The notes below the pieces were generated by a model. That model had not been told where the DNA came from, ran no database searches, and saw only the letters and a list, made by a program, of their open reading frames with translations. DNA of 44,582 nucleotides. Source: Alphaproteobacteria bacterium casp-alpha2. Lineage in GTDB: Bacteria; Pseudomonadota; Alphaproteobacteria; Rhodospirillales; Casp-alpha2. The DNA is taken from NCBI GenBank assembly GCA_001510075.1, contig LFEN01000082.1, positions 1-44,582 on the forward strand. Direction: 5' to 3'. Of the stretch, positions 1-44,582 are shown one piece after another; the stretch's first letter is position 1; the number at the start of each line of letters is the position of its first letter. A program made the position numbers and the translations under genes.

Positions 1-165
1 CAGAGAAAATCAGAGAGAAAAATACAAACTTACCGCATCATGCAATGGTTGAATTCGGTGCCGACAAGCCAGTCCGACAGGCTGCTAGCCTCAGTTGATC
101 AACAGGGTCCGGGACTCTTTTTAACTTCAAAGCGACCGCGTTTTTTTGCGTGTTTAGGCGGGGCA

Positions 166-2718
166 GTGAATTTGAGCAATCGAAAACGATTATTGCTGCT
201 AATGGCGATCATGGCCTGCGTCGCGCTGGCCGTGGCCGGGCTGTCCATATGGACGCTCTATGAAGCCGCCTTCCACGAACGGCGCACCCATCTGCTCAAC
301 ATGACCCAGGCCGAAGCCCATTTCATCGAGAAGGAAGCCGAATTTATCAAGGAAAAGCTCAAAGGCGATCCCGACGTGATCTTCCCCATCACCGCCCTCC
401 TGGCGTCCCGCTACCAGGACACATCGCATTTTGGGGAAACAGCCGAGGTCATGATGGCCCGGCTCACAGACGGCATGATCGATTTCATCGTTCATGCCGG
501 GATTAAGCACAATCAACGCGCCAGGCCCGTTTCCCTTGCCTCCAGTTCCATGGCGCAACCCATGCGTCTGGCCCTGAACGGGGACGAAGGAACTGTTATC
601 GGGCCGGATTACGACGGGGTTCAGGTTTTGGCGGCCTATCTTCCTATCAGGCAACTTGATCTGGGAATTGTCATCAAAATTAATCTGGCGGAAATCCGCC
701 AACCCTTCGTCCGCGCCGCGACGATCAGTTTTGGCGGCGGTGTTTTTATTATCCTGCTTGGCACCCTGGCGCTCAGCCGCATCAGCACCCCCCTTGTCGA
801 AAACCTGGAAAAAGCCGTTGCCCGCCTGACCGAGGCCCAGCGCATCGCCCGGCTGGGAAACTGGGAACGCGATATCAAAACCGGCCAAGGTTGGTGGTCG
901 GAAGAAACCTACCGGATTTTCGATCTTGATCCGAATTCCCCGCCACCGACCTGGGGCGAATTCTTCGCCATGGTCCATCCCGATGACCTGCCCCGGGTGC
1001 AATCGGCCGTCGACCGCTGCAAGGCGGGTAAAGAACCTTATTCCATCGAATACAGAATTTCAGATTCCGACGGCAAACAACGGATCATTTACGAACGCGG
1101 CACCTGGCGTGTCGATGCCTTTGCCAATCCGGTTCATATCAGCGGCACCCTCCAGGACATCACCATGCGCCGGCAGGCGGAAGTAGCCCTGGATCGCCAG
1201 AAGACCCTGTTCGAGGCGGTGTTCCGGGATACTCCAGATTGCATGGTCATCGCCGATGAGGATCGTAAAATGATCCTGTGCAACACGGCCTTTTTGACCA
1301 TCTTCAGGTACGAACAAAACGACATCGAAGGGCAGAACACTGCCATGTTATATGAGAGCAAAGAAGAACACGAACGCCAGGGACAAGCCCGTTTTAATCT
1401 CAGCGCCGAAAAGAAACTGGAACCTTATGTCGTCAATTACCGGCGCAAAGACGGCACGGTCTTTCCAGGCGAAACGGTAGGCACGGCCATCCGCGACGGA
1501 TCTGGAAATACGCTTGGGTATATCGCCGTGATCCGGGACATCACCGAGCGCAATCGCGCCGAAGCGACACTCAGGGAAAGCGAGGAACGTTTCCGCGATT
1601 TTTCCGAAGCCGCATCGGACTGGTTCTGGGAAATGGATGAAAATCTGCGCCTCACCTATTTCTCCGGCCGGTTCACGGAGATCAGCGGCATCGCCAACGA
1701 AGACCTGATCGGCAAAACGAGGCAAAAATCCGGCCTCGATATGGAAGACAAAAATATTCTCCGCAACATTGCCGATTTGGAAGCCCACCGCCCGTTCAAA
1801 GATTTCGAACACGCCCGCACCCTTGCCAACGGCGACATTGTCTACATGTCGACAATGGGCAAACCTGTATTTGATGCCGACGGCAATTTCAAAGGCTACC
1901 GGGGAACCGGCAGGGACATCACCGAGCGCAAGCAGGTGGAAGAAGATCTTCGCCATGCCCTTGTCCGGGCGGAAGAGGCAAACCATGCCAAGTCCGTGTT
2001 CCTGGCCACCATGAGCCACGAGTTGCGGACACCGCTGAATTCCATCATCGGCTTTTCCGATACCATCAAGGCCCAGATATTCGGTGCCCTGGGTTCGCCC
2101 AAGTACCTGGAATACGCCTGCGACATCAATGCATCAGGCACCCATCTTCTCGATGTCATTACCGATATTCTGGATATTTCGAAAATCGAGGCCGGCGAAA
2201 CCCAGATTACAGAAGAAGACGTCGAGCTTATTTCCCTGGTCGAATCGGGCATCAAGATGCTGCAAGAGCGGGCCGAAAACGACGGCATTACGCTTTCGCG
2301 CATATTCCCCAATGACTGCCCCCTGTTGCGCGCCGATGCGCGCTACATCAAACAAATCATCATCAACCTTGTCTCCAATGCGGTTAAATTCACCGAGCGG
2401 GGCGGCGCGGTGAGCCTGGAAATCACCCTGGACGACAACAACGCCGTCTTGCTCACCGTCACCGATACCGGCGTCGGCATTGATGAGGCCAATATCGACA
2501 AAGTCTTGGAACCGTTCAGCCAGGTGGGGGACATTTATTCCCGCAGTTTTGAAGGCACCGGGCTCGGGCTGCCGCTGGCCAAATCCCTGACCGAGCTTCA
2601 CGGCGGAACCCTGGAAATCAATAGCCAGCCGGGCAAGGGAACGGTGGTCATGGTCCGCTTCCCGCCGGAACGGACGATTGCGAGCGCCACTGCCGACAGG
2701 GTCGCCTCAAACGATTAG
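166..2718 (+). CDS. Membrane-bound multi-PAS sensor histidine kinase
   Basis: Autophosphorylating sensor kinase of a two-component system. From the chosen GTG start it has about 850 residues: membrane segment ~8-30, an extracytoplasmic sensing region ~31-185, membrane segment ~186-206, then three PAS domains (~221-340, 345-468, 475-590), each ending in a D-I-T box. The HisKA domain has the phospho-acceptor in SHELRTPLN (His ~618). The ATPase domain shows the N box (NLVSNAVKF), DTGVGID and GTGLGLPLA. There is no receiver domain, so the partner regulator is elsewhere. The frame is open from an ATG at 40, but those 42 extra residues look non-coding and lack a ribosome site. GTG 166 follows AGGCGGGG closely and puts the first membrane helix at the N terminus. 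The signal sensed cannot be told. Confidence 0.9.
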   Translation: MNLSNRKRLLLLMAIMACVALAVAGLSIWTLYEAAFHERRTHLLNMTQAEAHFIEKEAEFIKEKLKGDPDVIFPITALLASRYQDTSHFGETAEVMMARLTDGMIDFIVHAGIKHNQRARPVSLASSSMAQPMRLALNGDEGTVIGPDYDGVQVLAAYLPIRQLDLGIVIKINLAEIRQPFVRAATISFGGGVFIILLGTLALSRISTPLVENLEKAVARLTEAQRIARLGNWERDIKTGQGWWSEETYRIFDLDPNSPPPTWGEFFAMVHPDDLPRVQSAVDRCKAGKEPYSIEYRISDSDGKQRIIYERGTWRVDAFANPVHISGTLQDITMRRQAEVALDRQKTLFEAVFRDTPDCMVIADEDRKMILCNTAFLTIFRYEQNDIEGQNTAMLYESKEEHERQGQARFNLSAEKKLEPYVVNYRRKDGTVFPGETVGTAIRDGSGNTLGYIAVIRDITERNRAEATLRESEERFRDFSEAASDWFWEMDENLRLTYFSGRFTEISGIANEDLIGKTRQKSGLDMEDKNILRNIADLEAHRPFKDFEHARTLANGDIVYMSTMGKPVFDADGNFKGYRGTGRDITERKQVEEDLRHALVRAEEANHAKSVFLATMSHELRTPLNSIIGFSDTIKAQIFGALGSPKYLEYACDINASGTHLLDVITDILDISKIEAGETQITEEDVELISLVESGIKMLQERAENDGITLSRIFPNDCPLLRADARYIKQIIINLVSNAVKFTERGGAVSLEITLDDNNAVLLTVTDTGVGIDEANIDKVLEPFSQVGDIYSRSFEGTGLGLPLAKSLTELHGGTLEINSQPGKGTVVMVRFPPERTIASATADRVASND

Positions 2719-2725
2719 CCCCCCT

Positions 2726-3616
2726 CTACCCCCCTTGGCCTCTTTTAAGCACCGCTTCGCGGCGCATGATGTAGAGCACGCTGGCGATCACAAACACCGC
2801 ACCTGTCACCGTCCAGGTATCCGGTACATGGCCCCAGATGACAAAGCCGAACAACACCGCCCAGACCATATTAAAATACTTGAACGGCGCCACCAGAGCC
2901 GCTTCGGCCAGGCGGAAGCTTTCGATCAGCAGAAAATGCGCGGTGCCGACGAGCAACCCGCTTAACGCCATCAGGCCGACATCCTTGGCCGTCATCGGCG
3001 CCCAGCCAAAAGGCGCCGTAGCGGCCCCGACAAGGACGATGACGCCGGTCGAAAAACACAGCATCGAAAGCGACGTTTCACTGGTCGATAGCTTGCGCGT
3101 CGTCACGTCCCGAAACGCCCCCATCAGGCTGGCGCACAGCGGGAACAGCCCGGCCCACTGAACGGCCTCGCCGGTCGGGCGAACCATCACCAATACGCCC
3201 GTGAGTCCGAACAATACTGCCGTCCACCGTCGCCAGCCGACATGTTCGCCCAACAACAACGGCGCCAACACGGTAATAAACAACGGCCCGGCAAAGGTAA
3301 TGGCGATAGCGTCGGGCAACGGCAGATAGCCGAGCCCGGTAATGAACAGAAACGTGCTGGCGACCATGAAAGAAGCGCGCAGCGAATGATTGCGCAAACT
3401 GTTGATGCGAAGCACGCCCGGCCCACCGGCCCGCCACACCAGCAGGGATACGGGCAGGAACACAAATACGCCGCGCATGAACATGATCTGGCCGACCGGG
3501 AAATCCCCTGTCAGCCACTTGAGGACGGCATCGTTCATGGTCAGCAGCGCGCCGCCCAGCAGCATGAAGGCAATGCCCCGGCTAGGCGAAATGGAGGTGC
3601 CGACAGGCCTTGTCAT
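2726..3616 (-). CDS. EamA-family (DMT superfamily) permease
   Basis: Inner-membrane transporter of 296 residues, the usual length for the drug/metabolite transporter superfamily. It shows about ten hydrophobic segments in two EamA repeats. The first repeat starts near residue 13 (GIAFMLLGGALLTMNDAVLKW) and the second near residue 150 (GLFPLCASLMGAFRDVTTRK). The C terminus is basic (MRREAVLKRG), as expected for a cytoplasmic tail. The start ATG overlaps the stop of the upstream Gate-domain gene in a TAATG junction, so the two are probably co-translated. The substrate cannot be predicted; members export amino acids, nucleosides or other small metabolites. Confidence 0.88.
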   Translation of the reverse strand: MTRPVGTSISPSRGIAFMLLGGALLTMNDAVLKWLTGDFPVGQIMFMRGVFVFLPVSLLVWRAGGPGVLRINSLRNHSLRASFMVASTFLFITGLGYLPLPDAIAITFAGPLFITVLAPLLLGEHVGWRRWTAVLFGLTGVLVMVRPTGEAVQWAGLFPLCASLMGAFRDVTTRKLSTSETSLSMLCFSTGVIVLVGAATAPFGWAPMTAKDVGLMALSGLLVGTAHFLLIESFRLAEAALVAPFKYFNMVWAVLFGFVIWGHVPDTWTVTGAVFVIASVLYIMRREAVLKRGQGG

Positions 3617-4995
3617 TAGGATCCGTATAGGTAGGAAACGATAAAGACGGCGGCGGCGATGCCGGCGACGTCGGCGGCCAACGCCGCCACCAGGGCGTGG
3701 CGGATGCGCCGGATCTGCACGGCGCCAAAATAGACAGCGAGCACATAGAAGGTCGTTTCCGTCGACCCCTGGAAGGTCGATACCAGATAGCCGATGTAAC
3801 TGTCGGGCCCGGTCGCCGGGTCCTGGATGATCGAGGCCAAAATGCCATAGGCCCCCGATCCGGATAACGGTCGCAACAGCGCCATGGGAAGCGCGTCCGC
3901 CGGCAGTCCGACCAGTTCGGTCACGGCGCCCAAGGGCCGGATCAGCATTTCCAGGGCGCCGGACGTTCTAAACATGGCGACGGCGACGAGAATGGCGACC
4001 AGATAGGGAATGATCCTGAGCGCCACCTGGAACCCGTCCTTGGCGCCTTCGACGAAGGCTTCGTAGACATTGACCCGGCGCGCCACACCGAACCCCAGCA
4101 ATCCCACCATCAACCCCGGAATGATCCAGGGCGCGATGCCGCGGCCGTAAAAAATCGTCAGCGGCACCAGGCCCACGATCGCGCTCAACGCCGCCACCGA
4201 TACCCAAAGCGGATAGGGTGCGCCCACATCTTGCATTGGCGCATCTTCGATCTCTACCGCCGGGGCATGCTCGGCGACAACCGGCCCCACGGGGGGTCCC
4301 ACGGGGGGTCCCACGGGGGGTCCCACGGGGGGTCCCACGGGGGGTCCCACGGGCGTGACCGGCCAATAGCGCTGACACAGTTTGGCCATGATGATCGCCA
4401 CCGTCGTCGAACAGATGGTCGCGAACAACGTCGTCGGCACGATACCGGCGGGATCAACGGAGCCGGCGGCGGCGCGAAGGGCGATGACCCCCGTCGGCAA
4501 TATCGTTACGCTTGAGGTATTGATGGCCAAAAAAAGGACCATGGCGTTGGACGCCGTGCCGGGGCTGCGGTTGAGGGTTTCCAGTTGTTGCATGGCGCGA
4601 ATACCGAACGGCGTCGCCGCATTGCCCAACCCCAACGCATTGGCCGCCATATTAAGGATCATCGAGCCCATGGCCGGGTGCTCGGCGGGAACGTCCGGGA
4701 ACAGCCGCACCATCAACGGGCGCACGGTGCGCGCGATGACGATCAAAAGCCCGCCTTCTTCGGCCACCTTCATCAGCCCCAGAAACAAAGCCATGACGCC
4801 GACAAGCCCCAACGCCAGCGTCACCGAGCCCGTCGCCCCGTCAATCATGGCCGTCGCCAGATCCTGCATTGGGCCGTGCAGCGGAACGGCTTTGTCCGTT
4901 GCCCCCGATGACGCCCCCTGGGGCATCCAGGTCAGTTGCCGGAACCCGGCAACGACGAAGGAAATCAAGACAATGGCGAAAAAGATGACGTTCAA
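3616..4995 (-). CDS. SpmA/SpmB-like fused nucleoside-recognition (Gate) domain membrane protein
   Basis: Polytopic membrane protein of 459 residues with two Gate domains in one chain, matching fused spore-maturation-protein A/B homologues found in many non-sporulating bacteria. The first half (residues ~45-200) holds NMAANALGLGNAATPFGIRAM, a typical SpmA signature. The second half (~265-455) holds LRPLSGSGAYGIL and a segment around TFQGSTETTFYVLAVYFGA, typical of SpmB. The two halves are joined by a linker of about 60 residues. That linker contains five perfect GPPV repeats (about residues 215-237) encoded by a 12-bp tandem repeat, which is not part of the family. The physiological role of these proteins is not established; a transport function is usually assumed. 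Confidence 0.85.
   Translation of the reverse strand: MNVIFFAIVLISFVVAGFRQLTWMPQGASSGATDKAVPLHGPMQDLATAMIDGATGSVTLALGLVGVMALFLGLMKVAEEGGLLIVIARTVRPLMVRLFPDVPAEHPAMGSMILNMAANALGLGNAATPFGIRAMQQLETLNRSPGTASNAMVLFLAINTSSVTILPTGVIALRAAAGSVDPAGIVPTTLFATICSTTVAIIMAKLCQRYWPVTPVGPPVGPPVGPPVGPPVGPPVGPVVAEHAPAVEIEDAPMQDVGAPYPLWVSVAALSAIVGLVPLTIFYGRGIAPWIIPGLMVGLLGFGVARRVNVYEAFVEGAKDGFQVALRIIPYLVAILVAVAMFRTSGALEMLIRPLGAVTELVGLPADALPMALLRPLSGSGAYGILASIIQDPATGPDSYIGYLVSTFQGSTETTFYVLAVYFGAVQIRRIRHALVAALAADVAGIAAAVFIVSYLYGS
4286..4353 (-). repeat. 12-bp coding minisatellite (GPPV repeats)
   Basis: Five perfect contiguous copies of the plus-strand unit CCCACGGGGGGT (4286-4345) followed by a partial copy CCCACGGG. 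It lies within the SpmAB-like gene and encodes GPPV repeated five times, then GPVV. Because the unit is a multiple of three, gain or loss of copies keeps the gene in frame. Each unit contains a run of six G. Confidence 0.95.
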
Positions 4996-5064
4996 GGGAT
5001 TATCCGTCCAGCTATCAACGCTGATACCATGTTCTCAGCCCCAATGGCGACGTAAAAGGAACGC

Positions 5065-5814
5065 TTAAGGAGATACTACCAATAGCCGGTCGGGAAAATC
5101 GCTGAATACCCCCTCGACCCCCCAGCCGTACAATTCTTCGGCGCGGGCTGTGTCATCAATGCAAAAGGCGCGCACCGTGACCCCTTCGGCGATCATGGCG
5201 CCAACCTGTTTCTGCGTCAGTTTATTTTCCCGGCAATGAATGGCGGCAAGGCCAAGGCTGCGGGCCTTTTGTTTCCAGCCTCGGGGAAGCTTGAAGACAT
5301 TGAGCGCCAGGGCATATTCGGGGGCAACCCGTCGCACCACTTCCAGGCATTCTTCCTTGAAGCTCGACACCAGGGGCGGGGGCAGCGCCGCCGGCCATAT
5401 TTCTTTTAACACCCCGGCGGCGACCTCAGCCGTTTCCGCTTCCCAGCCGGCACAGGGTTTGATTTCCACCACCGCGCCCAGACCGAGGCGCGTCAACGCC
5501 GCCACGGCCTGCTCCAGGGACGGGGCGCGTTCACCGGCAAACACAGCTCCGAACCAGCCACCCGCATCCAGGCCTTGAAGATCGCCCCAGGTCCAATCCG
5601 CCACGGCGCCTTTGCCATCCGTCGTCCGCTCCAGCCTCTCGTCATGAAATAAAACCACGACCCGATCAGCGCTCAACTGGACGTCGAATTCGACCCAGCG
5701 AACGCCCAAGGCCGCCGCTTTTTCCAGCGACGCCAAGGTATTTTCCGGCGCGTGTCCGGCGGCCCCCCGGTGACCGATGACCTTTGGCAGTACTGGGTGC
5801 GGGGTTTCCGTCAT
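5065..5814 (-). CDS. ugpQ: Glycerophosphodiester phosphodiesterase
   Basis: Cytoplasmic enzyme of 249 residues that hydrolyses glycerophosphodiesters to sn-glycerol 3-phosphate and an alcohol. No signal peptide is present, as in UgpQ-type members. The GDPD signature is complete: HRGAAGHAPENT (residues ~15-26) with the catalytic His and Arg, EFDVQLSAD with metal-binding Glu/Asp, FHDERLERT with the second catalytic His, VEIKP (~117), VSSF, and the terminal FSDFPD. It sits about 70 bases upstream of the Gate-domain gene on the same strand, so one transcript with that gene and the EamA permease is possible. It diverges from maeB. Confidence 0.92.
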   Translation of the reverse strand: MTETPHPVLPKVIGHRGAAGHAPENTLASLEKAAALGVRWVEFDVQLSADRVVVLFHDERLERTTDGKGAVADWTWGDLQGLDAGGWFGAVFAGERAPSLEQAVAALTRLGLGAVVEIKPCAGWEAETAEVAAGVLKEIWPAALPPPLVSSFKEECLEVVRRVAPEYALALNVFKLPRGWKQKARSLGLAAIHCRENKLTQKQVGAMIAEGVTVRAFCIDDTARAEELYGWGVEGVFSDFPDRLLVVSP

Positions 5815-5908
5815 TGCCGTTTCCTTTTAAACCGGTTGCTCTCGGCCATTTTACCGATCAATCTGCGTCTGAATACGCAAATTTGGCCTGCCACCTGGAA
5901 AAAGACGG

Positions 5909-8188
5909 ATGGACGACGAAAACCTGAGAAAAATGGCGCTGGAATACCACCGCCTGCCGAGGCCCGGAAAACTGGCCATTATGGCGACCAAGCCGCTGAG
6001 CAATCAGCGCGACCTGGCGCTTGCCTATTCGCCGGGCGTCGCCGCGGCGTGCGACGCCATCGTCGAAGACCCCGGCGAGGCAGCGACGTTGACGGCGCGC
6101 CAGAACCTGGTCGGCGTCATTACCAACGGCACCGCCGTCTTGGGGCTAGGCAACATCGGCGCGCTGGCGGCAAAGCCGGTAATGGAAGGCAAAGCCGTCC
6201 TGTTCAAGAAGTTCGCCGGCATTGACGTCTTCGATATCGAAATCGACGAAACCGACCCCGACAAGCTGGTCGAGATCATCGCCAGCCTGGAGCCGACCTT
6301 CGGCGCCATCAACCTGGAAGACATCAAATCGCCGGAATGTTTTACCGTCGAGAGCAAGCTGAGGCAGCGCATGAACATTCCGGTTTTTCATGACGACCAG
6401 CACGGCACCGCCATTGTCGCCGCCGCCGCCCTGATCAACGGCCTCGATGTCGTCGGCAAGAAACTGGCTGATGTCAAGATGGTGTCCACTGGTGGCGGAG
6501 CCGCCGGAATCGCGTGTCTCGACCTTCTCGTCCATATGGGCATGAAGGTGGAAAACATCACGCTGGTGGATATCGCCGGCGTCGTTTACGTCGGCCGGAA
6601 AGAGGAAATGAACCCGGAGAAAGCGCGTTATGCGCAGGATACCAAGGCCCGCACCCTGGATGACGTGATCGAGGGCGCCGACGTGTTCCTGGGTCTTTCC
6701 GCGCCGGGAATACTGAGAGGGGAGATGGTCAAAAAAATGGCGGCCAAGCCTTTTATCCTGGCGCTCGCCAACCCGGACCCGGAAATTACCCCCGAAGAAG
6801 CCAAGAAGGCCAACCCGGACGCCGTCATCGCCACCGGCCGCTCCGATTACCCGAACCAGGTCAACAACGTGTTGTGCTTTCCTTTCATCTTCCGCGGCGC
6901 GCTCGATGTCGGCGCCACCACCATCAACGAGGAAATGAAAGCCGCCGCCGTCAAAGCGCTGGTCGATCTGGCGAAGGCGGAAAGCTCGGAAATCGTCGCC
7001 GAGGCCTATGCCGGCGAGGATTTGAAGTTCGGCCCGGAATATCTGATCCCGAGGCCTTTCGATTTGCGCCTGATTACGAAAATTGCTCCCGCCGTCGCCC
7101 GCGCCGCCATGGATAGCGGCGTCGCCACGCGCCCGATCGACGACTTCGACGCCTACAATCAGAAATTGGCACAATTCGTATTCCGCTCAGGCATGTTGAT
7201 GAAGCCGGTTTTCGACCGGGCGCGCCAGAACCCGAAACGCCTGGTCATCGCCGAAGGCGAAGGCCAGCGGGTGCTCCGCGCGGCGCAGGTGATTGTCGAT
7301 GATAACTTGGCCCGTCCGATCCTGATCGGGCGGCCCGACGTCATCGCCAGCCGGATCAAAAGGTTGGGTCTGAGGCTGGAAATTTCAAAGCATTACGATG
7401 TCGTCAACCCGGAAAACGATCCCCGCTATGACGACTACTGGCAAGGTTATCACGCCATCATGCAGCGGGGCGGCGTATCGCCCGAGGCGGCGCGCACCAT
7501 CATCCGCACCAACACAACGGTGATCGCGGCGATGATGATCAAACGCGGCGAGGCCGACGCCATGATCTGCGGCACTGTCGGACGCTACCGCGAGCACCTG
7601 CGCCACGTCATGGACATCATCGGCAAGACCGAAGGGGTGCTGGATGTGTCCGCCTTATCGACCCTGGTCATGCCGAGCGGCACCTTCTTCATATGTGATA
7701 CCCACGTCACCTACGACCCGACGGTGGAAGAACTGGTTGAAATGACCCTGCTCAGCGCCGACGCGGTGCGAAAATTCGGCGAAACGCCGAAGGTGGCGTT
7801 GCTGTCCCATTCAAACTTCGGTTCCCGCGACACGCCGTCGGCAAAAAAAATGCGCCAAGCCGTGCAATTGCTGAGCGAACGGGCCCCTGATCTGGAAGTG
7901 GAAGGGGAAATGCAGGCCGATGTCGCCCTGGATGAAGAATTGAGAAAACGGATTTTCCCGAATTCCCGACTGACGGGGCAGGCTAACCTGCTGATTCTTC
8001 CGAACCTGGAAGCCGCTAACAATGCTTTTAATTTGCTGAAATCCTTAGGGGGGGGCCTGCCCGTGGGGCCGTTCCTGGTCGGCTGTGCCAGCCCGATCCA
8101 TATCCTCACCCCGTCGGTAACGGCCAGGGGCATCGTTAACATGGCGGCCCTGGCCGTGGTTGACGCGCAAACCCGAAGAGCGGATTAA
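5909..8188 (+). CDS. maeB: NADP-dependent malic enzyme with C-terminal phosphotransacetylase domain
   Basis: Decarboxylates malate to pyruvate with NADP reduction, supplying pyruvate and NADPH. The 759 residues match the large bacterial fused form. The malic N domain (~15-150) has the catalytic Tyr in LAYSPGV (Tyr40), the Lys in EGKAVLFKK (Lys95) and metal ligands in NLEDIKSPE and FHDDQHGT. The NAD(P)-binding domain follows (~165-410, [13 protein letters not shown]). The phosphotransacetylase-like domain occupies ~424-755 and is generally thought to be regulatory, for acetyl-CoA or oligomer control. The ATG at 5909 is the start, after a weak purine-rich stretch. It is transcribed alone and ends 13 bases before a convergent small gene. 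Confidence 0.95.
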
Positions 8189-8201
8189 CCGCCTTCAACC
8201 C

Positions 8202-8384
8202 TTAATAAAGATCGTCGATGTCGACTTCCGCAATATCCAGTGTCAGATCGCTGGAAAGCGCGTTAACGATTCGCAAGCCGGCGTCAAAACGATCCAGTGC
8301 CGGCGACGGAACACCACTCATGGTGTTGAATTCCGACAACAGGAAATTCTCGAAATCATGCCTCGGTCCAAAGTCCATTTGCAT
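8202..8384 (-). CDS. Small orphan protein (60 residues) behind a sigma-54-type promoter
   Basis: A 60-residue acidic protein that I do not recognise. It has no membrane segment, signal peptide or cysteine, and ends in an acidic aromatic tail (EVDIDDLY). Two things argue it is real despite its length. A strong ribosome site, AAGGAGAAG, lies about 6 bases before the ATG. About 55 bases upstream lies an excellent -24/-12 promoter (8437-8453), with the predicted transcript start ~40 bases before the ATG. It converges on maeB with 13 bases between the stops. The internal Met3 is an alternative start. Function unknown; sigma-54 control would suggest nitrogen, carbon or surface-related regulation, but that is inference. 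Confidence 0.6.
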   Translation of the reverse strand: MQMDFGPRHDFENFLLSEFNTMSGVPSPALDRFDAGLRIVNALSSDLTLDIAEVDIDDLY

Positions 8385-8436
8385 TGGTCTTCTCCTTCAA
8401 GGTCGGTTCGAGCCAATCTCGTCCCACCCCAAAGTT

Positions 8437-8453
8437 TGCAATACCCATGCCAA
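8437..8453 (-). promoter_or_regulatory. Sigma-54 (-24/-12) promoter
   Basis: Minus-strand sequence TTGGCATG-GGTA-TTGCA matches the RpoN consensus TGGCAYR-N4-TTGCW at every defined position, with correct spacing between GG (-24) and GC (-12). It points towards the 60-residue gene whose ATG ends at 8384. Activators of sigma-54 bind upstream; a perfect inverted repeat AATTAC-CT-GTAATT lies at 8471-8484, on the upstream side. Confidence 0.65.
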
Positions 8454-8470
8454 ATTCCATTAAATCCGAA

Positions 8471-8484
8471 AATTACCTGTAATT
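8471..8484. repeat. Short inverted repeat AATTAC-CT-GTAATT
   Basis: Perfect 6-bp arms with a 2-base centre in an AT-rich stretch. It is placed about 20 bases upstream of the -24 element of the sigma-54-type promoter. It could be an operator, but at this length in AT-rich DNA it could also be chance. Confidence 0.3.
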
Positions 8485-8767
8485 AATTGTTTTTAAAGTA
8501 TTTATTTAATTCTATCGGGAGCAAACCCGCAAGATTTTTCACAGCATCTCATCATTTTTTCCCTGGGGAAGTGCGACATATGCCGGTTCTACCCCCCCCT
8601 TCCAAGCCCAAATGCCTTAAAAAAAAATAGGATTATTGGTCCTTCAAAGCCTTATTTCCCTTGTATGACCTTCCGCCAAAAACGTATAAGTTTCTTTACA
8701 TTAGTGATACGTACGAGGTTCCTGGGGGATGCGTAAAAGCTCAAGGGCGGGGGACTCGAATTATACA

Positions 8768-9139
8768 ATGCGACATTTTCCGAAAAAATTGACCAAAATC
8801 GCCAAGGCAACGGCTGCAGCCGTCCTGGGGGCGCTTGTTATTGCCGCCCCGGTCCAGGCCGGCACGCTTTACGAATCCATTGCCGATTTGGTCAAAAACC
8901 AGAAACAGATCAAAGCCGCCGAAGCCGACCTGGAAAAAATGGTCAACCGCGACAACGGCTCCGAAACATTCCGCTCAGAACTTGATACCCTGGCCCTGAT
9001 GGCCTTTGACGGCATTGTCGAAATAAAAGGCAACCACATCACGATTACGCCCAAAGGCCGGCCCTGGATGCGCACCGTGGCCTCGGTCTTCGACCGCTAC
9101 CTGGGCGCCGGTGAAGCGCGCCATTCCCGCGCCGTTTGA
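8768..9139 (+). CDS. Exported small protein resembling a detached HemN C-terminal domain
   Basis: Protein of 123 residues from the ATG at 8768; the open frame from 8729 adds 13 residues that would mask the signal. The N terminus (MRHFPKKLTKIAKATAA, then a hydrophobic run ending APVQA-GT) looks like a signal peptide cleaved after about residue 31. Residues ~65-123 (FRSELDTLALMAFDGIVEI, ITITPKGRPWMRTVASVFDRYL, HSRAV) follow the pattern of the C-terminal tail of oxygen-independent coproporphyrinogen III oxidase HemN: DGLV, VTxxGRxxxRNxxxxFDxYL, then a terminal SR motif. The radical-SAM domain of HemN is absent, so it cannot be that enzyme. Its role is unknown. It is transcribed alone. Confidence 0.75.
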   Translation: MRHFPKKLTKIAKATAAAVLGALVIAAPVQAGTLYESIADLVKNQKQIKAAEADLEKMVNRDNGSETFRSELDTLALMAFDGIVEIKGNHITITPKGRPWMRTVASVFDRYLGAGEARHSRAV

Positions 9140-9913
9140 TCAATCTTGCTTTAGAAACGCCTCGTAATCATTGCCCAGTTCCTCAACGGCGGCCTCCAGC
9201 AGGCGCTTGCCGATGTCTGGCGTCGCCAGCGTCGGGTCAGACCCGATGCGCCCGTCCGGGAAACGCCGGCGGTAATCCTCGGCGTCATAGATCGGACCTA
9301 GCGGCGCCAAACGGGGCTCCAGAGTCTTCTGGTGGACCCGTGCACCGTCTTCGGGATAGCCGTAATACGTCAGCGCCACTTCGGACGGCGTGGCGTGAAA
9401 GCCCTCGCCCTCGCCGAACAGTTCATCGGCAAGTTTCTTGACGCTTTTTATCTTCCACCAGTTGGCGAAGTCACAGCGCACGGAGGGAAGGCCAGCGCCG
9501 TCAGCATGGAAACTCCTGGCCGCGTAGATCTCGGAAAAAGCCGCCTGCATGGTCGGGGTATTGCCGCCGTGGCCGTTGATGAAAAAAAAGTGATCGAACC
9601 CGTGCCGCGCCAGCGAATTAACGCAATCGACGATGACCGCAATCAGCGTCGTCGGTCTTAGCGCCATCGAGCCTGGGAAACCGAGGTGATGCTGGGCCAT
9701 ACCGACATTGATGGTCGGCGCGATCATGACGGCATTTTTTTGCGCCCCCAATTTAGCCGCAATACCGTCCGCGATCAGTTCCGGGCACAGCGCGTCGGTG
9801 CCGATAAAGCCGGTCGGCCCGTGCTGTTCGGTGGAACCGATCGGCATGATGATGCCGGAAGATTTTTTTAAATACCCCTCAACCTCGGGCCAGGTGCAAA
9901 GCTGCATTCGCAT
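9140..9913 (-). CDS. Creatininase-family amidohydrolase
   Basis: Cytoplasmic metal-dependent amidohydrolase of 257 residues, the usual family length. Metal ligands are visible: GSTEQHGP with Glu29 and His31, Asp40 in IGTDAL, and His115 in FINGHGGNTP. A later acidic ligand lies in the HATPSEVAL segment. The family includes creatinine amidohydrolase, riboflavin-pathway ArfB-like hydrolases and mycofactocin MftE. No creatine, riboflavin or mycofactocin gene is nearby, so the substrate is open. The stop codon directly abuts the end of the preceding plus-strand gene. Confidence 0.88.
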   Translation of the reverse strand: MRMQLCTWPEVEGYLKKSSGIIMPIGSTEQHGPTGFIGTDALCPELIADGIAAKLGAQKNAVMIAPTINVGMAQHHLGFPGSMALRPTTLIAVIVDCVNSLARHGFDHFFFINGHGGNTPTMQAAFSEIYAARSFHADGAGLPSVRCDFANWWKIKSVKKLADELFGEGEGFHATPSEVALTYYGYPEDGARVHQKTLEPRLAPLGPIYDAEDYRRRFPDGRIGSDPTLATPDIGKRLLEAAVEELGNDYEAFLKQD

Positions 9914-9931
9914 GGCGTTTCCTTTTTGTCG

Positions 9932-10402
9932 CTACTTTCCCGGCATTATGGGGCCATTTTGAAGCGCCCGGCAACTGATCGCGGCGATGACCTTGCCATC
10001 AGGCGCGAGGCCCCGGACCTCGATATCCTGGGTTTTCAACAGCACACTCCAGGCGGCATCGGTGATGATTGGGCATCGGGCGCGAAGCGCTTGTTGTATC
10101 GTTCCCGCGGATTGCCTGGAAAAGCCGGGGGGAAAGCCGAAATCCACCCACACCGCCCGGTCCTGGATGGCGATGGACCGCACGCTCCAGCCCGGTCCCG
10201 GCGGGTGCTCGGTGTAATAGACCGAAAGCCGTCCCGAAGCCATTTTCAGCCCGAGCACCGGTTCGCGGGTCGGAAGTTTTTGAACATACATCAGCACGCC
10301 CATGAGCATGACAAAGGCGAGCACGAGAAGCGGCTGGGGTCTGCGACGGCGCATAGGCACATTAAAGGGCCAAACGCCGCCCGGCGCCATAGCCTTTGCC
10401 AT
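9932..10402 (-). CDS. Hypothetical membrane-anchored protein
   Basis: Protein of 156 residues without a family I can name. A basic N-terminal stretch (PMRRRRPQP, residues ~16-24) precedes a single hydrophobic helix (~25-41, LLVLAFVMLMGVLMYVQ). The rest is a soluble domain of about 115 residues, expected in the periplasm by the positive-inside rule. That domain has two cysteines (in ARCPII and ISCRAL) that could form a disulfide. An internal Met17 is a possible alternative start. It lies 18 bases upstream of the creatininase-family gene on the same strand and shortly downstream of tRNA-Phe. Confidence 0.65.
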   Translation of the reverse strand: MAKAMAPGGVWPFNVPMRRRRPQPLLVLAFVMLMGVLMYVQKLPTREPVLGLKMASGRLSVYYTEHPPGPGWSVRSIAIQDRAVWVDFGFPPGFSRQSAGTIQQALRARCPIITDAAWSVLLKTQDIEVRGLAPDGKVIAAISCRALQNGPIMPGK

Positions 10403-10436
10403 GGTGTTTCCCTAAAAAATGTACGCTAAGGGGGAA

Positions 10437-10512
10437 TGGTGCCCAGGGGCGGATTTGAACCACCGACACGAGGATTTTCAGTCCACTGCTCTACCAACTG
10501 AGCTACCTGGGC
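10437..10512 (-). tRNA. tRNA-Phe (GAA)
   Basis: Complete 76-base cloverleaf on the minus strand. The acceptor arms GCCCAGG and CCTGGGC pair fully, followed by A and an encoded CCA end. The D-arm is GCTC-AGTTGGTA-GAGC, the anticodon loop CTGAAAA gives anticodon GAA, and the T-arm has GGTTCAAATCC. One oddity is a U-U mismatch in the anticodon stem (GTGGA against TCCTC, positions 28-42). Location next to yacG is common in Alphaproteobacteria. Confidence 0.95.
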
Positions 10513-10573
10513 GTATCCCGAACGGGATCGGGGCGAACGATCCTGAAAGGCCGTGCCCCTTTGAGAACGCCGC

Positions 10574-10843
10574 TTATAGAAGAATTCCCCTAAACTGTCC
10601 AGCACACCCCAGCCGCAGCAAGCCCTGGGTTTCGTCCTCGGGGTCATCGGCCTGCTCGTCTTCACCAGGGAACTCATTCGTCGGGATGCGGTAGTCCTCG
10701 TTGAGCCAGCGCCCAAGATCAACATCGGCGCACCGCTTCGAGCAAAATGGCCTGGTTTCCAGCATCGCTGTCTTGCCGCAGGTCGGGCATTCGGCCCGTT
10801 TCAGCGGCACCACCTTGGCGGTTTTTTCGGGTTTCTCCGGCAT
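10574..10843 (-). CDS. yacG: DNA gyrase inhibitor / zinc-binding protein YacG
   Basis: Small zinc protein of 89 residues. The four-cysteine zinc site is complete: Cys19 and Cys22 in CPTCGK, Cys34 and Cys38 in FCSKRC, followed by the family signature ADVDLGRWLNEDYRIP. In E. coli, YacG binds GyrB and inhibits gyrase. The acidic tail is longer than in E. coli YacG. It lies just downstream of the RNase G gene and upstream of tRNA-Phe on the same strand, the usual alphaproteobacterial order. Confidence 0.92.
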   Translation of the reverse strand: MPEKPEKTAKVVPLKRAECPTCGKTAMLETRPFCSKRCADVDLGRWLNEDYRIPTNEFPGEDEQADDPEDETQGLLRLGCAGQFRGILL

Positions 10844-10848
10844 CGGCC

Positions 10849-12306
10849 CTAGCCGTTTCTATTCGCCGCAATATCGAACTGGCCATCGGCGAGGTCATGA
10901 TCAGGGCTGAGCGTGATGGCAAGGCCGAGGCGTTCTTCGACCACCGCCACCGCCGCCGGACCCGGCCCGCCGGCAGCTTTCAGCGCCTTGATGACCGCCG
11001 GCGATGCGCGCAGCTCCAGCCCGACGCTTTGCCCCCGGCCCTGGCGCAGAACCTGGGCCAGGGCTTCCAGCCCCCAGGTCAGCGCCGATTTCACCGGGCC
11101 TCCGGGGCCATTCCCAGCACCACCGAGCAATTCCAGCAACGACACGCCCTGGCGGCGGCGCGTCACCTCTACCAGCCCCATACGGGTATGGCCGATGACG
11201 TGCGGCCCCTGGGGGTCGTCGGCCATGGCACGGCGCAGGGTTTCGAGAACCCGGCGCTTGTTGGCGTCGTCTCTGAGCGGGACAAAATCGACGACGATCA
11301 AACCTGAAATATTGCGCAGCCTGATTTGCCGCGCCGCCGCCGCGGCGGCTTCCAGGTTGACGGCGAGCGCCGTTTTTTCCTTTGCCCCCCCGCCGGCTCC
11401 CCCGTCAGCGCCACCGGAATTGACGTCGATGGCGCATAACGCCGGGGTCTGGCTGATAATCAGCGAGCCACCGCCGGGTAATTCGACCACCGGCGACAAC
11501 GCCGCATCGGTCTGTTCTTCCAGACCGTAGGTATCGAACAAGGGTTCCGCACCGCCATGCATTTCCAGGATGGCTTTGTCAGTACCCAGAAAGGCACCGA
11601 TTTCTGCGGCCATGTCGGTGTCGTCGGTGATGATTTTTTCTACTTCCTGACCAAGATCGCGAAGCGCACAAATGGCCACGCCCGGTCCGGTAAACAGCGC
11701 AGCCGGGGCGCGGGCGTTGGCGCGCCCCTTGCGGATATCCGCCCAAGTGCTGATCAACGCCTCGGCTTCTTTTTCAAGCGCCTCGTCTTCAACGGCCGCT
11801 GCTGCGGTGCGAACAATGAAACCGCTGCCTTCTGGAGCAAGGGCTTCCATGACCGTCACCAAGCGCTGGCGGTCATTTTCATCGGCGATGCGCCGCGATA
11901 TGTTGACTCCCGGCTGCTCTGGGCGAAACACCAGATTGACGCCGGCCAGATTGACATGCGTCGTCAGCTTGGCGCCCTTGTCCTCGACCGGGTCGCGCTG
12001 TACCTGCACCAGAACAGCGTCGCCTTCGTTTAGGTAATCACCGATGCTGTCGCGTTCGTTGCCATTTCGGGGGCCAGCCGGGCGGGCTTCGGCGACGCCC
12101 AGAAAGCCGGAGCGGCCAAGGCCGATATCGACGAAGCCAGCGTCGATGCCCTTTTTCACCGCCTCGACGCGGCCGAGATAGACGTTGCCGAGCGCGCTTT
12201 CCTGCCCTGTTCTGGATACCAGCAATTCCACCAGGCGCCCTTGTTCCAGCAGCGCCACCCGGATTTCACCGGGGGATTTGCTGATCAGGACGCGGTCGAT
12301 GCTCAT
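10849..12306 (-). CDS. rng: Ribonuclease E/G family endoribonuclease (RNase G type)
   Basis: Endoribonuclease of 485 residues for rRNA maturation and mRNA decay. The frame extends further upstream, but ATG 12306 is the right start: it overlaps the maf stop as ATGA and begins MSIDRVLISKSPGEIRVAL, a typical family start. The S1-like RNA-binding region is at ~35-120 (GNVYLGRVEAVKKGIDAGFVDIG). Catalytic aspartates are in AIDVNSGG and IVVDFVPL. The C-terminal segment TRMGLVEVTRRRQGVSLLELL is followed by GGAGNGPGG, where E. coli RNases E and G have a CPxCxG zinc-link; no cysteine is present there. The long C-terminal scaffold of RNase E is also absent. Confidence 0.9.
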   Translation of the reverse strand: MSIDRVLISKSPGEIRVALLEQGRLVELLVSRTGQESALGNVYLGRVEAVKKGIDAGFVDIGLGRSGFLGVAEARPAGPRNGNERDSIGDYLNEGDAVLVQVQRDPVEDKGAKLTTHVNLAGVNLVFRPEQPGVNISRRIADENDRQRLVTVMEALAPEGSGFIVRTAAAAVEDEALEKEAEALISTWADIRKGRANARAPAALFTGPGVAICALRDLGQEVEKIITDDTDMAAEIGAFLGTDKAILEMHGGAEPLFDTYGLEEQTDAALSPVVELPGGGSLIISQTPALCAIDVNSGGADGGAGGGAKEKTALAVNLEAAAAAARQIRLRNISGLIVVDFVPLRDDANKRRVLETLRRAMADDPQGPHVIGHTRMGLVEVTRRRQGVSLLELLGGAGNGPGGPVKSALTWGLEALAQVLRQGRGQSVGLELRASPAVIKALKAAGGPGPAAVAVVEERLGLAITLSPDHDLADGQFDIAANRNG

Positions 12307-12878
12307 GCCCCGTAACCGAGCCCGCGAAGCAGCGCCAGCGTTTCCGTCAGCGCCAGCCCGACAACGTTGGAGTACGATCCGTTGATCCGGGGAACAAACA
12401 TGCCGGCCTGCCCCTGAATGGCATAGGCCCCCGCCTTGTCCCGCCATTCGCCGCCCTTGAGATAGGTGTCGATCTCGTCTTTGGATAAGCGCTTGAAGTG
12501 GACCGCGGTCATGACGCACCGGGTATGGTCATTGCCGTCGGGGCCGATAACGGCAATGCCGCCATAGACCCGGTGCCGACGACCGGACAGAAGGCTGAGA
12601 AATTTCCGGGCCTGAGCTTCGTCTGCCGGCTTGCCCAGCACGCGCCGGCCACAGGCGACGACGGTATCGGCGCCGAGAACAAAATCACCGGGGAAACTAT
12701 TCGCCACATGGCGGGCTTTTAACACCGCCAGACGGGTTGCCAGCTCATTCGGCTTTTCACGCGCCAGGGCGGTTTCGTCGATATCGGCGGCAACGGCCTC
12801 GTCCGGCCGGATGCCCGCCTGCGACAGCAGATCAAGCCGCCGGGGCGACGCCGAGGCAAGAATGAGACGCCCGCTCAT
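12303..12878 (-). CDS. maf: Maf-family nucleotide pyrophosphatase
   Basis: House-cleaning nucleoside triphosphate pyrophosphatase of 191 residues. It hydrolyses non-canonical or specific NTPs to the monophosphate and is linked to septum formation in Bacillus. The N-terminal signature LILASASPRRLDLL (residues ~5-18), FVLGADTVVACG (~65-76) with the catalytic Asp, and DKAGAYAIQGQAGMF (~147-161) are all intact. It ends with an ATGA overlap into the RNase G gene and begins 10 bases after infA, so translation is probably coupled. Confidence 0.93.
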   Translation of the reverse strand: MSGRLILASASPRRLDLLSQAGIRPDEAVAADIDETALAREKPNELATRLAVLKARHVANSFPGDFVLGADTVVACGRRVLGKPADEAQARKFLSLLSGRRHRVYGGIAVIGPDGNDHTRCVMTAVHFKRLSKDEIDTYLKGGEWRDKAGAYAIQGQAGMFVPRINGSYSNVVGLALTETLALLRGLGYGA

Positions 12879-12888
12879 GGGACGCCCG

Positions 12889-13107
12889 TTATTTGAATCG
12901 GAAAGTGATCCGGCCCTTGGACAGATCGTAGGGGGTCATTTCCACATTGACCTTGTCACCGGCCAGCACGCGGATCCGATGCTTGCGCATCTTGCCCGCC
13001 GTGTGGGCAAGGATTTCGTGCTCATTGTCCAAAACCACGCGAAACATGGCGTTGGGCAAAAGCTCGGTCACCGTGCCGGTGAATTCTAGTACTTCTTCTT
13101 TCGCCAT
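12889..13107 (-). CDS. infA: Translation initiation factor IF-1
   Basis: Complete 72-residue IF-1, an S1-like OB-fold protein that binds the ribosomal A site of the 30S subunit with IF-2 and IF-3. Sequence [20 protein letters not shown] at the start and [12 protein letters not shown] at the end are typical. It precedes maf and RNase G on the same strand, an arrangement conserved in Alphaproteobacteria. A GAGGATCC stretch lies just before the ATG, and a candidate promoter lies at 13140-13167. Confidence 0.97.
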
Positions 13108-13139
13108 CGGATCCTCAAAAAGTGTTCAAAGGCGGCTCA

Positions 13140-13167
13140 TACATAGCCCTCAAGGGGCTGCGGTCAA
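13140..13167 (-). promoter_or_regulatory. Candidate sigma-70 promoter of infA
   Basis: On the minus strand TTGACC and TATGTA are separated by 16 bases in the 82-base gap before infA. The -35 match is good and the -10 match is weak. The spacer holds a small inverted repeat, AGCCC-CTTGA-GGGCT. It would give infA-maf-rng-yacG their own transcript start. Confidence 0.35.
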
Positions 13168-13189
13168 GGATTATTCCCAAAAATGGCTG

Positions 13190-13636
13190 TTAAGTGTCTC
13201 TGGCTGCGCTCAGGGGGAACCGCGCCTTGAGCCGTTTCATCAGTTGATCGCGGACGGTTCTGAACGCGTCGAGAACGATTTCCCGGTCTTCGGACTCGAT
13301 CAGGGACGGATCGAACGTGTTCCAGAATTCCACATCACAGGCCATGACCCGGGTCATTTCAACGGCGCTGTGCTGGGCTTCCGGGGATAAGGGGATGACC
13401 AGGTCGAAGTAGGAATCTTCCAAATCGTCGAAGGACTTGGCCTTGTGTTGGCTCATATCGATGCCGATTTCGTCCATCACGGCGAGGCAATACCCGTTGA
13501 TCTCGCCCGGCCTGACGCCGACGGAATCGATATAAATGCGCTCCCCATGCAAAAACTTCAAAATACCTTCCGCCATCGGCGAACGGATCGCGTTCATGGT
13601 GCAGGCAAACAGCACGGCGGAGGGAAGATCGGCCAT
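13190..13636 (-). CDS. Low molecular weight protein tyrosine phosphatase-like protein
   Basis: Cytoplasmic phosphatase of 148 residues. The N-terminal P-loop fits C-x5-R-S (CTMNAIRSPMAEG, Cys12 and Arg18), and the general-acid Asp is in FWNTFDPS. The family covers tyrosine phosphatases and related arsenate reductases. It lacks the ArsC resolving-cysteine layout, and no arsenic genes are nearby, so a phosphatase is the better reading. Its place between UPF0262 and infA is a conserved alphaproteobacterial neighbourhood. Confidence 0.88.
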   Translation of the reverse strand: MADLPSAVLFACTMNAIRSPMAEGILKFLHGERIYIDSVGVRPGEINGYCLAVMDEIGIDMSQHKAKSFDDLEDSYFDLVIPLSPEAQHSAVEMTRVMACDVEFWNTFDPSLIESEDREIVLDAFRTVRDQLMKRLKARFPLSAARDT

Positions 13637-13648
13637 CGTCGAGCGCCC

Positions 13649-14125
13649 TTAAGTCCTGATGTGCAGAACACAAAGAAGGGTGAACAGGCGCCGCGCCGTC
13701 GCCCGGTCGATCTCGACCTTGTCTTTAAGCCGTTCGCGGAGGATGTCGGAACCCTCGTTGTGCAGCCCCCGGCGGCCCATATCCAGCGATTCGATGCGCG
13801 ACGGCGGCGCCGTCTTGATGGCCTCGAAGTAGCTTTCACAGACCATGAAATAATCTTTGACGATGCGGCGGAAGGTATTCAGCGGCAGAGAGAATTTGAT
13901 CAGGGCGACGCTGTCTTTTTCATCCCAAACATCGAACACCATGCGATTTTCCTCGATCGACAGGCGCAGCGTATAAGGCCCGGCATCGTCATCCACCGGA
14001 GCAAAATAATTTTCTTCCAACAAATCATAGACCGCCACCTTGCGCTCGTGTTCGACATGGGCGGCACGGCGCACGACGCTTTTCTCGTCGAGAAAAATAC
14101 TTACGATTCTCTGTTTATCGGACAC
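13649..14125 (-). CDS. UPF0262 family protein
   Basis: Soluble protein of 158 residues belonging to UPF0262, an uncharacterised family found almost only in Alphaproteobacteria. Recognised by the whole-length pattern: IFLDEKSVVRRAAHVEHERKVAV near the start, YTLRLSIEENRMVFDVWD in the middle, and RRGLHNEGSDILRERLKDKVEID near the end. Twelve bases separate it from the phosphatase gene downstream and about 30 from hisD upstream, suggesting one operon. No function is known. Confidence 0.93.
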   Translation of the reverse strand: MSDKQRIVSIFLDEKSVVRRAAHVEHERKVAVYDLLEENYFAPVDDDAGPYTLRLSIEENRMVFDVWDEKDSVALIKFSLPLNTFRRIVKDYFMVCESYFEAIKTAPPSRIESLDMGRRGLHNEGSDILRERLKDKVEIDRATARRLFTLLCVLHIRT

Positions 14126-14156
14126 GGCCTCTCCACATTTCGATCAAGAGGTGCGA

Positions 14157-15461
14157 TCAAGAATCCTCTGGCAAATTTAGCCGCAGGCGCAAGGACATAG
14201 CATGCGCATCGAGCCCCTCGGCCTCGGCCAGCTTTATGGCGGCGGGGCCGACCTCGGCCAACCCTGCACTGTCACACCCGATCAACGACGTACGCTTGAG
14301 AAAATCAAGCACGCCAAGACCGGAAGAAAACCGGGCCGAGCGCGCCGTCGGCAACACATGGTTGGGGCCGGCAATGTAATCGCCCAAGGCTTCCGGCGCG
14401 AACCGGCCCATAAAGATCGCGCCGGCATTAGAAACCCCATCGGCCAGCGTTTGCGCATCGTCGGCGGCGATTTCCAGGTGTTCGGGCGCCAATCGGTCAA
14501 TCAGCGGCAACGCATCTTCAAGTGCGTCGACGGTGATGACAACGCCGAAATCGCGCCAGCTTTGCCCCGCCACATCGGCGCGGGGAAGCGTTTTCAGGTG
14601 CCCGTCAACGGCGGCCATGACCGCGTCGGCAAAATCTGCGTCATTGGTAATCAGGATCGCCTGGGCTGCTGTATCGTGCTCGGCCTGGCTCAACAGGTCG
14701 GCCGCAATCCAGGCAGGATCGTTCTTGGCATCGGCCAGCACCAGAATTTCCGAAGGCCCGGCAATCATATCAATGCCGACGGTGCCGAAGACCTGGCGCT
14801 TGGCGGCGGCGACATAGGCATTGCCGGGGCCGACGATCTTGTCCACGGGGGCGATGGTGTCGGTGCCGAAGGCCAGCGCGCCAATCGCCTGGGCGCCGCC
14901 GATGCGGTAAATTTCATCGATGCCGACAATGGCGGCGGCGGCCAGCACCAGCGGGTTGATCGCGCCTTTGGGCGCTGGCACGACCATGGCCAGGCGTTTG
15001 ACGCCGGCGACTTTGGCCGGAATGGCATTCATCAGCACCGACGACGGATAGGCCGCCGTGCCGCCCGGCACGTACAACCCGGCAGCCGCAACAGGCGTCC
15101 AGCGATAGCCGAGCCTGATCCCCTCCGCGTCCGTGTAATTCAGGTCTTCGGGGATCTGGCGTTGGTGAAAATCGTTGATCCGGTCGGCCGCCAGCTGCAA
15201 GGCATTCAAAACGCCCTTGTCGCAAGCCTCGAGGGCAACCGCAATCTCGTCTGCCGTCACCCGCATGGCGGCCGGCGTCAAATCAAAGCCGTCGAATTCA
15301 CGCGTATAGGCCAGCACCGCCGCATCGCCACGCGCGCGCACGTCGGCGAGGATGCCATGGACGACGTCATCGACGTCGCTTCCGGTTTCCCGTTTGGCGC
15401 TTAAAAGCCGGATGAACGCGTCTTTGAAGCCGGGATCGTTAATATCAAGCCGCGTTGCCAT
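14157..15461 (-). CDS. hisD: Histidinol dehydrogenase
   Basis: Catalyses the last two steps of histidine synthesis, oxidising L-histidinol to L-histidine with two NAD. The 434 residues match the family. Visible are [25 protein letters not shown], the [21 protein letters not shown] signature, GPSEILV, zinc ligands in [10 protein letters not shown] (Gln, His), and the C-terminal [12 protein letters not shown] with a further His ligand. The ATG at 15461 lies inside the end of hisG, a 17-base overlap, so the two are translationally linked. Confidence 0.96.
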
Positions 15462-16116
15462 CGACGGCCTCGCGAAATTTGGAAATCCAGTGCCCGATCT
15501 CGTCCGGGCGGGTTTTCCAGGCCGCCCGGTTGACCACCAGCCGGGACGTAATGGCGGCGATCTGTTCGACCTCGACCAAACCGTTGGCTTTAAGCGTATC
15601 GCCGGTCGATACCAGATCGACGATACGGCGGCACAGCCCCAGTTGCGGCGCCAGTTCCATGGCCCCGTTGAGCTTGATGCATTCCGCCTGCACGCCGCGC
15701 CCGGCGAAGTGGCTTTTGGTCAGGGCCGGGTATTTCGTCGCCACGCGCACACTCGACCATGTCGACGGATCGTCGCTGTCGACCATGTCTTCGGGCTCGG
15801 CCACGACCAGACGGCAGGGTCCGATGCCCAAATCCACCGGCGCGTAAATTTCCGGGTAGTCGAATTCCATCAACACGTCGTTGCCGGCGACCCCTAAGTG
15901 CGCCGCACCGAACGCAACAAACGTGGCGACATCAAAACTGCGCACCCGGATGATATCCAGTTCCGGCAAATTGGTGCTAAAACGCAGTCGCCGGTCGTCG
16001 GGGGTGTCAAAGCCCGCTTCCGGCTCAATGCCGCAGGCCCGCACCAGCGGCATCACTTCTTTAAGGATGCGCCCCTTGGGCAAGGCCAGCACCAGTTTTT
16101 CGTTAACGCGCAACAT
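15445..16116 (-). CDS. hisG: ATP phosphoribosyltransferase catalytic subunit, short form
   Basis: First step of histidine synthesis: condenses ATP with PRPP. From the ATG at 16116 it has 223 residues and begins [18 protein letters not shown]; a GGAGAAG ribosome site lies ~6 bases upstream. The longer open frame to 16173 adds an arginine-rich stretch with no support. Short-form HisG lacks the C-terminal histidine-sensing domain and needs the regulatory partner HisZ, which is not in this window. Signature segments are [25 protein letters not shown] and [17 protein letters not shown]. Confidence 0.93.
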
Positions 16117-16224
16117 CGGTCTTCTCCGGCGATTTAAACCCGAAACCGGGCCTCCGGTTCGGAATCGCGGCATTATTAGAGGGTTTTCAGCGATTTAGCC
16201 AGTGTAACGGGGAAATTGGCCGGT

Positions 16225-17511
16225 TTATTCGCTTTCCCGGCGTATATCGGCCCCGCAGGCGGAAAGCTTGTCAACCAGGCGCTCGTAGCCCCGATCGAGG
16301 TGGTAAACCCGGTTAATGACGGTTTCCCCCTCCGCCGCCAGCCCGGCCAGCACCAGCGATACCGAGGCCCGCAAATCCGTCGCCATGACCTGGGCGCCGG
16401 ACAGTTTTTTGACCCCCCGAACGATGGCCGACGCCCCGTGGACGTTGATGTCGGCGCCCATGCGGCAAAGTTCCGGCACGTGCATGAAGCGATTCTCGAA
16501 AATCGTTTCCGTCATCATCGAGGCGCCGTCGGCGACCGCCATCAAGGCCATGACCTGGGCCTGCATGTCGGTGGGAAACCCCGGATAGGGCTCGGTCATT
16601 ATATCGACGCCACGAAGCCCCCCGTCGGCGCGGGTAACGCGAATGCCGTCGTTGGTGGGCGCAATATCAACCCCGGCGCTGGTTAAAACCTTGTTCACGG
16701 CTTCCGACAAATCCGCCCTTGCGCCGCTAATCGTCAAATCGCCGCCGGTAATGGCGGCAGCGACGGCATAGGTGCCGGTTTCGATACGGTCGGGCACGAC
16801 GGCGTATTCGGCCCCGTGAAGCGCGTCTTTGCCCTGAATGGTCAGGGTGCCGGTGCCGATGCCGTCAATTTCTGCGCCCATGGCGACCAGACAATGGGCC
16901 AAATCGGCGACTTCCGGCTCGCGCGCCGCATTGGCCAGTACTGTCTCCCCCTTCGCCAGTGAAGCCGCCATCAACAGGTTTTCCGTGCCGCCGACGGTGA
17001 CCATGGGAAATGTCACCTTGGCGCCGGTCAGGCCCGTTGGCGCGCGCGCCTCGATATAGCCTTCGCTCAGCTCAATGTCGGCGCCCAGTTGCTGCAGCGC
17101 CTGCAGATGCAAATCCACCGGGCGGGTGCCGATGGCGCAGCCGCCCGGCAACGACACCCGGGCGCGCCCGGCCCTGGCCAGCATCGGCCCCAGCACCAAC
17201 ACAGACGCCCGCATCTTGCGCACCAGATCATAGGGCGCGGTGGTATTATCCAGATTGCCGGCGGTCATGGCGAAGACGCGGCCATCATTACCGCCGTTCG
17301 AGGCATCGCCATCCATGGAAATATCGACGCCCAACTCGGCCAGCAGCTTGGCCATGGTCGAAATATCTGCCAGATGCGGCAGATTCGACAGGCTGAGCGT
17401 TTCGCCGGTCAGCAAAGACGCCGCCATCAGCGGCAGGGCCGCGTTCTTGGCGCCGCCGATCTGGATATTGCCCTTGAGGGCCTTGCCGCCACGAATGAGG
17501 ATGCGGTCCAT
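16225..17511 (-). CDS. murA: UDP-N-acetylglucosamine 1-carboxyvinyltransferase
   Basis: First committed step of peptidoglycan synthesis: transfers enolpyruvate from PEP to UDP-GlcNAc. The 428 residues are a normal length. The N-terminal [19 protein letters not shown] carries the catalytic Lys22-Asn23 pair, and the mobile loop [15 protein letters not shown] has the fosfomycin-target Cys125. Late signatures are [16 protein letters not shown] and [17 protein letters not shown]. It heads the murA-hisG-hisD-UPF0262-phosphatase-infA block; in many relatives a DUF2948 gene stands where hisG is found here. Confidence 0.96.
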
Positions 17512-17606
17512 GGGTGTCCTTAGAAGTGTCGTTAAATTCTCGAAGCCGAACGTGGACCGTCAATGTGGCAAAATCGGGACACCTATTGCCCCCGGCTATT
17601 TACCCG

Positions 17607-17795
17607 CTATTTGCCTCTCTGGGAGCTCTGAGAGCGCCGGGCGTTGGTCTGAACCCGGCGCTTTTTCAGGTTGCCGCGAAGCTCCTGCGCCAAACGGTCA
17701 TCACGGCCCGGAGACTTCTTTTCCCCGGGGATGGTCTTGTCCGGCAGGTCGGCGGGATTGGCCCCCGGCCGACCCGGTTTTCTTCTCTTGGCCAT
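17607..17795 (-). CDS. Small basic hypothetical protein
   Basis: A 62-residue, strongly basic protein (MAKRRKPGRPG at the start; RLAQELRGNLKKRRVQTNARR near the end) with no membrane segment. The RLAxxLRxNLKKRR pattern resembles small conserved alphaproteobacterial proteins of unknown function found near murA. No clear ribosome site precedes the ATG. It sits between murA and tRNA-Thr. A nucleic-acid-binding role would fit the charge but is only a guess. Confidence 0.5.
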   Translation of the reverse strand: MAKRRKPGRPGANPADLPDKTIPGEKKSPGRDDRLAQELRGNLKKRRVQTNARRSQSSQRGK

Positions 17796-17913
17796 GCTTT
17801 TGTCCCCGATTTATTCGAATCACTGCACCATGGTGGTCCACCCGAGCCCGCCCCGTCAAGGCGCGCTTGCGAACACAGAACCCCTATGGCATTGTGCGCC
17901 CGCTTTGCAATAT

Positions 17914-17988
17914 GCCGCCGTAGCTCAGGGGTAGAGCGCGCCATTGGTAATGGCGAGGTCGGAAGTTCGATTCTTCCCGGCGGCACCA
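17914..17988 (+). tRNA. tRNA-Thr (GGT)
   Basis: Complete 75-base cloverleaf. The acceptor arms GCCGCCG and CGGCGGC pair, followed by A and an encoded CCA. The D-arm is GCTC-AGGGGTA-GAGC, the anticodon stem-loop CGCCA-TTGGTAA-TGGCG gives anticodon GGT, and the T-arm is GGAAG-TTCGATT-CTTCC. It ends 6 bases from the stop of the convergent lactonase gene. Confidence 0.96.
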
Positions 17989-17994
17989 CTTATC

Positions 17995-18885
17995 CTACCC
18001 CCCGAACATCCCCACCGGGCAGCCCTCGACATCAACGGTGACAGCGAACAGGCCGCCGGCTAATGGTTGTGCCGCCAGGGCTTCGTCGGACAGCCTTTGC
18101 GAGGCCGAGGTGATGAAGATCGTATTCATGTCGGCGCCGCCGAAAGCCGGCATCGTCGGCTGGCTGACGGGCAGCGGGATTTCCTGATCGACGGTGCCGT
18201 CCGCCATTACCCGGACCAGCTTGCCGCCTTTATACAAGGCCGCCCAGTAGCCGCCATCGGTATCCATGGCGGCGCCATCGACGCTGCCGGTCTTTTCCCG
18301 GTTGAAGGTGAAAAATTGCCGGGTGTTCGAGCGGCTGCCGGTAGCGAGATCAAAATCATGAATGTTGGCGACCCCTGAACGGGAATCGGTCGTCATCATC
18401 AAGGTGCTGTCCGGGTTCCAGGCGAGGCCGTTGGGAATACGAATGTCGGATTGGATTTTGCTAACCGTCAGGTCCGGATCAATGCGGTAGAAGCTGCCCG
18501 TCGGCTCGGCACCGTCCGTGGCGTGGCTCATGGTCCCGACCCACAACCGCCCGGCCGCATCGCACTTGCCGTCGTTGGGGCGGTTGTCGGGCAGATCGGC
18601 TTCCAGAGCCACCAGCAGGTCGATTTTTCCGCTGTCGGGGTCAAACCCGTAGAGCCCGTCTTGCAGCGCCACGACGAGGCCGCCGCTTTCTCGGAGCGCG
18701 ATCATGCCGGGGCACGACGGCATTTCCCAGGTGTCGGTGTCGCCCCCGGACTTGTATGAGCCGGGCTCGGTGCGGTGGATTTTCTGACCCCGGATATCGA
18801 CCCAATAGACGGCGTTTTCCGCCGCCGACCAGACCGGGCTTTCGCCGAGAGAGGCGCGTTCTTCGATGATGCAGCGGACTTCCAT
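17995..18885 (-). CDS. SMP-30/gluconolactonase family protein
   Basis: Six-bladed beta-propeller lactonase of 296 residues from the ATG at 18885; the frame to 19092 is open but the extra 69 residues have no family character and overlap the divergent gene. It probably hydrolyses a sugar lactone with a divalent metal. Metal ligands fit the family: Glu15 in LGESPVW, Asn in IPNGLAWNPD and Asp in SVDGAAMDTDGGYW. NDGKCDAAGRLWVGTM is the substrate-site segment. It diverges from the multicopper oxidase. Substrate unknown. Confidence 0.88.
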   Translation of the reverse strand: MEVRCIIEERASLGESPVWSAAENAVYWVDIRGQKIHRTEPGSYKSGGDTDTWEMPSCPGMIALRESGGLVVALQDGLYGFDPDSGKIDLLVALEADLPDNRPNDGKCDAAGRLWVGTMSHATDGAEPTGSFYRIDPDLTVSKIQSDIRIPNGLAWNPDSTLMMTTDSRSGVANIHDFDLATGSRSNTRQFFTFNREKTGSVDGAAMDTDGGYWAALYKGGKLVRVMADGTVDQEIPLPVSQPTMPAFGGADMNTIFITSASQRLSDEALAAQPLAGGLFAVTVDVEGCPVGMFGG

Positions 18886-18999
18886 GGGGAGATAAGAGCA
18901 GGAAACGGCACCTGCTTCAATGGGGGCTTCAACGTCGGGATTGTATAGCCCGGTATGCTGATTTAGCCTTAAAACAAGACCAATAAGAAAGGCCACGCC

Positions 19000-20433
19000 A
19001 TGCTTTCGAGAAGACAATTTATCGCCACCAGTGCGATCACCGCCGGTGCTTCCCTGCTCGTCCCGTCGTGGTCTGCCCGCGCCGCGAGCCAAATAAGTGC
19101 TGCCAGCGACGATGGCTTTATGGTACTGGAGCCGAAACCGGCAACCGCGCCGCTGGCAGGCGCCGGCAGGCCACCGGTCAATATCTGGGGCTATCAGGGG
19201 ACCGTGCCGGGGCCGGTGATCCGCGCCAAGCGCGGCGCTCGCATCCGGGTGCGCCTGAAAAACGGCTTATCCCAGCCGACGACGGTGCACTGGCACGGCA
19301 TCCGCATCTCGAACGCCATGGACGGGGTCCCCGGGCTGACCCAGGACGCGGTCGAGCCGGGCAAGACGTTCGATTATTCGTTCATCGCGCCGGATGCCGG
19401 CACCTACTGGTATCATTCCCACGCCAAAACCTGGGAACAGGTCGCCCGCGGCCTATACGGCCTGCTGATCGTCGATGAGGACACGCCGCCAAAGGTCGAT
19501 CGGGATATCGCCTTCGTCGCCGATGACTGGCTCTTGGGCAAGGACGGCCAATTGCACGAAGAAAGCCTGGGCCGCATGATGGACTGGTCCCATGGCGGGC
19601 GCATGGGCAACTGGCTGACCGTTAACGGCCTGACGGAGCCGGAAATCCCCGTCCGCGCCGGTGAACGTATCCGGCTGCGCTGCATCAACACCGCCAATGC
19701 CCGCACCATGGCTTTCAGCTTCGGCAAACTGGGCGCGCACCTGATCGCGCTGGATGGTCAGCCGGTGCCGCCCGAAGATGTCACCGGCGTCAAGCTGACC
19801 CTGGCCCCGGCGCAGCGCGCCGACGTCGTCGTCGACATTCAGGGCTCTCCCGGCGACAAGCTGGCGATTTCCGAAGTATCAACCCGCCATAGCATCGAGG
19901 CAGCGTTGTTCACCGTCACCAACGCCCCGCCGGTGCGTGCCGAGGCGCCCAACGAGCCCGTTACCCTCAAGCCCAACAGGGCCATCCCCCTGCCAAAGAC
20001 GGCAGGCGCGCAGATGATCGACCTGGTCATGGAAGGCGGCGCCATGGGCGGGCTCAGGCAGGGCATTATCGACGGAAAAATGTTGAGCATTCAGGAACTG
20101 GTGGAGAAAAAGCTGGTCTGGACCTTCAACGGCAAGGCCGGCATGCAAAAAGAGCCCCTAGAGCGCATCCCCCTGGGACGCACGGCGGTCGTCAACATGG
20201 TCAATAAAACCGCCTTTCCCCACGCCATGCACCTGCACGGCCATCATTTCCGGGTCATCGAAAGAGACGGCAAGCCGGTCGCGAACGCGCCGTGGCGCGA
20301 CACGGAACTGGTCGACAGGAACGAGCAAGTAAAGATCGCCTTCGTCGCCGACAACCCCGGCAAGTGGCTGTTTCACTGCCACATGCTTGAACACGTGGCG
20401 GCGGGCATGATCACCCGTATCGAGGTCGGCTGA
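19000..20433 (+). CDS. Tat-exported multicopper oxidase
   Basis: Periplasmic copper enzyme of 477 residues that couples one-electron substrate oxidation to reduction of O2 to water. The N terminus MLSRRQFIATSAITAGASLL has the Tat SRRxF motif, with likely cleavage after SARA (~28). All copper sites are intact: HWHG (His97, His99), WYHSH (His139, His141), HLHGHH (His411, His413) and HCHMLEH (His459, Cys460, His461, His465) with a downstream Met470 as axial ligand. It has no extended methionine-rich insert like CueO. A 68-residue membrane protein follows 11 bases later, likely co-transcribed. Substrate (metal ion, phenol) is not predictable. Confidence 0.92.
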   Translation: MLSRRQFIATSAITAGASLLVPSWSARAASQISAASDDGFMVLEPKPATAPLAGAGRPPVNIWGYQGTVPGPVIRAKRGARIRVRLKNGLSQPTTVHWHGIRISNAMDGVPGLTQDAVEPGKTFDYSFIAPDAGTYWYHSHAKTWEQVARGLYGLLIVDEDTPPKVDRDIAFVADDWLLGKDGQLHEESLGRMMDWSHGGRMGNWLTVNGLTEPEIPVRAGERIRLRCINTANARTMAFSFGKLGAHLIALDGQPVPPEDVTGVKLTLAPAQRADVVVDIQGSPGDKLAISEVSTRHSIEAALFTVTNAPPVRAEAPNEPVTLKPNRAIPLPKTAGAQMIDLVMEGGAMGGLRQGIIDGKMLSIQELVEKKLVWTFNGKAGMQKEPLERIPLGRTAVVNMVNKTAFPHAMHLHGHHFRVIERDGKPVANAPWRDTELVDRNEQVKIAFVADNPGKWLFHCHMLEHVAAGMITRIEVG

Positions 20434-20444
20434 GGAGCACGCCC

Positions 20445-20651
20445 ATGAACTTCCTGATCATGCTCGCAATCGCTGCCGGACTTTATTTCCTGTCCGACAA
20501 GGTCCTGGACAGGATCGAGCAGGCCCGGGGCCAGCGGTTCGACGACCGAAGCGTCGTTTTCTTCGGAATTTTCCTCGGCTCCATCGTTACCGTGTTCCTG
20601 CTGCTCAACAAGGCACTCGGCATGGACCTGCAGGGCACCTTGCGGCCTTAA
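20445..20651 (+). CDS. Small two-helix membrane protein
   Basis: A 68-residue protein with two predicted membrane helices (~3-19 and ~38-55) separated by a charged hairpin (KVLDRIEQARGQRFDDR). A GAGGAGC ribosome site lies before the ATG, and the gene follows the multicopper oxidase by 11 bases, so it is probably in its operon. I do not recognise the family. It shares its stop region with the convergent MAPEG gene: the bases TTAA at 20648-20651 supply both stops. Confidence 0.7.
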   Translation: MNFLIMLAIAAGLYFLSDKVLDRIEQARGQRFDDRSVVFFGIFLGSIVTVFLLLNKALGMDLQGTLRP

Positions 20652-21061
20652 TAGCCCATGATCTGCAGGAAAATTATAATCATCCCGGTCACACCGACGG
20701 CGAAGAACAGTGTCCGTCCCCACGGAATGCCAGCCGTATGAAAGGCGATCTGGCCGAGCCTGGAATAGAAGAACATCCGCGCGCCCAAGGCCGTCATTTC
20801 GTTGGCCGTGCCCGTCATTTGGGCGACGATGACGAGAATGGCGAAGGGCGCCAGGTTTTCCACCAGATTATGGTGCGCCCGGTTCAGGCGTTGCGCCCAC
20901 TGGGGGAGTTGGGCGTTATCGGGCCTCGGATAGCTGACCATGCGGACCAGGCCAAAGGCCCTGATCGCGGACAGGATGTAAGGCACCCACATGACAATGC
21001 AGATGACGGCGGTGTAAACCAGAAGATGCATATCGAGTGACATGGCGATAGAGGTTTTCAT
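20648..21061 (-). CDS. MAPEG family membrane protein
   Basis: Integral membrane protein of 137 residues with four hydrophobic segments. It fits the bacterial MAPEG (membrane-associated proteins in eicosanoid and glutathione metabolism) type: the loop RMVSYPRPDNAQLPQWAQRLNRAHHNLVENLAPF holds the family pattern RAxxNxxEN, and ARMFFYSRLGQIAFHTAGIPWGR follows. Eukaryotic members are glutathione transferases or peroxidases; bacterial members are mostly uncharacterised. It lies 12 bases downstream of the beta-oxidation gene on the same strand. Confidence 0.88.
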   Translation of the reverse strand: MKTSIAMSLDMHLLVYTAVICIVMWVPYILSAIRAFGLVRMVSYPRPDNAQLPQWAQRLNRAHHNLVENLAPFAILVIVAQMTGTANEMTALGARMFFYSRLGQIAFHTAGIPWGRTLFFAVGVTGMIIIFLQIMGY

Positions 21062-21073
21062 CGAATTTCCTTC

Positions 21074-23161
21074 CTAAATATCCCTGAAATTTCTGCCTTC
21101 CCGGGCCAGAGTCTCCAAAAGCGCTGCGGGTTTGAATACGTCGCCGTGGCTATCGTACAGCTTGCTCACGGCGTCGTAGACTTTCCTCACGCCGAGCCTG
21201 TCGGCGGTGAACATCGGGCCACCCCGATGGATGGGGAAACCGTACCCGTTTATCCAGATCACGTCTATATCGCCGGAGCGCAGGGCCAGACCTTCGTCGA
21301 GAATCTTCGCGCCTTCGTTAATCAGCGCATAGAGGCAGCGCTCACGGATTTCTTCGTCCTTGATGTCGCGGCGCTGAATTCCCAGTTCTTCAGACACGGC
21401 GACGATGATTTTTTCTATTTCCGGGTCGGGGATCGGCGCCCGGCTGCCGTCTTCGTAGCGATACCAGCCAGCGCCGGTTTTCTGGCCGAAACGGCCCTGC
21501 TCGCAGACCTTGTCGGCGACGGGGGAATAGCGCTCATCAGCGGGCCTGGTCGCGGCCTGGCGCTGGCGCACGGCCCAGGCGACGTCGAGGCCGGAAATAT
21601 CGCCGACGGCAAAAGGCCCCATGGCGAAGCCGAAATCGTAAAGAACCTTGTCGACCTGTTCGGGCAACGCCCCTTCGTCGAGCAGGAAATAGGCCTGGCG
21701 GGTGTATTTGTGATACATGCGGTTACCGACAAAACCGTCCGCGTTGCCGACCAGCACGCCGACCTTGCCGAGTTTTTTCGACAGCGCCATCACCGAAGCG
21801 ATGGTTTCCGGCGACGATTTCGCACCGCGCACGTTTTCCATTAACCGCATGATGTGGGCGGGGCTGAAAAAATGTGTGCCGATAACCTTGTCCGGGCGCG
21901 CCGTGGCGGCGGCGATTGCGTCAATGTCCATCGTTGATGTGTTGGTGGCGAGGATGGCGCCGGGTTTGCAAACCTTGTCCAGCGTGGCGAATATTTCCTT
22001 TTTCAGGTCCATATCCTCGAACACGGCTTCGATGACGATGTCGGCGTCCTTGATGTCGGCAACGTCCAGGGTGCCTTTGACCCGGTTCAGGCAACTTGTC
22101 ATGGCAGTGTCCGTAATTCGCCCGCGTTTAACCGAACCGGCGCAGGTTTGTTTGATCCGGCTTAAGCCGTTTTCCAGCGTCTGATCAGACGTTTCCACAA
22201 TAGTCACCGCAATACCGGCATCGGCGAAGGTCATGGCGATGCCGACACCCATGGTGCCGCCCCCGATAACGGCGGCGGACCTGATGGCCGGTATGGCCAC
22301 GCCCTTGGGAACGTCGGGGATTTTCGCTGCCGCCCGGGTGGCGAAAAAGATATGGCGCTGGGCCGCCGATTGTTCAGATTCCCGACATTCGACGAACAAT
22401 TGCCGTTCTTTTTTCAGGCCTTCGGCGAAGCGCAAGGTGACGGCATTCTCGACACTGGTAATGCAATGGCCGGGCGCGATCAGGCCACGGGCCCGGCGTT
22501 TGATTTTTTCCCTGCGTTCTTCGAAATAGCCAACTTGCGGCGGCGGCGCCTCAAGTTCGCTGGCTCTTTTCAGCGGGCTGTTGTCGGCGGCGCGGGCGGC
22601 GGCGAAAACAACCGCCGCTTCCAGCAAATCCCCATCCACCAATTCGTCAATAATGCCGAGCGCCAGGGCCTCTTCGGCGCCGACAGGGCTGCCGCTCAGG
22701 ATCATGTCGAGCGCCTTGTCCACCCCGATCAGGCGCGGCAGGCGCTGCGTGCCCCCGGCGCCGGGGATCAGGCCCAGCGTGACTTCGGGTAACGCCACCA
22801 GTGCGGAAGCGTCGGCGATACGGAAATGACAGCCCAGCGGCAGTTCGAGCCCGCCACCGAAACTGACCCCATGCAGCGCCGCCACCACCGGCTTGGAACA
22901 GGCCTCGATTTTGGCGATGACCTCGGGCAAAGACGGGTCGACCACCGGATGGCCGAATTCTGTGATATCCGCGCCACCGCAAAAACACCGTCCCTCGCCG
23001 CTCAGCACGATGGCTGCGGTCTCCGCATCCTGTTCGGCCTTGTCGATGGCGTCAGCGATGCCCTGGCGGACCCCAGCGCCAAGCGCATTCACCGGCGGGT
23101 TGGAAATGCTAATAATCGCGACATTGCCGCGTTTTTCGGTGTTTACCAGATCGTTCGTCAA
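21074..23161 (-). CDS. Bifunctional enoyl-CoA hydratase / 3-hydroxyacyl-CoA dehydrogenase
   Basis: Beta-oxidation multienzyme of 695 residues with the layout of peroxisomal MFE-1 and bacterial FadJ/FadB. The crotonase domain (~1-190) has both catalytic glutamates, Glu106 in GGGLELPLG and Glu126 in LPEVTLGLIPGAGGTQRLPR. The NAD-binding dehydrogenase domain (~295-475) has VIGGGTMGVGIAMTFADAG, ATNTSTMDIDAIA and the catalytic His in GTHFFSPAH. Two C-terminal dehydrogenase repeats follow (~480-690). No thiolase gene is adjacent, so the alpha-subunit partner lies elsewhere. Isomerase activity is possible but unproven. Confidence 0.93.
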   Translation of the reverse strand: MTNDLVNTEKRGNVAIISISNPPVNALGAGVRQGIADAIDKAEQDAETAAIVLSGEGRCFCGGADITEFGHPVVDPSLPEVIAKIEACSKPVVAALHGVSFGGGLELPLGCHFRIADASALVALPEVTLGLIPGAGGTQRLPRLIGVDKALDMILSGSPVGAEEALALGIIDELVDGDLLEAAVVFAAARAADNSPLKRASELEAPPPQVGYFEERREKIKRRARGLIAPGHCITSVENAVTLRFAEGLKKERQLFVECRESEQSAAQRHIFFATRAAAKIPDVPKGVAIPAIRSAAVIGGGTMGVGIAMTFADAGIAVTIVETSDQTLENGLSRIKQTCAGSVKRGRITDTAMTSCLNRVKGTLDVADIKDADIVIEAVFEDMDLKKEIFATLDKVCKPGAILATNTSTMDIDAIAAATARPDKVIGTHFFSPAHIMRLMENVRGAKSSPETIASVMALSKKLGKVGVLVGNADGFVGNRMYHKYTRQAYFLLDEGALPEQVDKVLYDFGFAMGPFAVGDISGLDVAWAVRQRQAATRPADERYSPVADKVCEQGRFGQKTGAGWYRYEDGSRAPIPDPEIEKIIVAVSEELGIQRRDIKDEEIRERCLYALINEGAKILDEGLALRSGDIDVIWINGYGFPIHRGGPMFTADRLGVRKVYDAVSKLYDSHGDVFKPAALLETLAREGRNFRDI

Positions 23162-23183
23162 TGCATCGTCCCCAGCTTCACGT

Positions 23184-23189
23184 TATAAT
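23184..23189 (+). promoter_or_regulatory. Candidate -10 element before gloA
   Basis: A perfect TATAAT lies 33 bases before the gloA ATG, in the 60-base gap after the divergent beta-oxidation gene. No good -35 hexamer is seen at 16-18 bases, so this is a weak promoter call. Confidence 0.35.
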
Positions 23190-23221
23190 CTGAGCTAATG
23201 GATAAAGGAGACTCCTGAAAA

Positions 23222-23638
23222 ATGAAATACCTGCACACCATGATCCGGGTATCGGACGTCGATGCGACCCTGAATTTCTTCGACAAACTTGGCCTCAAGG
23301 AAACCCGGCGCAAAGACAGCGAGGCCGGACGCTATACCCTGATTTTCCTCGTCGCCGATGAAACCCCGGAAGCCGAGATTGAGCTGACCTATAACTGGGA
23401 CCCGGAAGAATATTCCGGCGGGCGCAATTTCGGCCATCTCGCCTTTGGCGTCGATGATATCCATGCCGCCTGCCAGCGATTGATGGACGCAGGCATCACC
23501 ATTAACCGCCCGCCCCGCGACGGGCGTATGGCCTTTGTCGTCTCGCCGGACGGCATCTCCGTCGAACTGCTGCAAAAAGGCGACGCCCTGGAACCCATCG
23601 AGCCGTGGCTGTCCATGGAAAGCACCGGTACGTGGTAA
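23222..23638 (+). CDS. gloA: Lactoylglutathione lyase (glyoxalase I)
   Basis: Converts the hemithioacetal of methylglyoxal and glutathione to S-lactoylglutathione. The 138 residues are a normal length. The four metal ligands are present at the expected spacing: His5, Glu54, His72 and Glu115, compared with His5, Glu56, His74 and Glu122 in E. coli. [14 protein letters not shown] and [11 protein letters not shown] are the vicinal-oxygen-chelate motifs. An AAAGGAG site lies about 10 bases upstream. The next gene overlaps its end. Confidence 0.95.
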
Positions 23639-24423
23639 AAATCGGCCCCGACGACCCTCCACCGGTGGAAACCATCAACCCGGATGGGGCGGCGGCGGTG
23701 TTGCTGGTATGCGACCACGCCAGCGCCGCCGTGCCTGCCTGCCTGGACCATCTCGGCATCGCATTGGATCAGTTCGAGCGCCACATCGCCTATGACATCG
23801 GGGCAGCCGGGGTTACGCGCCATCTTTCCCGGGATTTGGATGCACCAGCCGTGCTGGCGGGATATTCGCGGCTGGTGATCGACCTCAACCGGCCGCCGGG
23901 TCACCCGCAATCGATCCCGGAAGTCAGCGACGGCACGGTCATCCCCGGCAACAACAATTTGGCCGAAGACGCCGGACAAGCCCGCGTCGCAGCGTTGTTC
24001 GATCCCTACCACGAGGCCGTCAATCAGGGATTGGCACATCTGTGGCGGCGCGGCACACCGGCGGTGGGCACGCCGCCGGCATTGTTCTCCATCCACAGCT
24101 TCAGCCCCGGTTACGGCGACGAGGACAGGCCCTGGGACGCCGGAGTATTGTGGAACCGCGATCCCCGTATCGCCCGGCCATTGATCGAAAAGCTCGAAGC
24201 CTTGGGACTGCACGTCGGCGATAACCTGCCCTATTCCGGCCGCGAGTTGGCCTATACCCTCAACCTGCACGGCGCCGCCGCCGGGCTGGCCAATTGCGTT
24301 ATTGAGATCAACCAGGATCAGGTCATGGACAGCCAGGGAATTGAACGCTGGGCCGGGATATTGGCGGGCGTCATGAAAGAAATTCTGCAACTAGACGGAC
24401 TGCACGAAGTACGGGAATTCTGA
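23605..24423 (+). CDS. N-formylglutamate amidohydrolase family protein
   Basis: Zinc-type hydrolase of 272 residues of the N-formylglutamate amidohydrolase (HutG-like) family. Diagnostic segments are [12 protein letters not shown] (~33-44), [32 protein letters not shown] and the late VIEINQDQV. Members act on N-formylglutamate, but many are uncharacterised. The start is uncertain: ATG 23605 lies 34 bases inside gloA, while a GTG at 23632 would give a much smaller overlap. It runs into the next gene through a TGATG junction. No hut genes are nearby. Confidence 0.87.
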
Positions 24424-25560
24424 TGGCCTATACGGAACCGCCTTTTACCATCGGCATCGAGGAAGAATACCTGCTCGTCGACAAGCAAACCCGCGACGTC
24501 GCCAGTGACCCGCCCGAGGCGCTGTTCGAGGTTTGCCGCAAACACTTCGAAGGCGTCGTCACCCACGAATTCCTCAAGGGTCAGATCGAAGTCAATACCA
24601 CGGTTTGCGCCAATATAGGTGAAGCCCGCAACCAACTAAGCTCGCTACGCACCACCGTTGCCGAAGCAGCTGATGAATTCGGTCTCGCCCCCATCGCCGC
24701 ATCGACGCATCCGTTCTCCCATTGGCAGGAACAACCCCACACGGACGAAGATCGCTACAACGTCATCGACCATGACCTGCAAACGGTGGTCCGCCGGTTG
24801 ATGACCTGCGGCATGCATGTCCATATCGGCATTGACGACGACGAGCTTCGCCTCGATCTGCTAAACCAGGTGAGTTATTTCCTGCCCCATCTTCTCGCCT
24901 TTTCCACCTCCTCGCCGTTCTGGCAGGGTGAGGATACGGGCCTGAAATCCTACCGGCTCAGTGTGTTCGATGAATTGCCCCGCACCGGGCTGCCCAACAT
25001 TTTTGATTCCTGGCCCGAATACCAGCGTCACGTCGACGCCCTGATCAACGCAGGCCTGATCGAAGACGCTTCCAAATTGTGGTGGGACGTGCGCCCCAGT
25101 TGCCGTTTCCCGACCCTGGAAATGCGCATCACCGACGTTTGCACCCGCATCGACGATGCGGTGGCCGTGGCGGCGTTGTTCATGTGCCTGTTGCGGAATG
25201 CTGTACCGGCTCAAGAAAGACAACCAACGCTGGCGCCAATATTCCCCCATGCTGATCGAAGAAAACCGCTGGCGCGCGCAGCGTTATGGTCTGGATGAGG
25301 GACTGGTCGATTTCGGCAAGGGAAAAATCGTCTCCTTCTCGACGTTGCTCGACGAAATTATAGACCTAATCGCGGAAGACGCGCACGCCCTTGGCTGTTC
25401 AAGCGACATCGAGCACCTGCGCACGATCATGGAAAAAGGCACCAGCGCCCACAGCCAGTTGGCAACCTATTCCGTCGCCCTGAGCAACGGCGCCAGCAAG
25501 CACGAAGCGTTAATGGATGTTGTCGATATGCTGATTGCGCAAACCAGGGGCACGGGATAA
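24423..25560 (+). pseudogene. YbdK-type carboxylate-amine ligase (GCS2 family), frameshifted
   Basis: Glutamate-cysteine ligase type 2 family, likely ATP-dependent gamma-glutamyl or other carboxylate-amine ligation. The N part ([58 protein letters not shown]) runs in one frame to the codon cgg at 25194-25196. The C part ([31 protein letters not shown], up to TRGTG) continues one base out of frame to 25560. Removing one A at 25197/25198 (cggaatg to cggatg) restores a ~378-residue protein of normal length. The unshifted frame ends at 25298. Either a recent pseudogene or a sequence error. It starts at a TGATG overlap with the upstream hydrolase. Confidence 0.85.
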
Positions 25561-25570
25561 CACCCGTTTA

Positions 25571-26647
25571 TTACACCACCTTATCCTTCGACTTAATGGA
25601 TAACTTGAGCGAGGCCAGCAATTCGCGCCCGATCTGGCCGCCGTCGCCGGCGATTTTTTCGCGCATGACGGCGCGCATGGAATCGATATGGGCTTTGGCG
25701 ATTTCGACTGCTTTGTCATCTTCGCTACACCCTTCTATGGTCACATCGTAAAGCATTTTACCTAACGTCGAGATCAACGAATACCCGAAGGTGCCGCCCT
25801 GGCCTCTGAGTTCCAGGGCCAGCAGATTGATTTCCTGGAAATACTTGCCGCGCCCGATACCCTCTTCTGCCTGAAGCGCCTGCTCACAAAGGTCCGACAG
25901 TTTCTTGAGGTAGTCCTGAGCCCAGGTCGTAAAGTCCAGCGCTGCACGCTCCAGCTGATGTTCGGCTTCTTCCAGAAGATCCAGGGGCATTTCCGCCGCG
26001 CCCTTGAAGCCGCCGCCCCCGGCCTTTTCCTTGAGGTGGTTGGGCAGGCGAAAATACCAGACATCGGTGGGCGTTTTCGGCTTCACCACCTTTTCGGCGG
26101 AATAGACAATGGTGACATCTTTCTCGTCCTTGAGGCGCCGTTCCTGGCTCGGCGGATCCTGGCGCAGACGGCGGCGGTCGGGGCCGAAATATTTCGTCGT
26201 GGTGACGAACTGGCGCGGCCGCTCGATCACCTTGAGTAGGTGTTTGTAAACGGATTCAGCGGAGAAAGGCTTGGCCAGAAATTCCGTCCCCCCCAACTCG
26301 CGGGCCGAATTGACATAGGCCGCGTCTGCGGCCCCCGACAGCATGATGAAAGGGATCATCCGGTTCGTCGATTCCTTCGCCGTGCGTGTCCATCTGAGAA
26401 ACAGCAGGCCATTGATCGGGGTCATCACCAGATCGGAAATAATTATGTCCGGCGCAATGATGGACGACGCGCTACCCAGGGTCTTCATATAGTCGATGGC
26501 ATCTTCGCCGTTTTTAGCCGTAGCGATGCGCCCGAAACGGAATTGCCGGAGCAAATCTTCCAGCGTTTGGCGCACGAACTCGTTGTCCTCAATCAACAGG
26601 ACACCCAGCCGTCTGAAATCGAAGCTGCTCAAAACCTTATCCCTCAA
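25571..26647 (-). CDS. Response regulator with Hpt-like C-terminal domain lacking the His
   Basis: Protein of 358 residues. The receiver domain (~12-140) is complete: acidic pair Glu20/Asp21, phospho-acceptor Asp72 in IISDLVM, Ser104 in FIMLSGA and Lys126 in FLAKPF. A linker carries YFGPDRRR (~153-160), a motif I associate with alphaproteobacterial receiver proteins. The C-terminal part (~220-335) is helical and contains LELRGQGGTFGYSL, which resembles an Hpt domain's HxLKG segment, but the phospho-acceptor position is Leu278. There is no DNA-binding or output-enzyme domain. It converges on the YbdK-type gene with 10 bases between the stops. Confidence 0.82.
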   Translation of the reverse strand: MRDKVLSSFDFRRLGVLLIEDNEFVRQTLEDLLRQFRFGRIATAKNGEDAIDYMKTLGSASSIIAPDIIISDLVMTPINGLLFLRWTRTAKESTNRMIPFIMLSGAADAAYVNSARELGGTEFLAKPFSAESVYKHLLKVIERPRQFVTTTKYFGPDRRRLRQDPPSQERRLKDEKDVTIVYSAEKVVKPKTPTDVWYFRLPNHLKEKAGGGGFKGAAEMPLDLLEEAEHQLERAALDFTTWAQDYLKKLSDLCEQALQAEEGIGRGKYFQEINLLALELRGQGGTFGYSLISTLGKMLYDVTIEGCSEDDKAVEIAKAHIDSMRAVMREKIAGDGGQIGRELLASLKLSIKSKDKVV

Positions 26648-26782
26648 TATTCTTCTTGTTTCCCGAATACGCCAAGGGAGTTAAAAACACCTTAATTGTA
26701 TGGTAAATAATATCTTGCCGGGCTACTGGGAAAGACAAGCCTGAGGGGCGTTCCACCAGGAATTTTTAGCTGCACGCACGTC

Positions 26783-26810
26783 TTGCCAGTTGCCGCGTCA
26801 CGGCTATGAT
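26783..26810 (+). promoter_or_regulatory. Sigma-70 promoter of gapR
   Basis: TTGCCA and TATGAT separated by 16 bases; each hexamer matches the consensus at five of six positions. It lies about 72 bases upstream of the gapR ATG. Confidence 0.55.
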
Positions 26811-26882
26811 GGGGTCCGAATTTGGACGGCTCGTTTGGTGTGCGTGGCGTCCCAAAAACCGAACTTAAAGGAGAAACCGTAC

Positions 26883-27125
26883 ATGGCCGATGTTGGTGGC
26901 GTCGCCTCAGACCGCCTGAAATCATTTGTCGAACGTATCGAGCGGCTGGAAGAAGAAAAACAGGCGCTGGCGGCCGATATCCGCGAAGTCTACTCGGAAG
27001 CCAAAGGTGCCGGATTTGACGTCAAGGTCATGCGTCAGCTGATCCGTCTCAGGAAGATGGACGACGACGATCGCACCCAGATGGAAGAAATTCTCACCGT
27101 CTACGAACGCGCGCTCAGCGGCTGA
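26883..27125 (+). CDS. gapR: GapR-like DNA-binding protein (DUF2312)
   Basis: Nucleoid-associated protein of 80 residues. In Caulobacter, GapR binds overtwisted AT-rich DNA and supports topoisomerases during replication and transcription. The whole sequence fits DUF2312: an N-terminal coiled-coil (RLKSFVERIERLEEEKQALAADI), then REVYSEAKGAGFDVKVMRQLIRLRK, and a helical end. The start at 26883 follows AAGGAG by ~8 bases; the open frame from 26790 covers the promoter and leader. Its stop lies within a perfect palindrome shared with the end of cysC. Confidence 0.93.
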   Translation: MADVGGVASDRLKSFVERIERLEEEKQALAADIREVYSEAKGAGFDVKVMRQLIRLRKMDDDDRTQMEEILTVYERALSG

Positions 27126-27131
27126 GCGCGC
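27109..27131. terminator. Palindrome between convergent gapR and cysC
   Basis: GCGCGCTCAGC and GCTGAGCGCGC are perfect 11-base complements around one central base. The palindrome covers the gapR stop codon and abuts the cysC stop. It would form a very stable hairpin on either strand. No T-run follows, so it may be a bidirectional barrier or mRNA end rather than a classical intrinsic terminator. Confidence 0.45.
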
Positions 27132-27740
27132 TCATTCGGCTTCCAGCGCAAAAGCCTTTGCCACGTAATCCTCAAGTAGCGCCAGGCTTTCTTCGACCGA
27201 AAGTACGCCCGTGTTGACGACCAGCTCAGGTGCCTCAGGGCTCTCATAAGGGGCGGAAACACCGGTGAAGTCCGGAATTTCCCCCGACCTCGCCTTTTTG
27301 TAGTGACCCTTGGGGTCGCGTCCCTCGCATACATCGAGGCTGGCGCTCAGGTAAACCTCGTGAAAGCGGTCCTTTGCTGCCGCCCTGGCCGCGTCGCGGG
27401 CCGCCTGGTAAGGGGAAATAAAGGCGGTCACGGTAATCATCCCGGCACTCGCGTACAGCCCCGCCACCTCGCCGACACGGCGGATATTTTCCGCCCGGTC
27501 TTGCGGAGAAAAGCCGAGATCCGAATTCAAGCCGTGGCGAAGATTATCGCCATCCATGACAAAGACTTGGCGGCCTTTGGCGAACAGGCTTCGCTCCAAC
27601 TCGAACGCCAGGGTCGACTTTCCCGACCCCGGCAATCCGGTCATCCATAAAACGCCGCCTTTGTGACCTTGGCGCTGCCAGCGGTCCTGATCAGACACCC
27701 GGTGTTCGATTTCGACAATATTTTGTGATTTGATGGACAT
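27132..27740 (-). CDS. cysC: Adenylylsulfate kinase
   Basis: Phosphorylates adenosine 5'-phosphosulfate to PAPS with ATP. The 202 residues are a full stand-alone CysC: Walker A GLPGSGKST (~35-43), MDGDNLRHGLNSDLGFSPQDRAENIRRVGEVA, and the FISPY segment with the conserved serine. The CysN GTPase domain to which it is often fused is absent, and no cysD or cysN is nearby. It lies 33 bases downstream of the auxiliary lipoprotein gene, so it may be read from the Mla-like operon, though the link is not obviously functional. Confidence 0.92.
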   Translation of the reverse strand: MSIKSQNIVEIEHRVSDQDRWQRQGHKGGVLWMTGLPGSGKSTLAFELERSLFAKGRQVFVMDGDNLRHGLNSDLGFSPQDRAENIRRVGEVAGLYASAGMITVTAFISPYQAARDAARAAAKDRFHEVYLSASLDVCEGRDPKGHYKKARSGEIPDFTGVSAPYESPEAPELVVNTGVLSVEESLALLEDYVAKAFALEAE

Positions 27741-27773
27741 GAAATCAAAGCCGGGAACGAAGCACGCCCCCCC

Positions 27774-28382
27774 TTAACGTTTCGACAGATCGGTGATGAA
27801 TTTAGCGTAAATGGCGCTGAGCGATTTGTTCAGGGACGCCACTGCATCCCCGACCCCTTTGCCGTCTGAATCCGTTTCCATCCGGTAGGTATCGAGAAAA
27901 ATAAGTTTGCCCCCGGCTGCTTTTCTCAACCCAAGTTCAATTTCAAGCACTGCCTTGGGCTGCTCGCCGTTGATTTTTTCCAACCGTTTGATTTTTCCCG
28001 ACAGCACGTAATCGGCCGGAATTCGCAATTCAGGGGTCACCACCGTATCGGATATCTTGGCCCGGCGGAGATACGTCACCAATTCGTCGCGCAGCATCAC
28101 CGTCGGCGGCTGGGTCCAGAAATGATAATGGTATTCCTTCACCTGATAGGATTTTCCTGGTTCCGAATAGACAATGGGACGGCCCGCCGTCAGCCCGTCG
28201 GCGACAAAGCGATCGACTTCCAGGGTGCCGGGAAACAGCTTCTTGCCGACGGACGGCTCCGCCGCTTGCAGGCGATAGAACTGATCATCGGGAACCACCG
28301 GTGCGCCGCCGCAGGCGTTAAGCAATCCGGTCAGCACCCCGGCGATCACCAGGGCCGTTAAGGGAAATAATTTTTGCATCAT
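27774..28382 (-). CDS. ABC-type transport auxiliary lipoprotein (PqiC/LptE-like fold family)
   Basis: Outer-membrane-directed lipoprotein of 202 residues. The signal MMQKLFPLTALVIAGVLTGLLNAC has a lipobox with Cys24. FYRLQAAEPS and the later YHYHFWTQPPTVMLRDELVTYLR fit the ABC-transport auxiliary family that includes PqiC and accompanies MCE-type lipid transporters. It lies directly after the MlaD gene on the same strand and would connect the periplasmic MCE protein to the outer membrane. Confidence 0.87.
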   Translation of the reverse strand: MMQKLFPLTALVIAGVLTGLLNACGGAPVVPDDQFYRLQAAEPSVGKKLFPGTLEVDRFVADGLTAGRPIVYSEPGKSYQVKEYHYHFWTQPPTVMLRDELVTYLRRAKISDTVVTPELRIPADYVLSGKIKRLEKINGEQPKAVLEIELGLRKAAGGKLIFLDTYRMETDSDGKGVGDAVASLNKSLSAIYAKFITDLSKR

Positions 28383-28420
28383 CTTAAATCACCTGTTTCA
28401 AAAATTTCAGCTCGCCTAAA

Positions 28421-29395
28421 TTATTTATTGCCCTTGTCTTCCGGCGACTGGCTGCCCAGCAACAGGCCAGGGTTGGCCCTGATCTGGCGGGTGAATTCAT
28501 ACATGTTGCGTGCCGCGCCTTCCATGTTCTGGTTAATGGAATCGATGTGGCGCGAGACCGATTCGACGATGTAACGGGTTTCGTCGATGGTCTTGCGTAT
28601 ATCGCCGGATTCGCTGACGACCAATTTACCGACATCCCCGGCCATGGTGTTCATCTATATACTGGCCTCGTTGAGGTTGCTGATGACGGCTTCTAATTTT
28701 TCCCGCGTTTGCGGTGTTATCAGTTTTTGCAGCTCGTCGGCAGTACCATTCAATTTGCCCGAAAAGGACTCGATATTATCGGCGATCACGGGGACGCGCT
28801 CCGCCATCAGGGCGACGACTTCGGCCAAATCTTGCGTAACCTTGCGGACCTCCTCAAAAAGCGCCGAGGCGTCTTTCTCGATAATGCCGTTTACGTTGCC
28901 GACCGCCCTGTTGACGTTTTCCAACAGCGGCTTGATGTTGGAGTCCATTAAATCGCCCAACTGCCCGGCGACACCGGAAACAACGGCGAAAACATCTGAA
29001 CGTTCCTTGGAAATGATCATCTCGCCGGGCTTCAGCGAGACCTTGTCGTTGCCTGCTTTGACGCTGATCGTCACCGCGGCCAACAAGCCCGGCGCTGCGA
29101 TTTCGCCGATGCTGTCCTTGGGGATGCGCCAGTCCTTAATGATGCTGAAATCAATGCGGAACCGCATGCGCCCGTCTTTTTCTTCCGGCGTGATTTCTTC
29201 GACCTGGCCGATGGGGTAGCCCTCATAGACGACCTGGGTGCCGAATTTGATTCCGGTAACATTGGAATAATACGTGAAATAATTATCCACGGCCCCGGTT
29301 CGCCCGGTGAGCATGGCGACCGTCATGATCACCGCACCAATGATGGTCATAACGAACAGGCCAACGATGAAATAATTTATCTTAGCGCTTCTCAT
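28421..29395 (-). pseudogene. MlaD-like MCE-domain protein, split by an in-frame amber codon
   Basis: Periplasmic substrate-binding component of an Mla-type lipid transporter. One N-terminal membrane helix (~7-30) anchors it. The MCE domain follows (~38-115; YSNVTGIKFGTQVVYEGYPIGQVEEI), then a long helical region. TAG at 28655-28657 stops it after residue 246 (NLNEASI). The same frame continues at once with ATG (MNTMAGDVGKLVVSES) for 77 residues to 28421, giving ~324 residues when joined, a normal length. The MCE domain itself is intact, so a truncated product might keep function; reinitiation at the adjacent ATG is possible. Starts in an ATGA overlap with mlaF. A real mutation and a base-call error cannot be told apart. 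Confidence 0.85.
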
Positions 29396-30228
29396 AAGGG
29401 CCGGCTCCCTGCTTCAAATTTTTCACCCGTAAGCCGAGCCAGATATTCATCCGGGTCCATGGTGTCGTCTTCGGGCACACGGTTTAAAAGGTTGTAGATA
29501 CGTTCGTTGCTGGAACTGCGGACTTCTTCGACAGTCCCGACCATGAGAATGTCGCCCCGGTCCAGCACGGTAATACGGTCGGCGATCTTGAAGGCACTTT
29601 CCAGCTCATGGGTGACGACGACGATGGTCATGCCCATGGCTTCCCTGAGATTAAGGATCAAATCGTCCAGCGCGGAAGCGACAGCCGGGTCAAGCCCGGC
29701 GGATGGTTCGTCGCAGAAAAGGATCTTCGGGTCCATGATGATGGCGCGGGCAAAGGCGGCGCGCTTGATCATGCCGCCCGAAAGCTCAGCCGGGGTCAAA
29801 TCCTCGAAGCCGCCTAATTCAACCACCTGGAGCTTCATTCGGGCCATGATCTCCATCGTCGACCATTCCAGATCGGTGTGTTCATAGAGCGGCAACATGA
29901 CGTTTTCGCCGACCGTCAACGAGCTGAACAACGCCCCACCTTGAAACGCCACCCCCAGCTTCTTGCGCAGTTCAACAAATTCAAGCGCGCTCAGTTTGTC
30001 GATGTCCCGGCCGAGAATACGCATGGTGCCCGACGTCTTCGTCTCCAAGGCCATTAAATGGCGAAGCAGGGTGCTTTTGCCCGACCCGCTGCCGCCCATA
30101 ATGACCATGATCTCGCCCTCGTGGACATCCAGGGTGATGCCGTTGAGAATTTTACGATCCCCATAATGGGTGACCAGGTTTTCAACCTCGATGACCGAAT
30201 TGGGCGATTTTTGTTCGTTTTGCGTCAT
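29392..30228 (-). CDS. mlaF: Mla-type lipid ABC transporter ATP-binding protein
   Basis: Cytoplasmic ATPase of 278 residues that drives MlaE. Walker A GGSGSGKST (~45-53), signature LSGGMIKRAAFARA, Walker B ILFCDEPSAGLDP and the switch His in VVVTHELES are all present. The signature variant LSGGMxKR is typical of MlaF-type ATPases. It lies 22 bases after mlaE and overlaps mlaD by ATGA. In E. coli, MlaF also binds the STAS protein MlaB; here a STAS gene is two genes upstream. Confidence 0.93.
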   Translation of the reverse strand: MTQNEQKSPNSVIEVENLVTHYGDRKILNGITLDVHEGEIMVIMGGSGSGKSTLLRHLMALETKTSGTMRILGRDIDKLSALEFVELRKKLGVAFQGGALFSSLTVGENVMLPLYEHTDLEWSTMEIMARMKLQVVELGGFEDLTPAELSGGMIKRAAFARAIIMDPKILFCDEPSAGLDPAVASALDDLILNLREAMGMTIVVVTHELESAFKIADRITVLDRGDILMVGTVEEVRSSSNERIYNLLNRVPEDDTMDPDEYLARLTGEKFEAGSRPL

Positions 30229-30250
30229 TTTATCGAGCTCTTCCCGGCGC

Positions 30251-31066
30251 CTATAGGGTCGACAGAATAACGACGACCATGGCCGTCACAATGATCGCGG
30301 AAATAGCCTGAACGACTGATCGTGTCGTAGCTTTGCCGACACCCTCCGCGCCGCCCTCAACGCTGGCCCCATTAACGACGCCAATGACCGCTATTTCGAT
30401 GGCGTAAATAACGCTTTTGCCGAGGCCATGAAGGACATCGTCAATGGTCAGAATATCGATAATCTGATCAAGATAGGCGGCCAGTGATATCCCGAGTTCG
30501 ACGTTGATGTAGATGCCCGCCAGATAGAGGCCGACGACATTGCTCATCATCGTCAAACAGGGGACCATGATCAGCATCGCAATCAGCGGCGGCGCCACCA
30601 GAAAGCGTATCGGGCTGACCCCCATGACCTTCAGCGCGTCGATTTCCTGATTGATCTTCATCGTGCCGATGCGGGCCGCCAACGCCGACCCCGAGCGCCC
30701 GGCGACCAGAATGCCGGTGATCATGGGCGCAAATTCCCTGACCACGATGAAGGCAAGGCCGGCCGTGACATGGCTTTCGGCGCCGAAAATACGCAGCGTA
30801 TAGATGCCCTGGATCGCCAGGGTGACGCTGATTGATCCGCCAAGCAGGGCGATGATGGGGATGGCGGAAATGCCAATATCCATCATCTGCTGGATAACCG
30901 CATTGAGCCTGACGGGTTGCTTCATACGGTAACCGAAGAACAGCCAATAAAGACTTTCCGCCACCATCACGCCGCCGTTGCCGACTTCTTCGATGCCGGC
31001 AACCGTCGTCCGCCCGACCTTGTCGAAAAACCGGCCAATGGCGCTTTTAGGGGTTGTTGATTCCAT
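30251..31066 (-). CDS. mlaE: Mla-type lipid ABC transporter permease
   Basis: Inner-membrane permease of 271 residues with the MlaE (DUF140) pattern: an amphipathic N terminus, about five membrane segments, and the signature GRSGSALAARIGTMKINQEIDAL (~123-145) followed by PIRFLVAPPLIAM. The transporter exchanges phospholipids or related lipids between the membranes. It starts 7 bases after the STAS gene, indicating one operon. Confidence 0.93.
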   Translation of the reverse strand: MESTTPKSAIGRFFDKVGRTTVAGIEEVGNGGVMVAESLYWLFFGYRMKQPVRLNAVIQQMMDIGISAIPIIALLGGSISVTLAIQGIYTLRIFGAESHVTAGLAFIVVREFAPMITGILVAGRSGSALAARIGTMKINQEIDALKVMGVSPIRFLVAPPLIAMLIMVPCLTMMSNVVGLYLAGIYINVELGISLAAYLDQIIDILTIDDVLHGLGKSVIYAIEIAVIGVVNGASVEGGAEGVGKATTRSVVQAISAIIVTAMVVVILSTL

Positions 31067-31073
31067 CGTCCGC

Positions 31074-31406
31074 TTAACCGATTTCCTTCAGGGCGTCGTC
31101 GATGGTGTCACAGATGGTGAACACCTTATCCAGGCGGGCCAATTGCAATACCCGCATGGCGCCATCACTGACGGCGACAAGGATCAGGGTTGTGCCTTTT
31201 TTGCGCGCTGTCTGCAGGCTTTCGACAAGAGAGGCGACGCCGGATGAATCGATGTAATTGATAGCGCTGAGATCGACCAGCACGGGCAATGAGCGCTCGA
31301 CGCATGCCAGCAGAATGGTCCGGGCCTCCGGCGAGTTCTGCAAATCCACGTCGCCTTTAAGGGAGACGATCACGCAACCGCCTTGATCTTGAATTTCGTG
31401 TTCCAT
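31074..31406 (-). CDS. STAS-domain protein (MlaB-like / anti-sigma antagonist-like)
   Basis: Small cytoplasmic STAS protein of 110 residues. The phosphorylation segment INYIDSSGVASLVE places Ser54 exactly where SpoIIAA and RsbV are phosphorylated. E. coli MlaB, which binds MlaF, has a Thr-containing variant at this site. The gene lies between a phosphatase/kinase gene (11 bases upstream) and mlaE (7 bases downstream). It could therefore act as an MlaB subunit, as a partner-switching antagonist, or as both. Confidence 0.9.
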   Translation of the reverse strand: MEHEIQDQGGCVIVSLKGDVDLQNSPEARTILLACVERSLPVLVDLSAINYIDSSGVASLVESLQTARKKGTTLILVAVSDGAMRVLQLARLDKVFTICDTIDDALKEIG

Positions 31407-31417
31407 GTCGCCTTCCC

Positions 31418-33235
31418 TTACGTGATTCTTTTGACCATTTTCAAAAGATTACCGCCGTCGCTCGGCGGCGGCATAAACATTACCTCATCCATCACTTCGC
31501 GTATGAAATGCGTTCCCAGTCCCCCGGGGCGCACGTCATCCAAATCCCTGGGCTTGACCGCCGCCACATCAATGGTTTCGGCAAAGTCCCTGAGCAGAAT
31601 AACCAAGTCTTCACCCTTACGGCAAATTTCCATGGCAATTTCACCGTTGGGCGAGCCGCCATAGGCATGGCGAATGATATTCTGGCAGGCCTCGTCAACG
31701 GCAATAACGACATCCCGGATCACGTCTTCGCCGGCGCCGCAAAAACGCGCCGTTTCCGAAACCGCATTGCGAACCAGTTTCAGCCGGTCCGGTTGGGACG
31801 GGACGCTCAGGTGAAGCAGGACTTCCGCTTCCTCGCTCCCGGCGTCTTTTTTATCTTTGCTGCCTTTGGTGACTTTACCACCAGCAACCCTGGCCGCATG
31901 ACCGGTGGCGTCGTCGATAGCGAGCAACGTCAAATCATCACGAAGCGCCACATCGCCGCGATTGACCATGGAAATGACGGCGTTCAATCGTCCATTGATA
32001 TGAAGCGACTGGTTTTCCCTGATCAGATCCTTGAAGCCGGAGACCCCCAATTCGCGACCGTCTTCCAGATAGCCTTCGGTCACGCCATCGGTGAAGATAT
32101 AGAGTGTCCCGCCGTCGAGCTTGATCTCGATTTCTGGAAATTCACTGTTCTCCTCCATCGACGGCAAAATGCCCAACGGCGGCGCTTCGGCGGGAAAGTC
32201 GATAAATTCGCCGTCCGTGTTATGAAACAACGGCGGTTCGTGTCCGGCGTTGGCCATCCGCACGATTCCGGTTTTAGGATCGTAAATGCCGCCGGCCATG
32301 GTAACGAACATGCCGCGCGTCGCGGTTTCACAGATTTCATCATTGATGCGGGCCATCAGTCGCCCCGGTTGGCGCAGCGTTTTCCCCAAGCAGCGATACA
32401 GACTGGCCGTTTTCGCCATCATCAGGGCTGCGTTCATGCCTTTTCCGGAAACGTCGCCCAAATTGAAACAGATACGATCATCGTCGAGCACGAAGAAATC
32501 AAAAAAATCCCCGGACACGGTTCGCGCCGCGTGATTGACGCCGGCGACGGGAAAATCGTCATCGCCGGGATCAGGCAGTAACGAGCGTTGAATTTCCGCC
32601 GCCAGTTCCAGTTCGCGGGCGATCTTTTCCTGTTCCACCAGGGCCTCGGCCTGGCGCGCATTGTGAATGGCCAGGGCAGCTGATGCGCTAAGCACCTGCA
32701 GGAGGTGTAAATCGGAATCCTCGAATAGACCGTCGCCGCCCCGCTTGTTGATCAATTCAATGGCCCCGATGCGCTCACCCTTGACGCTCATCGGCGCGCA
32801 CAGGATGGACCGGGTCACCACCCCGGTTTCTTCATCAACGCCGCCGTGAAAACCGGCGTCTTTGGAAACGTCGCGGACGATTTCCCCGCTCCCATTCTGG
32901 ACACACCGCCCAACGATCCCTTGGCCCGCATTCAGGGTCAGGCCGGTAATTTCCGTCGGGCCTTCGCAGGCGTGGCAACGAAGGGTTTCGCCCTTGTCAT
33001 CCAGCAGGAACAGCGCCCCGCCTTCCGCGTCAACGTATTCCGTGATCAGTTCGATGGCGCGTTTCAGGGACGCCTCAATATCCAGGGACGAGGAAAAGTC
33101 CTGGCCCATGGCGGCGAGAAGTTCCAGATGATCATAAATCTGGGACTCGCTGCCGTCTGCGGACATCGGCGACATTTTGGAATCTGCGGCCTGACGCTTG
33201 CCCATTTGGGCGCTCCCCCGAGAGTCTAGCTTCAA
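31418..33235 (-). CDS. GAF-PP2C (SpoIIE)-HATPase partner-switching regulator
   Basis: Cytoplasmic signalling protein of 605 residues with three domains. A GAF sensor (~35-195) is followed by a SpoIIE-type PP2C phosphatase (~210-430), with metal-binding aspartates in VSGDFFDFF and LGDVSGKG plus FTDGVTEG. A C-terminal anti-sigma-type HATPase (~465-600) has the N box DEACQNIIRHAY and GGLGTHFI. It thus carries both a Ser/Thr phosphatase and a potential STAS kinase in one chain, comparable to the PP2C-plus-kinase proteins HsbR and SypE. It heads the operon STAS-mlaE-mlaF-mlaD-lipoprotein. The start could also be Met11 or a later Met. Confidence 0.9.
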   Translation of the reverse strand: MKLDSRGSAQMGKRQAADSKMSPMSADGSESQIYDHLELLAAMGQDFSSSLDIEASLKRAIELITEYVDAEGGALFLLDDKGETLRCHACEGPTEITGLTLNAGQGIVGRCVQNGSGEIVRDVSKDAGFHGGVDEETGVVTRSILCAPMSVKGERIGAIELINKRGGDGLFEDSDLHLLQVLSASAALAIHNARQAEALVEQEKIARELELAAEIQRSLLPDPGDDDFPVAGVNHAARTVSGDFFDFFVLDDDRICFNLGDVSGKGMNAALMMAKTASLYRCLGKTLRQPGRLMARINDEICETATRGMFVTMAGGIYDPKTGIVRMANAGHEPPLFHNTDGEFIDFPAEAPPLGILPSMEENSEFPEIEIKLDGGTLYIFTDGVTEGYLEDGRELGVSGFKDLIRENQSLHINGRLNAVISMVNRGDVALRDDLTLLAIDDATGHAARVAGGKVTKGSKDKKDAGSEEAEVLLHLSVPSQPDRLKLVRNAVSETARFCGAGEDVIRDVVIAVDEACQNIIRHAYGGSPNGEIAMEICRKGEDLVILLRDFAETIDVAAVKPRDLDDVRPGGLGTHFIREVMDEVMFMPPPSDGGNLLKMVKRIT

Positions 33236-33334
33236 AATTCACGAAAACGTTTGTTGTTAGAATAGGATAGACCGTGGCATATGTGAAAGCCAGATGTGAC
33301 ATGGAATGAAGCTTGTATCGGAGGATTTCCCGGA

Positions 33335-33559
33335 ATGGCTGCTTTTAAGGACAAAAAGTTACTGAAAACGGGGGTTATCGGCGCCGGCATCACCGCCGTT
33401 TGCTGTTTAACGCCGATTTTGGTGATTGCCTTCGGGGCGGTCGGTCTGTCGGCCTGGGTCGGCTGGCTGGATTACGTGCTGTTTCCCCTTCTCGCCCTGT
33501 TTGTCTTAATGATCGCCTATGCTCTGTACAGTCGGCGTAAAACAACGGAGAAATGTTGA
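33335..33559 (+). CDS. merF: Mercury transport protein MerF
   Basis: Small inner-membrane Hg(II) importer of 74 residues. Two hydrophobic helices flank the fold, with the vicinal Cys pair in TAVCCLTPILVIAFGAVGLSA, the MerF signature, and GWLDYVLFPLLALFV after it. The C-terminal Cys pair of classical MerF is reduced to one terminal Cys (TTEKC). The start ATG 33335 follows GGAGG; the open frame from 33296 adds unsupported residues. No merR, merP or merA is in this window. It overlaps the next gene by TGATG. Confidence 0.9.
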   Translation: MAAFKDKKLLKTGVIGAGITAVCCLTPILVIAFGAVGLSAWVGWLDYVLFPLLALFVLMIAYALYSRRKTTEKC

Positions 33560-33789
33560 TGAACGACGTCACGCCCGTACTGCTGTCGGAAATTACCTGT
33601 CCCCAATGCGGGCACCGGAAAACCGAGACCATGCCGGCGAATAGCTGCACCTATTATTATGAATGCGAGGAATGCGGAACCCTGCTCAAGCCTTTGCCAG
33701 GGGATTGCTGCGTTTTTTGTTCCTATGGCTCGGTGAAATGCCCGCCCATACAGATGGGCGGCGGGCAGATGGGCGGCGGGTGCGGTTAA
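33559..33789 (+). CDS. GDCCVxC-type cysteine-rich protein
   Basis: Small cysteine-rich protein of 76 residues from the ATG that overlaps the merF stop; an ATG two codons upstream (33553) is an alternative. It has CPQCGH, CEECG and the defining GDCCVFCSYGSVKCPP, the cysteine form of a family that is also known with selenocysteine. The association with merF suggests metal or mercury binding, which is inference. The C-terminal QMGGGQMGGGCG comes from a perfect 15-bp tandem duplication. Confidence 0.85.
   Translation: MNDVTPVLLSEITCPQCGHRKTETMPANSCTYYYECEECGTLLKPLPGDCCVFCSYGSVKCPPIQMGGGQMGGGCG
33751..33780 (+). repeat. 15-bp tandem duplication
   Basis: Two perfect copies of CAGATGGGCGGCGGG at 33751-33765 and 33766-33780. 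It keeps the reading frame and encodes QMGGG twice at the end of the GDCCVxC protein. Confidence 0.9.
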
Positions 33790-33792
33790 ACC

Positions 33793-33894
33793 TTATCTGG
33801 GAAACCACTCGGGAAAGAAAAAAAACAGGGCATAAAATACCACCAGCCCAATAGTCGGAACGGCCAGGACGATAACTTTAACGGGTGGCCGCAT
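33793..33894 (-). CDS. Possible 33-residue single-helix membrane protein
   Basis: A short open frame: ATG at 33894, TAA ending at 33793. It encodes a basic start (MRPPVKV), one hydrophobic helix (residues ~7-28, including VPTIGLVVFYALFFFF) and a short aromatic tail (PEWFPR). The arrangement fits small single-span membrane proteins, and oxidase genes lie close by. The ribosome site is weak (GGGAAA). It lies about 90 bases downstream of the DUF2189 gene on the same strand. Too short to judge firmly. Confidence 0.35.
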   Translation of the reverse strand: MRPPVKVIVLAVPTIGLVVFYALFFFFPEWFPR

Positions 33895-33983
33895 TAACTG
33901 TTTCCCATAGTGCGTTGAAGAAGGGTGCGTTGAAGGGGTGTGTCTAAAACGCCAGGCTGACTTTTACAACGGCACCGGTCCGT

Positions 33984-34799
33984 TCAACATTCCACGACTT
34001 TTCTATAGAGATGCCACGTTGCGTGCCCGATCACCGGGAGAACGACACAAAGACCAACAAAGAACGGCAAGGATCCGACAAATAACAAGGCCACAACGAT
34101 CATGCCCCATGCCGCCATCGGGATTGGATTGGCGACAACCGCCCTTACCGATGTTTTAATCGCCAAGAGAACGCCAGCATCAACATCCAGCAACATCGGA
34201 AAAGAAACGACGCTGAAGCTTAGAACGACGACGGCGAATATAAGGCCGGCGCTGCAGCTGGCGATGATCATCGACAAGCCCTCAGGCGTGGTGAACACTT
34301 GCTGGACGAATCCCAAATAGGATTCCGGGGGGGCGCTGCCAAAATTTTGTTCATAAATAGTTTGGGCGACAAAAACCCAGACGAAATAAATCAACATCAA
34401 CACAACGCCGAGATTCCCGATGGCGTTTATCGAATGCGATTTAAAAACCAAAAACGCATTTGTCCGCGAGGTAAAACGGCCAAATTCGCGCCGCCGGCTT
34501 AATTCATACGTGCCGACCGCCACCAACGGCCCTAACAAGGTGTAGCCGGCAAGTAGCGGAAATACGAACGACAATAAATCCAGATCGCCATAAAATGCTG
34601 CGATGGCAAATGTAACAACGGGATAAATAATGGCCAGAAAGAAGAGATGGGTGGGCATCGCGTTGAAGTCCGCGAGACCCTTGGAAAGCGCATCCAGAAG
34701 ATCGGCAATGCCAATCTTCTTAATAACGGGCCTGGCAGTTCGTGTTTCACGTTCAAATCGTGCTTCACGGTCAATAGGCGAAACATTAGCAGGAGCCAT
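33984..34799 (-). CDS. DUF2189 family membrane protein
   Basis: Integral membrane protein of 271 residues with about six hydrophobic segments. It matches DUF2189 through GLADFNAMPTHLFFLAIIYPV, LFPLLAGYTLLGPLVAVGTYELSRRRE-like text (here FVFPLLAGYTLLGPL), the segment SFSVVSFPMLLDVDAGVLLAI, and GHATWHLYRKVV at the end. A strong ribosome site, GGAGGTGAT, lies ~5 bases before the ATG. It diverges from the CoxMNOP-like oxidase operon, and DUF2189 genes are often seen next to oxidase genes. Function unknown. Confidence 0.87.
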   Translation of the reverse strand: MAPANVSPIDREARFERETRTARPVIKKIGIADLLDALSKGLADFNAMPTHLFFLAIIYPVVTFAIAAFYGDLDLLSFVFPLLAGYTLLGPLVAVGTYELSRRREFGRFTSRTNAFLVFKSHSINAIGNLGVVLMLIYFVWVFVAQTIYEQNFGSAPPESYLGFVQQVFTTPEGLSMIIASCSAGLIFAVVVLSFSVVSFPMLLDVDAGVLLAIKTSVRAVVANPIPMAAWGMIVVALLFVGSLPFFVGLCVVLPVIGHATWHLYRKVVEC

Positions 34800-35129
34800 A
34801 ATATCACCTCCGGAACCTTGGTTCGGGGGTCACGTGTTAACAGATAGGCCAGCGGCCAAATACAGCCGCTTGTCAGTTAGAAACGCCACCCTAAACGTAA
34901 CTCACCCTGTATACATATATTAGGCGAGAAAACTTATTCACGCAATTGACTCTCATGATCAATTTAATATTGTTAGAATGCCGGTTTGCATTTATAAGAA
35001 AGTTCTCAAGAACGAACAATCGCAGTTACAGGGAATATTGGGTCAGGGTAACAAAAATTAATAAGAAAATTTCAATCCTCGGCTTCTCAGATTTATCTTT
35101 AAAGTAAACAAGAGAAGGTTGAACACAGA
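34800..35129. other. 330-base divergent intergenic region
   Basis: AT-rich region between the DUF2189 gene (minus) and the oxidase operon (plus). It contains the DUF2189 ribosome site, a candidate promoter at 34946-34973, and a palindromic element GTTCT-CA-AGAAC at 35002-35013. The leader of the oxidase operon would be about 150 bases long. No RNA gene, terminator or known regulator box could be assigned. Confidence 0.5.
34946..34973 (+). promoter_or_regulatory. Candidate sigma-70 promoter of the CoxMNOP-like operon
   Basis: TTGACT and TATTGT separated by 16 bases. The -35 element is good and the -10 element has four of six consensus bases. A GTTCT-CA-AGAAC inverted repeat lies ~29 bases downstream of the -10 element and could be an operator. 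Confidence 0.35.
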
Positions 35130-35987
35130 ATGGTTCTGGCAGTCGCACTCATAGTATTAACAGTTGGCTCCGTCATTTTTCATTTCTGGAGCCCCTGGTG
35201 GTGGACCCCTATCGCGTCCAATTGGGGTTCGATAGACAACGCCCTTCTCATCACTTTCTGGATCACCGGGGTCGTCTACGTCGCCGTCCTCTTCTTCACC
35301 GCCTATTGCCTGTACAAGTTTCGCTACCGGGCTGACCGGCGGGCCGATTATGAACCGGAAAACACCAAGCTCGAATTATGGCTCTCGGGCTTGACCGCCC
35401 TTGGTGTCGTCGCATTGCTGACACCTGGGTTGATTGCCTGGAATGAATTTGTCACCGTCCCCGAAAACGCCGTCGAAATGGAAGTCCTCGGCAAACAATG
35501 GGCATGGAGTTACCGCCTGCCCGGCAAAGACGGCAAGCTGGGGACGACGAAAACCAAATTGGTTACGGACGACAACCCATTCGGCATCAATCCGAAAGAT
35601 CCCAATGGCAAAGACGATATCCTGATTGAGGGTGAAAATTTGCATCTGCCGCTGGGCCAGCCGGTTAAGATGCTGTTACGCTCGACGGACGTTTTGCACG
35701 ATTTCTATGTGCCGGAATTCAGAGCCAAGATGGACCTCGTGCCGGGCATGGTGACCTACTTCTGGATTACGCCGACAAGGACCGGAACCTTTGACGTTCT
35801 CTGTGCCGAACTTTGCGGCGTCAACCATTACGGGATGCGCAGCAACGTGACCGTTGATGACAAGGCCGCCTATCAGAAATGGCTGGGCAAGCAGAAAACC
35901 TTCGCGGCGCTGTATCCCAAAGCCGCCGCCGGCGAGCAACTTGCCGCCGTGCGAAAAGATTCCAAATCCAAACAGTCGGTTCAATAA
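35130..35987 (+). CDS. Cytochrome c oxidase subunit II (CoxM-like)
   Basis: CuA-bearing subunit of 285 residues that takes electrons from cytochrome c. Unusually for subunit II, it starts with an extra hydrophobic segment (~1-18) before the two standard helices (~38-62 and ~83-105). WAWSYRLPG precedes the cupredoxin domain. CuA ligands are His190 (VLHDFYVPEF), Cys225, Glu227, Cys229, His233 and Met236 (CAELCGVNHYGM), all intact. No fused cytochrome c domain. First gene of a five-subunit operon; the composition resembles Bradyrhizobium CoxMNOP. Confidence 0.92.
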   Translation: MVLAVALIVLTVGSVIFHFWSPWWWTPIASNWGSIDNALLITFWITGVVYVAVLFFTAYCLYKFRYRADRRADYEPENTKLELWLSGLTALGVVALLTPGLIAWNEFVTVPENAVEMEVLGKQWAWSYRLPGKDGKLGTTKTKLVTDDNPFGINPKDPNGKDDILIEGENLHLPLGQPVKMLLRSTDVLHDFYVPEFRAKMDLVPGMVTYFWITPTRTGTFDVLCAELCGVNHYGMRSNVTVDDKAAYQKWLGKQKTFAALYPKAAAGEQLAAVRKDSKSKQSVQ

Positions 35988-36020
35988 ACATTTGTTAACG
36001 CACAGCAATAGGACAATTAA

Positions 36021-37814
36021 ATGAGTAATGGTGTCTTCGATGACGTCCAGGTAATCCCGCCGGCAGAGGTAGACGACGTAGAACTTTACCATGCCCACAG
36101 TTTCATAACGAAATACGTCTTTTCCCAAGACGCCAAGATTATCGCGATCCAATATTCGGCAACCGCGATCACCATTGGTCTGGTCGGCTTGGTTCTGTCA
36201 TGGCTGATGCGGTTGCAACTGGGTTTCCCCGACACGTTTTCGTTCATTTCTCCGGATCAATATTATCAATTCGTCACCATGCACGGCATGATCATGGTTA
36301 TTTACCTGCTGACGGCGCTGTTTTTGGGCGGATTCGGTAATTACCTCATCCCGCTGATGGTTGGCGCGCGGGACATGGTCTTCCCGTACCTGAACATGCT
36401 CAGCTATTGGATCTATCTGTTGGCCGTGCTGATACTGACCGCCAGTTTCTTCGTCCCGGGCGGCGCCTCGGGCGCCGGATGGACGCTGTATCCGCCCCAG
36501 GCCATCCTGCCCGGCACGCCGGGCGTTGAGTGGGGCATCATCTTGATGCTTGTCTCGCTGGTTCTGTTCATTATCGGGTTCACCATGGGCGGCCTGAATT
36601 ATGTCGTCACGGTATTGCAGGCGCGCACCCGCGGCATGACCTTAATGCGGCTTCCGCTGACGGTTTGGGGCATTTTTGTCGCCACCATCCTGGCCCTGCT
36701 GGCCTTCCCGGCGCTGTTCGTCGGCGGCGTCATGATGCTTTTGGACCGCGTCATCGGCACCAGCTTCTTTATGCCGGAAATTATCCAGGCCGGTGAGCTT
36801 CTCGGCACCGACAGCGGCAGCCCGTTGCTGTTCCAGCATTTGTTCTGGTTCTTCGGCCATCCCGAGGTTTACATCGTCGCCCTGCCGGCTTTCGGCATTG
36901 TTTCCGATGTCATCAGCACGCATGCGCGGAAAAATATCTTCGGCTACCGCATGATGGTTTGGGCGATTGTCGGCATTGGCGGGCTTAGCTTCATCGTCTG
37001 GGCGCACCACATGTACGTCAGCGGCATGAACCCCTACTTCGGATTCTTCTTCGCCACGACAACGCTGATCATCGCCGTGCCGACGGCGCTCAAGGTCTAC
37101 AACTGGGTGCTGACGTTGTGGAAGGGTAACATCCACATGACCATCCCGATGCTGTTCTGCGTCGCCTTCATCTTGACGTTCCTGAATGGCGGCCTCACCG
37201 GGCTGTTCCTCGGCAATGTCGTCGTCGCTGTGCCGTTATCCGATACCATGTTCGTGGTTGCCCATTTCCATATGGTCATGGGTGTGGCGCCGATCCTGGT
37301 GATCTTCGCCGCCATTTATCATTGGTTCCCGAAAATGTCCGGGCGCATGCTTCACGAAGGTTGGGGCCAGTTCCATTTCTGGGTCACCTTCCTGGGCAGT
37401 TATTTGATTTACTTCCCGATGCATTATCTCGGCTTCGTCGGCGTCCCCAGGCGTTATTACGAAATCGGCGAAACCTCCTTTGTGCCGCCGTCCGCAGCAA
37501 CGCTCAACGAATTCATCACGATCATGGTGTTGATCGTCGGCTTCGCCCAGGTGGTGTTCATTATCAATATCCTGGTCAGCATCTTTAAAGGCAAAGAATC
37601 CGGCCCCAACCCATGGAACGCGACCACGCTTGAATGGCAAACCGAAACCACACCGCCGAGCCATGGCAACTTCGGTGACGAACTGCCGGTGGTTTACCGC
37701 TGGGCCTATGCGTACAGCGTGCCGGGTGTCGATGCGGACTTCGTGCCGCAAAACATGCACCCGGATGATGTCAAAGGCAGCGGCTCGGCGGATGACCCGT
37801 CCGGGCATCATTAA
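36021..37814 (+). CDS. Cytochrome c oxidase subunit I (CoxN-like, A1 type)
   Basis: Catalytic heme-copper subunit of 597 residues. Heme and CuB ligands are present: MHGMIM (His), HPEVY with His280 and the cross-linked Tyr284, AHHMY (two His) and HFHMVMG (two His). The D-channel Asp is in GARDMVFP, Glu282 is in HPEVY, and the K-channel Lys is in VPTALKVYNW, so proton pathways are of A1 type. It differs from the second oxidase of this window (HFHM instead of HFHY, long extramembrane C terminus of ~60 residues). Follows subunit II by 33 bases. Confidence 0.94.
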   Translation: MSNGVFDDVQVIPPAEVDDVELYHAHSFITKYVFSQDAKIIAIQYSATAITIGLVGLVLSWLMRLQLGFPDTFSFISPDQYYQFVTMHGMIMVIYLLTALFLGGFGNYLIPLMVGARDMVFPYLNMLSYWIYLLAVLILTASFFVPGGASGAGWTLYPPQAILPGTPGVEWGIILMLVSLVLFIIGFTMGGLNYVVTVLQARTRGMTLMRLPLTVWGIFVATILALLAFPALFVGGVMMLLDRVIGTSFFMPEIIQAGELLGTDSGSPLLFQHLFWFFGHPEVYIVALPAFGIVSDVISTHARKNIFGYRMMVWAIVGIGGLSFIVWAHHMYVSGMNPYFGFFFATTTLIIAVPTALKVYNWVLTLWKGNIHMTIPMLFCVAFILTFLNGGLTGLFLGNVVVAVPLSDTMFVVAHFHMVMGVAPILVIFAAIYHWFPKMSGRMLHEGWGQFHFWVTFLGSYLIYFPMHYLGFVGVPRRYYEIGETSFVPPSAATLNEFITIMVLIVGFAQVVFIINILVSIFKGKESGPNPWNATTLEWQTETTPPSHGNFGDELPVVYRWAYAYSVPGVDADFVPQNMHPDDVKGSGSADDPSGHH

Positions 37815-37841
37815 CCGGAATAAAGTGGAAGCACCGCACCC

Positions 37842-38459
37842 GTGAGCATTTTCCATGAACTGGCCAAGAAGCCCTGGCTGATCAATCCCGCAGAGGTCGA
37901 AGGCGTACCTCCGCCGGCTGCGTTTTTTGTCCCGGTCGGGAAAGTCGGCTTGCGCGTGTTCCTTGTCGTCGTCACGGTTGTCTTCACGTTGATGCTGATC
38001 GCCTATGGCGACCGGATGTTGTTTTCGACCTGGCGCCCGATGCCGGAACCCTGGTTGTTGTGGCTGAATACCGCCCTTCTGATCACCAGCAGTTTGGCCA
38101 TGCAATGGGCGAAAAGCAGCGCCAAGCAGGGCAATTCTGACGGTATGCGCGATGGCCTTTTGTGGGGCGGCGTTCTCACCATCGCCTTTCTGGCCGGGCA
38201 ATTGTATGTCTGGCAGCAGTTGGTGGATTTGGGGTATTACGCCACGTCCGGCACCGCCAATGCTTTCTTTTATCTGCTTACTGCCATCCACGGCCTGCAC
38301 ATGATGGGCGGTCTCGTTGCGTGGGGGCGGAGCGTTTTCAAAATGTGGCGCGGCGGTGCGGTCGCCGATCTTCGCCTGAGCGTCGAGTTATGTACTACGT
38401 ACTGGCATTATCTGTTGCTGGTTTGGCTGGTTCTATTCGCCATGCTGTTGTTTAGTTAA
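37842..38459 (+). CDS. Cytochrome c oxidase subunit III-like protein (CoxO-like)
   Basis: Membrane protein of 205 residues with five predicted helices, a heme-copper oxidase subunit III. It has AIHGLHMMGGLVAWGRSVFKMWRG and ends in TTYWHYLLLVWLVLFAMLLFS, the family signature. The start is GTG at 37842, 27 bases after the subunit I stop. It is the first of two subunit III genes in the operon. Confidence 0.9.
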   Translation: MSIFHELAKKPWLINPAEVEGVPPPAAFFVPVGKVGLRVFLVVVTVVFTLMLIAYGDRMLFSTWRPMPEPWLLWLNTALLITSSLAMQWAKSSAKQGNSDGMRDGLLWGGVLTIAFLAGQLYVWQQLVDLGYYATSGTANAFFYLLTAIHGLHMMGGLVAWGRSVFKMWRGGAVADLRLSVELCTTYWHYLLLVWLVLFAMLLFS

Positions 38460-38475
38460 AAGGGGTAGGGAAAAA

Positions 38476-39204
38476 ATGGCGCCATCAGATACCACTGCTA
38501 CCGAGGCTCAAGCCGTCGGCCTGGCACCGGGACTTCCCGGCCTTGCCGCCGATTGGTCTTCCGATCAACGGGCCTTCAAGAATGTCCCTTGGGGCAAGGC
38601 GATGATGTGGATATTCCTGCTCAGTGATACCTTCATTTTTTCCTGCTTCCTGATCTCTTATATGACCGTTCGCATGTCGACGACGGTGCCGTGGCCTCTT
38701 CCGAGTGAGGTTTTCGCTTTGTCGTTCGGCGGTGAGCCGATCCCGCTTATCCTGATCGCGATCATGACCTTCATCTTGATCACGTCGAGCGGCACCATGG
38801 TTCTGGCGGTCAATTACGGCTATCGCATGGACAAGAAGAAAACCGCGATCCTGTTGCTGGTCACGGCCGTTCTCGGCGCTTCTTTCGTCGGCATGCAGGC
38901 TTTTGAGTGGACCAAGCTGATCGTCGAAGAAGGCGTACGCCCGTGGGGCAACCCGACGGGTGCGTCCCAGTTCGGCGCGACCTTTTTCATGATCACCGGA
39001 TTCCACGGTTTTCACGTCTCCGTCGGCGTTATTTTCCTGGTTTTGGTCGCGCGCAAGGTTTGGCGCGGCGACTACGATACGGGAAAGCGCGGCTTTTTCA
39101 CCAGCCGCAAAGGAAATTACGAAATTGTCGAGACGATGGGCCTGTATTGGCACTTCGTCGATCTGGTATGGGTTTTTATTTTCGCATTCTTTTATCTCTG
39201 GTAA
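38476..39204 (+). CDS. Cytochrome c oxidase subunit III-like protein (CoxP-like)
   Basis: Second subunit III of the operon, 242 residues. It shows ITGFHGFHVSVGVIFLVLVARKVWRG and ends in MGLYWHFVDLVWVFIFAFFYLW, with six or seven membrane segments overall. FEWTKLI holds a conserved Glu of subunit III. It begins 16 bases after the shorter subunit III gene, with AGGGGTAGGG before the ATG. Having two divergent subunit III genes in tandem is characteristic of CoxMNOP-type oxidases. Confidence 0.92.
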   Translation: MAPSDTTATEAQAVGLAPGLPGLAADWSSDQRAFKNVPWGKAMMWIFLLSDTFIFSCFLISYMTVRMSTTVPWPLPSEVFALSFGGEPIPLILIAIMTFILITSSGTMVLAVNYGYRMDKKKTAILLLVTAVLGASFVGMQAFEWTKLIVEEGVRPWGNPTGASQFGATFFMITGFHGFHVSVGVIFLVLVARKVWRGDYDTGKRGFFTSRKGNYEIVETMGLYWHFVDLVWVFIFAFFYLW

Positions 39205-39213
39205 GGGCACACC

Positions 39214-39540
39214 ATGGCACACGTAGAAGGTCAACAACATCCTCTGGGGATATACATCAAGGTTTGGGGCTTGCTGTTCGTTCTCAGCAGCTTTTCCTAT
39301 GCTGTCGACTATTACCACCTTGAGGGATACCTCCGCTGGGGCTTGATCCTTCTTTTCATGTTCTTGAAGGCCGGCTTTATCATCGCCGTCTTCATGCACA
39401 TCAAATGGGAACGGTTGGCCTTGAGTTACGCCATATTGCTACCGCCCGTCGTGTTGCTGGTGTTTATCGGGATCATGACGATCGAATCCAATCATACCTT
39501 CCTGACGCGGGGCATCTTCTTTGGCGTGGGTGGGGCTTAG
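39214..39540 (+). CDS. Cytochrome c oxidase subunit IV family protein
   Basis: Small membrane subunit of 108 residues with three predicted helices. IYIKVWGLLFVLSSFSYAVDY and LILLFMFLKAGFIIAVFMHIKWER fit the prokaryotic oxidase subunit IV family (KAxxVxxFFMHLxxE pattern). It is thought to stabilise subunits I and III. It follows the second subunit III by 9 bases. Confidence 0.88.
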   Translation: MAHVEGQQHPLGIYIKVWGLLFVLSSFSYAVDYYHLEGYLRWGLILLFMFLKAGFIIAVFMHIKWERLALSYAILLPPVVLLVFIGIMTIESNHTFLTRGIFFGVGGA

Positions 39541-39571
39541 GCTTCTCCCTCGTAGCCGCGCGTCAACGGCG

Positions 39572-39958
39572 ATGCTGCGCTTCCTGATATTATTGATGGC
39601 GTCACTGGGCGGCAGCCTTGCTCCCATCGCCGTTGCGTTTGCCCATGGCGTTATTGGTGGAGAAGATAGCGGCAATGAGTTTTTCTGGATCTATGGCCTT
39701 GTTCTGACCGTCCTTGCCGGCACCCTCATTTACCGGAAGTGGTGGGCCGTCAAGGAAACTCCGGAACGCAAAGCGCAGAAAAGTCGGTTGCGCGATTTCG
39801 AGCGCGATCACGCCTTGTGTATGACACAACTGCAAAATGCCGAAGATTATCCCCAGGAATGCGGACTCACCGAGACCGAACGCAAAGAACGGCTGCAATC
39901 AGCCGCTTCGATGCAGAAAAATATCGATGCAATCAAAGCCGACCTGGTGGCGACCTAA
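39572..39958 (+). CDS. Hypothetical anchored protein at the end of the oxidase operon
   Basis: Protein of 128 residues from the ATG at 39572; the open frame from 39521 would overlap subunit IV and has no support. It has a signal-like N terminus (MLRFLILLMASLGG to AFAHG), a membrane helix (~33-52, FFWIYGLVLTVLAGTLIYRKWW) and a charged helical tail (~55-128) with two cysteines (HALCMTQ, PQECGLT). I do not recognise a family. Position last in the operon, before a terminator, suggests an oxidase assembly or accessory role. Confidence 0.65.
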   Translation: MLRFLILLMASLGGSLAPIAVAFAHGVIGGEDSGNEFFWIYGLVLTVLAGTLIYRKWWAVKETPERKAQKSRLRDFERDHALCMTQLQNAEDYPQECGLTETERKERLQSAASMQKNIDAIKADLVAT

Positions 39959-39990
39959 CGGGTTGGCCAACCCGGTAATTCCGGTTTTTT
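39959..39990 (+). terminator. Intrinsic terminator of the CoxMNOP-like operon
   Basis: Immediately after the last stop lies a perfect 16-base palindrome CGGGTTGGCCAACCCG (39959-39974). An overlapping hairpin CCGG-TAATT-CCGG (39972-39984), extended by AA/TT, is followed by TTTTTT (39985-39990). The two hairpins are mutually exclusive. Confidence 0.65.
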
Positions 39991-40078
39991 GAATTCAATC
40001 ACAAGAAATGGGATGCGCCACCCGGCCCGTTTATGGAAACATCCCTGAATACTGGTTCGAGCATATAGGGGGGGCGCT

Positions 40079-41140
40079 TTGATTCCATCTGACAGCCATG
40101 AAAAACAGTGGAACGCTGTCCGTGATCGGGATGCGGCGAGCAATGGCGCGTTCGTTTATGCGGTGCGCACGACCGGCGTTTACTGCTTGCCCAGTTGTTC
40201 TTCGCGCACCGCCAAGCGCCGGAATGTTCGCTTTTTCGCCACGCCGGCCGAGGCTGAAAGCGCCGGGTTTAGGGCCTGCAAACGCTGCAAACCGGACCAG
40301 CCGTTAGGCAACACCCCTCATGGCGAGGCCATCAAACGCGCCTGCAACGAAATTCAGTCTTCGCCGTCAGAACCCACCCTGGCCTCGCTGGCTCGGATAG
40401 CCGGTTTAAGCACCGGGCATTTCCAACGCATTTTCAAAGCCGAGGTCGGCCTGTCGCCCAAGCGCTATGCCATGGCGGTTCGAAAACAGCGGTTTCTGGG
40501 GGAACTGGCACAGGCAAGCTCGGTAACGCATGCGATTTATGACGCAGGATATTCCAGCAGTTCGCGCGCCTATGCAGACGGCAATGGCCTGGGCATGGCC
40601 CCCGGCAGCTATCAAAAAGGCGCCAAAGGCGAAAAAATTCGCTTTGCTTCGGCGCCATCGAGCCTTGGTGACATTATTGTCGCCTCGACCGATCGCGGTA
40701 TTTGCATGGTCGAGTTTGGCGACAAAGACGATCTTGTGGAGGTGATGAAAACCCGCTTCCCGCAGGCCAGCCTTGAGCCCGCCGATGACACATTAGCCGA
40801 CCTGGTTGCCAAGGTCGTCTCGCTGATCGATGCGCCCGCTGACAATGTTGCCCTTCCCATCGACATTCGCGGTACCGCCTTCCAGGAACGCGTTTGGCGG
40901 GCCCTGAGGGAAATACCCATGGGCCGGACCGTGAGCTACGCCGAGCTTGCCAAAATGATTGACCAGCCCACCGCCGCCCGCGCGGTGGCGCGGGCTTGTG
41001 CGGCGAACCACATAGCCGTCGTCATCCCCTGCCACAGGGTGGTCAGGGCTTCAGGTGAAATCAGTGGCTATAAGTGGGGCCGGGATCGCAAACGAGCCCT
41101 GCTTGATCGTGAAGTGAAGAGCAAAAGAAAGCCCGTTTAA
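40079..41140 (+). CDS. ada: Bifunctional Ada: methylphosphotriester sensor/activator and O6-methylguanine-DNA methyltransferase
   Basis: DNA-repair protein and transcription activator of 353 residues. The N-terminal Ada zinc domain has Cys36, Cys40, Cys67 and Cys70 (GVYCLPSC, ACKRC); one of these accepts methyl from phosphotriesters. An AraC-type DNA-binding domain follows (~85-180; LASLARIAGLSTGHFQRIFK). The methyltransferase domain (~270-350) has the acceptor Cys318 in VIPCHRVV. Start is TTG at 40079 after AGGGGGG; the nearby ATG is in another frame. Its stop shares TTAA with the convergent ctaE. It sits between two oxidase operons with no evident functional link. Confidence 0.95.
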   Translation: MIPSDSHEKQWNAVRDRDAASNGAFVYAVRTTGVYCLPSCSSRTAKRRNVRFFATPAEAESAGFRACKRCKPDQPLGNTPHGEAIKRACNEIQSSPSEPTLASLARIAGLSTGHFQRIFKAEVGLSPKRYAMAVRKQRFLGELAQASSVTHAIYDAGYSSSSRAYADGNGLGMAPGSYQKGAKGEKIRFASAPSSLGDIIVASTDRGICMVEFGDKDDLVEVMKTRFPQASLEPADDTLADLVAKVVSLIDAPADNVALPIDIRGTAFQERVWRALREIPMGRTVSYAELAKMIDQPTAARAVARACAANHIAVVIPCHRVVRASGEISGYKWGRDRKRALLDREVKSKRKPV

Positions 41141-41952
41141 CCGGCAACGTATCCTGATCCACCCCACCAGTAGACGACGGTGAACAGGAACAGCCACACC
41201 ACGTCAACGAAGTGCCAGTACCAGGCCGCCGCCTCGAACCCGACGTGGGCTTCCGGGGTAAAGTGTTCGGCCCGGGCGCGGAACCAGCAGACCATCAAAA
41301 AGCAGGTCCCGACAATGACATGAAAACCATGGAAGCCGGTGGCGAGATAGAAGGTCGACGAATAAATGCCGTCGGTGAATTTGAACGTCGCTTCGGCGTA
41401 TTCGTAGGCCTGCAGCCCGGTAAAGGTCAGCCCTAAGATAATCGTCGCCAGCAAGCCTTTCGCCGTCGCCTTATGATTACCGGCGAGCAGCTTATGGTGG
41501 GCGTAGGTCACGGTGACGCCGGAAGAGAGTAAAATCAGCGTGTTCAGGAACGGCAACGACCAGGTATGCAGCGGCACAATACCTTTCGGCGGCCACACTT
41601 CTTGAGCGACAAGGCTGAGCATCGGCATCGAAGAATGGAAAAAGGCCCAGAAGAAGGCGAAAAAGAACATCACTTCCGAAGCGATGAAAAACACCATGCC
41701 CATGCGAAGGCCTTTGCGGACAACATTCGTGTGATCAACGCCGTTCCGCGATTCCGCCACGACATCGCGCCACCAGCCCCAGGACGTGTAGACCAGAAGG
41801 GCGACACCGGCCAAAAACAGATAGATCGGGCCTTCTTTCATGTACCAGACGCCGCCAAAGGCCATGATCAGGGCCGCCAAGGTGCCGACCGCCGGCCAAT
41901 GGCTGGGGTTGACCATGTGATAGGGGTGTTTTTTTATCGTCTCGCTTGCCAT
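41137..41952 (-). CDS. ctaE: Cytochrome c oxidase subunit III
   Basis: Canonical seven-helix subunit III of 271 residues of the second, mitochondrial-like aa3 oxidase. KHPYHMVNPSHWPAVGTLAAL at the start, the AFFWAFFHSSMP segment, LQAYEYAEA with the conserved Glu, ATGFHGFHVIVGTCFL, and the end WYWHFVDVVWLFLFTVVYWWG are typical. It lies 5 bases after ctaG on the same strand. Unlike the CoxO/CoxP pair of the other operon, this oxidase has a single subunit III. Confidence 0.96.
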   Translation of the reverse strand: MASETIKKHPYHMVNPSHWPAVGTLAALIMAFGGVWYMKEGPIYLFLAGVALLVYTSWGWWRDVVAESRNGVDHTNVVRKGLRMGMVFFIASEVMFFFAFFWAFFHSSMPMLSLVAQEVWPPKGIVPLHTWSLPFLNTLILLSSGVTVTYAHHKLLAGNHKATAKGLLATIILGLTFTGLQAYEYAEATFKFTDGIYSSTFYLATGFHGFHVIVGTCFLMVCWFRARAEHFTPEAHVGFEAAAWYWHFVDVVWLFLFTVVYWWGGSGYVAG

Positions 41953-41957
41953 TGATC

Positions 41958-42569
41958 TTAACTCCCTTCGGATTCCCTGTATGAACCCTGTCGTCTGCTC
42001 GTTAATTCTTGCCCCTTCGGCTGGGCGCCCTCTTCGTCACCCGGGGCGCGGAAGAAGGTGTAAGATAAAGTGATCGTCTTTACGTCCCGGGTGTTGGGAT
42101 TATTGAAAATTTCAGGATCGACGAAGAATTCAACGCCCAATTTCGCGGTTTCGCCCGGCGCCAGTTTCTGTTCCGTAAAACAAAAACATTCGGTCTTGGC
42201 AAAATACTCGGCCGCCTTGTAAGGCGTGACGTTGTAGGTCGATGTGCCGGTGATGGACTGCGCTGAAAGGTTTTCTGCAAGGTAGTACGCCACCGCCGGG
42301 TTTCCGGCCCGGACCCGGATTTCTTTCTGCGCAGGAGCGAACTTCCAGGGCAGCGCCGGAATGGTGTTGGCGTCGAAACGGATGGTAATAAATTTGTCCG
42401 AGGCGACTGTCGGGGTGGCGGCGGCCGTCTGGGTCGTTCCGGCAAAGCCCGTAACCTGACAAAAAAGCTTGTAAAGAGGAACCGACGCAAAGGCCAGCCC
42501 GACCATTCCCCCGACAAGGGAGAACAGCAAGACGGCGGTAATACCGTTTTTCCGGCGGGGCTTTTTCAT
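41958..42569 (-). CDS. ctaG: Cytochrome c oxidase assembly protein CtaG (Cox11)
   Basis: CuB-site copper chaperone of 203 residues. One N-terminal membrane helix (~10-32) anchors a periplasmic domain. VPLYKLFCQVTGFAGTTQ and the copper-binding ECFCF motif are present, as is PVEFFVDPEI-like text (here GVEFFVDPEIFNNP). It lies between ctaD and ctaE. The heme O synthase ctaB, usually next to ctaG in this operon, is absent. Confidence 0.95.
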   Translation of the reverse strand: MKKPRRKNGITAVLLFSLVGGMVGLAFASVPLYKLFCQVTGFAGTTQTAAATPTVASDKFITIRFDANTIPALPWKFAPAQKEIRVRAGNPAVAYYLAENLSAQSITGTSTYNVTPYKAAEYFAKTECFCFTEQKLAPGETAKLGVEFFVDPEIFNNPNTRDVKTITLSYTFFRAPGDEEGAQPKGQELTSRRQGSYRESEGS

Positions 42570-42599
42570 TCTTCGGTTCCGTACTTTTTCTTGCAGGCC

Positions 42600-44216
<1,617 letters not shown>

Positions 44217-44239
44217 TCAAAAACTTCCCGACAAAGCGC

Positions 44240-44582
44240 CTAGTTAACGGGCGCGTCTGTCTTGGCCAGACGGACGGCATCGGTTTTATCGGCGTCCGTA
44301 TTGGCGAATTCCTTTTTAGCTTCCGCCACCCACTTGGCAAAATCGGCCTTGCTTACGGCCCTGATGTGGATGGGCATGAACCCGTGATTGACGCCGCAAA
44401 GCTCCGAACACATGCCGTAATAATTGCCGGGCTCATTGATATTGACCCAGGTCTCGTTAATACGACCGGGGTAGGCGTCCCATTTGAGGCCTAATACCAA
44501 CTTGCAAAAAGAATCATTGATGCGCCCAATCTCTCAGTCCGATTGACATAATTCTCCACGGTTGATCGATGAGCTGGTTCCA
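44240..44582 (-). CDS. ctaC: Cytochrome c oxidase subunit II, 3' part only
   Basis: The C-terminal part of a canonical subunit II is clear: GLKWDAYPGRINETWVNI, then CSELCGVNHGFMPI with CuA ligands Cys, Glu, Cys, His and Met, ending TDAPVN. Upstream of about 44495 the similarity decays. In frame, the reading is INDSFCKLVLGLKWD where the family has VIHSF(A)VPxxGLKxD, so the first CuA His is replaced by Asp. A TGA at 44534-44536 then closes the frame. The window ends before the rest of the gene. This may be a damaged gene or a poor or chimeric sequence end. Confidence 0.8.

Follow-up and report, generated by a model that had tools for sequence, protein, structure and literature searches.

In Escherichia coli, the ATPase MlaF needs the STAS protein MlaB, and the MlaB substitution T52E weakens binding, according to the accessible portions of two studies (PMC5016091, PMC7367683). 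The same portions propose phosphorylation of MlaB at Thr52, with no kinase in hand (PMC5016091, PMC7367683). Moreover, Y261 and L265 in the C-terminal extension of MlaF pack against MlaB, as given in the available text of one of them (PMC7367683). In Brucella, the Mpc system (MpcEFDA) is described, in the part of its source that was available, as having an E-F-D-lipoprotein gene order, a long MCE protein, a PqiC-like lipoprotein and a STAS domain fused to MpcE (PMC12436622). Here, we describe an operon that probably encodes a phospho-switched MCE lipid transporter, in which a bifunctional enzyme would set the phosphorylation of a STAS protein and the STAS protein would gate MlaF as MlaB does. 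We give this reading, drawn from sequence, a probability of about 0.72.

The operon lies at positions 27774-33235 of the window (the whole stretch of DNA that was analyzed, 44,582 nucleotides) on the minus strand, as do all features given below, and encodes in order a GAF-PP2C-HATPase regulator, a STAS protein, MlaE, MlaF, an MCE protein and a PqiC-like lipoprotein. An earlier sequence-only reading had named this gene set, and all six genes are where it had put them, with Pfam matches to each. It had also claimed gaps of 7 to 26 bases throughout; the first three coding-region gaps, of 11, 7 and 22 bases, agree, but mlaF and mlaD overlap by 4 bases, and 38 bases separate the end of the mlaD frame from the lipoprotein gene. 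No sigma or anti-sigma gene was found within the operon, and mlaC is absent from it. A promoter/terminator scan gave 9 against 6.0 expected and 13 against 11.2 expected, near chance.

The regulator (31418-33235) is 605 residues long from a TTG at 33235 and 595 from an ATG at 33205, and the ATG, with GGGGGAG ahead of it, is the more likely start. Its GAF domain (residues 51-191, 32663-33085; Pfam GAF_2, 4.6e-15) is the presumed signal input. The PP2C/SpoIIE phosphatase domain follows (Pfam residues 251-440, 31916-32485; SpoIIE PF07228, 1.4e-37), with D243 just ahead of the Pfam match, and the chain ends in an RsbW/SpoIIAB-like HATPase_c_2 kinase domain (residues 478-602, 31430-31804; Pfam, 1.7e-24). 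Among aligned relatives, counting nongap rows, the PP2C aspartates are invariant (D243 in 121/121, D261 in 122/122, and D383, D433 and D434 each in 125/125); we take each of them to be a metal-binding residue, and by these residues the protein belongs with the PPM/SpoIIE-type phosphatases. The HATPase domain likewise has the marks of its kinase class: E515 (128/129, the remaining one an X) and N519 (129/129) of the N box, and D550 (the G1 Asp) and G572 and G574 (GxG), each in 129/129. Thus, the proposal that one upstream protein holds both phosphatase and kinase domains is borne out by Pfam matches and conserved catalytic residues. The glycine of the G1 box, however, is replaced (Ala in 123 of 129, Ser in 3, Gly in 3), a departure from the RsbW/SpoIIAB type. 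The HATPase region matches RsbW (6m36_A, E 9.6e-12), and at 60.6 bits against an RsbW equivalog cut-off of 145, the regulator is a relative and not an equivalog. In PADLOC, neither the regulator nor the STAS protein had a match.

The STAS protein (31074-31406, 110 residues; Pfam STAS, 3.3e-20) is a single-domain protein like RsbV and SpoIIAA. Its Ser54, the first serine of a DSSG motif and the phosphosite singled out by the sequence-only reading, is encoded by TCA at 31245-31247, aligns with Thr52 of E. coli MlaB and is serine in 131 of 131 aligned operon STAS proteins. By this motif and by its score against TIGR00377, the anti-sigma factor antagonist superfamily (75.7 bits, cut-off 53.45), the protein is of the RsbV/SpoIIAA type, and it scores below the NCBIfam MlaB family NF033618 (26.9 bits, cut-off 90), which all 59 members of A3 match with E up to 0.001 (best, 3.6e-9). 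The predicted fold has five strands and a C-terminal helix (E97-99, H102-109) and so departs from the minimal STAS fold of MlaB, with no fifth strand and no last helix. Against the kinase-bound structures of SpoIIAA and RsbV the model gave Z of 17.7-17.9, against free SpoIIAA 13.4-14.6, and against Pseudomonas aeruginosa MlaB (7cha_K) 12.7 over 95 aligned residues. Supports in the STAS tree are weak and E. coli MlaB aligns over a short stretch only, and we therefore make no claim of ancestry. Genomes commonly hold several STAS genes, and the kinase could thus act on more than a single substrate. The window's genome has a second DSSG STAS, a paralogue at C23:21513 with no adjoining kinase or phosphatase gene, and a second STAS paralogue was likewise found in genomes of the same genus. 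One operon elsewhere (G118) holds a second STAS within it, and in three genomes (G019, G023 and G056) no Pfam STAS was found besides that of the operon.

The transporter genes comprise an MlaE-type permease (30251-31066; PF02405, 1.2e-64), an MlaF-type ATPase (29392-30228; ABC_tran, 2.4e-30), an MCE gene of the MlaD type (28421-29395; MlaD, 1.5e-10) and an ABC-type transport auxiliary, PqiC-like lipoprotein (27774-28382; PF03886 ABC_trans_aux, 9.8e-12). MlaF ends in an extension, DPDEYLARLTGE (29416-29460), whose Y262 and L266 align with E. coli Y261 and L265. The extension motif occurs in 121 of 126 operon MlaF proteins and in none of 13 canonical MlaF paralogues, all of which lack a nearby STAS gene; L144 keeps the extension though no STAS gene adjoins, and L184 lacks it though one does. 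In the window, mlaD is interrupted by an in-frame amber TAG at codon 247 (28655-28657). As the frame past the TAG runs for 77 further codons that align with relatives, the gene spans 28421-29395, with 324 codons and a stop. Lacking mlaC, and with a long MCE protein as well as a PqiC-like lipoprotein, the operon does not encode a textbook Mla system; from its genes, the transporter that the sequence-only reading called Mla-type should read as an Mla/Pqi-chimera (Mpc-like) MCE transporter.

The gene order is widely conserved. Among 134 nonredundant loci with the window's MlaE type, where a verdict was given only if flanks allowed and every locus per duplicate set was counted, STAS lies upstream of MlaE in 130 of 133, HATPase in 128 of 131 and PP2C in 124 of 128; G272 is an exception. 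We conclude that the six-gene operon recurs across the bacterial order and beyond far more often than by chance. The order of phosphatase, STAS and mlaEF, whose conservation the sequence-only reading had proposed to check, is near-universal beside this MlaE type in these loci, which rules out a lone oddity of this genome. Moreover, among 61 genomes (its own and 60 relatives), 43 have both a strong regulator match (E up to 1e-85) and window-type MlaE, 12 have neither, and 3 plus 3 are discordant, 3 of the 6 being contig cuts (Fisher p 1e-7, with relatedness not corrected for). Named strains of cultured type also carry the operon: Magnetovibrio blakemorei MV-1, Terasakiella brassicae and Paramagnetospirillum caucaseum SO-1 (loci L135, L136 and L158). 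Homologous kinase-STAS pairs are coupled to MCE operons in two other orders, HATPase-STAS-mlaFEDC-PP2C, with canonical mlaFEDC between kinase-STAS and PP2C, and mlaE-x-mlaD-lipoprotein-HATPase-STAS; in a further linkage, STAS-PP2C-HATPase faces E-F-D-lipoprotein. In G398 and G682, where the operon has come apart, homologues of the kinase, the phosphatase and the STAS protein are still found elsewhere. G054 retains regulator and STAS but not this transporter, and G055 has a deletion of most of the transporter. G171 also retains regulator and STAS, and the only MlaF found there is a more distant one, with none of the operon type; thus, the STAS protein may have other targets.

We propose that MlaE, MlaF, the MCE protein and the lipoprotein would together make up an Mla/Mpc-type inner-to-outer-membrane ABC transporter for lipids. 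On MlaF, the STAS protein would replace MlaB as the small subunit, with the C-terminal extension helping to hold it. The HATPase domain would put phosphate on Ser54, the PP2C domain would strip it, and the GAF domain would tilt the balance in step with a signal from the cytoplasm. On the model of T52E in E. coli MlaB, phospho-STAS would let go of MlaF and transport would fall, and dephospho-STAS would dock and support transport. We infer the action of kinase and phosphatase on STAS, the binding of STAS to MlaF, the sign and the effect on lipid traffic. The earlier reading, in which GAF signals would set STAS phosphorylation and so switch lipid traffic, is supported in part, by the conserved order, the catalytic and acceptor residues and the MlaF docking extension. 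Partner switching proper, in which a second partner for STAS or the kinase excludes the first, is plausible, with the two docking faces on STAS expected to overlap. By mean-field DCA (Neff about 88-109), top interprotein z values were 6.2 for STAS-MlaF, 6.4 for the STAS-lipoprotein control, 5.5 for STAS-HATPase, 6.0 for STAS-MlaE and, for STAS-PP2C, 7.7 at a single pair and 5.5 at the one after it; the STAS-MlaF value did not rise above that of the control.

Several points count against the phospho-switch. In length and predicted fold the STAS protein resembles RsbV and not minimal MlaB; in the window mlaD is interrupted and the G1 box of the HATPase departs from type. The STAS-MlaF covariation at the level of the control, the two loci (L144 and L184) at which extension and adjoining STAS gene do not go together, and the genomes (G054, G055 and G171) with regulator and STAS or transporter out of step also weigh on this side. 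An arrangement in which regulator and STAS act like RsbU, RsbV and RsbW on a sigma factor, an anti-sigma factor or some other target in the cytoplasm, and are merely cotranscribed with the transporter, would suit a STAS protein over the antagonist cut-off and far under that of MlaB, and would suit the genomes (G054 and G171) that keep both proteins without the operon-type transporter. We think it unlikely, as linkage to the transporter is near-invariant in one arrangement and appears again in others, the docking extension of operon MlaFs is missing from the canonical paralogues tested, and no sigma or anti-sigma gene is in the operon. The same missing extension is why we do not favor service of the STAS protein to a canonical Mla paralogue.

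E. coli MlaB T52A keeps binding and loses ATPase activity, in the available portions of two papers (PMC7367683, PMC5016091), a result that a plain on/off phospho-switch does not accommodate. That behavior, from what was available of one of them (PMC5016091), would accord with STAS as a constitutive structural subunit like MlaB, with Ser54 kept for structure and kinase and phosphatase acting on another STAS such as that at C23:21513; in E. coli, MlaB functions although no kinase for it is known, and the window's genome does hold that second DSSG protein. The kinase and phosphatase genes, however, adjoin the operon STAS and not the paralogue, the operon STAS is the only one found in three genomes, and its motif is a near-invariant DSSG, the form seen in phosphorylated antagonists, in contrast to the DTGG of E. 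coli MlaB; we regard the idea as improbable. Signaling might also run in reverse, with the load on the transporter determining if MlaF keeps hold of STAS or leaves it free for action on the regulator or on a second STAS, such that the ABC transporter is the sensor. To this we give very little credence: the operon encodes no output protein and an input is already there in the GAF domain, even though second STAS proteins occur in genus genomes and in the G118 operon and the docking faces of kinase and MlaF should overlap.

The phospho-switch reading therefore remains the one we prefer. Judged from its genes, the operon probably shows how lipid pumps are switched, a step proposed before without an enzyme. 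Among the matches listed from open-licence literature, there was no report of a kinase or phosphatase acting on an MlaB-like STAS protein. Candidate kinase, phosphatase, acceptor and transporter stand together in one gene cluster, also in cultured-type strains, and the question of MlaB phosphorylation is thus directly testable. We lean toward a wider view in which dedicated Ser kinase/phosphatase modules, in at least three gene orders, gate MCE transporters through phosphorylation of MlaB-like STAS proteins such that a cytoplasmic signal controls lipid flow, a general and previously undescribed mechanism. If so, phosphorylation of a serine on a STAS subunit would gate an ABC lipid transporter, and partner-switch modules would extend from transcription to envelope transport.

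Rv1364c of Mycobacterium tuberculosis, which is fused to a STAS domain and sigma-factor linked, likewise has PP2C followed by HATPase in a single chain (PDB chain 3ke6, matching residues 239-535 of the regulator), and it is not known to be tied to a transporter. SypE of Vibrio fischeri also carries a PP2C domain, and SiaA and SiaB of P. aeruginosa have phosphatase and kinase roles. In the accessible portions of the sources, the serine kinase SypE controls the single-domain STAS protein SypA, a pairing like ours, with a biofilm output and no transporter named as its target (PMC10120452, PMC4517449), and SiaC of SiaABCD binds and activates SiaD (PMC8457831). The enzyme controlled there is a diguanylate cyclase. 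E. coli MlaFEDB shares a STAS subunit with an MlaE/MlaF/MCE transporter, a Thr52 aligned with Ser54 and an MlaF extension with Tyr and Leu, but its MlaB is 97 residues long without the fifth strand and last helix, and its operon has mlaC and no PqiC-like lipoprotein gene. Compared by description in the available part of its source, Brucella Mpc has the same order, long MCE protein (long in the window only if mlaD is read past the TAG), PqiC-like lipoprotein and STAS with permease, whereas STAS is fused to MpcE there and here is a separate gene behind the kinase/phosphatase (PMC12436622). Finally, the operon shares PP2C, HATPase kinase and a STAS antagonist with DSSG with RsbU-RsbV-RsbW and SpoIIE-SpoIIAA-SpoIIAB, whose output is a sigma factor; the output linked to this operon is an ABC lipid transporter.

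Operon structure at 27774-33235 on the minus strand was borne out by open reading frames and domain matches, as the sequence-only reading had it. The genes are a GAF-SpoIIE-HATPase_c_2 regulator (31418-33235), a STAS protein (31074-31406), MlaE (30251-31066), MlaF (29392-30228), the MCE protein MlaD (from 29395, in a frame that runs on to 28421), and an ABC_trans_aux lipoprotein (27774-28382). Gaps between coding sequences are 11, 7, and 22 bases, and mlaF and mlaD overlap by 4 bases. The better choice of regulator start is the ATG at 33205, which GGGGGAG precedes. An in-frame TAG interrupts mlaD at codon 247 of 324 (28655-28657), where relatives mostly have Lys, Asn, or Asp, and the frame stays open for 77 further codons that align with relatives. 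The TAG is either an assembly error or a real nonsense change in the window's genome (1.77 Mb, 84 contigs, completeness 79.6%). An adenylylsulphate kinase gene lies directly 3' of the operon (27132-27740), as at many related loci.

The regulator-STAS-mlaEF order, whose conservation had been proposed as a check, recurs. MlaE proteins of 61 genomes (the window's own and 60 relatives) formed two groups, the window type and a canonical paralogue, at ~34% identity. The full order through mlaD and the lipoprotein gene was found, where contigs permit and with few exceptions, in the flanks of 45 other window-type genomes and one remnant (L033-L078), and the picture was unchanged when flanks of the best 80 of 484 MlaE relatives were inspected in a scan of named genomes. 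Window-type MlaE is carried by 192 of the 317 genomes of the order (E up to 1e-70), from which 50 further genomes were hand-picked for spread and their flanks fetched. Pooling gave 186 loci with MlaE at >=250 bits against the profile used here, or 134, window excluded, after near-identical loci were merged. A gene was scored if it lay on the expected side and strand above a bit threshold, and a locus set was counted if any member had enough flank or showed the gene. In this set, which is defined by MlaE type itself and weighted to close relatives (the 80 named loci being the nearest of 484), upstream frequencies were 130/133 for STAS, 128/131 for HATPase, 124/128 for PP2C, and 119/124 for GAF, and downstream frequencies were 128/129 for MlaF, 125/126 for the MCE protein, and 116/119 for the lipoprotein. 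At several loci (e.g., L062, L069, and L123), two adjacent frames encode HATPase and PP2C separately.

Of the 61 genomes, 43 combine window-type MlaE with a strong regulator match (E up to 1e-85), and both are absent from 12 (Fisher p ~1e-7, a rough guide uncorrected for kinship). MlaE alone was found in three, two cut by contig ends (G012 and G021) and one with the HATPase only (G038), and the regulator alone in three: G054, G055, and G020, where the contig stops short. In the pooled set, no STAS or regulator adjoins MlaE at L144 (titled Zetaproteobacteria SZUA-181; assigned to genome G682 on identical coordinates and scores) and L219 (G398). G398 has HATPase-STAS homologues ~8 kb from MlaE and GAF-PP2C on a different contig, and G682 has HATPase-STAS and GAF-PP2C-STAS homologues elsewhere. 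The STAS, GAF-PP2C, and HATPase genes of G272 (L187 and L210) face the transporter from its downstream side, and its STAS and lipoprotein score under the thresholds used. At L228 (G426), MlaF does not adjoin MlaE; a different contig carries it together with the MCE protein and the lipoprotein. GAF-PP2C is missing from L070, where HATPase and STAS are present, and over threshold, L175 lacks GAF and L176 lacks the lipoprotein.

Genomes outside the pooled set count against the reading that the regulator acts on MlaF through STAS. In G054, STAS and a split regulator persist in the absence of operon-type MlaF; in G055 (L078), an internal deletion reaches from mlaE into the lipoprotein gene and spares regulator and STAS; and G171 has regulator and STAS while its only MCE operon is of a more distant type and located elsewhere. 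At L093 of G054 (1375-3651), a stop splits the regulator into GAF-PP2C and HATPase, STAS is present, the transporter is absent, and the neighbour is, by eye, a glutathione S-transferase-like gene. At L078 (5567-6252), an apparent deletion has removed mlaF and mlaD and joined the beginning of mlaE to that of the lipoprotein gene's reading region.

Kinase-STAS pairs also accompany transporters in other arrangements. A class-wide STAS profile search matched 17/289 genomes (E up to 1e-15). Apart from the window's own genome these number 16, of which 15 were fetched (all but G224). The operon was present in G061, G062, G097, G112, G118, G184, G322, and G335 (truncated at contig ends in G118 and G335), G207 had the order HATPase-STAS-E-F-D-lipoprotein, G272 had the facing arrangement given above, the transporter did not adjoin STAS in G171, and no linked operon was found within the fetched flanks of G141, G157, G209, and G310. 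A phylum-wide search matched 52/398 genomes (E up to 1e-18), including G794 with HATPase-STAS-mlaF-E-D-mlaC-PP2C, where Pfam confirms HATPase_c_2, STAS, MlaC, and SpoIIE. Related STAS proteins occur in 5/197 genomes of the taxonomic order to which G794 belongs (E up to 1e-15): the set is complete in G794, G1085, and G970, the same in G988 as far as the contig end, and reduced to HATPase-STAS in G1096. In the f204 family of genomes, 33/74 encode an MCE protein and 23 of those 33 also have a phylum-wide STAS match, which in 20 lies 1.3-3.0 kb downstream on the same strand. HATPase and STAS follow a lipoprotein-like gene at 9 of 11 fetched f204 MCE loci, and STAS alone does so at 2 (L273 and L283); at L201, L202, and L203, HATPase-STAS was found and no MCE gene was detected in the fetched flank. 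A conserved protein of ~230-250 aa lies between MlaE and the MCE protein at f204 loci, the place expected for MlaF (L206 5006-5770; L272 6588-7289; others). The one tested, from L206, had no Pfam match, and the protein is possibly a degenerate or replaced ATPase.

The operon STAS is RsbV-like by family, because of its fold neighbours and because its score clears the threshold for the anti-sigma factor antagonist superfamily and falls short of the one for MlaB, and it is MlaB-like by gene neighbourhood. An AlphaFold prediction from 59 sequences (mean pLDDT 95.7) gives it five strands and a final helix, a fold closest to 4hyl (Z 18.8), RsbV 6m36 (17.9), and SpoIIAA 1thn from a kinase complex (17.8), versus 13.4-14.6 for free SpoIIAA entries and 12.7 over 95 residues for MlaB 7cha_K. 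A second DSSG STAS (L080, G000:C23:21513-21818) lies apart from the operon in the window's genome, and the regulator may act on it as well. It matches the operon STAS profile closely (121-132 bits), occurs also at L191-L194 in genomes of the window's genus, and neighbours, by eye, ispD- and cutA-like genes. G118 has a second STAS inside the operon (L179 1662-2096).

Residues were counted over non-redundant loci above thresholds plus the window, leaving out 4 loci without STAS, 6 without HATPase, and 10 without a PP2C row, mostly at contig ends. In aligned operon STAS proteins, Ser54 is Ser in 131/131 and Asp53 is kept in 130/131. In the HATPase, Glu515 is found in 128/129 (one X), Asn519, Asp550, Gly572, and Gly574 each in 129/129, and Ala occupies the usual G1 glycine position in 123/129. 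PP2C residues, gaps set aside, are invariant (Asp243, 121/121; Asp261, 122/122; Asp383, Asp433, and Asp434, each 125/125). We take the roles of these residues to be those assigned from SpoIIAB and SpoIIE/RsbU work.

E. coli MlaF has a C-terminal extension in which Tyr261, Leu265, and Leu266 lie between MlaB and the neighbouring MlaF (PMC7367683). DPDEYLARLTGE of the window MlaF aligns with that extension, and a [YH][LMI]xRL motif occurs within the last 45 residues in 121/126 operon MlaFs whose C terminus is complete; of the other five, four narrowly miss the motif, and in L184 it is absent. The motif is in 0/13 canonical paralogues (one per genome, from 13 genomes of the order including the window's own), no STAS was detected by the profile used in their fetched flanks, and the motif is likewise absent from the ends of three further canonical MlaFs. 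We read this correlation as a docking feature of MlaF that appears to travel with the STAS subunit. The MlaF of L144 has the extension though STAS is not adjacent.

How the regulator might control the transporter can be proposed from the genes, order, residues, and extension, which were observed directly. The HATPase would put phosphate on STAS Ser54, and PP2C would remove it. In the predicted model, Ser54 starts helix 2 (H54-69) and would sit close to the middle of the surface by which MlaB contacts MlaF. SpoIIAA binds its kinase through that same face, and thus kinase and MlaF should exclude each other on STAS. We put the probability of the wiring from regulator through STAS phosphorylation to MlaF at 0.72. 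According to PMC7367683 and PMC5016091, MlaF depends on MlaB to be stable and the complex depends on it to assemble. Binding to MlaF is weakened by T52E, whereas T52A keeps binding and loses ATPase activity altogether; MlaB phosphorylation is hypothesised with no kinase named. That phosphate lowers transport is only slightly favoured because of the T52A result.

STAS beside Mla genes is mentioned in a survey of the neighbourhoods of MCE genes, and "phosphatase" is absent from its main text (PMC5561183); a word search of a review on single-domain STAS proteins found no Mla, ABC, or lipid (PMC8256260). A search of open-licence literature, covering few subscription papers and no bioRxiv preprints, found no description of a system of this kind. 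The operon resembles the RsbU/V/W or SypE/SypA module in its logic, but the output here is an Mla/Mpc-like transporter. By two tested features, the operon STAS is not an E. coli-type MlaB. Finally, the STAS is not fused to the permease, and therefore the transporter is not a Brucella-type Mpc.
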